Below are positions 1 to 50,307 of a stretch of 50,307 nucleotides of DNA, in pieces; position 1 is the stretch's first letter; every line of letters starts with the position of its first letter. Position numbers and translations under genes: made by a program. Source of the stretch: a virus. The stretch spans positions 1-50,307 of the IMG/VR virus record IMGVR_UViG_3300038309_000012, one strand, 5' to 3'. Below the pieces are notes generated by a model, which was not told the DNA's origin, ran no database searches, and worked only from the letters and a program-made list of their open reading frames with translations.

Positions 1-209
1 CAGTGGGTTTCCAGTGAAGTACCAGATGCCTCTAACCTATATGTTGCCCCAGGCATTAGATCAAGACTCCCGGACCCAACAGTATCAATAGCCGCCTTAA
101 AAATAGCCGAGTTTAGATCCTCATTTGTGCCATCATTATAGGCACCAAACATCTCCGGAGTTATATGTCCGCCTGTTTGTCTTACCCAACAGCCTTCGCT
201 TCCATCTGA
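1..209. repeat. Near-identical edge repeat, left copy
   Basis: Bases 1-209 match 49535-49743 in the same orientation with only three differences, at 75, 144 and 172. From 210 on the DNA diverges sharply although the proteins stay alike. The match therefore looks like a recent recombination or gene-conversion tract between two paralogous genes, cut by the end of the sequence. Confidence 0.9.
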
Positions 210-1262
210 ATCTGTAACAGAGGGAACGTAAACTCCAGATAGTGTATCAGCAACAACTTCTGTTGTATAGTCCCCAACCAGCCAAGAAAAAGTACCCTGT
301 CCACCATCATTTACTATAGCTCTGCCTACTAAATATACAGAATTACCTACTTGATTTGAATCTAAATACTGTAATGCGTCTATGCCTTCATGAGAAAAAG
401 CTAATGTACCAAGTCCAGAAGATATAGTATTGTTAGAACTATGTAGTAGATTATATCTAGAAAAAACAGTAAGTGTTATCCCATTAGATATAGAAAAACT
501 ACCATTGGTTAAATCATAGACTATATTCTGAGGTGAAGTTTGTGAATAGTCTACAGTGTTTGAGCCGTTAACTATTACTTTAACTTTCTCTGATTCAACC
601 CATGTGGTTAGTGATCGAAGACGACGGAACCAGTTTAACTGTAAAGTAGTTCCATCTGTGAAATCTATGTCACCGGCGCCTGCGAAGATTTGGTATAAGC
701 CGGCTTCTATTGAGCGAACGTTAGATAAAGTTATACCTGAATTGACTATAATTTTGTTTACTGTAGAGGTAAACTTAAGAGTAACATTATTACCTACTGC
801 TGCATCACCGTCTAAATAAGCCTGATCAGAAATTTCCAAAGTAAGATAGTCATCTTCTGTAACTTTAATAGCACGTTCTAAGTCAGCAAACCACGAAGAT
901 TTTACATATGAACCCTGTGCAAAATCGATATCTCCTACTCCAGTAAATATCTGTCTATTAGGTGCATCTATAGATTTACAATTAATAGTTAATTGGCCAC
1001 TATTATTGATAGCACCAGCTTTTACAAAATGTAATCTTATGTTTGATGGTACAGTTAAAGTAGTTACTGATTCTTCTTCAGCTATGTAAAGATCTACTTC
1101 ATCTGCGCCTATAGTAGAAATAGCCGTAGATAAGTCTGTAAACGAACGACTGTCTGTCCATATACCTGAAGTACCAGTAATAACTAAATCAGACATGTAA
1201 TCTGCATAGGCGATATTGGTTATCAGTAGTAAACTTAGTAGTATGTATCGTAAGTGTTTCAT
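1..1262 (-). CDS. Exported beta-rich tail-spike-like protein, 3' end beyond left edge
   Basis: An open frame of 420 codons runs from ATG at 1262 off the left edge. The N-terminus is a clear Sec signal peptide: basic MKHLR, a Leu/Ile-rich core, and an A-Y-A cleavage site before about residue 21. Two similar segments of about 100 residues follow. They contain AP-rQIFtGvGDIDF and AGLYQIFAGAGDIDF, each followed by a W-F motif, a pattern seen in tail-fibre and bacterial beta-helix proteins. The C-terminal part visible (DGGQGTF onward, then GSEGCWVRQT and EMFGAYNDGTNED) closely matches the right-edge tail protein, and its last 209 bases are almost identical to it. It follows two glycosyltransferases in the same orientation. 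A Sec signal on a tail-like protein is odd. It may be a secreted depolymerase or surface protein rather than a virion part. Function is inferred; the reading frame and signal peptide are directly visible. Confidence 0.8.
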   Translation of the reverse strand, partial: MKHLRYILLSLLLITNIAYADYMSDLVITGTSGIWTDSRSFTDLSTAISTIGADEVDLYIAEEESVTTLTVPSNIRLHFVKAGAINNSGQLTINCKSIDAPNRQIFTGVGDIDFAQGSYVKSSWFADLERAIKVTEDDYLTLEISDQAYLDGDAAVGNNVTLKFTSTVNKIIVNSGITLSNVRSIEAGLYQIFAGAGDIDFTDGTTLQLNWFRRLRSLTTWVESEKVKVIVNGSNTVDYSQTSPQNIVYDLTNGSFSISNGITLTVFSRYNLLHSSNNTISSGLGTLAFSHEGIDALQYLDSNQVGNSVYLVGRAIVNDGGQGTFSWLVGDYTTEVVADTLSGVYVPSVTDSDGSEGCWVRQTGGHITPEMFGAYNDGTNEDLNSAIFKAAIDTVGSGSLDLMPGATYRLEASGTSLETH

Positions 1263-1266
1263 TTAT

Positions 1267-1293
1267 TAGCCCGTTTAATTTTTGAACAGCCTA
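1267..1293. repeat. 27-bp dispersed palindrome, copy 1
   Basis: Variant with arms TAGCCCGTTTAA and TTGAACAGCCTA around a TTT centre. Its right edge (CTA, 1291-1293) is the TAG stop of the leftward glycosyltransferase gene. It fills the gap between that gene and the exported protein gene. Confidence 0.85.
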
Positions 1294-2349
1294 TAATAAA
1301 TTCATAGCGTTTACAATTTTAGGTTTGTATACTTTATCTATTCGCTTATTTACTTTTGTAGCAATAGGGAAAAGACTAGCATCTTGCTTATATATGCGTA
1401 AATTAGTTGTACTTTGTTTACCTTTGAATTGAGTTACTATTGAATCATAACTAACTTTAGTATTTTTGTTTATCCATCTACGACATTCAGCGCATAGGTC
1501 AAAAACTCTATTTTTTACACGTTTTAGGTATTTCTCATCAGCACGATTTAACAGCTGTGAAAAGCGAACGTCTAGTAATTCTTCTCCACCTATTACATAG
1601 GCAGCTACCAGCATGCCTAAAAAACGAGGATTATTAGGTGAAGCTTTATCTATATAAGAAGCAGTAAAGAAGCCTCCATCATTGAAGGGGCCTAAATGGA
1701 CTACACCAGCTGTTGTTAGAGACCAATTAGAATAACCGAATAATAAAGGTTTAAAACTAATTAGAAAATCTCCTCCTCCCCAACACAGACGATGAGTCGA
1801 TAACGGGTAATAACCCCTAATATGCTCCCATACTGAACGTTTGATAACCATAGGCATACTTCGAAGTGGGGATTTGAAGTAAGGGAGGGTAGTCTTGTAA
1901 CCATGTAAGCGTAAGCCAGTGAACTTTTCAACGTCTCTATCGCAAAAGGAGTCTAGTTCATGAGCAGATGAATAGCACATAAGGCCAAAAAGTATGCCTA
2001 GGTTATCAATGCGATCTGCGAATGTTACTAATTTGTTAATAGCATTTTTCATTACTAGACAGTGTGAGTCTAGAATAAGAATATATTCACCTGTTGAATG
2101 CTGCACAGCTAAATCACGCGCGCTAAATAAGCAAGCAAAGTTTTGTTCTATTATTTTAACTTCGTTTTTAGTAGTGAAAGCATCAAATAAGTCGTATAGA
2201 GTTTGCCGTTTAGCTGAATCTTCAGAATTATTAACTATAATTATCTCAGCAGTAAAAGAACAACTCTTTAATGATTCCATAACTGAACGTATAGTTATTA
2301 GGCATCCAAAAGGATCATTTCTTTCTGAGATAATTATAGATAATTTCAT
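1291..2349 (-). CDS. Family 2 glycosyltransferase (second of pair)
   Basis: A 352-residue protein with a GT-A fold signature. It begins KLSIIISERND, carries EIIIVNNSED in the nucleotide-sugar region, and has a D-S-H metal-binding motif in ILILDSHCLV near residue 95. A WGGGDFLIS motif follows later, as in polypeptide-GalNAc-transferase-like GT2 enzymes. It should transfer a sugar from a nucleotide donor to a protein, glycan or nucleic-acid acceptor in the cytoplasm; the acceptor is unknown. Its ATG overlaps the stop of the upstream paralogue by one base (TGATG), so the two are translationally coupled and probably act in sequence or as a pair. The C-terminus after about residue 270 is basic and unlike the partner's. 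Enzyme class is well supported; target is open. Confidence 0.85.
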   Translation of the reverse strand: MKLSIIISERNDPFGCLITIRSVMESLKSCSFTAEIIIVNNSEDSAKRQTLYDLFDAFTTKNEVKIIEQNFACLFSARDLAVQHSTGEYILILDSHCLVMKNAINKLVTFADRIDNLGILFGLMCYSSAHELDSFCDRDVEKFTGLRLHGYKTTLPYFKSPLRSMPMVIKRSVWEHIRGYYPLSTHRLCWGGGDFLISFKPLLFGYSNWSLTTAGVVHLGPFNDGGFFTASYIDKASPNNPRFLGMLVAAYVIGGEELLDVRFSQLLNRADEKYLKRVKNRVFDLCAECRRWINKNTKVSYDSIVTQFKGKQSTTNLRIYKQDASLFPIATKVNKRIDKVYKPKIVNAMNLL

Positions 2350-3341
2350 CAGTTATTCCAAGGCTGAGTGGTTAATAGTTCGTCAAAAGTGATAGTTTTG
2401 TGCGCATCTAGCCAATCTTTTTCTTTCTGGCCCATTTGTATAGCTGCATCCCACCACTTGTCTATATCTATGAATTGACCGAAGCGACGTTTTATAGAAG
2501 CTTTGTTCCTTTTCATCATAGATTTACCACCTATAACATAACAACTTATCAGGAAACCTAATGAGTGTGGGCCTTCTCCTGAAACTGACCATAGGCGATA
2601 ACGATCTCTAGCAGTTACTTTAGCTACTTTTACAGCATTAGGGTTAGTTGTGGTGTCTACTTTTGGGAAAGGTCCGATGTGAATGCCTGGAGAAGTAGGC
2701 ACTGCGTAGTTCTTATAGCCGAGCATCCAAGGTTTGATGCCGATATGCATGTCTCCACCGCCCCAACTAAGACGGTGCTCTGCAAGCGCACCATAGCCGT
2801 TAATAGTTTTCCATAGCTCTCTACGACAGATCCAAGGCATACCTTTCCATGTGATTGTTCTAACTGTGTCATATGATTTGTTCCAGTTTCCTAGTTCACA
2901 TTCGCTCATGTCTCGATCATGACGAGAGGAAGTTTCATGTTGATGTGCCCAGTTGATAGGTGCATGAGCGAAACCTATAGTTGGATCACCCTGTCTTGAT
3001 TCCATAAAGTTGTAGAGATCAAGGAACATATCGTTGCCTATTAGCATGTGGGAATCAACACAAGCGATGTATTTTCCAGTTGAATGTTCAATAGCTGTTT
3101 CACGTGCTGTGAAGAGGCAAGGATAGTCTTGACGATAAACTTTCAGTAGCCCATCTGAGATGTAGCCAGAAGGAAGTACACTTTTAATTTTGTCATACCA
3201 TTCAGGGTCGGAATTGTCTACTATGATGATCTCGCAGTTTTCAAGGCCCAGAGGCTTGAGTTCTTCAACACATGATCTAAAAGTGACTGCGAGCATAGAG
3301 ACGTCGTTTCGGTTAGATATGACTACTGAAAGTTTTTTCAT
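2349..3341 (-). CDS. Family 2 glycosyltransferase (first of pair)
   Basis: A 330-residue GT2 protein starting KLSVVISNRNDV. It has CEIIIVDNSDPEW in the donor-binding region, the metal-binding D-S-H in ACVDSHMLIG near residue 98, and WGGGDMHIGIKPWMLGY as acceptor-side motif. It is clearly paralogous to the downstream enzyme: order and motifs are the same, but the sequence is well diverged. It sits directly after a small hydrophobic protein gene with no gap. Likely role: modification of a virion protein, phage DNA or host surface glycan. A UDP-sulfoquinovose synthase homologue at 17863-19053 could supply an unusual sugar donor, which is inference from co-occurrence only. Confidence 0.85.
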   Translation of the reverse strand: MKKLSVVISNRNDVSMLAVTFRSCVEELKPLGLENCEIIIVDNSDPEWYDKIKSVLPSGYISDGLLKVYRQDYPCLFTARETAIEHSTGKYIACVDSHMLIGNDMFLDLYNFMESRQGDPTIGFAHAPINWAHQHETSSRHDRDMSECELGNWNKSYDTVRTITWKGMPWICRRELWKTINGYGALAEHRLSWGGGDMHIGIKPWMLGYKNYAVPTSPGIHIGPFPKVDTTTNPNAVKVAKVTARDRYRLWSVSGEGPHSLGFLISCYVIGGKSMMKRNKASIKRRFGQFIDIDKWWDAAIQMGQKEKDWLDAHKTITFDELLTTQPWNN

Positions 3342-3530
3342 CTATTTCTCGTCAAGAGGTTTGTCAGTTACAAAACGGAGTACTATGTTAAGTACAGTGT
3401 AGAACGCTGTTACAGTTTCTACAGACATTTCATAACCAAATGATTTGGAAATTGCTACTATAGCGGCCATTAGTGCATTAATATTCACTGTTTTGCTCTT
3501 ACCAGTGAGTGCAGCTATAAGTTTATTCAT
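3342..3530 (-). CDS. Small conserved phage protein, partly hydrophobic
   Basis: A 62-residue protein with a short basic N-terminus (MNKLIAALTGKSK), a moderately hydrophobic stretch around residues 18-30 and another near 42-52, and the ending VTDKPLDEK. Small proteins of this layout are common in phage late regions and usually have no assigned role. A holin or membrane-associated function is possible but the hydrophobic parts are weak. Its start lies 8 bases inside the end of the upstream HTH gene and its stop abuts the glycosyltransferase start, so it is part of one compact operon. Confidence 0.6.
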   Translation of the reverse strand: MNKLIAALTGKSKTVNINALMAAIVAISKSFGYEMSVETVTAFYTVLNIVLRFVTDKPLDEK

Positions 3531-4071
3531 TGACTACCTCCTTATCTTCTATAGTGACTAAAAGCCCAGATTCACGTGCAGCTTTTAGTCCACGCTCTTT
3601 GAAAGCATTTATCTGATCCATATTAGCTGTGACGTTCATGCTTTGAGATTGGACTTTAGTTGGTGCTCTGTGTCCTGCGATATCCATTACTATAGTATCA
3701 GCAGTTTCTTTTTTCATCTTGTAATCGACAGAAGGATTTTCAAAAATTTCTGAGTAAACTTCAAGTGCGCGTTCAGTCAGTTCATTGACTCGCTGGTGGA
3801 ATTGGATAGCTTCTCCATCCCGTTCTTCACGAAGTCTAGAAAGTTTTTCCTTACCTAGATCAGAGTTAATAGTGTTAGAGACAGTCTGGGGGCTTATGTT
3901 AAGAAGTTCGGCGATCTGTGTATTTTTGTACCCTTGGAGTTTAAGCAGGATGATCTCATGAGAGTGTTGCCATAGTTGTTGTATATTAATTTGACGCGTA
4001 CCCTCTTCGACGCGGCGCTTGTCTGGTATTCTTACTTCGAAACCGTATAGTGATTTTTCTGTCCCTTCCAT
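3523..4071 (-). CDS. HTH protein, probable terminase small subunit
   Basis: A 182-residue protein. Residues about 36-66 form a helix-turn-helix (LKLQGYKNTQIAELL then NISPQTVSNTI), a DNA-recognition unit. The middle is a predicted helical bundle or coiled coil, and the motif DIAGHRAPTKVQ follows near residue 137. This pattern, an N-terminal HTH and then a helical oligomerisation region ending in an AGH-P motif, resembles small terminases that recognise the packaging site for the large subunit at 46228-47760. It is the first gene of the leftward operon and sits beside the control region, so a transcription regulator is the main alternative. ATG at 4071 is preceded by AAGG-type ribosome-binding sequence. 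Confidence 0.6.
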   Translation of the reverse strand: MEGTEKSLYGFEVRIPDKRRVEEGTRQINIQQLWQHSHEIILLKLQGYKNTQIAELLNISPQTVSNTINSDLGKEKLSRLREERDGEAIQFHQRVNELTERALEVYSEIFENPSVDYKMKKETADTIVMDIAGHRAPTKVQSQSMNVTANMDQINAFKERGLKAARESGLLVTIEDKEVVNE

Positions 4072-4098
4072 AACCCTTAATCCTTTTGTAAGTTTATG

Positions 4099-4132
4099 AT
4101 TATAGTGTAAAGTAATTCAATTTAAAAGTCAA
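4099..4132 (-). promoter_or_regulatory. Possible leftward promoter for the HTH operon
   Basis: On the minus strand TATAAT lies at 4104-4099 preceded by TTTACAC. The nearest good -35 (TTGACT, 4132-4127) is 22 bases away, longer than the normal 16-18, so either a weaker -35 is used or an activator is needed. Confidence 0.35.
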
Positions 4133-4201
4133 TTAATTTTTATTCATTTTTAGAACAAACTAGTAAGTTCAATTCTAGTTGTCTTCCACTAATGATCCGC
4201 C

Positions 4202-4228
4202 CAGACTGTTTAATAACTAAACAGACTA
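4202..4228. repeat. 27-bp dispersed palindrome, copy 2
   Basis: Arms CAGACTGTTTAA and CTAAACAGACTA with centre TAA. It is the only copy between divergently transcribed genes, 130 bases upstream of the leftward HTH gene and about 280 upstream of the rightward promoter. Confidence 0.8.
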
Positions 4229-4230
4229 AG

Positions 4231-4253
4231 TTTTAACTTCGTTAAAATTTTTT
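4231..4253 (+). terminator. Weak AT-rich hairpin with T run
   Basis: TTTTAAC (4231-4237), loop TTC, GTTAAAA (4241-4247), then six T (4248-4253). A stem of seven mostly A-U pairs is weak for an intrinsic terminator. It may equally be an easily melted DNA element. Confidence 0.3.
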
Positions 4254-4483
4254 CTAAAATTTTTTTGGTTTAGTTTGTAATTTAACATTTACTCACATTT
4301 ATTGAAAACTAGGCACAAAATATTTGGAAGGCAACCCGCCCGATAATAGGGTGACTTTCCCCCTTCGAGTTGCTAGAAGAAAGGTTAATGGCATGGTAGC
4401 TGCAATTGCAATAAGTGGGCCAAAGGAGTTAGGTGGTGGGTGGAATTAGTTGAAATAAATGTTAAGAAAGGTGAAAATAACTG

Positions 4484-4512
4484 TTGACATTTATGATACT
4501 AGGTGTTATATT
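4484..4512 (+). promoter_or_regulatory. Strong sigma70-type early promoter
   Basis: TTGACA at 4484-4489, 17-base spacer, TATATT at 4507-4512, so transcription should start near 4519. It is the best promoter match seen in the window and stands at the head of the 22-kb rightward gene block. CTAGGTGTT at 4499-4507 overlaps the spacer and the first base of the -10, and its inverted copy AACACCTAG lies at 4562-4570. The pair could be an operator at the promoter. Confidence 0.7.
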
Positions 4513-4587
4513 GAGGGTAAAGATTGTGAGGGAATGTGTTGAAGGTAATACACGCCCGAAAAACACCTAGGCGATCGAAGAAAGTGG

Positions 4588-4621
4588 TTGACAAATTGTG
4601 ATTAAGTTCTTTGACAAATTG
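4588..4621 (+). repeat. Direct repeat TTGACAAATTG, possible second promoter
   Basis: TTGACAAATTG occurs at 4588-4598 and again at 4611-4621, 23 bases apart, so roughly two helical turns. The second copy could be a -35 element with TATTAT at 4632-4637 (spacer 15) or TATTTA at 4635-4640 (spacer 18). Alternatively the two are regulator sites. Confidence 0.45.
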
Positions 4622-4653
4622 GTTATATTTATATTATTTATTATACGGGCTAG
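4622..4653 (+). repeat. 32-base inverted repeat, left arm
   Basis: This arm is the reverse complement of 4881-4912 with three mismatches (29 of 32). The two arms bracket the 65-residue gene at 4668-4865. The arm carries ATTATA, i.e. a leftward TATAAT. No flanking target duplication is seen. Confidence 0.85.
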
Positions 4654-4667
4654 TGGAAAGGGCCGAT

Positions 4668-4865
4668 ATGAAAATATACAATGTAAAAGAAGTATTTGAT
4701 AATGGCAAATTTGTGACATTAATTACCATAAGCGGAAGTAATGTTAACTTACCGATAGAAGAAGAACACTCATTAACAATCGAACAAAATGGGTCATTTT
4801 GTAACGTAAGTATTGATTTCAATGCCGGTTTTGAAAACATTGAAGAGCTAGAAGCCAAGATGTAA
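4668..4865 (+). CDS. Hypothetical 65-residue early protein
   Basis: An acidic protein starting MKIYNVKEVFDNG and ending LEAKM, with beta-strand-like alternation through most of its length; no known family recognised. ATG at 4668 is chosen because the longer frame starting at TTG 4611 would run through promoter-like TTGACA and the left arm of the inverted repeat. GGAAAGG stands upstream of the ATG. It is the first gene after the early promoter and is framed by 32-base inverted repeats, so it may be part of a discrete cassette. Confidence 0.55.
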   Translation: MKIYNVKEVFDNGKFVTLITISGSNVNLPIEEEHSLTIEQNGSFCNVSIDFNAGFENIEELEAKM

Positions 4866-4880
4866 TTAAATATTTAATAC

Positions 4881-4912
4881 CTAGCCCGTATAATAAATGA
4901 TATAAATATGAA
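4881..4912 (-). repeat. 32-base inverted repeat, right arm
   Basis: Partner of 4622-4653. It contains a rightward TATAAT at 4889-4894, which with a weak TTAAAT at 4866-4871 (spacer 17) might make a promoter for the genes from 4942 on. If the segment inverted, promoter orientation would change, but no recombinase gene is visible in the window. Confidence 0.8.
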
Positions 4913-4941
4913 CGTTAATGCAAATGAAAAGGAGGTTAGCC

Positions 4942-5022
4942 GTGTGTAAGAGGTTAATATTGGTTTATGTGGTTGTGCCGTGTTGGGTTGTTTGGGCATT
5001 GTGCCAAATGACGGGTATATAA
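4942..5022 (+). CDS. 26-residue single-span membrane peptide
   Basis: GTG at 4942 follows a GGAGG ribosome-binding site (4931-4935) at the usual distance. The peptide begins CKRL and then has a hydrophobic run (ILVYVVVPCWVVWAL), ending CQMTGI. It is probably a tiny inner-membrane protein with a positive N-terminus. No family is recognisable. The good Shine-Dalgarno and hydrophobic profile are the only evidence, so it could be chance. Confidence 0.45.
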   Translation: MCKRLILVYVVVPCWVVWALCQMTGI

Positions 5023-5032
5023 TAAGGTAAGG

Positions 5033-5059
5033 TAGAGCGTTTAATTTTTGAACGGTCTG
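5033..5059. repeat. 27-bp dispersed palindrome, copy 3
   Basis: Arms TAGAGCGTTTAA and TTGAACGGTCTG around TTT. It lies between the membrane peptide gene and the basic 47-residue gene, seven bases before the latter's ATG, so its right end overlaps the likely ribosome-binding region (GGGAG). Confidence 0.85.
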
Positions 5060-5065
5060 GGAGCG

Positions 5066-5209
5066 ATGCAACTCATGGACAAACGGAAGAAAGAGCGTAG
5101 AGGTAAACGTGGACTTAGCGATTATCAAGTTATTAAGGCAGTAGAGTTGATGATTGCTAGGGTGATTAATGACATTGAATTTAATAAGAAAGAAAACAAG
5201 GAGGATTAA
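5066..5209 (+). CDS. Small basic protein, 47 residues
   Basis: The frame MQLMDKRKKERRGKRG continues through SDYQVIKAVELMIARVIND and ends KKENKED. The N-terminal third is strongly basic and the middle a probable amphipathic helix, suggesting nucleic-acid or RNA-polymerase binding. A second ATG at 5075 is also possible (GGGAG eleven bases upstream). The stop is two bases before the next ATG, so it is likely cotranslated with it. Confidence 0.5.
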   Translation: MQLMDKRKKERRGKRGLSDYQVIKAVELMIARVINDIEFNKKENKED

Positions 5210-5211
5210 CT

Positions 5212-5580
5212 ATGGAAAACACATTAGGTAAGGCAATCGGTATTGTAAAAGACACATTTGAAGTCACCAATGATAATAAGGAAAAGGTGAAGTTGACAGT
5301 TAGATACGATTTCACCACTGTGGACGACCTAACGTTGAAAACGTGGGTATGTGGGAATAGGAGAATTGCATTGCAGGCACAACTTAGGAAACTGACCATA
5401 GAGGAAATCCAAGCCTTGGATGGCTCTATTATCATCGCACAGAATGCCGGCCAGAAGATAAAGAGCGCTAGTGAGCAAATCCAGGGATTGATTGCGGCAG
5501 GTGTGCCCGAGGCCATAGCCAAACTCATGGTTAGTGATCCGGATAAGTTTAGGGATGTCATGTCTAAGGTTGAAATTTAG
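5212..5580 (+). CDS. Conserved phage early protein, unknown function
   Basis: A 122-residue protein with a strong AAGGAGG site before the ATG. It contains KVKLTVRYDFTTVDD, WVCGNRRIALQAQLRKLT, and a C-terminal helical segment with PEAIAKLM and DPDKFRDV. Its overall plan, a beta segment, then an NRRIALQ helix, then a helical tail, is recurrent among phage early proteins without an assigned function. It resembles in size and layout the protein at 11119-11484, but I see no clear sequence match between the two. Confidence 0.7.
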   Translation: MENTLGKAIGIVKDTFEVTNDNKEKVKLTVRYDFTTVDDLTLKTWVCGNRRIALQAQLRKLTIEEIQALDGSIIIAQNAGQKIKSASEQIQGLIAAGVPEAIAKLMVSDPDKFRDVMSKVEI

Positions 5581-5656
5581 TTGAGATTCCATCCACTATG
5601 CCCATAATAGGATAATTTCTTATTGTGGGTATAGATGGGTGAAATGTTAATTGATT

Positions 5657-5766
5657 TAATCATTGTAATTTGTTATCATTGTAATCATTGTAATCATTGT
5701 ATGTGTGTATCCCACATATGCCCCCCCGTTTTGTAACCTGTAATCATTGTATGCGTGTAATCTTTG
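5657..5766 (+). repeat. Iteron-like 9-base repeats (TAATCATTG)
   Basis: Copies at 5657-5665, 5673-5681 (TTATCATTG), 5682-5690, 5691-5699, 5741-5749 and 5758-5766 (TAATCTTTG). The three from 5673 are perfectly tandem. Inverted relatives (GATTACAAT) occur near 5854. Confidence 0.85.
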
Positions 5767-5879
5767 TATGTATAAAAAATATGTTAAAGAAAAAAAATTT
5801 AGGAATACCTAAAAAATTTTTTCATACATTATTACGGGGATACATTGGTGACGGATTACAATTTGGGGGGGGGATATGT
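5713..5879. repeat. C7/G9 homopolymer inverted repeat
   Basis: ACATATG followed by seven C at 5713-5726 is mirrored by nine G followed by ATATGT at 5865-5879. The arms enclose about 140 bases with two iterons and the A/T hairpin. Such homopolymer runs are prone to length change. Confidence 0.7.
5792..5822 (+). terminator. Hairpin with T6 tail, possible bidirectional terminator
   Basis: TTTAGG (5798-5803), loop AATA, CCTAAA (5808-5813). An A tract upstream and six T at 5817-5822 can extend the stem past a three-base bulge. The A and T tracts on both sides would let it work on either strand. It lies downstream of the first early genes. Confidence 0.5.
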
Positions 5880-5959
5880 AGCATACGGGGTTATTTTGGT
5901 TACGTTGGTTACGTTGATTACAAATTTAAAGATTAAACAGTCTAAGAAAGGAAAAAGAG

Positions 5960-6151
5960 ATGGAAAATTTAAGTAGTAAAGTATGTCCTAAGTGTGGAAA
6001 AGAAATTGTTATCATTAACGATATTAAAAGTCACGAGTTAATACTATGGTGCTGTGATGGTCATTTATCATTGCAAGATAAAAGTGATGGATCAGTGCTG
6101 CTATTTGAATATGTTGGGGTTATAGAAGCTGGGGAAGCATATAATAAATAA
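5960..6151 (+). CDS. Small zinc-ribbon-like protein
   Basis: A 63-residue protein. VCPKCGKEI near the N-terminus and LWCCDGHLSL around residues 30-37 give two Cys pairs able to bind zinc, and the rest is acidic. AAAGGAAAAAGAG precedes the ATG. It follows the candidate origin region directly and is probably cotranscribed with the coiled-coil gene nine bases downstream. Role unknown; zinc binding is inferred from the Cys spacing. Confidence 0.6.
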   Translation: MENLSSKVCPKCGKEIVIINDIKSHELILWCCDGHLSLQDKSDGSVLLFEYVGVIEAGEAYNK

Positions 6152-6160
6152 AGGAGTAAT

Positions 6161-6871
6161 ATGAATAATAGTAGAGAAGAAAAACAAGAGAGGACCATAG
6201 CTGTTAATGCAAGAATAGATATGGTCTCGTTAGCGGAGATGTTAGTTTATTTTAACTCTCAAGGGATTGGGATTAGTTCTATGAGTAGCTTGGTTAGTCA
6301 CTGTGTGGAACTTAGCCGGGGAATTTTGGATAGCAATGGGAAGTTAGAAAGTAAATTTAGTGCTGGTGAGGCATTTAGAGTGTTGACTGACTTAGGGATG
6401 ATTAATAGAAGTACTAAGAGTAGGAATTTGAAAAAGATAATGAATGCTATTAGGATGGAGAACTTGAGAGTTGAGGGTGAAAATCCTAGGAATTATGCAC
6501 CTTTGCAATATAATATGGTTCATAATAGCCATTCGGTAGAACCACCTAAGATTAATGTCACAAGTGATATAGTGCAAAAGGCAGTAGAAGAGTATAACAG
6601 ACAAGAGGACTTAGAGAAACAAAAGATGATTGAAGAGGCTAGAAATAGAGATAAGATTTTGTTAGAGCATTTAAGATCTCAAGGGCAATTAGTTGATTTA
6701 CCTGATAAGCCTGAAGAAAGAAGTAAGAAAGTAGTTAAAGATTGGAGACCTAGGAAGTTGACAGATGAGGAGTTGAGGGCTAAGGAGGAAGAAATTAGAA
6801 GGCGTGATGAGGAATTGAAGGAACAGATGGGAGTTATTCCTAGGGATGGAGTAGTTAAATTGGAAGAATAA
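6161..6871 (+). CDS. Coiled-coil early protein, possible DNA-binding N-terminus
   Basis: 236 residues. Residues about 10-55 (RTIAVNARIDMVSLAEML and following SSMSSLVSHCVELSRGIL) resemble a ribbon-helix-helix or short helical DNA-binding unit. The C-terminal half is highly charged with long Glu/Lys/Arg-rich helices likely to form coiled coils (EELRAKEEEIRRRDEELKEQ). Placement straight after the iteron-like region would fit an origin- or replication-associated protein, but I recognise no family. The ATG has AAAGGAG nearby. Confidence 0.6.
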   Translation: MNNSREEKQERTIAVNARIDMVSLAEMLVYFNSQGIGISSMSSLVSHCVELSRGILDSNGKLESKFSAGEAFRVLTDLGMINRSTKSRNLKKIMNAIRMENLRVEGENPRNYAPLQYNMVHNSHSVEPPKINVTSDIVQKAVEEYNRQEDLEKQKMIEEARNRDKILLEHLRSQGQLVDLPDKPEERSKKVVKDWRPRKLTDEELRAKEEEIRRRDEELKEQMGVIPRDGVVKLEE

Positions 6872-6882
6872 AGGAGAAAACT

Positions 6883-7032
6883 ATGTTTACATTATGGTTT
6901 GAGGGGTTAGTTTGGGTTATAGACGAGATTAATCCTGGTATATACAATAACACATACACTAGTGAAATACTATCAAAAGCTTTAGATAATGACTCGTGTA
7001 TGATAAAGCTCAGTAGATGGTTAATGTGGTAG
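6883..7032 (+). CDS. Hypothetical 49-residue protein
   Basis: AAGGAGAAAAC precedes ATG at 6883. It starts FTLWFEGLVWVIDEINPG and ends SRWLMW, with several Trp residues and a helical look. No family is recognised. The TAG stop at 7030-7032 is the left end of a palindrome copy, a pattern shared with known genes here, which supports the frame being real. Confidence 0.55.
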   Translation: MFTLWFEGLVWVIDEINPGIYNNTYTSEILSKALDNDSCMIKLSRWLMW

Positions 7033-7056
7033 ATTGTTTAAATTTTAAACAGCCTA
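7030..7056. repeat. 27-bp dispersed palindrome, copy 4
   Basis: Arms TAGATTGTTTAA and TTAAACAGCCTA with centre ATT. Its first three bases are the stop of the 49-residue gene. Only about 325 bases separate it from copy 5, the closest pair in the window. Confidence 0.85.
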
Positions 7057-7087
7057 AGTATAAATAAGAAGAATAAAAGGAGGAAGT

Positions 7088-7381
7088 ATGAAAAAAGTAG
7101 TGATTAACAGATGCTATGGTGGATTTGGACTGTCACATGAAGCTATCATGCGGATAGCAGAAATTAAAGGCATAAAATTATACACTGAGGATAATTTCGA
7201 TGTACATGGTATTTCCAGAGAAGATAAAACATTAGTAATGGTAGTAGAAGAATTAGGTGAAAAAGCTAATGGCGATTGTGCTGAATTAAAAATAATAGAA
7301 ATACCAAATGACGTTGAATATACAATAGAAGAATATGATGGTTCTGAATGGATAGCAGAGGTGCACAGAACATGGAGTTGA
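7088..7381 (+). CDS. Conserved phage protein (VINRCYGGFGLS family)
   Basis: 97 residues, starting KKVVINRCYGGFGLSHEAI and containing VVEELGEKANGDCAELKIIEIP and EEYDGSEWIAEVHRTW. This highly conserved small protein turns up in many phages and some bacteria, and I know of no established function. It is likely a compact alpha/beta fold. The ATG at 7088 has AAAGGAGGAAGT upstream. Palindrome copies flank it on both sides. Confidence 0.85.
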   Translation: MKKVVINRCYGGFGLSHEAIMRIAEIKGIKLYTEDNFDVHGISREDKTLVMVVEELGEKANGDCAELKIIEIPNDVEYTIEEYDGSEWIAEVHRTWS

Positions 7382-7382
7382 T

Positions 7383-7409
7383 TAGACCGTTTAAATTTTA
7401 AACAGTCTA
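7383..7409. repeat. 27-bp dispersed palindrome, copy 5
   Basis: Arms TAGACCGTTTAA and TTAAACAGTCTA with centre ATT. It starts one base after the TGA stop of the preceding gene and lies about 30 bases upstream of the TTGACC promoter candidate. Confidence 0.9.
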
Positions 7410-7440
7410 AGTATAAATCAACAAATTTAATTCCAACTAC

Positions 7441-7469
7441 TTGACCTACCATAAATGGTATGGTATGGT
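7441..7469 (+). promoter_or_regulatory. Possible sigma70-like promoter with dyad
   Basis: TTGACC at 7441-7446, 17-base spacer, TATGGT at 7464-7469 (four of six to consensus). TACCAT-AA-ATGGTA at 7447-7460 forms a dyad within the spacer and could be an operator. The gap before the next gene is about 130 bases, long for this tightly packed block. Confidence 0.35.
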
Positions 7470-7514
7470 TGAGGAAAATGTAGGTAAGGTTAACTTTAAC
7501 TAAGGAGAAAACAA

Positions 7515-7775
7515 ATGAAAAATTGCAACTATTGCTCAAATCGTGAATGTGTAGAACATGCCTCAATTGACGACAATAACAGAATTGAATTGCGTCATGC
7601 GCCAAACCCAAAACTAGACTGCAAAGGTTTTAAGGAATACCAGAAACCAACCTTCTCACTGATGGAACTTGCTATGAGAAAATCAATCCAGGAAGTTATC
7701 AGTTTGCTGGCAGCAGCAAAACTGCAAATCAAGACTGATAATTCCTACAGAGGATTTAACTTTGTAAAAGGCTAA
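7515..7775 (+). CDS. Cys-containing hypothetical protein
   Basis: 86 residues. The N-terminus KNCNYCSNRECVEHA has C-x2-C-x4-C-x2-H spacing, with a later Cys in KLDCKGFKEY, so a metal site is likely. The C-terminal half is helical (LMELAMRKSIQEVISLLAAAKLQ). The start has AAGGAGAAAACAA. A strong hairpin follows the stop. Function not recognised. Confidence 0.65.
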   Translation: MKNCNYCSNRECVEHASIDDNNRIELRHAPNPKLDCKGFKEYQKPTFSLMELAMRKSIQEVISLLAAAKLQIKTDNSYRGFNFVKG

Positions 7776-7785
7776 CCTGTTAACC

Positions 7786-7811
7786 AAAGGGATAGTTTCG
7801 GCTATCCCTTT
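7786..7811 (+). terminator. Strong intergenic hairpin, possible terminator or processing site
   Basis: AAAGGGATAG (7786-7795), six-base loop, CTATCCCTTT (7802-7811): ten perfect pairs. Only three T end the stem and AAAAGG follows, so classical termination would be partial. An mRNA end-protecting or processing role is equally possible. Confidence 0.55.
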
Positions 7812-7823
7812 AAAAGGAAACAA

Positions 7824-8129
7824 ATGGAAACTCTAAATACCTTAACAGAAAAGAAAGAACTAATAAGGGATTCTATCTTGGAAATTCTTTCGGAGTTGAA
7901 ACCTTTAGAGGTTAAATGCAAGCATTTGAATGACCAGTTATTTACTCTTCGTAAAGAATACGAAGAAATTGACTGGCAGTTAGCAATGGTAGACGGAAGG
8001 TATCAGGTGGTTGATACTAAGAAAGCTGCCAGTAAGGTGAAAGAAACTAACTTACCACCAGAAATTAAACAATTGCTGAAAATGAGCCCTGAGAAACTTC
8101 AACAGGTTATTGACATGTTGGAAGGATAA
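7824..8129 (+). CDS. Coiled-coil hypothetical protein
   Basis: 101 residues. Nearly the whole N-terminal 60 residues are a heptad-rich helix (ELIRDSILEILSELKPLE, LNDQLFTLRKEYEEIDWQLA). The C-terminus has PPEIKQLLKMSPEKLQQVIDML, a second helical unit. It is probably oligomeric. It sits a few bases before the next gene and follows the 7786 hairpin. No family assigned. Confidence 0.65.
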   Translation: METLNTLTEKKELIRDSILEILSELKPLEVKCKHLNDQLFTLRKEYEEIDWQLAMVDGRYQVVDTKKAASKVKETNLPPEIKQLLKMSPEKLQQVIDMLEG

Positions 8130-8136
8130 TAGTGTT

Positions 8137-8511
8137 ATGCGTAAACAACTTGCAAAAGTAAAGAGTGCAACTTTATCTATTAAAGATAGAGGAATATTAA
8201 CATTTTGGATTTCTGTAAACTATGAAGAAGGTTGTTCACAGGGAGTTGGTGGAGTATGCCTTGATACTTACGATAAACACAAGAAATGCAGAATAGGCAC
8301 AGCAGGAGGTCTAGAAATTATTCGCCAAATTCTATTGGCCTTCAACATAGATGATTTGCACCAACTAAAAGATAGGCACTTGTGGGTTCTTGGAGAAGGA
8401 GAAGGTTTTTCTTTTACTCCTAAAGGGGTACAACCACTTCGTACGGACAACTTTAAAGCTAAGCCGATTATATGGGATGATATTTTTATGTGGGTAGGCA
8501 CAGATAAGTGA
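8137..8511 (+). CDS. Conserved phage hypothetical protein
   Basis: 124 residues from ATG 8137; an upstream in-frame TTG at 8110 would overlap the previous gene and has no better ribosome site. Features are SIKDRGILTFWISVNYEEG, a Gly-rich QGVGGVCLD, GTAGGLEIIRQIL and KDRHLWVLGEGEG. This is a mixed beta/alpha pattern common in phage early genes of unknown role. The family resemblance is from recall of typical phage sequences, not from a search. Confidence 0.65.
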   Translation: MRKQLAKVKSATLSIKDRGILTFWISVNYEEGCSQGVGGVCLDTYDKHKKCRIGTAGGLEIIRQILLAFNIDDLHQLKDRHLWVLGEGEGFSFTPKGVQPLRTDNFKAKPIIWDDIFMWVGTDK

Positions 8512-8535
8512 TTGATATACTATAAGGAGAATAGA

Positions 8536-8739
8536 ATGAAACATTTAGAGAGAGAATATGAAAGCGCTGTAAACGTACCTTGGGCTAATGATATAAAATA
8601 CTTGAACGTGTGTAACTGGCCAAAAAAACAAATACTATGTGATGCTTGCTATACAAAACCTGGAGGATATATAAACCAAAAATACACTATAAATCTCTGG
8701 GTATGGCCACAAACTAAACCATTTAACGAGGAGGAATAA
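8536..8739 (+). CDS. Hypothetical 67-residue protein
   Basis: ATG 8536 is chosen over the TTG at 8512 because AAGGAGA lies five bases before it. The protein contains VCNWPKKQILCDACYTKPGG, with three Cys that could hold a metal, and a Trp-rich end (INLWVWPQTKPFNEEE). The stop abuts the next gene's ATG with GAGGAGG inside its own last codons, so translation is coupled. Function unknown. Confidence 0.6.
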   Translation: MKHLEREYESAVNVPWANDIKYLNVCNWPKKQILCDACYTKPGGYINQKYTINLWVWPQTKPFNEEE

Positions 8740-8952
8740 ATGCGTAGATTCGATGGAAAGACTATAGATAACATTCACTATGGTATTACAGAGTCTGGTT
8801 TTGACTATGTAGCAATCACTTTTATAGATAGTACTGCACTAAAAATAGTGGCCGATATAGAAGCACACGAAATACCTGTACTTAAATTACAAGAATTTTC
8901 TCCAAGAACAATAGAAATAGAGGATTTAGAATATGATCCAAACCTGCCATGA
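8740..8952 (+). CDS. Hypothetical 70-residue protein
   Basis: It starts RRFDGKTIDNIHYGI, continues with a beta-rich stretch (FDYVAITFIDSTALKIVADIEA), and ends EDLEYDPNLP. It is acidic and small and has no Cys. The start has a very strong GAGGAGGAATAA. It overlaps the next gene by 20 bases. No known family. Confidence 0.6.
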   Translation: MRRFDGKTIDNIHYGITESGFDYVAITFIDSTALKIVADIEAHEIPVLKLQEFSPRTIEIEDLEYDPNLP

Positions 8953-9127
8953 TTGCGAAGGAATAGGCTTTATTAGTGACATTTGCTACTATTGCAGCGG
9001 CTCTGGTGAAGGACCAACAGATGGGACAATCTGCAAGACTTGTAAAGGTACGGGCGAACTGAATGAAATTTGCTCTACTTGCAAAGGCTTAGGAGAGATA
9101 ACTATTAAAGAAAGAGGAAACCAATGA
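8933..9127 (+). CDS. DnaJ-type CxxCxGxG zinc-finger protein
   Basis: 64 residues with four Cys pairs: CHDCEGIG, CYYCSGSGEG, CKTCKGTGE and CSTCKGLGE. These are like the repeated zinc centres of DnaJ but without a J domain. Such stand-alone versions probably bind two zinc ions and act in protein or nucleic-acid binding. Its start is 20 bases inside the previous gene, and its TGA overlaps the next ATG (ATGA), so it is tightly coupled to the DNA-repair gene that follows. Confidence 0.75.
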   Translation: MIQTCHDCEGIGFISDICYYCSGSGEGPTDGTICKTCKGTGELNEICSTCKGLGEITIKERGNQ

Positions 9128-9483
9128 GACTATGGCATGTAGACCTCATCCCAAAATTACCAAGACAGCAACTACTTGGCCAGCATCGTGAATGCTGTGC
9201 ACTTCGTGGTAAGGGATGGGGAAAGAGGCATTCAACAGTAGATTATGTTTTTAAGTATCCTATTTCTAAACTTTTCTGCTATCATAAAAAAGTAATGGAC
9301 GAAATGCAGAGAAGAGGTTATAGTGTATCAGAGGAATGGAAACTGCCACAATACCGAGGTAAAGAATTATGTATAGACGATTCAATTCTTGACGCTTGGG
9401 ATGGTGCATGCTATCCTGAGCATAATGATAAATATTTTCAAGAATGCATAGAAAATCTTAAACGTAAAGGTATTGTTGTATAA
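9124..9483 (+). CDS. Pyrimidine-dimer DNA glycosylase family protein
   Basis: 119 residues opening MRLWHVDLIPKLPRQQLL, then GQHRECCALRGKGWGKRHSTV and later MDEMQRRGY and PQYRGKELC. This is the pattern of the T4 endonuclease V-like (Pyr_excise, TIGR02328) group, whose members are predicted to remove UV-induced dimers from DNA. In T4 endonuclease V the N-terminal amino group (Thr2), Arg and Glu residues are catalytic. Here conserved Arg and His residues near the N-terminus and RE in GQHRECC are visible. Activity is inferred from family, and many members are untested. It overlaps the zinc-finger gene by four bases. Confidence 0.75.
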   Translation: MRLWHVDLIPKLPRQQLLGQHRECCALRGKGWGKRHSTVDYVFKYPISKLFCYHKKVMDEMQRRGYSVSEEWKLPQYRGKELCIDDSILDAWDGACYPEHNDKYFQECIENLKRKGIVV

Positions 9484-9506
9484 AACAACTATGAAAGGAG
9501 AACTAA

Positions 9507-9821
9507 ATGATCCAAGGAAAAGACCTTGCATGGCATTATGATGCCTGTATCGAGATGTGGAATGAGATAGCAGAAGGGATGGATGCTAATGAGTCAGACT
9601 ATGATATTAGTGTCAAGAAAAAAACTACATTATGTAAAATGTATTATACTCATAGTAATTGCTTTGCTTGTGAAGCATTTAATTGCGATGACTGTCCATT
9701 TGCAGTATATGGTAATTGTGGTGAAATTGGCTCTCCTTACAAGAATTTCGAAGACCATAAAGGAACTCAACAAGACGCAATCGCCATAGCACAATTGTTT
9801 ATAGACTATTATCCTGAATAG
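9507..9821 (+). CDS. Cys-rich hypothetical protein
   Basis: 104 residues. The centre, CKMYYTHSNCFACEAFNCDDCPFAVYGNCG, has seven Cys in a cluster likely to bind zinc or another metal (interrupted here by prose only; the motif spans residues about 43-72). The N-terminus is acidic and helical. AAAGGAGAACTAA precedes the ATG. The TAG stop is the first three bases of a palindrome copy. Family not recognised. Confidence 0.6.
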   Translation: MIQGKDLAWHYDACIEMWNEIAEGMDANESDYDISVKKKTTLCKMYYTHSNCFACEAFNCDDCPFAVYGNCGEIGSPYKNFEDHKGTQQDAIAIAQLFIDYYPE

Positions 9822-9845
9822 ACTGTTTAATTTTTAAACAGTCTG
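9819..9845. repeat. 27-bp dispersed palindrome, copy 6
   Basis: Arms TAGACTGTTTAA and TTAAACAGTCTG with centre TTT, one base off a perfect 12-bp inverted repeat. TAG at 9819-9821 ends the Cys-rich gene. Confidence 0.9.
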
Positions 9846-9860
9846 AAAGTAAAGTAAGAT

Positions 9861-10100
9861 ATGAAACTCTTTCTATGCAAAACTCACAATTGTCACATAA
9901 CTACCAAAACCTGCCTAGCTCGACTCCGTAATACTACGTTTGGCTTTACTCATAAAAGGCGCCCTGATATGATTGATTCTGTACATCGGTGCTGGTATTG
10001 TGACCTAGGCAAAAAACTAGCAAAGGAGAACAATATTGAAAACCCTATTGAAAAGTCAAATAGTAGAAAAAAGAAAGAAAAGGTGGAAAGTGGTGAGTAA
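9861..10100 (+). CDS. Basic Cys/His protein, possible zinc-binding
   Basis: 79 residues. It has C-x4-C-H and a CWYC pair (residues about 45-48) that could coordinate zinc, and a Lys/Arg-rich tail (SNSRKKKEKVESGE) suited to nucleic-acid contact. It starts MKLFLCKTHNCHITTKTCLAR. The ribosome site is modest (AAAGTAAGAT). The end overlaps a tiny membrane-protein gene in another frame. Confidence 0.55.
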   Translation: MKLFLCKTHNCHITTKTCLARLRNTTFGFTHKRRPDMIDSVHRCWYCDLGKKLAKENNIENPIEKSNSRKKKEKVESGE

Positions 10101-10182
10101 TTTAGTTCTTGCCGTAGCATGGATTGCTATAGGATATTTGTTTATAGTAATCATGTTTTCTTTTGGAAAACCTTATAGGTAA
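10093..10182 (+). CDS. 29-residue single-span membrane protein
   Basis: GTG at 10093 with AAGGTGGAA upstream. The peptide SNLVLAVAWIAIGYLFIVIMFSF ends GKPYR: one complete transmembrane helix with a positive C-terminal end. It overlaps the previous gene by eight bases and precedes an AAAAAGGAGG ribosome site for the next. It is too short for family assignment, but the hydrophobic run is too clean to ignore. (Its membrane span is residues about 4-23.). Confidence 0.5.
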   Translation: MSNLVLAVAWIAIGYLFIVIMFSFGKPYR

Positions 10183-10196
10183 AAAGGAGGTATTTA

Positions 10197-10496
10197 ATGC
10201 TGCCTAACAAAAATGAAAGTGGTAATTCTTATCGAGGATATATACTTCTAGACCCTAATGGAGATTGGATAGTAGTACAGGAAATAGAAGAAGGAGTAGG
10301 TATTACGTTAACTATGCTGAATGATAGAAATGATAGGGCAGTATGTATGAAATTTTTGAACTCTATCACAGATAAAATATTTTGGAACTATGTAGTAAAT
10401 TGTATTAGAGAAGGGAAATATGCTTCACCTATCTCTACCTTTAAAAATACAGGTGGAAAGTCAGTTCCAGCATCAAGTTGCGCCTTCGCTATGTAA
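10197..10496 (+). CDS. Hypothetical 99-residue protein
   Basis: It starts LPNKNESGNSYRGYILLDPNGDWIV, with beta-strand-like segments in the first half and a helical second half containing FWNYVVNCIREGKY. It ends Ser/Ala/Cys-rich. ATG is preceded by AAAAAGGAGGTATTTA, among the strongest ribosome sites in the block. I do not recognise a family. Confidence 0.6.
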   Translation: MLPNKNESGNSYRGYILLDPNGDWIVVQEIEEGVGITLTMLNDRNDRAVCMKFLNSITDKIFWNYVVNCIREGKYASPISTFKNTGGKSVPASSCAFAM

Positions 10497-10507
10497 AAGG
10501 AGAAATT

Positions 10508-10666
10508 ATGATAGTAACTATGAAATCATTCATTGATGGTAAAGTAACTACCTTCAATCTAAGCAATTCTCATTGTGAAGTATTAGGCCTGGGAACTCCA
10601 GAATTCAAAAACTCATTCGAAACTTATTATCAAGCAGAACTACTGGCTATTACTAGGTACATTTAA
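10508..10666 (+). CDS. Hypothetical 52-residue protein
   Basis: ATG 10508 follows AAAAGGAGAAATT and is preferred to the upstream in-frame start at 10478, which lies inside the previous gene. It starts IVTMKSFIDGKVTTFNLS and ends YYQAELLAITRYI, a small alpha/beta protein. No recognisable motif. Confidence 0.5.
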   Translation: MIVTMKSFIDGKVTTFNLSNSHCEVLGLGTPEFKNSFETYYQAELLAITRYI

Positions 10667-10683
10667 ACTAAAGGAGAAAAACT

Positions 10684-10980
10684 ATGGGCAAATCACAAAA
10701 ATTAAACGCAGAATTGAAACAAACTCTTGACAAACTGGTAGAAATTTCAAAAGAAATGGGCACTAATGAAATTATGGCCGTTCCTGGGTATGTAATTTAC
10801 ATCGAATCCAGAGATGAAATCATCTCCTATGCAAATGCTCAAGCAAAGTTCATCCTAGAAAGCGCAAAGCTAAACATCGATATGCTATATCAACACATGC
10901 CTGCAGAATTCAACGAGATTGTGAAGTTAGTTCGCGATCTCGTAGTCAGTTCAGCTGAAAACGGTGGAATTGTGCATTAA
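10684..10980 (+). CDS. Helical hypothetical protein
   Basis: 98 residues, largely alpha-helical: KSQKLNAELKQTLDKLVEISKEMG, then EIISYANAQAKFILESAKLNID, then FNEIVKLVRDLVVSSAE. It has AAGGAGAAAACT before the ATG. It stands just before a noncoding stretch with a promoter-like TTGACA. Function unknown. Confidence 0.6.
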   Translation: MGKSQKLNAELKQTLDKLVEISKEMGTNEIMAVPGYVIYIESRDEIISYANAQAKFILESAKLNIDMLYQHMPAEFNEIVKLVRDLVVSSAENGGIVH

Positions 10981-11011
10981 TGCTGCGATTTAAAAATGTT
11001 TAAATTAATTG

Positions 11012-11040
11012 TTGACATTATGTTTAAAATGATTTAACAT
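11012..11040 (+). promoter_or_regulatory. Putative internal sigma70 promoter
   Basis: TTGACA at 11012-11017, 17-base spacer, TAACAT at 11035-11040. It lies in a 138-base gap, and the next gene (11119) has a hairpin in its leader, ACCGG/CCGGT at 11068-11082. The exact -35 and the gap size support it; the -10 is weak. Confidence 0.45.
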
Positions 11041-11118
11041 GGTTATGTAAATTTGATTCACACCTTGACCGGATTGGCCGGTCTAGACTAAAACTAAGTA
11101 AAACTAAGGAGAAAACAA

Positions 11119-11484
11119 ATGGTAAAGAAAGAGGTTAGCGCAACCGCAAAAGATGGTAATGAAGTAGTTGGTAATGTAACTGTGACCGTAAACTTTCCTG
11201 AAACTGTACAAGAAGCTCTGGATAATGGTATTTCAGAAGAAGCCCTTCTCAGCAATGCCTTTGCCAACTGGAAAGTAACGCTGCAAAGTGCAATTAGAAA
11301 TCGCCTCAAAGCTGGAAAATCTGTAGACGAAATCCAGGCTGACATGGACTCAGCGAAGATGGGCGTAACTATGACAGCCAACAAGGTGGACCCGCAGCAG
11401 GCCTTCATCAACAAATTTAAAACGGCAAATCCGGAAGAGCAGGCAAAAATGCTGGCACTACTTCAAGAAGCTGCGCAGGCCTAA
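11119..11484 (+). CDS. Conserved phage protein, unknown function
   Basis: 121 residues: an N-terminal beta-like part (EVVGNVTVTVNFPETVQEA), then NGISEEALLSNAFANWKVTLQSAIRNRLKAG, then a C-terminal helical tail ending EEQAKMLALLQEAAQA. It has its own candidate promoter, an AAGGAGAAAACAA ribosome site and a strong hairpin after the stop, suggesting an independently controlled, well expressed transcript. Family role not known. Confidence 0.65.
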   Translation: MVKKEVSATAKDGNEVVGNVTVTVNFPETVQEALDNGISEEALLSNAFANWKVTLQSAIRNRLKAGKSVDEIQADMDSAKMGVTMTANKVDPQQAFINKFKTANPEEQAKMLALLQEAAQA

Positions 11485-11493
11485 TTACATTAA

Positions 11494-11524
11494 AGTGAGG
11501 GTCAATGCTGGGTTGGCCCTCACT
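11494..11524 (+). terminator. Strong intergenic hairpin
   Basis: AGTGAGGGTCAA (11494-11505), loop of seven, TTGGCCCTCACT (11513-11524): twelve pairs including one G-U. No T run follows (AACAAAAC), so it may protect the 3' end or be a processing site rather than a classical intrinsic terminator. Confidence 0.55.
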
Positions 11525-11535
11525 AACAAAACAAA

Positions 11536-11562
11536 TAGTCTGTTCAAAAATTAAACAGTCTA
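11536..11562. repeat. 27-bp dispersed palindrome, copy 7
   Basis: Arms TAGTCTGTTCAA and TTAAACAGTCTA with centre AAA. The GTTCAA/TTAAAC arms cannot pair fully in the plus-strand RNA, which speaks for a DNA-level site. Confidence 0.85.
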
Positions 11563-11577
11563 AAAGGAATAAAAGCC

Positions 11578-11829
11578 ATGAAGAAAAGCCTTCACAAAAT
11601 CATACCTAACCAAAATAACTTCATTAAAATAGCTAAGTATTTATCAAGGAAGAAAAAAGTCTCTACTTTCATAGACTGCAATACTGTAAGTTATTACATT
11701 AATGGTGAGTATTCTACACAAGTAAAATACACTGTATCATATGTAGACGACGATAACAAAGTAGACCAATACAATTTTTATTCTTTTACTGATCTTCTAA
11801 TCCACTTCCACAAAGAAATGAAAGGATAG
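11578..11829 (+). CDS. Hypothetical 83-residue protein
   Basis: It has a basic N-terminus (KKSLHKIIPNQNNFIKIAKYLSRKKK) followed by a beta-rich, Tyr-rich segment (NTVSYYINGEYSTQVKYTVSYV) and a short helical end. It could bind nucleic acid but there is no known motif. It sits four bases before the DNA ligase and after a palindrome copy; the ribosome site is AAAAGGAATAAAAGCC. Confidence 0.55.
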   Translation: MKKSLHKIIPNQNNFIKIAKYLSRKKKVSTFIDCNTVSYYINGEYSTQVKYTVSYVDDDNKVDQYNFYSFTDLLIHFHKEMKG

Positions 11830-11833
11830 CATC

Positions 11834-12679
11834 ATGTCTACCTGGCAACGCTGGAAGGGGATTATGAAAGCATATCCCTTCGAAGAAAAACGTCTATCAA
11901 AATGGGCTCCACCGTTCATTGTTCAGCCTAAGTATGATGGAATTAGGTGTCGTGCCGTGCCTACTCCATCAGGCTATGTGCTTGTCTCTAGCGAAGAAAA
12001 CGTAATTAGTTCAGTACCGCACATAAATAAGTTTTTAAACGAGTCTAAGGTCCTTAGCAAAAGTAACATAGAATTCGATGGTGAACTATACATCCATGGA
12101 AAATCGTTCGAGGAAATAACTAGCATTACTCAACGAACTGTTAACTTGCATACTAATTACAAATCTATGTCATTTTACATATTTGATATAGTAAATGAGG
12201 ACGAACAGTTGAGAAGGTTGCTAGAGTTAAACAATTTATCTGATGAAATCTACGGACCTCTCTGGATCTCACCTTACTGGTTATGCAATAACCTTAATGA
12301 AGTAATGGAGCAGTATAGTAAGCTTATATCTGACGGCTACGAAGGTATAATTGTTAGGAACTTAATGGCTCATTATGAAAAGAAACGAAGTACCTACGTT
12401 ATGAAATTCAAGCCTAAGAAGTCAGATACTTATAGGATTCTAAGCTATGTAGAGGAGATTTCCATAGAAGGTAATCCAAAAGGTACTTTAGGCGCGCTAA
12501 TTTGTGCATCTGGAGACGGAAATACTTTTAATGTAGGTACTGGTTTCACAGAATCTCAGCGTAAACTATTATGGCTTAATAAGGAAACCTTACCTGGGAA
12601 AAAAGCACTAGTCGAATATCAACATATAACTTCAGGGAAAGGTGTTCCTAGATTCCCTGTATTTGTGAAGGTAATATAA
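11834..12679 (+). CDS. ATP-dependent DNA ligase
   Basis: 281 residues. The adenylation motif I is in VQPKYDGIRC near residue 33 (Lys receives AMP). Motif III-like FDGELY is near 76, motif IV YEGIIVRN near 171, and motif V MKFKPKK near 191. An OB-fold-sized C-terminal part follows. It is short, as in other phage minimal ligases. It seals nicks in replication and recombination together with the polymerase at 22029 and nuclease at 15029. AAAGGATAGC precedes the ATG. The stop overlaps the next ATG. Confidence 0.9.
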   Translation: MSTWQRWKGIMKAYPFEEKRLSKWAPPFIVQPKYDGIRCRAVPTPSGYVLVSSEENVISSVPHINKFLNESKVLSKSNIEFDGELYIHGKSFEEITSITQRTVNLHTNYKSMSFYIFDIVNEDEQLRRLLELNNLSDEIYGPLWISPYWLCNNLNEVMEQYSKLISDGYEGIIVRNLMAHYEKKRSTYVMKFKPKKSDTYRILSYVEEISIEGNPKGTLGALICASGDGNTFNVGTGFTESQRKLLWLNKETLPGKKALVEYQHITSGKGVPRFPVFVKVI

Positions 12680-13098
12680 TGGTTTATATAAACTATGAAT
12701 GCTATAACCAAGAAGTTCCAAACGGAACATTCGGAGGAGCAGTGTGTATGTGTGAAAAATGCCAGAAAGAACGAAATAAAAAAGAGTTAAAAGATCAGCA
12801 AGAAAAAACATGCCTCATGAACTTTAAAATAGAGAAAAATATACCTATTCCTAAGAAAAAAGGAAATACTAAAGGCAATCCAAATGGGTGTATAACAGTA
12901 TACCCTTTTGATGAAATGCTATATGGAGATTCATTCTTTGTGCCAATTACAGGAAAGAGAAAAATACATATCGCAAATTCACTTAGAATATGCGCTAAAA
13001 GAAAGAATGTAAAAGTCACTGTGCGTTTTGTAGAAGACGGTATTAGAGTTTGGAAAATAGGAGTAATAACTAACAACAAAGGAGAGCTAAAACAATGA
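12679..13098 (+). CDS. Zinc-ribbon hypothetical protein with conserved phage C-terminus
   Basis: 139 residues. The first 35 contain CYNQEV and a CMCEKC cluster, a probable metal site. The second half (YPFDEMLYGDSFFVP, NSLRICAKRKNVKVTVRFVEDGIRVWKIG) follows a plan I recognise from small early phage proteins of unknown role, which may indicate a fusion of a ribbon with that domain. It overlaps ligase by one base and the HIRAN gene by four, so it is translationally coupled to both. Confidence 0.6.
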   Translation: MVYINYECYNQEVPNGTFGGAVCMCEKCQKERNKKELKDQQEKTCLMNFKIEKNIPIPKKKGNTKGNPNGCITVYPFDEMLYGDSFFVPITGKRKIHIANSLRICAKRKNVKVTVRFVEDGIRVWKIGVITNNKGELKQ

Positions 13099-13430
13099 AA
13101 GAATTTTACATCGCTGGAGTACAATTTAGAATTAAAGAAAACCTGGAAGTCCTGAATGTAATTAAAGGACTAGAAATCGGAACTAAGCTTTCCTTAGTTC
13201 CTGAACCAACTAACCGTCACGATCCTAACGCTGTCAAGATCATTCACGAAGATGAAAATGGTAGTTATTTCCTCGGCTACGTTCCGGCCAAATTTAGCCC
13301 TGATGTTACAGCTGACCTTGAGATCTACGCACTTACAGATGTAATTTGTGAAGTGGTTGAGGTTAATACTGAGACTAAAACCTATGAGATGTGCAAGGTT
13401 AGAGTCTTTATTAATAAAGGAGAAAACTAA
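13095..13430 (+). CDS. HIRAN-domain protein
   Basis: 111 residues: FYIAGVQFRIKENL, then IGTKLSLVPEPTNRHDPNAVKII, then YFLGYVPAKFSPDV. The NxxDPNAV and LGYVP motifs are diagnostic of HIRAN, an OB-like fold known in HLTF-type proteins to bind 3' DNA ends and also found alone in phages and bacteria. It probably recognises damaged or stalled DNA ends. It lies between ligase and recombination genes, consistent with a repair role. Confidence 0.85.
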   Translation: MKEFYIAGVQFRIKENLEVLNVIKGLEIGTKLSLVPEPTNRHDPNAVKIIHEDENGSYFLGYVPAKFSPDVTADLEIYALTDVICEVVEVNTETKTYEMCKVRVFINKGEN

Positions 13431-13876
13431 TGAATATATCAGACAAAATGATGGTATCAGTAGTATACTCTAAATATAATAGTTCAGGCCGTATAGAAGA
13501 TTGGGGAACTAAAGAATATTATTATTGGGTACCTAAGTCTTGGAATGTTAATGTATTTGATTTTCTAGTAACTAATCCTAGAAATAATGAATATTCTGTA
13601 GTGCGTGTTATTGAGGTAGAAGGTTTTACAGCTTTGCAGAGAGCTAAATGCACTAAATGGGCAGTCCAGAAAATAGACACTACTGAGCACCAGAAAAGAA
13701 TGAAAATGGAAACAGTAGCTCAAGAAATAAAAGCTAAACTACAACAACGTAAAGAGGAATATGAAGAAAGAATGATTTATGAACGGCTAGCTTCAGAAGA
13801 TCCTGAAATTAAGGCGCTGCTTGCTAGACTTGATGATATCGAAAGTGGTAAATTACTTCTGGAGGAATCCAAATGA
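13430..13876 (+). CDS. Conserved phage protein with coiled-coil tail
   Basis: 148 residues. The N-terminal domain (VSVVYSKYNSSGRIEDWGTKEYYYWVP and VVRVIEVEGF) resembles small SH3/OB-like phage proteins. Residues 80-140 form a charged helix (KLQQRKEEYEERMIYERLASEDPEIKALLARLDD). Starts overlap with the genes on both sides. Role not known. Confidence 0.6.
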   Translation: MNISDKMMVSVVYSKYNSSGRIEDWGTKEYYYWVPKSWNVNVFDFLVTNPRNNEYSVVRVIEVEGFTALQRAKCTKWAVQKIDTTEHQKRMKMETVAQEIKAKLQQRKEEYEERMIYERLASEDPEIKALLARLDDIESGKLLLEESK

Positions 13877-14202
13877 GTGAAATTATTAGCTTTGGCTACA
13901 ACGAAGATTATGTAGTAGATGAATCATTTGATTTAAACCAACTACGTAAATTAAGACGAACTAAAAAAGTAGGAAATGTACGTACTTTAGATGAAAGTAA
14001 TAATAACATAACTGTTAAATTTGGTGCTACTATAACTATTGATGAAGAAGTAGTAAACGATGAGCTTCTACAAGAAACCAAAGAATCTCTTGAAAACTAT
14101 CGTAAATGGTATCATCAAGAACAGGAAAAAGTTAAAAACCTGAATGCTGACATAGATTGCATAAAGCAACAGATTAATGAGCTTAAAGGAGAACATTTCT
14201 AA
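13873..14202 (+). CDS. Hypothetical protein with C-terminal coiled coil
   Basis: 109 residues. It starts SEIISFGYNEDYVVDE; the middle is beta-like and the last 50 residues are helical (LLQETKESLENYRKWYHQEQEKVKNLNADIDCIKQQINELKG). It overlaps the neighbours by four and one bases. Likely oligomeric; no family. Confidence 0.55.
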   Translation: MSEIISFGYNEDYVVDESFDLNQLRKLRRTKKVGNVRTLDESNNNITVKFGATITIDEEVVNDELLQETKESLENYRKWYHQEQEKVKNLNADIDCIKQQINELKGEHF

Positions 14203-14537
14203 TGCCTAAACATCTTTATTGCGCCCAGTGTGGTGAGGAACTCCTACAATTTCGCAAAGCTGTGAAAGGTGAAATCTTCGACTTCATCCAGCCCCACACT
14301 TGCGCTGAAGTTAAGGAACCTACACTGGAAAATGAGCCTATACCAGTTAAGAAAGAAAAACCTGGTACGGCTGAACTATCAAAAATGTTTGATGAGTTTC
14401 AGTTCGTTCAAAAATTAAACGGTCTGGGCAAATCAACAGGTGATAAACGTGAACCTGAAGTACTGCGTAAGGAGAAAGAAATAGAACCAACCTCTTCTGC
14501 TCCTTTAGCAGTGCAACAAATGATTAAGGATAAGTAA
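14202..14537 (+). CDS. Zinc-ribbon protein containing a palindrome copy
   Basis: 111 residues. The N-terminal YCAQCGEELLQF plus HTC makes a plausible Cys2-HisCys zinc site; the rest is Pro/Glu/Lys-rich and probably disordered. Bases 14400-14426 of the coding sequence are a copy of the dispersed palindrome and encode FVQKLNGLG, indicating that the site is kept even inside a gene or was inserted in frame. Function unknown. Confidence 0.6.
   Translation: MPKHLYCAQCGEELLQFRKAVKGEIFDFIQPHTCAEVKEPTLENEPIPVKKEKPGTAELSKMFDEFQFVQKLNGLGKSTGDKREPEVLRKEKEIEPTSSAPLAVQQMIKDK
14400..14426. repeat. 27-bp dispersed palindrome, copy 8, inside a gene
   Basis: Arms CAGTTCGTTCAA and TTAAACGGTCTG with centre AAA. 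It is wholly within the zinc-ribbon gene and read through in frame. Confidence 0.85.
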
Positions 14538-14540
14538 CTA

Positions 14541-14831
14541 ATGCCTAAAGTCTACATAATCAACAAATCTGCTCATGACTTTAGTGATGCGCACAACTAC
14601 GGAGAGGTCATATTTCTAAGCGACAAGCCTATGAACCGCTTCGGATGCAATAACATTCATCGGCAGTTTAGTGAGAAACTAAAAGACTCTTCACCTGATG
14701 ACTACATAGTCCTCTGCTCACTAAACTCCATGAATGCTATCGCTTGTGCTATATTTGCTAAACTGCATGGGAAATTAAATCTACTTCTTTTCAAGAATAA
14801 GAAGTATGTAGAAAGGAATCTTGTGTTATGA
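14541..14831 (+). CDS. Hypothetical 96-residue protein
   Basis: It starts PKVYIINKSAHDFSDAHNYGEVIFLSDKP, then DDYIVLCSLNSMNAIACAIFAKLHG, and ends LLLFKNKKYVERNLVL. The alternating beta/alpha pattern suggests a Rossmann-like small fold, conserved in phages with unknown role as far as I recall. Its stop overlaps the next ATG (ATGA). Confidence 0.6.
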   Translation: MPKVYIINKSAHDFSDAHNYGEVIFLSDKPMNRFGCNNIHRQFSEKLKDSSPDDYIVLCSLNSMNAIACAIFAKLHGKLNLLLFKNKKYVERNLVL

Positions 14832-14917
14832 TGGAATGTATATTATTATTATTTATATTTTACCTTATTATACTATGTGCTGGTACATTACTTGATATTA
14901 TAGGAAGGTTAAAATGA
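14828..14917 (+). CDS. 29-residue membrane protein
   Basis: ATG 14828 overlaps the stop of the previous gene as ATGA. The peptide MMECILLLFIFYLIILCAG is almost wholly hydrophobic, then LLDIIGRLK: one membrane helix. GAAAGGAA lies upstream. It overlaps a second small membrane-protein gene, again by ATGA, making a three-gene coupled chain. Confidence 0.6.
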   Translation: MMECILLLFIFYLIILCAGTLLDIIGRLK

Positions 14918-15063
14918 CCCTACTACTCTCAGCAATCTTTGTATTCTTTGCTGGACTAGCAACTGGATTAGCAATAGTAAGTTTACTCTGGTGCTTTAAA
15001 ATAACTAAAGTATTGAAAGGACTAAGTAATGATAAAGGAACATCCAACACACCTAATAATTGA
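14914..15063 (+). CDS. 49-residue membrane protein
   Basis: It starts TLLLSAIFVFFAGLATGLAIVS, continues LLWCFKITKVLKG, then has a polar tail (LSNDKGTSNTPNN). It is a single long transmembrane helix with a Gly-x3-Gly-like face and a positive cytoplasmic side. AGGAAGG stands before the ATG. It overlaps the nuclease gene start by 35 bases. It could be a holin-type or host-membrane-modifying protein; not assignable. Confidence 0.6.
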   Translation: MTLLLSAIFVFFAGLATGLAIVSLLWCFKITKVLKGLSNDKGTSNTPNN

Positions 15064-15991
15064 CAGTTCTAAGTTAGACACCTACTTAGACTGCCCTAGG
15101 CAATACTTCTACGAATACATCCTAGGTTGGCGTCGTGACATTCCAGCTCATGACTTGCACTTTGGCACTTCTTGGCATGAAGCTAGAGAGCACCAACTAC
15201 TTCACGGTTATGAAGATGTAGAAGGCGCGTATGCTAAATTTATCAACTGCTACCGTGAAGTATTTCCACAGGAAACTGATGCAATCTACACGCCAAAAGA
15301 TCCTACTGCTGTAGCGATGGCATTGCTGAAGTTTGCCCAGGAGAGAAAATCAGACCTAAGGAATAACAAGGTGCTATATACTGAAATCTCAGGTACTGTA
15401 CCTATCTCCGAAAGCGGCAAAGTCCTGCATTACCGAATGGATTCAGTTATAGAAAGAAAAGAAGACGGAATGATTTTCTCTTGGGATCATAAATCAGGTA
15501 GTGAAAAGTCCCTAAATTTTCGTGGCTGGGATGATAAGTTTCAACTAGGAATCCAAGCTGGAACTTACACTCATTGCTTGTATTGTCTATACCCTATAAA
15601 GCAAGTACTTGGTATAGAGTTCTGCGGCACTGGATTTGGTTACTTAAAACGCACCCAGGAATACCGCATAACTTTTAAGCGCGTCCCTGTGTGGAAAACT
15701 CCTGATCAAATGAACAACTGGCTATGGACTGTAAATGAACTCTACGATAACATCATGAGAGATATGGATAGATTGAATGATTGTAGTGAGAATGATTCTA
15801 TCCTCATGACATTTCACATGAATCCTGGGGCTTGTACTAAATACTGGGGCTGTCCTTATCATGACTTTTGTTTAACTTGGAACAACCCATTACGAAATTG
15901 CTACGAACCTCCACTAGGCTTTAAAGAAGAGTTCTGGGACCCGAGTGCTATGGAAACTACTAACAAAATGAACTTGGAGTTTAACAAATGA
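15029..15991 (+). CDS. PD-(D/E)XK nuclease, RecB/Cas4-like with Fe-S cysteines
   Basis: 320 residues. YLDCPRQYFYEYI near residue 20 gives the first Cys. GTSWHEAREH carries the conserved His. RMDSVIER and WDHKSG (about residues 142-158) supply the D...DxK catalytic core. The C-terminal CTKYWGCPYHDFC (about 272-284) adds three Cys, completing the four-Cys iron-sulphur arrangement of Cas4/AddB-type nucleases. It probably degrades or trims DNA ends in recombination. The Sak4-like ATPase and SSB-like protein follow, forming a recombination cassette. No CRISPR array is present, so an adaptation role is unlikely. Confidence 0.85.
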   Translation: MIKEHPTHLIIDSSKLDTYLDCPRQYFYEYILGWRRDIPAHDLHFGTSWHEAREHQLLHGYEDVEGAYAKFINCYREVFPQETDAIYTPKDPTAVAMALLKFAQERKSDLRNNKVLYTEISGTVPISESGKVLHYRMDSVIERKEDGMIFSWDHKSGSEKSLNFRGWDDKFQLGIQAGTYTHCLYCLYPIKQVLGIEFCGTGFGYLKRTQEYRITFKRVPVWKTPDQMNNWLWTVNELYDNIMRDMDRLNDCSENDSILMTFHMNPGACTKYWGCPYHDFCLTWNNPLRNCYEPPLGFKEEFWDPSAMETTNKMNLEFNK

Positions 15992-16173
15992 TTTCAGTAG
16001 TAATTAAAATAAACGGTAAAGCAATTACTGGAAGAAGTGCAGTCAGGAAAGTAACTAATCCTGACGGAAATCATGAATATCATGTAGACGATGGCAGAAT
16101 AATCTCTCATCAATATGATGATGGAGCTATTAAATTAGCAATTAAAATGCTAGAAGGGATAAAGAATACATAA
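15988..16173 (+). CDS. Hypothetical 61-residue protein
   Basis: It starts ISVVIKINGKAITGRSAVRKV, then HEYHVDDGRIISHQYDDGAIKLAIKMLEG. It is a likely beta-beta-alpha small protein of a kind common in phages. It overlaps the nuclease by four bases and the ATPase by one, so it belongs to the recombination cassette by position. Function unknown. Confidence 0.6.
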   Translation: MISVVIKINGKAITGRSAVRKVTNPDGNHEYHVDDGRIISHQYDDGAIKLAIKMLEGIKNT

Positions 16174-17006
16174 TGGCCTACTCATTCCAAGACGAACTTA
16201 AAAAAGTAAAGGATTACTACAATGGTGACCCACTACAAAAGCGCTTCTCTGCTCTTGTAACTGGCGAAACCAACGCTGGCAAGACCTTTATCTTGCGAAC
16301 AGCTAGATTTCCAATCCACATAGATTCCTTCGACCCTGGTGGGAGTAAATGTCTTGGAGATCTTATTGCTAAAGGAGACATAGTAGTTGACTCAAGGTGG
16401 GAAAACGAAGATCCTTACAATCCTACTGCCTTCGCATCGTGGATGAAAGCTACTGAGATTAGAATCAAAACTGGCTACTTCGATCACTTTGGTACTTATT
16501 GTCTTGATTCGCTAACTACCTTCAGTGATGCGATCATGAACTACCAGATGAATCTAAAACAAACCGCTGGTAATGTTCCTAATTGGAAAGACTATAATCC
16601 ACAAAAGATTATTGTTCAGAATTATGTACGTAAGCTGATGAACTTAAAGTGTGATTTTATTCTAACTGCCCATCTAGATGCCATCGACGATGTGATCGGC
16701 ACTAGGCCTGATGGCTCTGAGATTAAGAAAACTAAGTATCGCCTCAAGGCTACTGGTAAAGCAGTAACTGCGCTCCCTCTACTCTTCGACGAACTTTATG
16801 TAATGGTAGGAAAGCAAGGACCTAAGGGGCCAATCAGAGAAATGCTATTAGACTCATGTGGCGAGTATATTGCGAGGTCTAGACTAAAACAAGATGGAAA
16901 ACTAGAAGCCAAAGAACAGCCTGACATCAAAGCTATACTTAAAAAAGTAGGACTTAGTTGGGCTGACAAACCTAAACTATCAACAATAATAGAGAAGGAG
17001 AAATGA
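16173..17006 (+). CDS. RecA-fold ATPase, Sak4-like recombinase
   Basis: 277 residues. Walker A GETNAGKT lies near residues 31-38. Aspartates in YCLDSLTTF (about 110) form Walker B, and DFILTAHLD near 166 is a sensor-like strand. The length and plan match the phage AAA_24/Sak4 single-strand-annealing ATPases, minimal RecA relatives that work with an SSB. The SSB-like gene at 17369 and the nuclease at 15029 flank it. It should promote annealing or strand exchange on phage DNA. Assignment by motif and context; no alignment run. Confidence 0.8.
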   Translation: MAYSFQDELKKVKDYYNGDPLQKRFSALVTGETNAGKTFILRTARFPIHIDSFDPGGSKCLGDLIAKGDIVVDSRWENEDPYNPTAFASWMKATEIRIKTGYFDHFGTYCLDSLTTFSDAIMNYQMNLKQTAGNVPNWKDYNPQKIIVQNYVRKLMNLKCDFILTAHLDAIDDVIGTRPDGSEIKKTKYRLKATGKAVTALPLLFDELYVMVGKQGPKGPIREMLLDSCGEYIARSRLKQDGKLEAKEQPDIKAILKKVGLSWADKPKLSTIIEKEK

Positions 17007-17007
17007 A

Positions 17008-17283
17008 ATGCAAATGAGTGAATTATCACCTAAAGGACAAAGTGAGATTAACGAAAGATTAGAATCTTTATCTAACGTAATAGCTTCATTAAGGAGTACA
17101 ATAGATAAATTATTTCCAGCACTTTCAATTGTTCTTACTGACAAATGTACTGAAGAAGTAGATAAAGAACCATCAATTACACGCTGTTCATGTAAGATGT
17201 CTGGTGAATTACTTGAGATGGAAACTTCAGTTAGTTTTGCAAATGACAAGATTAATAATATTCTAGAAAGAATAAAACTATAA
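17008..17283 (+). CDS. Helical hypothetical protein
   Basis: 91 residues, mostly helical (ERLESLSNVIASLRSTIDKLF and NDKINNILERIKL) with three Cys in the middle (TDKC, RCSCKM). AAGGAG lies eight bases before ATG 17008; ATG 17014 is an alternative. It is followed by a decoy-like short frame (AGGAGGAGAA then ATGAAATAA at 17297) that mirrors the sequence around its own start. Role unknown. Confidence 0.55.
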   Translation: MQMSELSPKGQSEINERLESLSNVIASLRSTIDKLFPALSIVLTDKCTEEVDKEPSITRCSCKMSGELLEMETSVSFANDKINNILERIKL

Positions 17284-17368
17284 GAAAGGAGGAGAAATGA
17301 AATAAGTAATTCATTACTACTAACTTTAATAACTAAACCAAACAACAAACATTAAGGAGAAAACAACT

Positions 17369-17782
17369 ATGTCACTTACAGACTACAGCCAGTACGAATC
17401 AATGATCCAAGACGCCGAAGCACCTAAAGCCCTTCCTGCTGGTACGGAAGTAACTGCACGTATTATCTCAATTCGAGAAGGCGTAAACGAAGAGACTGGA
17501 ATCGGTTGGAGGATGGTAACCTATGATATTCCAGACGAACCAACCGCCAGAGAAATGACCGACTTCTTTGGCGTCCTCGATCAAGAAAAGATGGACGCTA
17601 AACGCTTCGCACGTGAACTGTATAAGTTCAAAAACTTTGCCGCAGCTATTGGCCTTGACTATACCCAACCATTTGATTGGGAAGAACTGGTTGGCCGAGA
17701 GTGTTGGGTGATTCTTGGAATTCAGAAAGATGAAGAATTCGGTGATAAGAATCGTGTAACTAAGTATTTGTCTGGAAATTAA
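17369..17782 (+). CDS. SSB-like OB-fold protein (DUF669-type)
   Basis: 137 residues. An acidic N-terminus is followed by LPAGTEVTARIISIREGVNEETG, then WRMVTYDIPDEP, and a final ECWVILGIQKDEEFGDKNRVTKYL. The beta-strand pattern, with E/D-rich turns and the neighbouring Sak4-like ATPase, matches phage SSB-like DUF669 proteins, which coat single-stranded DNA and load the recombinase. Its strong AAGGAGAAAACAACT ribosome site and the hairpin after the stop point to high expression. The identification depends mainly on context. Confidence 0.65.
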   Translation: MSLTDYSQYESMIQDAEAPKALPAGTEVTARIISIREGVNEETGIGWRMVTYDIPDEPTAREMTDFFGVLDQEKMDAKRFARELYKFKNFAAAIGLDYTQPFDWEELVGRECWVILGIQKDEEFGDKNRVTKYLSGN

Positions 17783-17783
17783 T

Positions 17784-17810
17784 TAGACCATTTAAAAATT
17801 AAACAGACTA
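17784..17810. repeat. 27-bp dispersed palindrome, copy 9
   Basis: Arms TAGACCATTTAA and TTAAACAGACTA with centre AAA. Its right arm is also the left part of the stem-loop at 17805-17836, so the two elements overlap. Confidence 0.85.
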
Positions 17811-17836
17811 AGGAATGGGAAACTGTTCCTTAGTCT
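17805..17836 (+). terminator. Strong intergenic hairpin
   Basis: AGACTAAGGAA (17805-17815) pairs with TTCCTTAGTCT (17826-17836), eleven perfect pairs with a ten-base loop. TTTT follows five bases later, so partial termination between the SSB-like gene and the epimerase gene is possible. Confidence 0.6.
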
Positions 17837-17862
17837 AGCCTTTTAAAGGAGAAACTAAAAAA

Positions 17863-19053
17863 ATGCCCAACCATCGTGTTTTAATCCTAGGAATTGACGG
17901 CTACATTGGTTATCCTCTAGCACTACACCTTATCAAGCAAAATTTCGAAGTGTGTGGAGTAGATAACCTAAGTCGTCGTGATAGAGTACGCCACATAGGT
18001 GGAGCGTCTTTAACCAACATTGCTTCCTTTGATGATCGCGCTAATTATTTATCCTCGTTTAATAATTTCATAGATAACATGTCTCGTATTGATGTAGATT
18101 ACTACGATACAATATCTGCTGCAATAAAATATTTCAAACCTGATACAATAGTTCACCTAGCGCAAATGCCTAGTGCTCCATGGTCTATGATCAATGCCTA
18201 TCATGCGTATCAGACACAGCATGAAAATTGTATGGCTAATCTTAATGTACTCTGGGCTATGAAACAGCATTGCCCTAATGCACATTTGTTGAAGTTAGGA
18301 ACTATGGGAGAGTATGGCACACCTAATTGTGACATACCTGAAGGAGAGATTCCTAAGGAATGTTTAACTGGTGGTGTAGGCCCTTATGTAGGAGGTTACG
18401 ATGCTGGATGCCCTATGTCAGGCCTAATCTTCCCACGCCAACCTGGATCATTCTACCACCTATCCAAAGTCTTCGATACTTACAATGTAGACTTCGCTTG
18501 CCGTAACTGGGGCTTACGCTCTACTGATGTAATGCAAGGAGTAGTATATGGTCTTAATAAACCCAACAATAACATTGAAATTACTAGATTCGACTACGAC
18601 GAATACTTTGGCACTGCTATCAATCGTTTCTGCACTCAAGCTATTATCGAATATCCCATTACAGTCTACGGAAACGGAAACCAGACAAGAGGATATCTAC
18701 CACTTAAAGATTCTATCCAGTGCTTAACCTTAGCAATAGAAAATCCTCCTGAAGATGGAGAATGTAGGACATTCAATCAGTTTGAGGAAATCTATTCCAT
18801 TAACGAACTCGCTGACATCGTAAATCGTCAGGCACAAAAGCTAGGACTTAATCCAGGAATCACGCACATTTCTAATCCACGAAAGGAAAAGGAATCACAC
18901 TATTACAATCCAGAACATAGTAAACTTTTAGACTTAGGTTACAAACCTACAGATGATCTTGAAGGTGAGGTAGGAATCCTACTCCAACAACTCATGCCTT
19001 ACAAAGATAGGGTTAATAAAAAAGTTATTATGCCTAAGACTAAGTGGGAGTAG
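17863..19053 (+). CDS. UDP-sulfoquinovose synthase homologue (SQD1-like)
   Basis: 396 residues, an extended SDR of the NAD-dependent epimerase/dehydratase type. The NAD site is LGIDGYIGYPLALHL at residues 9-23. HLAQMPSAPWSMI and KLGTMGEYGTPN (catalytic Thr about 147) follow, then SFYHLSKV (Tyr about 198, Lys about 202), GVVYG, TALNRFC-like GTAINRFC, and TRGYLPLKDSIQC. These segments, in this order, match plant and bacterial SQD1/SqdB, which join UDP-glucose and sulfite to make UDP-sulfoquinovose. An extra loop lies before the Tyr motif. In a phage it may provide a sulfonated sugar for the two glycosyltransferases at 1291-3341 or alter host sulfolipid or glycan. Substrate is inferred; some relatives act on other UDP-sugars. 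Confidence 0.8.
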   Translation: MPNHRVLILGIDGYIGYPLALHLIKQNFEVCGVDNLSRRDRVRHIGGASLTNIASFDDRANYLSSFNNFIDNMSRIDVDYYDTISAAIKYFKPDTIVHLAQMPSAPWSMINAYHAYQTQHENCMANLNVLWAMKQHCPNAHLLKLGTMGEYGTPNCDIPEGEIPKECLTGGVGPYVGGYDAGCPMSGLIFPRQPGSFYHLSKVFDTYNVDFACRNWGLRSTDVMQGVVYGLNKPNNNIEITRFDYDEYFGTAINRFCTQAIIEYPITVYGNGNQTRGYLPLKDSIQCLTLAIENPPEDGECRTFNQFEEIYSINELADIVNRQAQKLGLNPGITHISNPRKEKESHYYNPEHSKLLDLGYKPTDDLEGEVGILLQQLMPYKDRVNKKVIMPKTKWE

Positions 19054-19059
19054 ACTGAC

Positions 19060-19260
19060 ATGGATAGAATGGGATTATTTGTTATAAAAAAATCAGACCA
19101 AAATCAATACTGGGTAAGGAGTGGTGAACACGGATGTGGATGGAATCCACATTTTCCAAAGCAGGCATTTTCAAAATCGGAGCTAGCAAAAGAAATATTA
19201 TTTTTACTTTCTAGTGGTATTGGCGCACAGCGAATTGAAATTATAGAACTACATGGATAG
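19060..19260 (+). CDS. Hypothetical 66-residue protein
   Basis: It starts DRMGLFVIKKSDQNQYWVRSGEHG, then FSKSELAKEILFLLSSGIG and ends RIEIIELHG. It is a small beta-alpha-beta protein. Only seven bases follow the epimerase stop and the ribosome site (GGGAG) lies inside that gene's last codons, so it is coupled. No family. Confidence 0.5.
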   Translation: MDRMGLFVIKKSDQNQYWVRSGEHGCGWNPHFPKQAFSKSELAKEILFLLSSGIGAQRIEIIELHG

Positions 19261-19269
19261 TTTAATAAT

Positions 19270-19296
19270 TAGACTGTTCAAAAATTAAACAATCTA
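19270..19296. repeat. 27-bp dispersed palindrome, copy 10
   Basis: Arms TAGACTGTTCAA and TTAAACAATCTA with centre AAA. It occupies the short gap between the 66-residue gene and the SEC-C gene. Confidence 0.85.
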
Positions 19297-19312
19297 TGAA
19301 AGGAATTAACTA

Positions 19313-19573
19313 ATGAACAAAGACACAGGTGAAATATTATCTTATTATAACATACCTAAAGAAGAAAAAGAAAACTACGTACCTCTAACAATGCGCGAAG
19401 CTAAATACCTAGTTAAAAGAAAACCAGACGCACGTAAAAACTGGATGAGAAACAAGCCTTGCCCTTGTGGATCTGGAAAGAAATTCAAACGTTGTTGCTG
19501 GGGTAAGAAAACTCCACAGAAAATATACGAGGAGGAAGTATCATGTCTGACAAACCATACATCCCAAGAATAA
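19313..19573 (+). CDS. SEC-C motif protein
   Basis: 86 residues. NKPCPCGSGKKFKRCC at about residues 48-63 is a textbook SEC-C zinc motif, known from the SecA C-terminus and many small proteins that bind SecB, ribosomes or nucleic acid. The N-terminal part (KDTGEILSYYNIPKEE) is acidic and unrelated to SecA. The tail overlaps the next gene by 31 bases. Its partner in the cell is unknown. Confidence 0.8.
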   Translation: MNKDTGEILSYYNIPKEEKENYVPLTMREAKYLVKRKPDARKNWMRNKPCPCGSGKKFKRCCWGKKTPQKIYEEEVSCLTNHTSQE

Positions 19574-19785
19574 CTTTCGAAGTAACACTAGAACAAAAAG
19601 AACGTGCGGACAAACACCTAGGTCTTTATGGCACTAGGAAAGCGGTCTTATCTAATGTCCTTGATTCTGTTTTAGACCTTATAGAACAACATGGATCTAT
19701 TGTAATAGGCATCCTTATGGAAAAAGATAAGCCTAAGCAAGTGCTTAAATCTTTAGTGCAAGTTCAGAAGAAGGTGGAGGAATAA
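19543..19785 (+). CDS. Hypothetical 80-residue protein
   Basis: It starts SDKPYIPRITFEVTLEQKERADKHLG, then TRKAVLSNVLDSVLDLIEQHG, and a Lys-rich end. The beta strand followed by two helices resembles ribbon-helix-helix or replication-control proteins, so a DNA-binding role is possible. GAGGAGGAAGTATC precedes the ATG, a strong ribosome site located inside the SEC-C gene. Confidence 0.55.
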   Translation: MSDKPYIPRITFEVTLEQKERADKHLGLYGTRKAVLSNVLDSVLDLIEQHGSIVIGILMEKDKPKQVLKSLVQVQKKVEE

Positions 19786-19787
19786 CA

Positions 19788-20015
19788 ATGAGCTGGAGAA
19801 TACATATCAACGAAAAAAATTATTCTGACGCTGAATTATTAGCTTGGAATTATATACTACCGCATAAACATATACCAGTACTAAATTCTGATTATACTAA
19901 AGTAAAAGAACTTACTTGTTATCTAGAAAAAGCATTTAGCCGTCAAGCATTAAAATCAGCTATTAAAAGATTAGGAATAAAAAGAAATGAACCTATCCTC
20001 AATCCAAAATCCTAA
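19788..20015 (+). CDS. Hypothetical 75-residue protein
   Basis: It starts SWRIHINEKNYSDAELLAWNYILPHKH, then CYLEKAFSRQALKSAIKRLGIKRNE. The helical second half with basic residues could be a winged or simple HTH DNA-contact region, but the match is not specific. It overlaps the next gene by 29 bases. Unknown function. Confidence 0.5.
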   Translation: MSWRIHINEKNYSDAELLAWNYILPHKHIPVLNSDYTKVKELTCYLEKAFSRQALKSAIKRLGIKRNEPILNPKS

Positions 20016-20199
20016 CATCTCAACTATGTCTTACTCAGACGCAGTTGAATACCTAAAGTCTCTACGCTATAGTAGGCGCATCCCTAAACGTCAACAGTCT
20101 AAAGCTACACAAGAAAAGAAGGCTAAAGCTAAAGCACTACCAAAGATTTCAAAAGTAGACGCACAACAATTACTTAAGTTATTAGGAGGATCAAACTGA
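19987..20199 (+). CDS. Basic hypothetical protein
   Basis: 70 residues: YSDAVEYLKSLRYSRRIPKRQQSKATQEKKAKAKALPKISKV, abbreviated here to its basic core RRIPKRQQSKATQEKKAKAK at about residues 30-49, then DAQQLLKLLGG. It is very Lys/Arg-rich and may bind DNA or RNA. Its last base overlaps the first base of the ParB-methyltransferase ATG, so it may be a cofactor of that protein. No family seen. Confidence 0.5.
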   Translation: MNLSSIQNPNISTMSYSDAVEYLKSLRYSRRIPKRQQSKATQEKKAKAKALPKISKVDAQQLLKLLGGSN

Positions 20200-21512
20200 T
20201 GTCAATCAAAGTTGGTAAAGTAGCTATGATCGAACGATCTAAAATCATCATAGGAGAACGCGCTCGTAAAGACATGGGTGACTTGACTTCGCTAGAAACC
20301 TCAATGACCGAGCGTGAAATGATTCAGCCTATTGCAGTAATCGACAATGAAGATTCTACTTACGAACTCCTAACTGGCGGCCGTAGAATGGCTGTGTTAG
20401 AAAAGCATGAAGTAGATGTAATCCCTTGTCGTATTTATTCTAAAGATATCTCTGACCATGAACGTAAGTCTATTGAACTAGCTGAGAATCTTTACAGAAA
20501 AAATTTCGAATACTATGAACATGACGCACTAGTAGCCCAAATCCACTCACTTCAACAACAAGCGCATGGAGTAAAACTAGGTGGTCCAGGTACTGGATGG
20601 GGACTCGCTGAGACAGGAGAACTGGTTGGCAAATCTAAAGGTTCAATTAGCTCAGCCCTCAAACGTGCGGAAGCTAGAGACAAATTCCCTGAACTCTTCT
20701 CTACATGCAAAGACCAGAAAGACGCTATGAAAGTTATGTCTAAAATGTCTGACCTAATAGTTCGTGAAGAAGTAGCTAAGCGTATCGAGGAGAATAAAAC
20801 AGGAGTTGTTAACGACCTAGCCAAACGCTACATACTAAAAGACTTCTTTGAAGGGGTAAAAGAAATACCTGATAATACTTACAACTGGGTGGAAATAGAC
20901 CCTCCTTACGCAATCGATTTAAAAAACGCTAAGAAAACAATAGATGGAAAAGCTATTCAAGAACATGACTATAATGAAATCCCTGCTAAAGAATACAAGA
21001 GATTCTTAACCAGACTTTTCAAAGAATGCTATCGTGTAATGGCTCCTGACTCATGGCTTATCTGTTGGTTCGGCCCTGAGCCTTGGTTTGAATCAGTTTA
21101 TGATTCTCTAATCAAGGCAAACTTTAGTGTTAAACGTATTCCTGGCTTGTGGGCTAAACCTTTAGGCCAGTCCAAACGTCCTTATGAATATCTAGGAAAC
21201 GCCTATGAAATGTTTTTCTATGCTAAGAAAGGAGAACCTAAACTCCACAAACCTGGTAGATCTAACATATTCCAATTCAGTCAGGTTCCACCTAACACCA
21301 AAACTCATCCTACCGAACGCCCTATTGAAATGATTAAAGAGGTATTAGACACTTTCGCTGCCCCTAATTCAAAAGGCTTAGTTCCTTTTCTCGGATCTGG
21401 TAACACCTTACTAGCGGCCTACGAACTAGGTATGGAATCTATTGGATTTGAGCTAGGCAAAAGCTTCAAAGATTCATTTCTAATCAAAGTTAATAAGAAG
21501 TATAGTGGGTAA
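20199..21512 (+). CDS. ParB-like domain fused to DNA methyltransferase
   Basis: 437 residues. Residues 1-115 are ParB/Srx-like: MIQPIAVIDNEDSTYELLTGGRRMAVLE with the GGRR core and ELAENLYRKNFEYYE. Residues about 115-200 hold the HTH-like middle (GELVGKSKGSISSALKRAE). From about 220 on is an amino-methyltransferase with motif IV DPPY near residue 234 and motif I FLGSGNT near 397. That beta-class order matches enzymes that make N6-adenine or N4-cytosine. The fusion is common in phages, where the ParB part may steer the methylase or nick DNA. Target sequence unknown. The dispersed palindromes are a candidate site, purely by inference. Confidence 0.85.
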   Translation: MSIKVGKVAMIERSKIIIGERARKDMGDLTSLETSMTEREMIQPIAVIDNEDSTYELLTGGRRMAVLEKHEVDVIPCRIYSKDISDHERKSIELAENLYRKNFEYYEHDALVAQIHSLQQQAHGVKLGGPGTGWGLAETGELVGKSKGSISSALKRAEARDKFPELFSTCKDQKDAMKVMSKMSDLIVREEVAKRIEENKTGVVNDLAKRYILKDFFEGVKEIPDNTYNWVEIDPPYAIDLKNAKKTIDGKAIQEHDYNEIPAKEYKRFLTRLFKECYRVMAPDSWLICWFGPEPWFESVYDSLIKANFSVKRIPGLWAKPLGQSKRPYEYLGNAYEMFFYAKKGEPKLHKPGRSNIFQFSQVPPNTKTHPTERPIEMIKEVLDTFAAPNSKGLVPFLGSGNTLLAAYELGMESIGFELGKSFKDSFLIKVNKKYSG

Positions 21513-21513
21513 G

Positions 21514-21615
21514 AAAATCAATTGTGGCGGGTTTAAATTTGTTATTGGTATGGTAATATATACCATTGAATTTAACCGTCACCACGGGCACGTTTACCCC
21601 ATACGATTTGATTTT
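21514..21615. other. Nested inverted repeats, possible structured RNA or cruciform
   Basis: Three nested arm pairs fill the gap after the methyltransferase. AAAATCAA (21514-21521) pairs with TTGATTTT (21608-21615). GTGG...GGTTTAAATT (21524-21539) pairs imperfectly with AATTTAACC...CCAC (21569-21585). TGGTAT pairs with ATACCA in the centre. No T run follows. It is a 129-base noncoding interval in a block where gaps are usually under 20 bases. Confidence 0.5.
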
Positions 21616-21641
21616 TGTCATAACTTTTAATAGGATTAAGT

Positions 21642-21839
21642 ATGAATAAATTAATTTATTGTCTAGGTAAAAGATCAAAATACGTTCGCAAAATATACTA
21701 CACACTTACTAACAAATGGCTATGGGGGATAGTGGGATTTGTAATAGACTATGCAACAATAGAAAAGAAAGATATTCCTGCATATACGCAAGATGAATTT
21801 GATAATACTATAGAACAGATTTTTAACTATAAGAAATAG
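21642..21839 (+). CDS. Hypothetical 65-residue protein, one hydrophobic segment
   Basis: It starts NKLIYCLGKRSKYVRKIYYTL with a basic face, then WLWGIVGFVIDYATI, a borderline membrane span, then an acidic helix. It could be peripheral or single-span membrane protein. TAGGATTAAGT precedes the ATG. Its TAG stop is the first three bases of a palindrome copy. Confidence 0.5.
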   Translation: MNKLIYCLGKRSKYVRKIYYTLTNKWLWGIVGFVIDYATIEKKDIPAYTQDEFDNTIEQIFNYKK

Positions 21840-21863
21840 ACCGTTCAAAAATTAAACAACCTA
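21837..21863. repeat. 27-bp dispersed palindrome, copy 11
   Basis: Arms TAGACCGTTCAA and TTAAACAACCTA with centre AAA. TAG at 21837-21839 is the stop of the preceding gene. A related core without the outer arms (GTTTAAAATTAAAC) occurs at 21915-21928 inside the next gene. Confidence 0.85.
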
Positions 21864-21876
21864 AGGAATAAACTAT

Positions 21877-22032
21877 ATGAAAGATACAAAAGTTATTAAG
21901 TTAATAAACGATAAGTTTAAAATTAAACTATTTAAACATTCTGCAGTAATAGCTCCTAATATATATGCATTATTTTTAGATGTACTACATGAGGTATTAG
22001 ATGATATAGAAAAGGAAAGGTTAAATAGATGA
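21877..22032 (+). CDS. Hypothetical 51-residue protein
   Basis: It starts KDTKVIKLINDKFKIKLFKHS, then NIYALFLDVLHEVLDDIEKERLNR, two probable helices. CTAAGGAATAAACT precedes the ATG. Its TGA overlaps the polymerase ATG as ATGA, so translation feeds directly into the polymerase. Unknown role, perhaps a polymerase accessory by position. Confidence 0.55.
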   Translation: MKDTKVIKLINDKFKIKLFKHSAVIAPNIYALFLDVLHEVLDDIEKERLNR

Positions 22033-24542
22033 AACAAACCTATATCCACCCATCAGGTAATCCAAAAGCTAAACTTGCGATCTGTGGTGAACAGCCTGGG
22101 TTTCAAGAAGTTCATGCTGGCAAGCCATTCGTTGGCCCAGCAGGACAAGGCTTAGATGATTGCCTCAAGATGGCAGGAATACTACGAAGTGAACTATACA
22201 TCACCAACGTTATTAAAGATTTAGATGCACCATTAGCTCGTTATATTAACATAGCGCCTAATGGTAAGTCTACTATCTCCAAAGAAGGATATCAGTACAT
22301 CGAGGAGCTTGGCGAAGAACTACGCGCACTTGACCTTAATTGCATTGTAGCTCTTGGTAATATAGCCTTACTCGCGCTGACCAATCGTACTGGAATTACC
22401 AAGTGGCGTGGGTCTATCCTTGAATCTACTATAGTCCCAGGACTTAAAGTAATTCCTACATTCCATCCAGCCACATTCATTCCACCTAAGTTTAACTACC
22501 TAAACAAACCATTGATAACTATGGATTTGGAAAGGGCTAAAAAAGAAAGTGCTAATGCGTCTATCAATACAAGAACACGCTATGTGGTTACTTCACCTAC
22601 TTATGATGAATCCATCAGAGAACTTAATAGTTGTATCTTCGACGGAAGAGCAGGCAAAACTATTGATGTCGACATTGAAGTCATTAATGAAGAACTCGAC
22701 TGTTTTTCAGTGTGTAGAAATGAGAACCTCAGCATGTCAATCCCACTCAGATATGACAAAGGTGACTATTTCACGGTTGAGCAAGAGTTAGAAATTTTAA
22801 AACTCCTTAGCAAAATAATGTCTGACGACCAAATATCTAAACGAGGCGCTAACTTTATCTTCGATACTCAGTTCTTATTTCACAAATACGGGATGGAACC
22901 TAAGGGAGAACTCCACTGCACGCAGATAGCTCAGAAAATAGCCTTTCCAGATTTCAACGCTGGCCTAGACTTCGTAACCTCTATGCACACTGACATACCG
23001 TACTATAAAGCAGACGGTAAAAAGTGGATGAAGACTGGTACTGGTACTTGGAAAGAGTGGTGGACTTACAATGGGATGGATACTATATCAACAGCAGCTG
23101 CACACCCAAACCAGATAAAAGAATTAGAAAAACAATTAAACATCGAAACCTACGATCGCCAACGTAAGTTGATAAAGCCTCTAATCTACATGTCAGAACG
23201 TGGTATTAAGATTGATGTAGATGGAATGCTTAAACTAAAGAACAAAGAACAAGCTGAACTCGACAAGCTAATTGAAAACCTGCATGAAGAAGTAGGTTAT
23301 GAGATTAATCCTAATTCTCCAGCCCAGCTTAAAGAATATTTCTATGGGAAAAGCAAAGGGCAACTTGGTATAAAAGCTTACAAAGCTAAAGGCGCAAACG
23401 GTTATACTATCTCTACCAATGTCGATGCACTAAAGCGTATCTCTCGTCAAGGGTACAAAGCAGCGCAGATTATGTTAGACATTAGGTCACGTAGTAAACG
23501 AATATCAACTTACTTAAACATTAAAAAGGTGGATAAAGATGGAAGATATAGAAGTTCATATAAGCCAGTTGGGGCTGAAACAGGGCGTTTGGCATCAGGA
23601 GAAACTATCTTTGGTACCGGAGGGAATCAACAAAATTGGCCTCATGACCTCCTTAGATTTTTTCTCTTTGATGATGGATACATTGGATATTCTTTTGACC
23701 TATCTCAAATCGAAAACCGTATTGTGGCCTACGTCGGTGGAGTCATATCACAAATTGAAGCTTTCGAACGAGGAATAGACCTCCACTCTATGACTGCTTC
23801 AGTCATCTTTAACAAACCTTATGATCAAATAAGTGATGAAGAAGGTTCTTGTTCTTTAGGTGACGGTCGTAAGTCAGAACGTGACTATGGTAAAAAAGGT
23901 AATCATGCAACTAACTATGACACCGGATACAAAACTTTCGCACTAAAGAACGAAATGCCTGAAGCAGAAGCTAAGATGGTGTTAGAGAGGATTCACCGTG
24001 GGTATCCGCAAATTAGAGGAGGTTATCACATACTGATTCAAAACATGCTAAAAGAATCACGTATTGTTACTAACTTGTTTGGGCGACGTAGACTTTTCCT
24101 CGGTCCTATATTCCCATCCTCTATGACTCCAACCTCAGCTTGTATGGATACCTATCGTGCTGCTTATGCACACTTTGCTCAATCTTCCTGTGCCGATAAG
24201 ATTAATGAACAAGGAGTTGAATTCATATACTACGACCAAGACAAGTTTGGGCCAATAGAATTACTAACACAGATTCATGACTCAGTAGTATTTCAAATTC
24301 CTTTATCAATACCTTGGAGAGAGCATGCTAGGATGTTATTCCAGATAAAACGTTCACTTGAGACCCCACTCTATTGGAAAGGAATAGAGATTAAAACTCC
24401 TTGTGATTTGGCCGTAGGACTTAACATGTATAAGAAGCAAATGGTAGAACTCAAAAGTAAGAAGTTTCCTACTGATGAAGAAAATCTTGCAATTAGGTTA
24501 GAAGAAATTTATAAACAATTGATTAGTGAGGAGGAAGAGTAG
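22029..24542 (+). CDS. Uracil-DNA glycosylase fused to family A DNA polymerase
   Basis: 837 residues. The first about 175 are a family-4-type uracil-DNA glycosylase: ICGEQPGFQEVHAGKPFVGPAG, ITNVIKD, and TFHPATF near 145-151 (abridged here; each motif stands separately in the protein). A 3'-5' exonuclease part starts with DVDIEV near 213. The polymerase follows: motif A FDLSQIENR near 555, motif B with R-x3-K-x7-Y at about 616-628, motif C QIHDSV near 748. Motif C has Ser where E. coli Pol I has Glu, and by my alignment His stands at the Phe762 position. It is the replicative polymerase of the phage. The fused glycosylase would couple uracil removal or sensing to synthesis. Confidence 0.9.
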   Translation: MKQTYIHPSGNPKAKLAICGEQPGFQEVHAGKPFVGPAGQGLDDCLKMAGILRSELYITNVIKDLDAPLARYINIAPNGKSTISKEGYQYIEELGEELRALDLNCIVALGNIALLALTNRTGITKWRGSILESTIVPGLKVIPTFHPATFIPPKFNYLNKPLITMDLERAKKESANASINTRTRYVVTSPTYDESIRELNSCIFDGRAGKTIDVDIEVINEELDCFSVCRNENLSMSIPLRYDKGDYFTVEQELEILKLLSKIMSDDQISKRGANFIFDTQFLFHKYGMEPKGELHCTQIAQKIAFPDFNAGLDFVTSMHTDIPYYKADGKKWMKTGTGTWKEWWTYNGMDTISTAAAHPNQIKELEKQLNIETYDRQRKLIKPLIYMSERGIKIDVDGMLKLKNKEQAELDKLIENLHEEVGYEINPNSPAQLKEYFYGKSKGQLGIKAYKAKGANGYTISTNVDALKRISRQGYKAAQIMLDIRSRSKRISTYLNIKKVDKDGRYRSSYKPVGAETGRLASGETIFGTGGNQQNWPHDLLRFFLFDDGYIGYSFDLSQIENRIVAYVGGVISQIEAFERGIDLHSMTASVIFNKPYDQISDEEGSCSLGDGRKSERDYGKKGNHATNYDTGYKTFALKNEMPEAEAKMVLERIHRGYPQIRGGYHILIQNMLKESRIVTNLFGRRRLFLGPIFPSSMTPTSACMDTYRAAYAHFAQSSCADKINEQGVEFIYYDQDKFGPIELLTQIHDSVVFQIPLSIPWREHARMLFQIKRSLETPLYWKGIEIKTPCDLAVGLNMYKKQMVELKSKKFPTDEENLAIRLEEIYKQLISEEEE

Positions 24543-24845
24543 ATGGAATTTGAAGAAATAGAATGGAAAGTAATTGAGTGGGCTAAAGAACGTGGTATAT
24601 ATGAAAACTACTCTGCTCAAGCACAGATAGCTAAGCTTATTGAAGAACTTGGTGAGTTAGCTAATGCATTAAATAGAGAAGATTCTCCAGAAGTAATGGA
24701 TGCTTTAGGTGATATGTTAGTAGTAATGACGAATATATGTAGAGGGACATTAAAACTCCCATTGACTATTTGTTATGAGGAAGCATACAATCAAATCAAA
24801 GACCGTAAAGGTAAGATGGTAAACGGAACTTTTGTAAAGGATTAA
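24543..24845 (+). CDS. MazG-like nucleotide pyrophosphohydrolase
   Basis: 100 residues. KLIEELGELANAL near residues 30-42 and VMDALGDMLVVM near 51-62 give the E-x2-E and D-x3-D metal sites of the MazG fold. Such enzymes hydrolyse NTPs or dNTPs to monophosphates, cleaning abnormal nucleotides or lowering ppGpp-linked stress in infected cells. The ATG directly follows the polymerase stop, and a nucleotide-sanitising role next to a uracil-glycosylase polymerase makes sense (inference). Confidence 0.85.
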   Translation: MEFEEIEWKVIEWAKERGIYENYSAQAQIAKLIEELGELANALNREDSPEVMDALGDMLVVMTNICRGTLKLPLTICYEEAYNQIKDRKGKMVNGTFVKD

Positions 24846-24847
24846 CT

Positions 24848-25060
24848 ATGAATTACTTTAAAGTACTATCATGGATAGAAAGAAGAGCAGAAGAAGCTAG
24901 GCAAACTGTAATAGGAAAACATTATAGATACTGGCATTGGGATAATCGTATATTTATGTCTAATAGACTATTTGTTTTCGGTACAGATAATTGGCATCTG
25001 GCATTCAACGGTGAGATAATTAAAATAGGAAAATCATACAAATACAAATTCAGGTTTTAA
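24848..25060 (+). CDS. Hypothetical 70-residue protein
   Basis: It starts NYFKVLSWIERRAEEARQTVIGKHY, then WHWDNRIFMSNRLFVFGTDNWHLAF, rich in Trp and aromatic residues and basic overall. It is probably a small alpha/beta protein. It stands two bases after MazG and three before the helicase-like gene, so it is part of the replication operon. No family. Confidence 0.5.
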   Translation: MNYFKVLSWIERRAEEARQTVIGKHYRYWHWDNRIFMSNRLFVFGTDNWHLAFNGEIIKIGKSYKYKFRF

Positions 25061-25063
25061 TCT

Positions 25064-26284
25064 ATGGAAAACCTAAAGCGAATTCTACCTAACTGGATAG
25101 ACGCCTTTATGAAATACACAGAGAATACTGAACCACCTATTCTCTTTCGTAAGTGGACTGCCTTATCTTGCATAGCTGCAGCACTACAACGAAAGTGTTT
25201 TATAAACTGGGGTACTTCCCTAACGTTTTATCCAAACTTATACATTATTCTAGTAGGCCCATCAGCTACTGGCAAAGGTACGGCTATGTCACCGGCATTA
25301 GATATCATAGACAAAATCCCATCTATAAAACAAGCTGCTAATGCTACATCACTACAGGCGCTCATTAGGAAACTCAAAGATACTAACCTTACTGATATTG
25401 ATATTAGATCAGGCAAGCAACAGTTTCACTCATCTATGACAATCTTCAGTAAGGAATTTACTGTCTTCCTCGGCTATCATAATCGTGAACTAATGGCCGC
25501 CTTATGTGATTGGTATGACTGTGATCGTAAATGGAGTTATGAAACTATATCTAGACAAAAGGAGGAGATCAATGGAGTATGGGTAAATATGATAGGTGGT
25601 ACAACACCTGACTTGATTCAGTCTTCCCTACCTATTGAATCAATTGGTGGTGGTCTTACTAGCCGAATCATATTTGTATTCGAGGAGAAGAAAGACAAGC
25701 TAGTAACTGTGCCTATTCAATCATCAGCAGATCTTGAACTAAAAGAAATGCTAATAAATGATTTAGAAAAGATATCCCGCTTATCAGGGCAATTCGGTTA
25801 CACGGAAGACTTCTGCACAACGTGGTCAGATTGGTGTGTTGAAGCTGAGAACAACCCACCTTTTTACGACCCAAAGTTTGATGGTTATCTAGGTCGTCGT
25901 CGAACTCACTTAATGAAGCTAGCAATGATCGTATCTGCTTCTAAAGGCTCACATGATCTTATCCTTACTAAGGATGATTTAGAAGATGCAATCCAACTAT
26001 TGGCAGAAGTAGAAGTTAAAATGGGCTTGGTATTCAAAGGTGTTGGTAAATCTGATATATCTTCACTAATGAATAAATCTATAAACTTCTTCGCATCATC
26101 AAAGGTTAAACAAATACCTATATTCCAATACGCTAGACATTTCAACAACGATATGGATAAATCTATGATGGATAGAGTATTTGCTACACTTGAGGCTTCT
26201 AGAATGATTAAGATTGTAAATAAGCCTGGTGGGGATAGTTATATTGAAGTACTTGAAGATATAAATAGACCGTTTAAAAATTGA
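25064..26284 (+). CDS. DUF3987-type helicase-like ATPase
   Basis: 406 residues. PPILFRKWTALSCIAAALQRK and YPNLYIILVGPSATGKGTAM put a Walker A motif near residues 66-73. FSKEFTVFLG (about 128) is the Walker B region. The protein follows the DUF3987 pattern of phage and mobile-element replication proteins, which likely unwind DNA or load at the fork. No primase motif is visible, so the priming source is unknown. Its last codons (NRPFKN) come from a palindrome copy overlapping the stop. Confidence 0.8.
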   Translation: MENLKRILPNWIDAFMKYTENTEPPILFRKWTALSCIAAALQRKCFINWGTSLTFYPNLYIILVGPSATGKGTAMSPALDIIDKIPSIKQAANATSLQALIRKLKDTNLTDIDIRSGKQQFHSSMTIFSKEFTVFLGYHNRELMAALCDWYDCDRKWSYETISRQKEEINGVWVNMIGGTTPDLIQSSLPIESIGGGLTSRIIFVFEEKKDKLVTVPIQSSADLELKEMLINDLEKISRLSGQFGYTEDFCTTWSDWCVEAENNPPFYDPKFDGYLGRRRTHLMKLAMIVSASKGSHDLILTKDDLEDAIQLLAEVEVKMGLVFKGVGKSDISSLMNKSINFFASSKVKQIPIFQYARHFNNDMDKSMMDRVFATLEASRMIKIVNKPGGDSYIEVLEDINRPFKN

Positions 26285-26292
26285 ACAGACTA
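26266..26292. repeat. 27-bp dispersed palindrome, copy 12, overlapping a gene end
   Basis: Arms TAGACCGTTTAA and TTGAACAGACTA with centre AAA. The helicase-like gene reads through the left two thirds and stops at TGA 26282-26284 within it. Confidence 0.85.
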
Positions 26293-26308
26293 ATTAAAGG
26301 AGAACTAT

Positions 26309-26581
26309 ATGTCAGCATTAGATAAACAAGTAGGTGGAGATCATTACAAGAAGTATGTTATTCAACCAATAGAATTTTTTATCGCTAATAACATACCATA
26401 TGCAGAAGCAGCTATTATTAAATATGTTTTAAGATATCAAGATAAGAATGGAATAGAAGATCTTGAAAAGGCTAAGCATTTGATAGAGATTTTGATTGAA
26501 GTCATAAAAAAGGACCAGGTACCAAAGATACCTGATCCGTATAAAGTAAACCAAAAAGGATTTAAACCAGGCTGTTATTAA
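26309..26581 (+). CDS. DUF3310 family protein
   Basis: 90 residues. KQVGGDHYKKYVIQPIEFF, then IIKYVLRYQDKNGIEDLEKAKHLIE, the diagnostic pattern of DUF3310, a common phage protein sometimes annotated as a nucleotide kinase-like (SaV) factor, without firm function. It is the last gene of the rightward block. Its TAA abuts the TAA of the converging late gene with no gap, and its coding sequence contains the probable terminator of the leftward block. Confidence 0.85.
   Translation: MSALDKQVGGDHYKKYVIQPIEFFIANNIPYAEAAIIKYVLRYQDKNGIEDLEKAKHLIEILIEVIKKDQVPKIPDPYKVNQKGFKPGCY
26506..26538 (-). terminator. Intrinsic terminator of the leftward late block
   Basis: Read on the minus strand: GGATCAGGTA (26538-26529), seven-base loop, TACCTGGTCC (26521-26512), then six T (complement of A6 at 26506-26511). 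All ten pairs form in the minus-strand RNA, one as U-G. In the plus-strand RNA the same position is a C-A mismatch, which gives its direction. It lies inside the DUF3310 gene. Confidence 0.75.
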
Positions 26582-29500
26582 TTACTTAGCTCTCAACCGC
26601 ATAACTTCCTTCCTAAAATCCTCGCTAATAACCCCACCAGCCTTAGAGACAGTAGCATATTCCTTCCACAGCTGCTGTCTCTCCTTTTCATTTGCATTAT
26701 CTAAACGATCAACAAATAGTTGCGCCCTAACTTCTGGACTCAAACCTTTAAGCCTTTTCCAGAAAGATTTCTCAGGTAGATTTTTAATAGCTAATTCATA
26801 CTTAAACCTATCAATCAATCTTTTTCTTTCATCTAAATCTTTAACACGCCTAATAAAATCAAACACGTCTTTTCTTTGGTTAGTACCTTCATACAAATAT
26901 CCGTCTGTTAGTCTATCTACTTCTCTACTATTAATAAATCTTTTTAACGTGTCAGCTTCTCCAGCTTCATCTATCTTCTCCGCATGTTTTGAATAAGGAT
27001 TAGTCACACCAAAGAATCTTTTAATTAAAGGTAACTTACTCAAAGTCATTGCTAGGTGCTGTTCTTTCTTGTCTTTAGGTAAATCTCCAAAAGTCTTTTC
27101 ATATCCTTGATTAAGTAACCAACTCCACACTGTGCCATTAGTTACTAATTCATTAACAGAATATTTTAATCTCTCAGGACTCAACCCAGTTTTCTCTCCA
27201 ATATCTATAAAAGCTTTAGGAGTTTCTCCTGGTATATACTCCTCTTTGCTTTGTGGCCAACTGAAAGGTTTATCAGTCTGTCGCCAAATATCTTCATTCA
27301 TCCAGAAATCTTTATTAGTAATATAACCTATAGCTGCTGACATAGTAGGAGGTAAAATCTCTGTAACTCCAATAGGACTTTGTTCTTTAAAGCCTTTAAT
27401 AACTCTATCAACATCAAAATCTTCATCACCTAACCATTTATCAGCTGAAGCTTCAAACAAAGCTTTGAAAAACTTCTGGCCAGGATCAATAGGAATTTTA
27501 AAATATGGATAACGTTTTTGGTTCTGTTCATCATAAAAACCAAATTGATCTCCTAGAGGGATAATCAAATAGTTATTATTAACCATAGAACCTTTAAGTT
27601 CTTTAGTTGTTTCAGGACTTAGTTGTTTTGAGGCTAAGTAAACTCCAGTAACTAACGCACCGAATTGAGCTAATTTATAAGTTCCTTCTAAAGGTTTTTC
27701 TTTCAAGCTTCTAAACAATCCTCTAGTACCTTGAATACTAGCATTTAAATAAGGAACAGCATTATCAATTGCTTTTGATATACTACCACCCTGACCAAAG
27801 TCCATATAATCCCTAGCCACAAAAGTAGCTTCTTGTGTAATGTCTTTATTCTTTCTAGCTTCTTCCACGCTAATACCTTGTTCTTTAGCTCTCTGCTTTA
27901 TGACTCTTTCTCTTATAGCTAATCGCGTAACAAGCTCAGAAGTTTCTCCAAAGAAGCCTATATAATCCATAAACTTATCAATAGCAGAATCTATATGCCT
28001 ACCACGCTGAAAAATTCTACCTTGGTGGACTAGAAATTCCATACCTCCACCTTCTTTAATATATTGTTCATACCTAGGCCCACGATTCCAAGCATCGCCT
28101 GCAACGTCTACTATATCCTTACCAATCTGTAAACCGTATATTGGTAAGTTACTATTATAAGGACTAACAGCCTTACCATTATTGTACATACTAGTAGCAA
28201 ACCAAGCATGCATAACATCACGAGGTATATTAGCTAAAGCAAATCCCCAGTTTATACCAGTAGCCATAGTCCTAAGTACTGGAGACCCAGACGCATATCT
28301 TAACAGTGTGCTCATTCTATAACTTAATTCAGGTGATCCATTTAACCATCCTTTAGAAAATTCAGGAGAAAGATACATAGCTTTACGTTGGCCACCTTCA
28401 AATACAAAAATTCTATTCCATCCTGAAGGTATGATGCTATCTTTATTCTTAATCCTTACCATGTCATTAGTAGGATTAATCCTAGCAATTTCCAGCAAGG
28501 CTTGATTAGCTTTATTATTTAATACTCTACCATAACTTCTATTAAATACTTCCAAAGCCATTATTTCTGAACTAGGTTCAAATATATCTGTTTCTCGTCC
28601 TTTAGCTAATGCTTCAACTCCTGAATCAAACACAGTTTTTTTCTTATTACCTAATCTAGCTTGATACTGCTTATCGTAAATTTCTACTAGTTTCAACTTT
28701 CTATAATTATATGAACTAAGATCATTAAACTCTTGTTCACTTATTACACCAGAATCTAACATATCTTTAAGCGGCTTCTTCATCCACTCATAGTATGCTT
28801 TAGCTTTACTTCTAATAATAGCTTCTTTTTCTGGGCTGAGTTTTTCTATCTTACCAAATAGTTCACTATACGCAGCAGTACTTTTAGGTTCAAGACCTTT
28901 AGGAAAATTAAACTTACCTGGATCTTTATATCTAGCTATTTCATTCATACGGTCTGATAGGATTAAAGTATCCAGTATATTTTTTTCTTTACTATTTAAT
29001 CCATCATATACTTCTTTTCTCATCTGAGTAAGCATATTTGCAGCCTCAGCTGAGGCACCTTTAGACAATACAAATTTCTGAAGTGCTCTATATCCTTCTT
29101 CTCCATGACTAAGTAAAGATTTCCTAACATTTGCGACGTCTACAAAGGCTTTTGTGGCAGCATCTTTAATCATACCTAAAGCTTGCATAGGTTTAAATGA
29201 CTTAACACTACTAGCATATTTAGTATAATCAGATACATTTTTAGCGTCTATTGGATTTACATCCATAGAAGTCTCAGCTATTTGCTGTTCAGACTGTTCA
29301 ATTTTTAAACGGTCTACTCCTCTCGCCCACTTTGCAGCTTCACTAACATTACTTTTCCATAGTTCAAATTCGCTATTACTCCTAAACATGTTTCGTATTT
29401 CTGACGCTTTACCGGCTAAGTCACTCAACGTATTTTGTGTAGCAGTAATATCTACATCTTCACCATGATACCATCTATTAACATCATTGATTAATTTCTG

Positions 29501-30748
29501 TGTAGCTACACCTGGGTCGTCTATTTCTTTACCTTCAAATAGTTTAGCATACCTAGCTGTTTTCTCAGCGTCTTGAAAGTAAGGACTTTCTTTATTTATC
29601 TGCCTTTCACTTTCTACTTTAATAGCTATGTCTTCACTAATCTGATTATTAAGCTCTTCTGTTTTCTGCTCAAGATTTATTTTCTTCTCATTTATAATCT
29701 CTTGATTTTTAACTTTAGTAGGTTCATCAACTACAGAGTTATTCATCTCTTGCATTTTGTCTATTTGTATTCTTTCATTTATGGTTTCGTCTAACTGATT
29801 TATTCTTCTTTCTGATACTTTCCTAGGCAAACCTCTCCATAGAAAGAAAACATCTAATGCTGTATCAAACATTACTTCTTCTGCTGGACGATCAGTAAAT
29901 GGATTACCTCCTACTTCCAAAGCTCTTTGAGCATTCAAGCCTATAAGGCCAGTTATAATTCTAGCTGCTTGTTGCGCTCCTTCTTTTGGAAACATACCTC
30001 TAGCTATGCCAAAAACTGCACCAGTAATAGCTCCACTTTTAGTAGCATCATATATCTTACCTGCTGCTTGTGTGAAAGTAGGTTGCTCTAAGGCTTCTCC
30101 TGTAGCAGTTAAGCCAATAGCAGGGCCTAAAACAGCAGCTTCGCTAAGAGCTGATTTTAACACTCTACTTATAACTGATCCTTCAGCTGAGGCAGCAGGT
30201 AAGAATTTAACTATTGGTTTAGTAATACTTTCTACTATTTTAGCCGGTCCAACTAATAATCCAGCTAATGAACCTAAACCATTACCTATATACCCACTAG
30301 CATCAGTAGGTTTAAAATCTTCTTCACCAGTTAGAGTAGATCTAATGGCTGGTAGTACTCCCAAAGTAACTACGTTAGTAAATCCACTAGCTGCTTGTTC
30401 TATAAACTCAGGAGAATTTCTAAATTCAGCTGTAGTTTTTCCATTTTCATTAGCCAATAATTCCACTACAGCTTGAGCTCTAGCGCGATCACTTAATTGG
30501 GGTTGAATGTCTGTGCCAAACCAACTATTTATTTTACCTATAGCTTGTTCTATTAGATTATTTTTCTTTTCATAAGGTTCTAGTACAGATATCCTGTCTG
30601 GCTCATTAGTTTGTTTTCCCCCAACAAACATTTGATCAGTGAGTGACTGAGGACTAGCCTCAGTCTTTCCACTAAACAATTGATCAGATAAAGATTTACT
30701 ATCCTGTTGTTCTTTGTTAAATAGTTGATCAGTCAAGTTTAATGTCAC
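26582..30748 (-). CDS. Large internal virion (ejection) protein
   Basis: 1388 residues starting at GTG 30748 with GAGGTGA upstream. The N-terminus has three copies of an L-[TS]-D-Q-[LM]-F motif at residues 5-10, 20-25 and 36-41. Hydrophobic Gly/Ala-rich stretches follow (about 110-260), then long coiled coils (about 300-380). A C-terminal part around 830 has INWGFALANIPRDVMHAW, resembling the large polyvalent protein LPD38 region. It is the last and largest late gene, as expected of proteins packed in the capsid and ejected with DNA to form the trans-envelope conduit. No lysozyme or transglycosylase motif was seen. One palindrome copy lies in the gene. Confidence 0.75.
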   Translation of the reverse strand: MTLNLTDQLFNKEQQDSKSLSDQLFSGKTEASPQSLTDQMFVGGKQTNEPDRISVLEPYEKKNNLIEQAIGKINSWFGTDIQPQLSDRARAQAVVELLANENGKTTAEFRNSPEFIEQAASGFTNVVTLGVLPAIRSTLTGEEDFKPTDASGYIGNGLGSLAGLLVGPAKIVESITKPIVKFLPAASAEGSVISRVLKSALSEAAVLGPAIGLTATGEALEQPTFTQAAGKIYDATKSGAITGAVFGIARGMFPKEGAQQAARIITGLIGLNAQRALEVGGNPFTDRPAEEVMFDTALDVFFLWRGLPRKVSERRINQLDETINERIQIDKMQEMNNSVVDEPTKVKNQEIINEKKINLEQKTEELNNQISEDIAIKVESERQINKESPYFQDAEKTARYAKLFEGKEIDDPGVATQKLINDVNRWYHGEDVDITATQNTLSDLAGKASEIRNMFRSNSEFELWKSNVSEAAKWARGVDRLKIEQSEQQIAETSMDVNPIDAKNVSDYTKYASSVKSFKPMQALGMIKDAATKAFVDVANVRKSLLSHGEEGYRALQKFVLSKGASAEAANMLTQMRKEVYDGLNSKEKNILDTLILSDRMNEIARYKDPGKFNFPKGLEPKSTAAYSELFGKIEKLSPEKEAIIRSKAKAYYEWMKKPLKDMLDSGVISEQEFNDLSSYNYRKLKLVEIYDKQYQARLGNKKKTVFDSGVEALAKGRETDIFEPSSEIMALEVFNRSYGRVLNNKANQALLEIARINPTNDMVRIKNKDSIIPSGWNRIFVFEGGQRKAMYLSPEFSKGWLNGSPELSYRMSTLLRYASGSPVLRTMATGINWGFALANIPRDVMHAWFATSMYNNGKAVSPYNSNLPIYGLQIGKDIVDVAGDAWNRGPRYEQYIKEGGGMEFLVHQGRIFQRGRHIDSAIDKFMDYIGFFGETSELVTRLAIRERVIKQRAKEQGISVEEARKNKDITQEATFVARDYMDFGQGGSISKAIDNAVPYLNASIQGTRGLFRSLKEKPLEGTYKLAQFGALVTGVYLASKQLSPETTKELKGSMVNNNYLIIPLGDQFGFYDEQNQKRYPYFKIPIDPGQKFFKALFEASADKWLGDEDFDVDRVIKGFKEQSPIGVTEILPPTMSAAIGYITNKDFWMNEDIWRQTDKPFSWPQSKEEYIPGETPKAFIDIGEKTGLSPERLKYSVNELVTNGTVWSWLLNQGYEKTFGDLPKDKKEQHLAMTLSKLPLIKRFFGVTNPYSKHAEKIDEAGEADTLKRFINSREVDRLTDGYLYEGTNQRKDVFDFIRRVKDLDERKRLIDRFKYELAIKNLPEKSFWKRLKGLSPEVRAQLFVDRLDNANEKERQQLWKEYATVSKAGGVISEDFRKEVMRLRAK
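26645..26688 (+). terminator. Possible terminator of the rightward early block
   Basis: AGAGACAG (26645-26652) pairs with CTGTCTCT (26675-26682), with AGC/GCT extending the stem inside, then CC and four T. It lies 63 bases past the early stop, within the 3' end of the converging late gene. The long loop and short T run make it weaker than its counterpart at 26506. Confidence 0.5.
29290..29316. repeat. 27-bp dispersed palindrome, copy 13, inside a gene
   Basis: Arms CAGACTGTTCAA and TTAAACGGTCTA with centre TTT. It is deep within the ejection protein gene, where it encodes the RLKIEQS segment, so position between genes is not required. Confidence 0.9.
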
Positions 30749-31811
30749 GTCTCACCTCGCTAGTTGATCCATCAGGCCATTTAAGTTCCCAGATGAAAGT
30801 ATTACCATCTAAACGTTTGTTAATTAGTTTAGCATCTGAAGATTGAATTTTATCATCTATGTATTTCTCAGTCATGATAGCACGTTGACGTGTAGCTTCT
30901 GGACCTTCATACTGTATTAAAGTATTCTGTACATCTTCAGTATTAAGATACTTATCTACATCGCTAATTAATCCTTTAGGACTTTTAAAATAATCCTTAC
31001 GGTTCTCAAGTCCTGTTATTTGCTTCCTAGCTTTAAACTCACCTAAAGAAAGACCTCCACCAAGCGCAGTCATATCTCGTAACCAGGATTGAAAATCCCC
31101 TTTATATCCATTATTAACTGCATATTCATAATCTTTAATGTGTGAAGTTTTAGCATCTCGTTGAAACTCTGCGAAAGAACCCTCAAAGCCTTGAGATTTA
31201 GCGTATTCAAAATTCTTCATTGCTACGGTTCTTTCATCTTTACTTAAAGCTTTGTAAGCACTAGTAGCTGCATTCATTCTTGCAATCTCACCAGTTGCTT
31301 CTCTTGCTTTAATTGTCTGTGCTAAACTAACCGCCTGTGTTATGTCACTAGGAGTCAGCCCTGCTAGGTCGGCGGGAGAAATGTTACCTAGAGGACTAGA
31401 AGAAGGGTTTAGCAAACTGCCTAGAAATTTATTCTGGCTAGCCTCAGGAGTAGAAGTAGGTTGCATAGCTACTCCTTTACTAGCTGCTCCAGCATCCATC
31501 ATGCTGCTTTCTCCACCTAATGCAGCAGAAGGCATTTTTAAATTTAAGCTATCTCTATCAGCTGTAAGCTTAGCTCCTGCTGGCATACCTGAAAGCATGT
31601 TACTAAGCAACTTAGCTTGGTTTTGAGCAGCTATGTTTTGCATAGTTACATTGTTTAAGGCTACACCTACAGGCTGACCTGAACTAAGTGCTGCTCCAGC
31701 ACCTGACAAGTATTGTAGAAATAATGGATTACTAAGCAATCCACTTATTCCTCCACCTTGAGGAGTATTACCTCCAAGCATTCCACTAAGAGTTGAATTA
31801 GTATCTGTCAT
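30729..31811 (-). CDS. Internal virion protein
   Basis: 360 residues from ATG 31811, chosen over TTG 31826 because GGAGG lies eight bases upstream. The N-terminus is Gly/Ser/Asn/Gln-rich and low complexity (GGNTPQGGGISGLLSNPLF). The second half is helical, with two related segments, FEYAKSQGFEGSFAEFQRD and YEYAVNNGYKGDFQSWLRD, a short internal repeat at about residues 200-247. The end is beta-like (FIWELKWPDGSTSEV). Position between two other internal proteins suggests an ejection or DNA-injection role. It overlaps the large protein by 20 bases. Confidence 0.65.
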   Translation of the reverse strand: MTDTNSTLSGMLGGNTPQGGGISGLLSNPLFLQYLSGAGAALSSGQPVGVALNNVTMQNIAAQNQAKLLSNMLSGMPAGAKLTADRDSLNLKMPSAALGGESSMMDAGAASKGVAMQPTSTPEASQNKFLGSLLNPSSSPLGNISPADLAGLTPSDITQAVSLAQTIKAREATGEIARMNAATSAYKALSKDERTVAMKNFEYAKSQGFEGSFAEFQRDAKTSHIKDYEYAVNNGYKGDFQSWLRDMTALGGGLSLGEFKARKQITGLENRKDYFKSPKGLISDVDKYLNTEDVQNTLIQYEGPEATRQRAIMTEKYIDDKIQSSDAKLINKRLDGNTFIWELKWPDGSTSEVRRDIKLD

Positions 31812-31827
31812 ACGTTGTTCCTCCAAA

Positions 31828-31854
31828 TAGATTGTTCAAAATTTAAACGGTCTA
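31828..31854. repeat. 27-bp dispersed palindrome, copy 14
   Basis: Arms TAGATTGTTCAA and TTAAACGGTCTA with centre AAT. The CTA at its right edge is the TAG stop of the leftward gene at 31852-32715. Confidence 0.85.
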
Positions 31855-32715
31855 AAGAAATGCTAAAGCTGCACCTAGCCCTCCTCCAATGAGCGCTCCT
31901 ACTGGACCTCCTCCTACCACTGCACCAGCAGCCGCACCAGCCATAGCACCGCCTAAAGCTTGCTTTGCAATAGATGGGCCTTCAACACCTTGTGCTACTG
32001 CTGAACCTGAAATAGACGCTAGTAAATTTCCACCGTACTTAAAAATACTAAGATCCCATTCAGCATCTGCCTTATCATATTCTACGTTCTCTCTATTCTC
32101 TTCTCCTTTAGCTACTATCTTAATACGATTAGATTCAACTACCATCCTAGTATAGCTCTCTTCCCAGGCATACTTGTTAGTCATAAGTTGAACCATATTT
32201 TGAGTTATACTAACTGCTGCCTTGATTCTAAGATCTCCAGAATACTTGGCTACATCTCTAGCATTAAAGGCTTCTATAATTCCCCTGCCAATTATAAATG
32301 CTGAACTCTGAACTGCATTTATATTCCTCATGCCACCTTCAAATCTAGGTAGCACAACACTAGTTAAATTATCATTTAACTGCGATGAGAAAGAATCTAC
32401 ATCTGCATCCAAATTATTCTGCATAGCAGTAACAGCTGCTGTATAAAGAGCCATTACATCAGTACCTTCATCTATTCCAGCAAGTATAGTGTTAAACCCA
32501 CTAATAGCTGCTTCCCAAGCTGCTATGGGAACATCTGGATCATATGCAGTAGCAGTAGCAAAAGGAGATGAACCAATAGCTGTATCCATTACTTCTGTTA
32601 TAGAAGTACTAAGTGTATCAGTACCTGTGTCATCCAGAGCCATGCTGTGCCAATCTTTCATGTAATCAGGATAATCAGTTTTACCCGAAGATCCTCCACC
32701 TCCTGAACCTCCCAT
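31852..32715 (-). CDS. Internal virion protein with glycine-zipper tail
   Basis: 287 residues. It has a Gly/Ser-rich start (GGSGGGGSSGKTDYPDYMKDWH), a helical middle, and a C-terminal glycine-zipper (ALGGAMAGAAAGAVVG then GGPVGALIGGGLGAALAFL) able to insert in membranes. That plan fits ejected pore-forming proteins of podoviruses. It overlaps the upstream GNAT-like gene by one base. Assignment rests on composition and position. Confidence 0.65.
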   Translation of the reverse strand: MGGSGGGGSSGKTDYPDYMKDWHSMALDDTGTDTLSTSITEVMDTAIGSSPFATATAYDPDVPIAAWEAAISGFNTILAGIDEGTDVMALYTAAVTAMQNNLDADVDSFSSQLNDNLTSVVLPRFEGGMRNINAVQSSAFIIGRGIIEAFNARDVAKYSGDLRIKAAVSITQNMVQLMTNKYAWEESYTRMVVESNRIKIVAKGEENRENVEYDKADAEWDLSIFKYGGNLLASISGSAVAQGVEGPSIAKQALGGAMAGAAAGAVVGGGPVGALIGGGLGAALAFL

Positions 32716-33176
32716 TAGACACCCCCTATTAAAACATCAATGTCAAATGTAACTAATGTTTGTACAGTGTTTCCACTATGCAACTTAGATAATTCTATTA
32801 TACGTTCATTCTGTGTATAAGCTATAACATTCTCACAACCTTTTGATTTAGCATATTTAGCTATAGCATTTAAACCAGCAAATTGTGTTTCGTCTGAAAT
32901 TGGAGCAAATGCATATAGAGCATAGATAAGTAAACTCTTAGACATACTAATCGTATCATGTTGAATCTGAGTAATACACAGAGCTTCTAAATATCTCTGC
33001 TCATCTTTAACCTTATGTGCTACCCAACATAAAGACTTTCCACTTAGTAAAGAACTAAGTACTTTATTCATTCGTTCTTCTTTGTAACTTGCAATAGGTG
33101 GTAATGCTTCCTCTATTGCTGGCCCAAGTATATTCCAATACCTAGCTATTTGATCTGGAAGTAAAATAGTAATCAT
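32715..33176 (-). CDS. GNAT-like virion-region protein
   Basis: 153 residues. LCWVAHKVKDEQRYLEALCITQI, KSLLIYALYAFAPI and NAIAKYAKSKGCENVIAYTQNERI follow the strand/helix order of GCN5-type acetyltransferase folds, seen in small proteins beside T7-like internal proteins. The acetyl-CoA loop (Q/R-x2-G-x-G/A) is not evident, so it may be structural. It overlaps the tail gene by four bases. Confidence 0.55.
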   Translation of the reverse strand: MITILLPDQIARYWNILGPAIEEALPPIASYKEERMNKVLSSLLSGKSLCWVAHKVKDEQRYLEALCITQIQHDTISMSKSLLIYALYAFAPISDETQFAGLNAIAKYAKSKGCENVIAYTQNERIIELSKLHSGNTVQTLVTFDIDVLIGGV

Positions 33177-34564
33177 GAACTCTGCCCTCGTATCCCTGAA
33201 GCATACACTCCTCTAATGCCTCTAAGATCTGTCATCTTATATCTAACTTTAATATAGCTTATGAAGAAATCATCTGAGATTTCACTAAACCTAAGTTTAA
33301 ATCTAAACAAGTTACCTGAAGCAATCAGTGAAGAGAATCCTACATTATTTATAGGTGTAAAAGCTGGTGACTTCCAAGTAGTATGATCTGTACTAAGATC
33401 AACACTTGAGTAAGGAGAAGTAGTTCCAAATGAATCAGTTTCGATATTAAAAACTGTCTTATCTCCTTTGTATTGGAAGTCGAATGGCCAGGTAGTTATT
33501 GTATAGTAATCATCATCTAAATCAACAGGCAATCCGTATAAATTATTTCCACTTGACCATATAGCAGAAGGATGTTGTAATACTTCTGTCAAACCATTTT
33601 GAGAAAGTAGGTAAGTCTTACTGCTATTTCCTATATAGAAATCATTGCTACTTTTATCATACTTAACAATTATATCTTCACCTGCAAGTGTAGATATTTC
33701 ATGACTGTAATCTAATTCACTAACTCCTTCAGAAGTAATCTGGTACAGAGAATAGTCAGTGCCGACAAATACGTGCCTATTTAAATCTCCATCATTAGCA
33801 CCTTGATTTATTAAACCTATATCCAACATCTCTCTAAAGCCAAAAGTAACTGCTGGTTCTATAACTGGAAACAACATAGTTATTCCTTCACTAGAATAAC
33901 CAACTATATTATCGCCAAGCCTTCTAACACTAAGTACTTCTCCACCATAAGGACATCTGCGATAACCTTCAGTATTGCGTTGGTCTGGCACAAAATTCAT
34001 TTCGCCTATACGTGACCACACATAATAAGTCTCATCACAGTCATACCAATCACTAATTATTCCTCCTCCTACTGCCTGCCCTTTGAAATTACATATAGTT
34101 TTCATCATAGGAACTTCAGTCAAACTAGTAACTTTGTACCATGTAGTGTCTGTTGGACTATAGTAAATCATTATAACACCATTAGTCATAAACACATACT
34201 TACCAAAGTCAGCAAATTCCATCAAACTACCTTGACCATAAGTTAATTGGTCAATGGCGTATAATTTAGTTACTGTAGAGAAGTCAGAAGATATAGAATA
34301 CACTGCGTCTTCCAACTGAAATGGGTCTCTAATTACCATTAGTCTGCAAGACTCACCTTGGAAAAATTGAGGAAAAGGCCACTGGTAATACATATCTTCT
34401 ATTGGCGGCAAAGGATTTGTACACTCAGTAGCTTTCTCAAGTCCTGTCTTTCCGCACCTAAACCCGCGGCACTCGTATAGGAATTGAGAATTAACAGACA
34501 TGTTTTTAACAGGGCTTAGGCCTTTAGTTAATGCTTCGTCAATTAGTAATTCAAACTCTCTCAT
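33173..34564 (-). CDS. Tail/stabilisation protein, probable beta-propeller
   Basis: 463 residues of repeated beta-strand blades: MVIRDPFQLEDAVYSISSD, FADFGKYVFMTNGVIMIYY, RRLGDNIVGYSSEGI, NRHVFVGTDYSLYQIT, NDFYIGNSSKTYLLSQNGL and similar. Size and fold resemble P22-type packaged-DNA-stabilisation proteins or tail hub proteins that plug the portal after packaging. There are several Cys. AGGAGACAAAG precedes the ATG. Identification is by pattern and gene order only. Confidence 0.6.
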   Translation of the reverse strand: MREFELLIDEALTKGLSPVKNMSVNSQFLYECRGFRCGKTGLEKATECTNPLPPIEDMYYQWPFPQFFQGESCRLMVIRDPFQLEDAVYSISSDFSTVTKLYAIDQLTYGQGSLMEFADFGKYVFMTNGVIMIYYSPTDTTWYKVTSLTEVPMMKTICNFKGQAVGGGIISDWYDCDETYYVWSRIGEMNFVPDQRNTEGYRRCPYGGEVLSVRRLGDNIVGYSSEGITMLFPVIEPAVTFGFREMLDIGLINQGANDGDLNRHVFVGTDYSLYQITSEGVSELDYSHEISTLAGEDIIVKYDKSSNDFYIGNSSKTYLLSQNGLTEVLQHPSAIWSSGNNLYGLPVDLDDDYYTITTWPFDFQYKGDKTVFNIETDSFGTTSPYSSVDLSTDHTTWKSPAFTPINNVGFSSLIASGNLFRFKLRFSEISDDFFISYIKVRYKMTDLRGIRGVYASGIRGQSS

Positions 34565-34595
34565 CTTTGTCTCCTGACAACTAGGTCCTACTCAT

Positions 34596-35051
34596 TTACC
34601 CTTCAGTAGTTTCATCATTATTAAGTTCCTCCACTAGAAAACTTCTAACAGACGCGTCTTTGACTATAGGTTCCCATAAGAAAGCAACCCAAAATTCATT
34701 TACTTTAGCTGCTTCGGTAGAAGAAATTGACACTGTGAGTTTGTCTAATTCATAAACATCTATACTTACTTTAGCGCTATAGGTTTTTTTATCTAATTTA
34801 AAACCTTCTGACTTAACCCCAAGTTCACCTTCAATATTAACATTAACAACAACTACTTCTTTAGGTTTAGAATTAAAACTAATAGCTATTTTAGTAATCT
34901 TACCAGAACAAGGAAACATGTATCTTGAAGCAGGGCCATTTAAATCTCCAGTCATACAACAAGAAATAGGATAAGGAGTAGTTATTGTCTTAACTCTCTG
35001 TTTTCTCTGTTTACGTTCTAGTCTACGTTGAAGTCTTTCTACTTTATCCAT
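34596..35051 (-). CDS. Virion-associated hypothetical protein
   Basis: 151 residues. It has a very basic N-terminal helix (KVERLQRRLERKQRKQRVK), then a beta-sandwich-like domain with PYPISCCMTGDLNG, ITKIAISFNSKPKEVVVVNVN and FWVAFLWEP. Its position between connector and propeller genes suggests a head-tail joining or tail component; the basic N-terminus could meet DNA. No family recognised. Confidence 0.55.
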   Translation of the reverse strand: MDKVERLQRRLERKQRKQRVKTITTPYPISCCMTGDLNGPASRYMFPCSGKITKIAISFNSKPKEVVVVNVNIEGELGVKSEGFKLDKKTYSAKVSIDVYELDKLTVSISSTEAAKVNEFWVAFLWEPIVKDASVRSFLVEELNNDETTEG

Positions 35052-35055
35052 AGTT

Positions 35056-35778
35056 TTAATCCTCTATTTGAGTAACTTCTGAGATTTCTTCTTCTACAAG
35101 GTCCATACCTAACAATCGCATATCACTAGTGATTGCGCTAGTCCAGTCATTAACTCCTTGGGTATTTCTATTGTTTATTTCTAATTCTCTTAATGCTGCT
35201 CTTATCAATAACATTGGATGATTAACAGACCAATGATTAGTATCTGTATCGTTAACTAACTTAGGCGAATAAAACAAGCCTTTTACTTCTAAGACTAGTT
35301 TTTCACTAGTAGGCACATTAAGCAAAATGGTATTGTATTCTTCTACTTTACCAGCCGGAATTTCTACCCACTGCAAGAAAGATTCAAATTCGTCAGATTG
35401 AATATCAGCTGGATTATACCTAGTGATAGTTGGCGAATAGTACAATGGAGTACCACTAGTTCTTGAAGATGGAGTTCCAGTTAAATACTCAGAAATAAGA
35501 TCCTGAATATTTTTCTTTTCTAACTGCCAACGCTGAGTTGTAGTAGCAACCCAGACTTCTTTTATAGCCCTACAATATTGCACAGAGGCTATATATTTAT
35601 CTATCTCAACAAACCTAAACTGAGAGGCCCAGGATTTTTGAGTCTCGTCTAGACGATCTAGAAACTTCCTCCCCTCGTTGAGATAAAAGTCTGCGCCATT
35701 ATCAGAGTAGTCGTCATTGACTAGGTCAAATCTACCTGAGATATCTCTAAACTTTGTCCTAATTTGTAATAAATTCAT
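35056..35778 (-). CDS. Head-tail connector/adaptor-like protein
   Basis: 240 residues from ATG 35778; the TTG at 35790 lacks a suitable upstream ribosome site while GGTGA precedes the ATG. It starts NLLQIRTKFRDISGRFDLVND and has DFYLNEGRKFLDRLDETQKSW, the pattern of phage adaptor proteins that attach beneath the portal. A beta-rich middle and a helical end (MLLIRAALRELEINNRNTQG) fit. It directly follows the capsid gene in the late order. Confidence 0.65.
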   Translation of the reverse strand: MNLLQIRTKFRDISGRFDLVNDDYSDNGADFYLNEGRKFLDRLDETQKSWASQFRFVEIDKYIASVQYCRAIKEVWVATTTQRWQLEKKNIQDLISEYLTGTPSSRTSGTPLYYSPTITRYNPADIQSDEFESFLQWVEIPAGKVEEYNTILLNVPTSEKLVLEVKGLFYSPKLVNDTDTNHWSVNHPMLLIRAALRELEINNRNTQGVNDWTSAITSDMRLLGMDLVEEEISEVTQIED

Positions 35779-35791
35779 CTGAGTCACCAAT

Positions 35792-35818
35792 TAGACTGTT
35801 TAAAAATTAAACGGTCTG
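35792..35818. repeat. 27-bp dispersed palindrome, copy 15
   Basis: Arms TAGACTGTTTAA and TTAAACGGTCTG with centre AAA. It is in the gap between capsid gene and connector gene, just upstream of the connector start. Confidence 0.9.
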
Positions 35819-35862
35819 GGACAGTCATCGCTGACCATCCCAGCCGTAATTGGCCTTAGAGG

Positions 35863-37167
35863 TTAGCTAAGTGTGTTGTTCAGGCCAACACCATTAAGCA
35901 GTGCACATTTCTGCGCAAGGCCGAACTCAAGACCAGCTTCAGTGAGAAATTCCTCGTTCAAACCATCTACACGTCTCTGACCATAACCAGAAGAATGTTC
36001 CTTCTTGCTGTTCTCCCCATAAAAAGTAGTATCATCAATATAACGATATGTAAGTTCTTTAGGTTCGAGAATCAGCATCATGTTACGAGTAGTAGGATCA
36101 TGGCTAAACAGAGGATGGGTTTTCATATAGATGGAACCAAAAGGAGTCATCCATCTAGTAATTTCCATACCATAGGTTTTCTGCCCAGGCATGAGTTGTA
36201 CCTGACCGCCAGTCATAGCAAGTGCATCAATACCTAGCAGTGCGCCAGAACCTATGAGAGCGAGTTTCTCGTTTGATCCATACCGGAAAATCTGTTCAAG
36301 CATTGCCTTAAACCAGGTTTCTCCACCGCTTGCCCAGGTAGTACCAGAGTAATCAGTATTGAGTGTATAGTCATCACAGTTAGCACTAGCATACTGACGA
36401 ATGAAGTTGATAGCACCCATAGTGGTACGCTCAGGTTTACCATTATCACCTACGTTCTCAGTCCTAATACCCCAGAGAAAAGCGAGTTCCATTTCCCAAG
36501 AATGATTTTCCAGAGCTTCAGCCTTTGCCTTCTGGTAGTCATTAGGAGTACGAAGTCTAGTCTTCATAGCAGTACGAGTCATGCTAAGAGGAGACCTGAA
36601 TATTTGAGTATAGTTGTATACTTTGGTAGGATTCTGTGCAATAGCATCAGGCATCTCACCGCCTTCAGGGTTAATATTACCAATGATCTTGAAGTTATCG
36701 CAGTCACTGAGGTCATGAGTAGTTGAATTATCATCAGCTTCGAGAAGCTTAACAGCTAGTGTAGTATAGGTAGTACCTCTAGTTACATCAGTAACTTTGG
36801 CATTCACATCTACACGGTAATCACTAGCATCACGCAGAAGAATCTGATGACCATTACGAATTCGCTGAGCTACTGAAGTAAGGACCTTAATAAACAGTGT
36901 ATCGCCAGCTACTCCACCAGTTACATAAGCAGTAGAGAGATCAGCATTAGTATAAATACCGTACACATCGCCGCTAACAGCAGTCTGTTCCTGTGTCCAC
37001 CAATTAAACTCAGGGTCATCAGTTGCCTGACCACCCATCATAGAGAGGAGAGCAGTAAGTGGTGCCATACCATTAGGATACAGTTTAAGAATCTGCTGCC
37101 GCCAATTTTTAGGCCGTTGGTCAGTTACCCAATCTCCAGTTCCACGCATTCCAAGAAATCCAGACAT
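35863..37167 (-). CDS. Major capsid protein (SU10/DUF5309-like)
   Basis: 434 residues. It starts SGFLGMRGTGDWVTDQRPKNW and has YPNGMAPLTALLSMMG, DPEFNWWTQEQ, VYNYTQIFRSPLSMTRTAM, ELAFLWGIRTEN, TMGAINFIRQ and YGMEITRWMTPFGSIYMKTHP. This matches the SU10-type (DUF5309) HK97-fold capsid proteins. It builds the icosahedral or elongated head with the portal at 39172 and the scaffold at 37604. TAAGGAGGTAATAAT before the ATG is the strongest ribosome site among late genes, as expected for the most abundant protein. Confidence 0.85.
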   Translation of the reverse strand: MSGFLGMRGTGDWVTDQRPKNWRQQILKLYPNGMAPLTALLSMMGGQATDDPEFNWWTQEQTAVSGDVYGIYTNADLSTAYVTGGVAGDTLFIKVLTSVAQRIRNGHQILLRDASDYRVDVNAKVTDVTRGTTYTTLAVKLLEADDNSTTHDLSDCDNFKIIGNINPEGGEMPDAIAQNPTKVYNYTQIFRSPLSMTRTAMKTRLRTPNDYQKAKAEALENHSWEMELAFLWGIRTENVGDNGKPERTTMGAINFIRQYASANCDDYTLNTDYSGTTWASGGETWFKAMLEQIFRYGSNEKLALIGSGALLGIDALAMTGGQVQLMPGQKTYGMEITRWMTPFGSIYMKTHPLFSHDPTTRNMMLILEPKELTYRYIDDTTFYGENSKKEHSSGYGQRRVDGLNEEFLTEAGLEFGLAQKCALLNGVGLNNTLS

Positions 37168-37195
37168 ATTATTACCTCCTTAGGTTATAGTTAAA

Positions 37196-37588
37196 TTAAA
37201 CAGCTACTGTAGTAGGAGCTACAGTTGTAGGTGTAGGTGTAGTACCAGTAAATGTTGTTACTGACTGAGCTACAAACCAAGCTAGGCCATCAGAGAAGCA
37301 AAGCAACTTATCGCATTTACCATTGAGCACTACATCACCTGCCCAACACTCAGAGTCATCTTTGTCCTGGACAGTAATAGTGTTAACTGCATCTGCATTA
37401 CGGCAGACGATGGAATACCATCTTCCACGAGCTTCAGCTACTGGCGGAAGGGTAATTGTAATAGCCCCAGTGTCTCCATCTGCTGAAGGGCGTACTACGT
37501 AATCTCGAGTTGACATTTGATAGTTGGCAATCGGATCTACGAATTTGTCAACTACTTGATGATGTTGTTCGGATCTATTTTCAAGCAT
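37196..37588 (-). CDS. Head-associated hypothetical protein
   Basis: 130 residues. ISVA-like beta domain with VVRPSADGDTGAITITLPPVAEARGRWYSIVCRN and DAVNTITVQDKDDSECWAGD, abridged: the core is a small beta-barrel at about residues 28-105, ending in a Thr/Pro repeat tail (TGTTPTPTTVAPTTVAV). Small proteins beside the capsid gene often decorate the head. ACGGAGGTAAATCT precedes the ATG. Role inferred from place. Confidence 0.55.
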   Translation of the reverse strand: MLENRSEQHHQVVDKFVDPIANYQMSTRDYVVRPSADGDTGAITITLPPVAEARGRWYSIVCRNADAVNTITVQDKDDSECWAGDVVLNGKCDKLLCFSDGLAWFVAQSVTTFTGTTPTPTTVAPTTVAV

Positions 37589-37603
37589 TAGATTTACCTC
37601 CGT

Positions 37604-38401
37604 TTAGTTATTAAGAGCATTATCCATTTCAGAAATTTCATTCAGGAACGGATCAACATCTTGTTTTGTTTTAGTCCTAAGCGCACTCTTTTTAGAAGTC
37701 AGCTTTGGAGGACCTGATTGTTTAATAGCTTCTTTTTTAAGGTCTAATCGTTTTCTTACTTCCGGACCAATCTCTTTAAGGATCTCTTGATAAGAACGAT
37801 TAGGATCTTTACCCACAATCTCGTCAAATACTGTACTAACGACTTTCTTAAACGGCACAAGGTCTGGATTATTTTCATAGAAATCCTCGCTAGCCTTTTT
37901 AAGTGAAGTTACAATTTCTATATTGTTTTTTACTATAGAGGGAATGTCCATAAGAATTCCCTGTCTTTCTGTAATTGCCTCCTTTCTTGCTTCTTTTCTA
38001 GCTGCTATATATACTTTGTTTAAGATAGCATTCAAAGCATCTTTGTTCATTGTTAGTTCGTCTAAATCAACTTCGCCAAGAAAATCTTCTATCTTGATAG
38101 GAGCTTCTGTAGAAGGTGTTGTTGTAGAAGGAGCCTTATCTTTTTCCTTCAACATACTTTCAAGTTCAGTAATTTTATCACACAATTTCTGAAATTCAGT
38201 AGGTTCTTCAACAGGAAGTTCAGTAATAGGGACTTCAGTGCTTGGAAGTTCCGTTACTGGGGACTTAGTACTAGGCATATCAGTAGTTGGCGCATCTGTA
38301 ATAGGATCATCTGCTGGCACCTCAGTCATAGGTGCACTAGTAGCCGCAGTAATAAGTTCTTCCATTTCATTAAGTTGATTAATAACATCTTCTTTACTCA
38401 T
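37604..38401 (-). CDS. Capsid scaffolding protein
   Basis: 265 residues from ATG 38401, preferred to ATG 38413 because GAGG lies just before it. It is acidic, helical and low in aromatic residues. Residues about 20-70 are a Thr/Pro/Ser/Glu-rich run of degenerate T-[ED]-x-P-x-T repeats. The rest is coiled coil (EFQKLCDKITELESMLKEKDK, NKVYIAARKEARKEAI) with a basic C-terminal part (KKSALRTKTKQD) that would contact the capsid. It lies between portal and capsid genes, the standard scaffold position. Confidence 0.75.
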   Translation of the reverse strand: MSKEDVINQLNEMEELITAATSAPMTEVPADDPITDAPTTDMPSTKSPVTELPSTEVPITELPVEEPTEFQKLCDKITELESMLKEKDKAPSTTTPSTEAPIKIEDFLGEVDLDELTMNKDALNAILNKVYIAARKEARKEAITERQGILMDIPSIVKNNIEIVTSLKKASEDFYENNPDLVPFKKVVSTVFDEIVGKDPNRSYQEILKEIGPEVRKRLDLKKEAIKQSGPPKLTSKKSALRTKTKQDVDPFLNEISEMDNALNN

Positions 38402-38414
38402 AGCTAACCTCATT

Positions 38415-38441
38415 TAGTTTGTTTAATTTTTAAACAGTCTA
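38415..38441. repeat. 27-bp dispersed palindrome, copy 16
   Basis: Arms TAGTTTGTTTAA and TTAAACAGTCTA with centre TTT. CTA at 38439-38441 is the TAG stop of the leftward gene at 38439-38903. Confidence 0.85.
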
Positions 38442-38903
38442 TTTTACAGAAATAGTTCTATACAGCTCTTTCCAGTAACCACTTACTGTAGAACCATCTC
38501 CACCTATGTTTACTAAAGCTAGAATATCATCTTGTGCTGCTTCAAAATTATCACCTACAGGTAGCAGATTAAGATAGAACTTACCACTAGCTTTATCATT
38601 ACTATCTGTGAAATTTATATTATCGTCTTGAAAAATAAAAATCTTCACGTCGCCTTCTTGACCACCAGTTATGGATGCTATAGTTATTGCCCCCGCACCT
38701 GTTATTTTTATAGTCTCAAAGGAAGCAGAACTTAAATCAGTGTCTATATCCAATGAAGTAGTGCCTATAGATACAGTCAAATTAGTATGCACCTTAGCAC
38801 TGCCAGCTTCTATTGCGTTAACAGCTTCTCGTGTCTCCCTGATGTAACTCGGTAGTTCACTGACTGTTCTTTGATCAGTCGGTTCGTTAGCGCTTATTGT
38901 CAT
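38439..38903 (-). CDS. Hypothetical virion-region protein
   Basis: 154 residues. It has a helical start (RTVSELPSYIRETREAVNAIE), then beta-rich sequence with FETIKITGAGAITIASITGG, VKIFIFQDDNINF and GYWKELYRTI. This plan is common in phage tail-fibre-like or head-surface proteins that carry a trimeric beta domain. It overlaps the upstream gene by 17 bases. Function not assigned. Confidence 0.55.
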   Translation of the reverse strand: MTISANEPTDQRTVSELPSYIRETREAVNAIEAGSAKVHTNLTVSIGTTSLDIDTDLSSASFETIKITGAGAITIASITGGQEGDVKIFIFQDDNINFTDSNDKASGKFYLNLLPVGDNFEAAQDDILALVNIGGDGSTVSGYWKELYRTISVK

Positions 38904-39171
38904 CTTTTTGTTCCTCCAGAATGTTTAAAAATAGATCAGGAAGATTAAGAATAAAATCAACTGACTTAACCCTCCCATGAATATCACCTAGGTGCATTAA
39001 TACAGCAGCTGTAGAAGGATTAGAATCTTGAGCTTCGGATACTATAGCCAGAGGTTCTTCTTTACAAGCAGTTTTCCAAACACCTAATTCCCTAACCATA
39101 TCTTTCCAAAGTAGAGATTCTTTAAAACTTTTAATTTGTTCTCTAGTTGCTCTTACTATTACACCTTCCAT
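38887..39171 (-). CDS. Hypothetical protein downstream of portal
   Basis: 94 residues. EGVIVRATREQIKSFKESLLWKDMVRELGVW and then MHLGDIHGRVKSVDFILNLPDLFLNILEE. Small helical proteins with an LGDIHGR-VD motif follow portal genes in many podoviruses (recalled, not searched), and their role is unknown. The stop of the portal abuts its start. Confidence 0.6.
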   Translation of the reverse strand: MEGVIVRATREQIKSFKESLLWKDMVRELGVWKTACKEEPLAIVSEAQDSNPSTAAVLMHLGDIHGRVKSVDFILNLPDLFLNILEEQKDDNKR

Positions 39172-41121
39172 CTAAACCTCCGATACTGGGATTAAATTTC
39201 CTGCCTGTGCTTGCTGTGACACTTGTTCATCAGGCATTGTTTGTGTCTGTATGTTATTCATATTTCGTTTGAAATCTTCTACATTCTTTGCACCTAATTG
39301 TTGCGCAATATACATGAAGATTCTAGAAATATCAAATTCAGCCATTAGAGGTTCTGAAGAACCTATTACTTTAAATAACTGAATCCAAGCATCTGAGAAA
39401 TTACTTCCGGGTATAGAACCATCCCTAACTATCATATCATAATTTACAGATATTTTATAAGGATCAGCTTTTACTCTTCCAGTAGGGGAGATAGTAGATT
39501 GTAACTGCTGTGCATATCGACCAGTAGCTTTAACCCACTGCGGTTTACTCATGTATTGTTGAGTATGTACAGCGAACATTGTACCTATGTCTTGCGCAAA
39601 CTGCATACCAATGATCATAGCAATTCGTTGTAGACGACTTACAGCTGAACCACGCGTACCTTGGAATTCTGCGCTAGTGAGTCTCTCAGGACCGCCTTGC
39701 CTAATAGCTCCTTGCATAGATTGATCAGCTCCAGAAATACGATCCATCCACTGTGTTATATAAGCACTGTCTGCAATGTTAGCACGAGTTATATCGTTTA
39801 CTTGTAGTTGCTGTACAACCTTATCAACTCCACGGCCCCAAGCAGGACGTCTAAGTCTAATGATTTTCCCAGGTTCTGGATCTTTCAAGTCGTTGATATT
39901 AATTAGATAAGGATCAACAACTAGCATATCATTAACCGCTTTACGTAGATTAGCTACATGATTGTTAAACAAGAAATCTAAAGTATGCTGAAGCCCATAA
40001 AGTATTTCTAATCTACCTATTGGCGTAATAGAATATCCATCAAACTCAGGTGATGCAACAGCAGCTGGATACATACCATGGTTATGATCAGCTTTGTAGG
40101 CTGAAGTAATTATACAATCAGATGATAATTGAAAGAACCATTTTTCAGGATATTCACTACTGCCTAATCCCCATTCTTTAGGAATTAGATTAATATACAT
40201 TTTAATATTGTCTACTGGGTTAGTAATATCTGTCATCTTTCTATGTGTATCAGGATCTGAGCCAAATTTAGTATTACGTTCACTCTGATCCAGTGACAGA
40301 GAAGATCTTTTATTCTTTGCTAGTTTAACATACTTTACATTAAATAGTTCTGAATCAGGCTCACTTTCTTTAGATAACATATTCATCAAATTGTCTCGTT
40401 CTACCCAGCCAAAGAACTCACCTTTTTGCACTTCACTACTTGATACAGAAGGATCGGGCAACCACATGTAAGGATCTATGTTGCTTAAAGCATTTCCTTC
40501 AAATAGTAAGTCGTCTATAAATTCTACCCCAGTTTGAGAAGTTGTACCTAATTCACTCTCATTTGTGTACTGAGTCCTTACAGCTTTTCTACCATACTGT
40601 CTTACCCATTCAGGGATAGCAATGCCTACACCATAGGCCAGTGAATCACGAATAGCAGTATGGAAATTCAAAGCTACTTTATTCTTTATACAGTGTAACC
40701 TAATAACCATCTCTAACAACATAGCACCTATAGTATCATCATCTTCCACACCTTCATATTGAAACATAGGATCTTGAAAGAATGCTAGGGACATATAAGT
40801 AAGTAGTGCCTCTAACATTGAATATGTGTAAGGAAAAACTATACTTACAGGCTTAGACGAATCTTTATTTTTTAATATTTTCTCTTTGTCTTTTAACGGA
40901 ATGTATGCAGTTAGAGTCTTATCTATATTATTCCAGCTATCAAAACGTTTAGATATCTCATTCCTAGACTCTCTAGCCCTCTGCCATATCTTGTTGCGTA
41001 GTTTTTCGTGGAAGTCAGAACCAGGTTTAAGATCTAGGCCATTAGAATACTCGTAATCAAACTTAGCGTTGATATAATCTTGGCCTCTACTTTCTGGTTC
41101 TCCTGTTACTATGTATGGCAT
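39172..41121 (-). CDS. Portal protein
   Basis: 649 residues. The N-terminal helical region has IWQRARESRNEISKRFDSWNNID, then PYTYSMLEALLTYMSLAFFQDPMF, a wing-like domain, GRLEILYGLQHTLDFLFNNHVANLRKAVND (abridged; the portal stem region at about residues 365-395), and a C-terminal crown with IGMQFAQDIGTMFA and QQLGAKNVEDF. Length and order match podovirus portals. It forms the dodecameric DNA channel where terminase docks. Confidence 0.8.
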   Translation of the reverse strand: MPYIVTGEPESRGQDYINAKFDYEYSNGLDLKPGSDFHEKLRNKIWQRARESRNEISKRFDSWNNIDKTLTAYIPLKDKEKILKNKDSSKPVSIVFPYTYSMLEALLTYMSLAFFQDPMFQYEGVEDDDTIGAMLLEMVIRLHCIKNKVALNFHTAIRDSLAYGVGIAIPEWVRQYGRKAVRTQYTNESELGTTSQTGVEFIDDLLFEGNALSNIDPYMWLPDPSVSSSEVQKGEFFGWVERDNLMNMLSKESEPDSELFNVKYVKLAKNKRSSLSLDQSERNTKFGSDPDTHRKMTDITNPVDNIKMYINLIPKEWGLGSSEYPEKWFFQLSSDCIITSAYKADHNHGMYPAAVASPEFDGYSITPIGRLEILYGLQHTLDFLFNNHVANLRKAVNDMLVVDPYLININDLKDPEPGKIIRLRRPAWGRGVDKVVQQLQVNDITRANIADSAYITQWMDRISGADQSMQGAIRQGGPERLTSAEFQGTRGSAVSRLQRIAMIIGMQFAQDIGTMFAVHTQQYMSKPQWVKATGRYAQQLQSTISPTGRVKADPYKISVNYDMIVRDGSIPGSNFSDAWIQLFKVIGSSEPLMAEFDISRIFMYIAQQLGAKNVEDFKRNMNNIQTQTMPDEQVSQQAQAGNLIPVSEV

Positions 41122-41134
41122 CTTTGTTTTCCTT

Positions 41135-41161
41135 TAGAGTGTTTAATTTTTAAACGGTCTA
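41135..41161. repeat. 27-bp dispersed palindrome, copy 17
   Basis: Arms TAGAGTGTTTAA and TTAAACGGTCTA with centre TTT. CTA at 41159-41161 is the TAG stop of the fibre-like gene upstream of the portal. Confidence 0.85.
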
Positions 41162-42001
41162 ATTAATTAAAGCGGCGTAGTCTATATACAAATTATGTGC
41201 TGCATTGCCAGCTTGTGGATGATAGAAACGCATAATTACTGTACCAGAATTTATATAATTACTTGGTGCTAGGCATATAGGAATATGTATAGTCTGCATT
41301 CCTAATTGATTACCTAACTGACATGAATAGCTATCCCAAGATGCAGTAGAGTTATTATATATAGATACTTCACAACAGTGTGTTGCGCTTCCTACATATT
41401 CAAACCTAGTATATATGGCATTAAATGTAGTAATTCCAGTGAAAGTTACTTCTAAATGGAAACCAGGTGTAGCCGCAGCTTCTTGTATATCATAAGTACC
41501 TCCATCAAGAGGAGTTTGTAAATCTGATACACTATTAGCTGAAGTACCAGCTATTAGAGTTATAGAGTTAGGAGATATAAACTTATATATGAATTGATAT
41601 AGTTCATTACTATCACTAACTAACACTCCACTATTTTGTACTACTTTGCCAGTAGCTCCATCGAATCTAGCTACTTCATTATCAGTAGAAGATGCAGGCC
41701 CTGTTGTTTTATTACCTAATAAAGTATCAATACCTTTTAAATGCGCGCTTAGATCGTCTGCGTCGGCAGCTTCAGCTATTGTAGCGTCTGGAACGTAATT
41801 AGTAGGATTCCAAGTTATATCTAATTGATCACCATCTACTATTAATCCATCAGTTATGTCTTGTAATCTAACTACATCATTCACTGCTGATGGAGCGCCA
41901 GCTTTAATTGGAGCGTCTGTCTCAACAGCAGAATCATAGTCTCCGTCATCATAGACATGAATATCTTCCATTGAGCCTATTCGCAGATATTTATCAGCCA
42001 T
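41159..42001 (-). CDS. Fibre-like virion protein
   Basis: 280 residues. The first half contains DVVRLQDITDGLIVDGDQLDITWNPTNYVP and ADADDLSAHLKGIDTLLG (abridged), followed by ARFDGATGKVVQNSGVLVS, a classic phage fibre shaft motif. The C-terminal 150 residues form a beta-rich, jelly-roll-like domain with five Cys. Start overlaps the stop of the exported beta-helix gene (TAATG). AT-rich composition contrasts with that upstream gene. Confidence 0.65.
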   Translation of the reverse strand: MADKYLRIGSMEDIHVYDDGDYDSAVETDAPIKAGAPSAVNDVVRLQDITDGLIVDGDQLDITWNPTNYVPDATIAEAADADDLSAHLKGIDTLLGNKTTGPASSTDNEVARFDGATGKVVQNSGVLVSDSNELYQFIYKFISPNSITLIAGTSANSVSDLQTPLDGGTYDIQEAAATPGFHLEVTFTGITTFNAIYTRFEYVGSATHCCEVSIYNNSTASWDSYSCQLGNQLGMQTIHIPICLAPSNYINSGTVIMRFYHPQAGNAAHNLYIDYAALIN

Positions 42002-43728
42002 TAGTTTATTACCTGTACTGTTCCAGTTGTCTGAATAACTCTGACTGTTCCAGTTGTTCCAATAGTTACTATGCCTGAAGTACTCGGGACAGAAGAGCCT
42101 GAGCCATAGGCTATAGCTCCTATATCAACCGGGTCCTGTAATGTTACCCCATAATAGTCGATCGTGAAAAGGCTTGATACAGCCGATAGCGCCGTTCCAG
42201 CCCCATCAGCGGGTGATCCGGATTGAAGTACAACGCTTGCTACTGTTATTGGTGGGGTTGTGGTAAATAATGGGTCGGACTCTACGTCGTTTGAAGTTGT
42301 AGTAAAATCAGTGTGATCCGCGAACGCACCTATTCCATACCATAAGTTATTCGACATTGTTGGGTCCGGAACCGTACCGGCGGACTCAAGTTTTTTGATG
42401 TATTTTGTTGCGTCTCCCGCCGCGTAAAAAATATTATTACTCATAGTAACAGATTCCGGAACATAATTATGACTGTACACAGTTTGAGAATAGAGGTATA
42501 CCAACCCTAATGCTGCGGATGAACCCGCATACACCGTATTGTTGTACAGATATACAGTGCCTGACAGAATTGATATCGTCGAGGACTGATCCCCCGAGTC
42601 CCCAATAATGATATTGTCATAAATATAAAAAGTAGAACCAGTACCCGATTCAAAAACATTTATTGCGCGCTTGTCGTACTGCGAACTCCTGACATCAATA
42701 AAATTATGGTGGACCCTAATGTTTTCCCATACCATATTCAGCGCATAAGCATTATTATTGTTAAAACTTATTTTGCTTCCGAGTCCGTCTGACCCATAAA
42801 TATAGTTCCACCCGATATCTATATTATCGACCCCATAGCCTGGGTAAATAGCATGGTCCTGAGTCCCTGAACCCGCACCTCCAGTAATGCTGTTGCCATA
42901 TATTTTTACATCATCTACCGCCCACGTCCCATCTGCCAGTCCGTCAATACCAATTATCCCTGCTGGGAAATCTCCACCAGTTTGGCCTGTTATAGTATTT
43001 CCGATTATACGAGTGTTAGAGCCTGGGTAAATGCTCGATCCATATGACGCACATGTAAAACCGGCAACAACGATATATCCACCGCCATGGTCGCCACTGT
43101 TATCGTATCTCCGGAAATTATACGATATATTTGAATCAGGAGCGCTAAGCGTTGCGGTTTCTCCTGGGTATGCAACGAAAGCATTTTCATTACCAGAAGC
43201 ACCACTATAAGAGTTTTTTAAACTGAAGTTAGCATGCCAACTGGTATTGGCGTACTCGCCTTCATACGTGCCAGCCCTGAAATAGCATGTCGCTCCATCC
43301 TCACCAGCCGCAAGAAGGGCGCAATAATCGGAGGGATCAAACGGGGACGCAAAAGAACCGTCTCCAGTTCCGGTTGGAGTGCAAAAATAGATATTTCCAG
43401 ATCGCACTGTGAACGGTAGGGCATTTGAAGCATCGCCACCGACTGTAACGATAATGTTACCTGTAGCGGCAAGAGAGCCTAATTGAAACACTATTTTAGT
43501 ATCTGACCACAACGGATAATTGTCAGCAAGTCCACCACCAATTGTTGCCGTAGATGTGGATTGGGTTGATCCAAATCCCTTGCCATACACAGAGACAAAA
43601 ACACCTTTATTGTTTTCTCCGCCTGTTTTTGGTCCAGATGTAAGGTCAGAGTAAAATAATACTGGACCTGCGTATGATGCGGCAGATAATAGCATAACAG
43701 CTATGATACTGACAATTCTTTTTATCAT
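42001..43728 (-). CDS. Exported IPT/TIG plus beta-helix protein
   Basis: 575 residues. The Sec signal peptide MIKRIVSIIAVMLLSAASYA is at residues 1-20 with S-Y-A cleavage. Residues about 21-110 are an IPT/TIG immunoglobulin-like domain (FVSVYGKGFGSTQSTSTATIGG). Residues 110-530 form a right-handed parallel beta-helix with repeated NTITG/NSITGG-type rungs (IIGNTITGQTGG, IYGNSITGGAGSG, IYDNIIIGDSG). The architecture is that of bacterial secreted polysaccharide-binding or lyase proteins. The GC content and codon use differ from neighbours, suggesting acquisition from bacteria or another phage. Its last 20 codons revert to AT-rich, repetitive sequence. Probably a depolymerase or a surface adhesin. 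Confidence 0.75.
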   Translation of the reverse strand: MIKRIVSIIAVMLLSAASYAGPVLFYSDLTSGPKTGGENNKGVFVSVYGKGFGSTQSTSTATIGGGLADNYPLWSDTKIVFQLGSLAATGNIIVTVGGDASNALPFTVRSGNIYFCTPTGTGDGSFASPFDPSDYCALLAAGEDGATCYFRAGTYEGEYANTSWHANFSLKNSYSGASGNENAFVAYPGETATLSAPDSNISYNFRRYDNSGDHGGGYIVVAGFTCASYGSSIYPGSNTRIIGNTITGQTGGDFPAGIIGIDGLADGTWAVDDVKIYGNSITGGAGSGTQDHAIYPGYGVDNIDIGWNYIYGSDGLGSKISFNNNNAYALNMVWENIRVHHNFIDVRSSQYDKRAINVFESGTGSTFYIYDNIIIGDSGDQSSTISILSGTVYLYNNTVYAGSSAALGLVYLYSQTVYSHNYVPESVTMSNNIFYAAGDATKYIKKLESAGTVPDPTMSNNLWYGIGAFADHTDFTTTSNDVESDPLFTTTPPITVASVVLQSGSPADGAGTALSAVSSLFTIDYYGVTLQDPVDIGAIAYGSGSSVPSTSGIVTIGTTGTVRVIQTTGTVQVIN

Positions 43729-45656
43729 GGAGCCACAACCCCCGTATAGAATTTAAGATTTTTAATGTATGATGCTGCCCCAGCTGAAGGCTGGTACGGA
43801 AACAATACATTACCTGATATCGTTCCAGGATCTGCAATTGCTGTCATATCCGCCGCAGATGTGTCGACCGGTGTGTCGTCTATCCACAAATTTATTCTGT
43901 CGGCTGGTGTTGCGTTAGCATAATCAAGAGCGATTCTTGCACTGTGAACCGCTGATGTGGTCGGTGATGTAAATGTTATAGCTGCCGCTGTTCCGTAGTT
44001 TGTCCGAACATAGAGAAGGCCTGTCGTGCCGGTTGAATAGGCGCGAAATTGGACGTCATCCCCACCGCCAGTTTGGTAAAACGAATAATTGTACTGACTG
44101 TTCGAGTCGTTTTGGAACTCGAAGTAAATCGTATATGCAATTTGGCCCATATACGTATCGGAAGTTAACGAAACTGACTGGCCTGTACCATTAGCGCGAG
44201 CGCCTGTTTCGGTATCCGCCATGGTGGTAAATGTAACTGTATCCGCGCCTGAGCCTACATTTGCATCTGCTATACTATCATAAACTTTCGATGTTTCTAC
44301 TGCAGAATCAAGTGCAAATGAATGATCCGGTGTTGTGCCACCTGAATATGTGACATTGTACGTGTCCTCATCAGTATTCCCAGCAAGGTCTGTTGATGTG
44401 ACAACAAGATCTATCGTGCTTGTTGACCCATTAGGATCAACACTTGCAGTGTAAGTATAGTTTGGTGCAGTACCGGATTGACTCATTGCAACATCAGTCA
44501 AACTTAACTCAGTAGATGAGTATGTGACAGTGCTGATGTATTGTTCTGTGACATCAACGTCAAGCGTGATTAATGTTGTCCCATCGTGTGTACTGTCTGT
44601 TCCACCGTCTGCGTTTACAGGGTCTGTGGTATCGGAATCGTCAAGCGTACCAGCTGTTAAGTCAACAGTCCTAACACCATACTCATTCCAGAAAAAGTGA
44701 TAATCGTTTGTTGCGATATAATATCTAGTGCTTGACGCTATCGTAGGATCAGACGCCTGGACAGTAGGAGTCGATCCGGATATAGCAAGAGCATCCGCGT
44801 AAGCCTTAACAGCCGCGCTTGTTGGCAATGCAGTATTTGTGTTTGTTAGCCCCTCTGAGCTTGTTTCAACAGCTGAATCAGCTATATCAGATACTTCAAT
44901 ATCAGATACTACAGGAACTGACCATGAAAATTCACCTGACCCATTATAAGTAGGTACCTGCCCAGACGTGTCAGGAAAAGAATCGAACGCCAGGAAATAC
45001 CGCCACGTATCGGAATTATAGAACCCCATTACGTCGAACGTTCCACCAGTATAGTACGTAAACTGTCCATCTGTAGGAGAACCTGGCAAAGAGGCAGAAG
45101 AAGTCCAAGCTAATGGACCGCTAGTTACACTTGATGCGCTGGTTAAATCTACAGCAGCTGTTGGGGAATAATCTCCACCATTAATAAGTGTCATAAGTGC
45201 TGCTAATGTATTACATCCTAATATATCACTCGAATATAAACCAAGATTAGCAGCATTTTCAAGACTAGCTGGAGAATTAACTACTACTTCATTAGTAAGA
45301 GTTCCATTAGCAGCGCTAACCCAGTATTGTACATCTATTGGAGCTCCACCTCCACCACCCAAAGCGTTGATTTGAGATTGGATATTAGAAGTCACTCCAT
45401 TAAGATATCCAAATTCAGTCTTACTAACAGAACCTACATCGAAAGTTAAATCATTCAAAGTCAGGCTTGTTAAGTCTATTGCGGTATCGTTAATAAAAGC
45501 ATTAGTACAATCACCACTAGTACAAGAACCTACGCTAGTTATATCCCCAGAACCACCGCCAGACGTTCCACCACCTATAGGTCCGCCACCTATTGGAGAA
45601 GCATAAGAGGTGGTGGATATAAGAAGAATAGTAATTAAATAATTTAATAGTCGCAT
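43725..45656 (-). CDS. Exported fibre-like protein with lectin-type C-terminus
   Basis: 643 residues from ATG 45656, with AGGTGA directly upstream; GTG 45662 is an alternative. It has a signal peptide MRLLNYLITILLISTTSYA, then a Gly-rich linker (PIGGGPIGGGTSGGG). A fibre motif TEFGYLNGVTSNIQSQI lies near residue 86, then a Ser/Thr/Asp-rich beta region. The C-terminal about 180 residues are concanavalin/LamG-like (VHSARIALDYANATPADRINLW abridged, YIKNLKFYTG). The first third is AT-rich like the phage and the rest GC-richer, with the change near 45,100, so the gene looks chimeric. It overlaps the next exported gene as ATGA. Confidence 0.7.
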   Translation of the reverse strand: MRLLNYLITILLISTTSYASPIGGGPIGGGTSGGGSGDITSVGSCTSGDCTNAFINDTAIDLTSLTLNDLTFDVGSVSKTEFGYLNGVTSNIQSQINALGGGGGAPIDVQYWVSAANGTLTNEVVVNSPASLENAANLGLYSSDILGCNTLAALMTLINGGDYSPTAAVDLTSASSVTSGPLAWTSSASLPGSPTDGQFTYYTGGTFDVMGFYNSDTWRYFLAFDSFPDTSGQVPTYNGSGEFSWSVPVVSDIEVSDIADSAVETSSEGLTNTNTALPTSAAVKAYADALAISGSTPTVQASDPTIASSTRYYIATNDYHFFWNEYGVRTVDLTAGTLDDSDTTDPVNADGGTDSTHDGTTLITLDVDVTEQYISTVTYSSTELSLTDVAMSQSGTAPNYTYTASVDPNGSTSTIDLVVTSTDLAGNTDEDTYNVTYSGGTTPDHSFALDSAVETSKVYDSIADANVGSGADTVTFTTMADTETGARANGTGQSVSLTSDTYMGQIAYTIYFEFQNDSNSQYNYSFYQTGGGDDVQFRAYSTGTTGLLYVRTNYGTAAAITFTSPTTSAVHSARIALDYANATPADRINLWIDDTPVDTSAADMTAIADPGTISGNVLFPYQPSAGAASYIKNLKFYTGVVAP

Positions 45657-45662
45657 ATTCAC

Positions 45663-45956
45663 CTACTTATAATAAGTAACATGTACTGTGGCAGTTCCAG
45701 CAGAAGTAATCATACGAAGATTTCTTACAGCTTTCGGATCTTCGAAGTATAAATTCTGCGTCGCATATACCAGATGTCCATCAGTAGCACTAGGATCACC
45801 ACCATCAATACGGTAACGGATATTAGTGGTTTCAATAGTAAGAAGCACAGCCGAGTAGGTATTTCTTTTAGTTTCATCTAATCTCCTAACTGCTGTAGTA
45901 ACAGATATTTTTTCATAGTCGAAAGGAGTTTTGCCTATTACTTTTATTAACCGCAT
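45663..45956 (-). CDS. Small beta-rich virion protein
   Basis: 97 residues. VIGKTPFDYEKISVTTAVRRLDE, then AVLLTIETTNIRYRIDGGDPSATDGHLV (abridged), then NLRMITSAGTATVHVTYYK. Proteins with the RYRIDG-DPSATDGH motif and a closing Thr-Val-Tyr strand are common in phage head or tail gene clusters and are probably structural. GGAGG lies before the ATG, in a spacer with a palindrome copy. Confidence 0.65.
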   Translation of the reverse strand: MRLIKVIGKTPFDYEKISVTTAVRRLDETKRNTYSAVLLTIETTNIRYRIDGGDPSATDGHLVYATQNLYFEDPKAVRNLRMITSAGTATVHVTYYK

Positions 45957-45964
45957 TTAACCTC

Positions 45965-45991
45965 CAGTCCGTTTAATTTTTAAACGGTCTA
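45965..45991. repeat. 27-bp dispersed palindrome, copy 18
   Basis: Arms CAGTCCGTTTAA and TTAAACGGTCTA with centre TTT. CTA at 45989-45991 is the TAG stop of the small membrane-protein gene. It is the rightmost copy; none is found in the 4.3 kb beyond. Confidence 0.85.
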
Positions 45992-46231
45992 TATTTTATC
46001 CTTTATGAGTTGATATATAGTATTAAACTTATCGTCTATTTTCTTATCTAAATTATCAATCTTTTCACCGACTACTAGAAAGCAAGATTTACGTCTTTCT
46101 ATGCAGTGAACATCTGATACTTTACTTTCTAATTTATCACTTACTCCTTTAGCGCCTAACCATTTGCCTATTAAAGCGGATATAAGAGATAACAAAATAC
46201 TTCCTAAAATCCAAACAGTAATATCTTTCAT
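45989..46231 (-). CDS. Small membrane protein, spanin or holin-like
   Basis: 80 residues from ATG 46231, which overlaps the terminase stop (ATGA) with GGAG upstream. One transmembrane helix lies at the N-terminus (ITVWILGSILLSLISALIG), then a CIERRKSC pair of Cys and a coiled-coil helix (EKIDNLDKKIDDKFNTIYQLI). The plan, one N-terminal span and then a coiled coil, resembles inner-membrane spanins or holin-associated proteins, but no outer-membrane partner or endolysin is nearby. It may have another membrane role. Confidence 0.55.
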   Translation of the reverse strand: MKDITVWILGSILLSLISALIGKWLGAKGVSDKLESKVSDVHCIERRKSCFLVVGEKIDNLDKKIDDKFNTIYQLIKDKI

Positions 46232-47760
46232 ACAAGTCTCCAATTAGACATAGGTGGATCGTAGTCAAGTTCTTCATATTCAGCTTCTATATCATCAGGG
46301 TTTTCACGAGGAGAAAAGTATCTTTCTCCTAGCTCTAACATTTCTATTACGTAAGCTAGACAGTCCATTAAATCCCAGAGGGCTGATCTAGGAAACATTA
46401 AAAGTTGCTGTTCGAGTTTAGTTATTGTAGCACATGAGGCATTGTGGTAGATATAACCACCTCGGTAGTAAGGAACTAATTCTTTAACACGCAGTTCCTT
46501 TTTCATTCCACCGCGAGCTTTAAGCCAGACTAGTTCAAAAAAACTACCACGCCTAAACATTTCGTTTTTTATAGGTTGTTTTACAAATTCATTTAGTGAA
46601 GTTTCCTCAAAGCCTATTACCTTTGCACCTAGACGAGTAGCCATCCCGAACATTTCGTCGTATATTTCATCTGGGTATAGTTTGGCTGAGATTGCGTCCC
46701 TGACGTAAATTTTAGCACTTGTTAAATCTAGGCCTAGTCCTATAATAGCAGTTTCATCTGAATGTATTTTTACTGTCTTAGCTGGATCAACTATTACTAC
46801 TGTTTCAATATTCTTACTGTGTTGTAGTTCTGCATCTAGAATATTTAAATCAGTTTCTTGTCTTGTTTTAGTTCCTTGAATGTTGTAGTAATGAAAGTAT
46901 TCTTTTTTAAAACTAGCGTCTTTAGTTGAAATTGGTAAGTTGCGTAGTTCTTGAAAAAAAGCATCAGTTTCACCGGAAGCTAATGCTGCTTCCCATTTAG
47001 ACTTAATAACTTCATGCGGCACGAAATTAGGATCAACAGATTGTAAGTTATCATCACAAGCTTCTAATCGTACTGACTTCCAGTCAGGAGAATCTAGAAG
47101 GTGTTGAAGTAGAGAATCTTCATGCTTTAGGGTATCTATATAAATAATCTTCCAGTTCATATGTGTTTGAGGAATAGCTTCAATAACATCAGAAAAGAAC
47201 CAGTTTTTGATTCCTTTTCTAATTTCCTCGTTCATAATTTTTTTCTTATCTTCTAGATCATCTATTACAAATAATCCTGGGCGATCGTTCCTGAAAAGTA
47301 CACCACGAACTTGTTGTTCAGCACCACGTGGCCAGACTAAAGTATCGTAAGCTACCCAAGCTTTCTTAGAAAAAACCTCTTCGAATTCATCATCTGCGTA
47401 GGTCTTAGGTTTTACTGATCCAAATAGTTGTCTGATTGGTTTATTAGTTATTAATTCTCTTCTTAAATTTTCTGTCTGTAGTGAGGCAGCGTCATGTGAT
47501 TTATTAATATAGCAGATAAATCCAGTATGTCTGAATAGAATGTAACGCGCCATTAAGCCTAAAGCGACTATAGAAGTCTTTCCCCAACCACGAGGAGCGG
47601 CAATTGCTATTTTATTCCAAGGACCATCAATCAGTTCAAATATCTTATCATGCACAGCAGGAGAGAAATCTAGCTTGAAACGATCTGGGAAGAACGTCTT
47701 AGCTGTCATTCTTGTAGAGACTGAGCATAGTGAGAGTATTTGTTCTGTTTGTTTGTCCAA
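46228..47760 (-). CDS. Terminase large subunit
   Basis: 510 residues. Walker A AAPRGWGKTS is at residues 54-63, and Walker B LFVIDDLED at 163-171. The C-terminal RNase H-fold nuclease has VVIVDPAKTV, VIGFEETS and LWDLMDCLAYV, supplying the acidic residues. It pumps and cuts phage DNA at the portal. The first start codon is TTG at 47760 with AGGA upstream, and the next ATG (codon 18) has no ribosome site, so the rare start is likely real. Together with portal and capsid type it points to a podovirus. Confidence 0.9.
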   Translation of the reverse strand: MDKQTEQILSLCSVSTRMTAKTFFPDRFKLDFSPAVHDKIFELIDGPWNKIAIAAPRGWGKTSIVALGLMARYILFRHTGFICYINKSHDAASLQTENLRRELITNKPIRQLFGSVKPKTYADDEFEEVFSKKAWVAYDTLVWPRGAEQQVRGVLFRNDRPGLFVIDDLEDKKKIMNEEIRKGIKNWFFSDVIEAIPQTHMNWKIIYIDTLKHEDSLLQHLLDSPDWKSVRLEACDDNLQSVDPNFVPHEVIKSKWEAALASGETDAFFQELRNLPISTKDASFKKEYFHYYNIQGTKTRQETDLNILDAELQHSKNIETVVIVDPAKTVKIHSDETAIIGLGLDLTSAKIYVRDAISAKLYPDEIYDEMFGMATRLGAKVIGFEETSLNEFVKQPIKNEMFRRGSFFELVWLKARGGMKKELRVKELVPYYRGGYIYHNASCATITKLEQQLLMFPRSALWDLMDCLAYVIEMLELGERYFSPRENPDDIEAEYEELDYDPPMSNWRLV

Positions 47761-47808
47761 GATAAATATCCTATATTGTTTTTTTACATACTTTGAGATA
47801 AAGCATGT

Positions 47809-50307
47809 CTAATAGCTAACTATCCTAAGAGAAAATGAAACCCCAGCTAAATCCTGGCCTGAAGAAGCTTTCTCAAAATAGCAATCAACAGAATTACCCT
47901 TGTTGATGTATGCATCTGAGTCTGTTATAAGGCCGGTCAGATCAGTGTTAGCAAGTGCATTTATATCTACCCCACCGGTTGTCTTAGTGTTTGGAGACGA
48001 TATTGCTGCCGGTGTTGTCCCATCTAACGACCTGTTACGGATATTAAATGTGACATAATCCGTGTCTGATTGTGCCACATCAGATCTTGTTATACAGCGG
48101 ACATTAAAAAGGTACGAATTTGACACCATTGTTGCTAAATGCTCGCTGATATTCATTGATGCGGCTGTTACATCACCGACCCTTATATCTACTGCATCCG
48201 CTATCACTGCATCCTCAATTTCCGGTCCGATCAATATTATTGGCGTTGATGATGGGTTAATAACTATGTTTTTGAAAACCTTTATCACAGCGCCACCAGA
48301 GTCAACACTTGTGTGGAATCGCAACCCTGAGTACGCGCCATCTATTATATTCCCGCTAATCGATCCTTGGCAGCCTCTAAGATCTAGGTCGCTTGAATTT
48401 ACTCCTAAACAATTAGATACTGTTGATATGTTTTTTATGGCGTTATTGTTTACCTGCAAAATTGCCGCCCATCTGGCACGCACAAAGCCTCCGTCTAAGT
48501 TCCGTGCATCGCAATTCGAAACGTCAAGTTGAAGATCCGAGTACGTTTCAGCGTCTGGATGAGTAGTCCAGTCCTCCTGGCTAGCCGCGTTAATGGTGTA
48601 TCCGGTAGACGTAGAGACCGGAACTATCGATCCATTGAACGTACACCCAGTAAATTTAACCCTACCCTCAAGGATATCATGCTGCCCGCACAGGTTGAAA
48701 TTGCACCCTGAGAATACGATGTCCGTAGGAACGTCGCCAGTCGAACCAGACCCCGATCGGTCTGCGTCAGTGTCCCAATTATTGCCTATGTACTGAAACA
48801 CCTGAGACGCATCATTGGCGCAATTTATAAAATTGGCCCCTGAAAATGTAACCTGTCTGGGGTTCTTCCACGTTAAACCCGTTCCCGTAATATGATTCGC
48901 AAAGCTATCAGCCAATAGCTTACCATTTATAACGATAGCGCCATCTCCGCAGTTTCTTATATTACCACCAGACACAGAAAAACCAACTGTACCATTGATG
49001 TCTATTGCCTGTCCCGCGGCCGCGGCAGACCCGTAGATTATGGGGTTTATTACTGCATAATTTATATCATATTTATCAGCGTCAATTGCCTCATTTATAT
49101 TATAAAAAATAGGCGAATCAACAGTGATGTCTCTGCAATATATTGTAAAAATACCGCCGCTTACATTTATAAATCTACAATTGTTAATGCTCGGTCTATC
49201 ACAATCCCACATATCAACCGCGTAGCCGCCCTTTGTACTCGATGAGGTGAATAAACAATCGTTGATAATCATATCGTCAACACCAACGGCAAGTATCGCC
49301 CGCTCTTGTTCGGCGGTCGGATTCGCTGCGTGATCAAGGTCGAATATAATATTATTATAAGTAATATTCGTAACAGCTTCGTCCTTAGAATTTCCAAACA
49401 CATAACTGATCTCAGTTAGTGTGTTGGTTGACAGAAGTTGAATCGTGGCTCCATTACCGTTTATAGTGAGGCCAGAGTTACCACTTTCAAGTTCCACAGC
49501 TACATGGGTAGTATACCCAGCCGAAATAATATTCCAGTGGGTTTCCAGTGAAGTACCAGATGCCTCTAACCTATATGTTGCCCCAGGCATTAGATCAAGA
49601 CTCCCGGATCCAACAGTATCAATAGCCGCCTTAAAAATAGCCGAGTTTAGATCCTCATTTGTGCCATCATTATAGGCGCCAAACATCTCCGGAGTTATAT
49701 GTCCGTCTGTTTGTCTTACCCAACAGCCTTCGCTTCCATCTGAGTCCGCGTCAGATGGAACGTATATACCGGCCAATGTGTCCGCAGTGACCTCCGCCGT
49801 GTAGTCTCCAGAAACACCGACGAAAACCCCCTGGCCTCCGTCTCCTGATGTTGCCCTTCCCTTGAGATACACAACAGCTCCGTCAACGACTGAAAAACTC
49901 TGGAGTTGGTCCAGATCATCGGCGAGAATTACCCCACCAATAACTTTCCAGGCCGCTGTAACTCCTGGCTCTGAGGCTGTGACATCCGCCAGATTGCTTA
50001 TAAGCTGCCAATAGTTACCCTCATGATATACAGAGTATGGAATTGCGGCCGCGCCTGTTTGGTCTGACCAGTTTCCCTTGAAATTGGCAGAGGTCTGTGC
50101 TACTGCTTGGGCGGCTTCTGCCGCCGCCTGAGCTGTCTCCGCATCGGTTTTATACCCATTGACATCTGTGGCGAGGGTATTTGCCTCTGTGGCAAACGTC
50201 GGGAGAGCCCCGAGAAACGCATCAGCCTTTGTTGCAAAATTGGCGGGATCTGTTCTCTGGGGTGGATCTGGAAGAGGTGTTATATCTGCGAAAGTGAGGG
50301 TTGCGTA
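47809..50307 (-). CDS. Tail fibre/spike with beta-helix, 5' end beyond right edge
   Basis: An open frame of 832 codons enters from the right edge. Visible N-terminal part: TFADITPLPDPPQRTDPANF and ADAFLGALPTFATEANTLA, then an Ala-rich helix and NFKGNWSDQTGAA, HEGNYWQLISNLADVTASEPG, all typical of tail-fibre collars that bind the virion. GSEGCWVRQTDGHITPEMFGAYNDG leads into a parallel beta-helix (repeated INNC, VSGGNIRNCGDGA, FSGANFINC, FSGCNFNLCG rungs) and a beta C-terminus. It is the likely receptor-binding or depolymerase spike. It is GC-richer than the rest. The internal GTG at 49872 is not the start, as the frame is open beyond it. Shares a 209-base tract with the left-edge gene. Confidence 0.85.
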   Translation of the reverse strand, partial: YATLTFADITPLPDPPQRTDPANFATKADAFLGALPTFATEANTLATDVNGYKTDAETAQAAAEAAQAVAQTSANFKGNWSDQTGAAAIPYSVYHEGNYWQLISNLADVTASEPGVTAAWKVIGGVILADDLDQLQSFSVVDGAVVYLKGRATSGDGGQGVFVGVSGDYTAEVTADTLAGIYVPSDADSDGSEGCWVRQTDGHITPEMFGAYNDGTNEDLNSAIFKAAIDTVGSGSLDLMPGATYRLEASGTSLETHWNIISAGYTTHVAVELESGNSGLTINGNGATIQLLSTNTLTEISYVFGNSKDEAVTNITYNNIIFDLDHAANPTAEQERAILAVGVDDMIINDCLFTSSSTKGGYAVDMWDCDRPSINNCRFINVSGGIFTIYCRDITVDSPIFYNINEAIDADKYDINYAVINPIIYGSAAAAGQAIDINGTVGFSVSGGNIRNCGDGAIVINGKLLADSFANHITGTGLTWKNPRQVTFSGANFINCANDASQVFQYIGNNWDTDADRSGSGSTGDVPTDIVFSGCNFNLCGQHDILEGRVKFTGCTFNGSIVPVSTSTGYTINAASQEDWTTHPDAETYSDLQLDVSNCDARNLDGGFVRARWAAILQVNNNAIKNISTVSNCLGVNSSDLDLRGCQGSISGNIIDGAYSGLRFHTSVDSGGAVIKVFKNIVINPSSTPIILIGPEIEDAVIADAVDIRVGDVTAASMNISEHLATMVSNSYLFNVRCITRSDVAQSDTDYVTFNIRNRSLDGTTPAAISSPNTKTTGGVDINALANTDLTGLITDSDAYINKGNSVDCYFEKASSGQDLAGVSFSLRIVSY
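49535..49743. repeat. Near-identical edge repeat, right copy
   Basis: Partner of 1-209, inside the tail-spike gene at the start of its beta-helix. The right copy has 564 further bases beyond it, so the two window ends do not simply overlap; joining them end to end would stop the left gene after a few codons. Confidence 0.9.

Follow-up and report, generated by a model that had tools for sequence, protein, structure and literature searches.

Sulfoquinovose is known from sulfolipids and from a few archaeal N-glycans. When sulfite is withheld, SQD1 and Agl3 yield UDP-glucose-5,6-ene (PMC4388408, PMC8987622), and replacement of Arg101 by alanine abolishes the activity of Sulfolobus Agl3 (PMC4388408). 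A viral homolog of the same enzyme as that studied here, a putative UDP-sulfoquinovose synthase, has been reported in a Mu-like virus of the Cariaco Basin, where it was read as an auxiliary gene aiding host N-glycosylation, with partner genes and acceptors not named (PMC7785012). The original prediction for our locus knew of no standard phage role for such an enzyme, and had overlooked this report. Glycosylation of virions is described for mycobacteriophages, where phage glycosyltransferases act and both capsid and tail proteins bear glycans at their C-termini (Freeman et al. 2023, as cited in PMC12619734). The citing account, in the part that bears on this system, describes neither an SQD1 donor gene nor mucin-like repeats. 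Within our partial coverage of the literature we found no report of mucin-type O-glycosylation of phage particles.

The DNA analyzed, which we refer to as the window, spans 50,307 bases and constitutes a virus record of IMG/VR. An open reading frame at 17863-19053 on the plus strand runs uninterrupted from ATG to stop and encodes a protein of 396 amino acids, assigned by homology, NCBIfam and active-site residues as an SQD1-family NAD-dependent UDP-sugar enzyme (putative UDP-sulfoquinovose synthase). Arabidopsis SQD1 aligns with residues 4-396 (E 1e-107, 364 bits), whereas the next solved relative in the PDB, a UDP-glucuronate decarboxylase, scores 37 bits. The NCBIfam model NF041015 for UDP-sulfoquinovose synthase matches over its full length with 471.9 bits, compared with 32 bits for dTDP-glucose dehydratase and 21.5 bits for GalE, and on these PDB and NCBIfam scores an ordinary epimerase is excluded. 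The prediction that the characteristic SQD1 segments lie in order within an intact gene of this family, and not in that of a common epimerase, is thus borne out. The curated equivalog cut-off of NF041015 is 575 bits, which is missed by the window protein and also by related cellular homologs; because its 472 bits lie under this cut-off, we regard the enzyme as a relative and do not call it an equivalog. At the level of sequence we take it as confirmed that 17863-19053 encodes a genuine, full-length SQD1-family enzyme.

The window protein shares with SQD1, SqdB and Agl3 full-length homology, the NAD-binding GxDGYxG and the TMGEYG motif. The catalytic residues Thr145, Tyr182 and Lys186 (SQD1 numbering) are kept as T147, Y198 and K202, Met146, Glu148 and Tyr149 are retained as M148, E150 and Y151, and His96 and Gln209 are also retained. 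It differs from these enzymes in its score below the curated cut-off and in Arg101, which is replaced by Pro103. Proline occupies this site in 170 of the 171 homologs compared, comprising all the viral and nearly all the related cellular sequences, while arginine is found in plant SQD1, S. meliloti SqdB and Rhodobacterales SqdB, from which the phage clade stands apart. Since proline replaces the arginine essential to Agl3 in every viral homolog, sulfoquinovose as the exact sugar is a presumption. The sulfite pocket could be altered such that the enzyme makes another C6-modified UDP-sugar for the same virion O-glycosylation, for example UDP-glucose-5,6-ene or the adduct of another nucleophile. 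The loss of Agl3 activity on changing Arg101, the formation of the 5,6-ene without sulfite and the sub-threshold NF041015 score would all be in keeping with this. Against it, the active-site Thr, Met, Glu, Tyr, Tyr and Lys are all retained, and a close pair of cellular sequences (L391 and L392) has proline in one and arginine in the other, so that proline may be tolerated at this position. We consider a different sugar rather unlikely, while giving it real weight. As a separate observation, SQD1 position 99 (window residue 101) is glutamine in the window alone, and glutamate in all other homologs examined.

Inteins tend toward conserved sites in functional genes. In a related contig the SQD1 gene (L018:3406-5598) carries a 334-amino acid intein inside the catalytic motif, at GTMGEYG^TPN, with Cys1 at its start, a Gly-Asn/Thr junction at its end and a LAGLIDADG_3 domain. 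A related intein lies at the same insertion site in the SQD1 of L335. Given this preference of inteins, their presence here fits with an active enzyme.

A virus-wide search found at least 115 SQD1 homologs in IMG/VR contigs, of which 18 are close homologs from the phage family of the window with 54-61% identity to its SQD1; chance is therefore excluded as the source of the match. The phage collection contained no close homolog, giving two matches of 22-23% identity, and nothing in it matched the window at the DNA level. In a quick tree the SQD1 proteins of the window family, a sister clade and one further contig form a supported viral clade. This is nested in a larger group of other viral contigs and of Desulfobacterota and Nitrospirota homologs, and plant SQD1 falls outside that group. 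Two of the cellular genes that lie nearest (L019 and L023) belong to glycan clusters with glycosyltransferases, and the more distant viral SQD1 genes accompany short-chain dehydrogenase (SDR) and glycosyltransferase genes. Cellular loci were checked for a neighboring sulfolipid transferase as a guide to the enzymes with proline, and open reading frames were unclear in those that are GC-rich. An SDR resembling the protein cluster c53 of the glycan island described below lies near or adjoining SQD1 in L019 and L023 and in the viral contigs L309, L312, L320 and L334; it is possible that this is a UDP-sulfo-sugar epimerase.

The gene lies in a conserved order on the early strand. On its 5' side are a PD-(D/E)XK nuclease, Sak4, a small ssDNA-binding-like protein and, in most relatives, a 103-amino acid protein and a dCMP deaminase; on its 3' side are two small proteins, a ParB-methyltransferase, a UDG-DNA polymerase and a primase. 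The early-strand position beside recombination genes that had been noted from the window alone is supported. The window itself lacks the deaminase and the 103-115-amino acid protein. The latter (cluster c8) has no Pfam match, and a guess that it is a nucleotide-modification domain was dropped. The immediate neighbors, an upstream gene in the ssDNA-binding-like position (17369-17782, plus strand) and a downstream gene for 80 amino acids (19543-19785, plus strand), are kept with or without SQD1. A search with the polymerase returned 52 loci, and in about half of them SQD1 is missing and its slot is simply empty, so that the phage family constitutes a natural experiment. The polymerase of the window (22029-24542) is a family A enzyme that carries, fused at its N-terminus, a uracil-DNA glycosylase domain of the family 4 type, an arrangement conserved across the phage family. 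In L007 (5855-9286), L116 and L120 it is longer by about 310 amino acids within the polymerase domain, which is probably another intein. Among the scanned open reading frames of the window is one for a DNA glycosylase of pyrimidine dimers (PF03013, E 3e-25).

We have exploited this variation by clustering all open reading frames of 27 near-complete contigs of the family, 17 with SQD1 and 10 without. The contigs are metagenomic, the open reading frame calls simple and the trees quick. Only one protein cluster covaries strongly with SQD1, a GT2-type glycosyltransferase (henceforth GT2) encoded at 2349-3341 on the minus strand of the window. It ranks first, being present in 15 of 17 contigs with SQD1 and 1 of 10 without (p = 1.1e-4), and the next cluster has p = 0.04. 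Counting by tblastn raises the first figure to 16/17 against 1/10 (p = 2e-5). The single SQD1-bearing contig without GT2 is one whose terminase region is absent (G033), and the single contig with GT2 alone (G066) has a distant copy (39%) in another location. On a core-gene tree SQD1 has undergone about nine changes by gain or loss, no fewer than with shuffled labels, and GT2 changes in the same direction in 7-8 of 8 independent pairs. Shared descent thus does not explain the link between the two genes.

In most members GT2 is located in a variable glycan island between TerS and TerL, and is thus linked to the structural genes. In the window the island is bordered by a TerS-like HTH protein (3523-4071, minus strand) and the terminase large subunit (46228-47760, minus strand), the contig ends falling inside it. 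Adjacent to GT2 is another, divergent member of its glycosyltransferase family with 30% identity to it (1291-2349, minus strand). The same island in relatives contains SDRs, methyltransferases, more glycosyltransferases, a fusion of a radical-SAM/B12 protein with a glycosyltransferase, and a sulfotransferase-like protein. The fusion (cluster c42; L037:4046-6061 and relatives), a B12-binding radical SAM protein joined to a glycosyltransferase of GT2 type, is commoner in phages lacking SQD1 and is possibly an alternative glycan system. The sulfotransferase-like protein (L046:18378-18965 and G052) has a HIPKTGGT motif discerned by eye and no Pfam match.

A structural model of GT2 has a pLDDT of 84.5 and a pTM of 0.87. 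Its best 32 matches in the PDB are all polypeptide GalNAc-transferases, with E values of about 1e-11 to 1e-12 and TM scores of 0.5-0.66, and a sequence profile also retrieves several of these among other GT-A enzymes. Invariant in 24 GT2 sequences are D96 S97 H98, forming a DSH motif, and W193 G194 G195 together with H221, corresponding to WGG...H, and both motifs are shared with the polypeptide GalNAc-transferases. The DxH is presumably the metal motif. The likeness extends to the candidate acceptors, which are Thr/Pro repeats. There are clear differences, however. GT2 comprises 330 amino acids with a single catalytic domain (one Pfam GT2 domain only), has 13-19% identity to the polypeptide GalNAc-transferases and has neither the lectin domain that the animal enzymes carry at their C-terminus nor room for one; its presumed donor would carry sulfoquinovose rather than GalNAc.

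The nature and position of GT2 bear on where the sugar would go. The original prediction had offered virion, phage DNA and host surface as targets, and of these the virion is clearly favored, by the late GalNAc-transferase-like enzyme that covaries with SQD1 and by the mucin-like tails on virion-strand proteins described below, while the other two are disfavored. Hypermodification of the phage DNA by UDP-sulfoquinovose would be in accord with the early-strand slot between the recombination genes and the ParB-methyltransferase and UDG-polymerase, and with the dCMP deaminase nearby in relatives. Yet no gene of DNA metabolism follows SQD1: among the 27 contigs no DNA-modification cluster covaries with it, and the deaminase, methyltransferase and polymerase occur whether or not SQD1 is there. 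A scan of the window proteins by family gave no thymidylate-synthase-like or DNA glucosyltransferase match, and the transferase that does covary is late and resembles protein O-glycosyltransferases. We regard modification of DNA as quite improbable. The gene might alternatively be an auxiliary metabolic gene for host sulfolipid, host N-glycans or host surface polysaccharide, as proposed for the Cariaco virus (PMC7785012) and in keeping with the glycan clusters around the nearest cellular homologs and the SDR and glycosyltransferase genes beside distant viral ones. We think this unlikely, since the transferase that accompanies SQD1 is a soluble GT-A enzyme of the terminase island, tied to virion genes, and the tails that make up the third covarying trait belong to virion-strand proteins. 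The further suggestion that the product is wanted early does not follow, because gene position cannot show it; the covarying partners are late, and in the sister clade it is the capsid gene that immediately precedes SQD1.

The third trait is found in the proteins encoded on the late strand. In phages with SQD1 these carry mucin-like repeats of the PTTLAPTT/PSTEAPSTE type, with PTTLAPTT the commonest unit. Counting tandem [ST]xxP[ST]xxP motifs, a pattern that was set after looking at the data and for which further contigs were then checked, gives 3-81 per genome with SQD1 and 0-1 without (Mann-Whitney p = 1.7e-5). The G+C content of the two groups does not differ (p = 0.28), and shuffled proteins contain 0.1-1.5 motifs. 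The proteins with at least two tandem motifs number 38, and every one of them is encoded on the same strand as the capsid protein.

The clearest instance is c21, a spike-like protein of 130 amino acids (37196-37588, minus strand) adjoining the gene for the major head protein (phrog_1328; 35863-37167, minus strand). Its C-terminus has a TTPTPTTVAPTTVAV tail rich in Thr and Pro, with codons at 37199-37252 on the minus strand, and c21 is the candidate acceptor. The body of c21 is alike in all genomes, and a tail of the TTxPTT type is present in 14 of 14 genomes with SQD1 and in none of nine without. The shortest is GTTAAPTSEAA (G008 and G009), and under a stricter rule that counts these two as tail-less the tail still follows SQD1 in 6 of 7 independent pairs. 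Among the further contigs the tail occurs in six distinct members with GT2 or SQD1 (G108, G109, G118, G070, G069 and G050), and in none of five negative contigs in which the relevant region is covered (G122, G123, G111, G045 and G048); four tail-bearing fragments end at TerL and do not cover the island. Exceptions are G129, where GT2 is broken by a stop and c21 lacks the tail, and G070 and its sister G072, which have few tandem motifs. For a model of c21 (pLDDT 82.8) the structural matches are T4 gp9, a tailspike depolymerase and the capsid spike of phage Pa223; the last residues of the model are of low confidence, as expected for a free tail. The protein has no PHROG match.

Adjacent to c21 is c6, a protein in the scaffold position (37604-38413, minus strand) with the Thr/Pro linkers APTTDMPSTKSPVTELPSTEVP... 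and APSTTTPSTEAP. These linkers are Thr/Pro-rich in most genomes with SQD1 and strongly acidic, rich in Glu and Asp, in those without, with a median net charge per residue of -0.14 and -0.26, respectively (p = 1e-4). The contrast would make sense if the linker threonines bear acidic sugars. The same exchange of one composition for the other is what might be expected of interchangeable linkers, and could be taken to mean that the tails are unglycosylated flexible linkers, related to SQD1 and GT2 only through a cassette that travels with host choice. The three elements occupy separate loci, however, and the match between them persists over about eight independent changes; we consider this explanation very improbable.

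The relationship extends in part to the sister clade (L301, L329 and L330). Here SQD1 is part of the head operon, placed between the major capsid gene, which it adjoins on the 3' side, and the next structural gene. The c21 protein has a short Thr tail ending in TTPSPITTTEPL or ETTPAETTEQT, GT2 is present in two of the three contigs, and tandem repeats are rare. In twelve contigs with more distant SQD1 homologs, outside the window family, no such GT2 was found and the tandem motifs are scattered and number 0-5, which confines the demonstrated mucin link to the phage family of the window.

We therefore favor a role for SQD1 in modifying the virion, and the following scheme can be proposed. The SQD1-family enzyme would oxidize and dehydrate host UDP-glucose and would then add sulfite, most likely generating UDP-sulfoquinovose. 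The soluble late GT-A enzyme, with its likeness to polypeptide GalNAc-transferases, would move sulfoquinovose, or a glycan containing it, to threonine residues within Pro-Thr-Thr repeats of virion proteins, chiefly those in the C-terminal tail of c21, and the virion would thereby gain an acidic coat. That virion proteins are O-glycosylated in some manner seems to us probable. That the phage encodes a mucin-type O-glycosylation of its virion for which SQD1 supplies the activated sugar, and that this sugar is sulfoquinovose, we hold to be somewhat more likely than not. We advance tentatively, at a little under an even chance, the fuller idea of a bacteriophage 'mucin', in which a soluble prokaryotic GalNAc-transferase-like enzyme starts O-linked sulfoquinovose, or a glycan bearing it, on PTT-repeat stalks and spike tails to create a dense sulfonated coat, the donor, transferase and acceptor repeats being gained and lost together from separate loci.

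A puzzling lone gene has in this way become one of three parts of a system that can be tested, since the transferase and the acceptor tails are now specified. If the scheme is correct it would provide a role for some, at least, of the unexplained viral SQD1 homologs, which number more than 100. A protein-linked sulfonated sugar on the particles of bacterial viruses, attached by means of the fold of the animal mucin transferases, would be a new virion chemistry.
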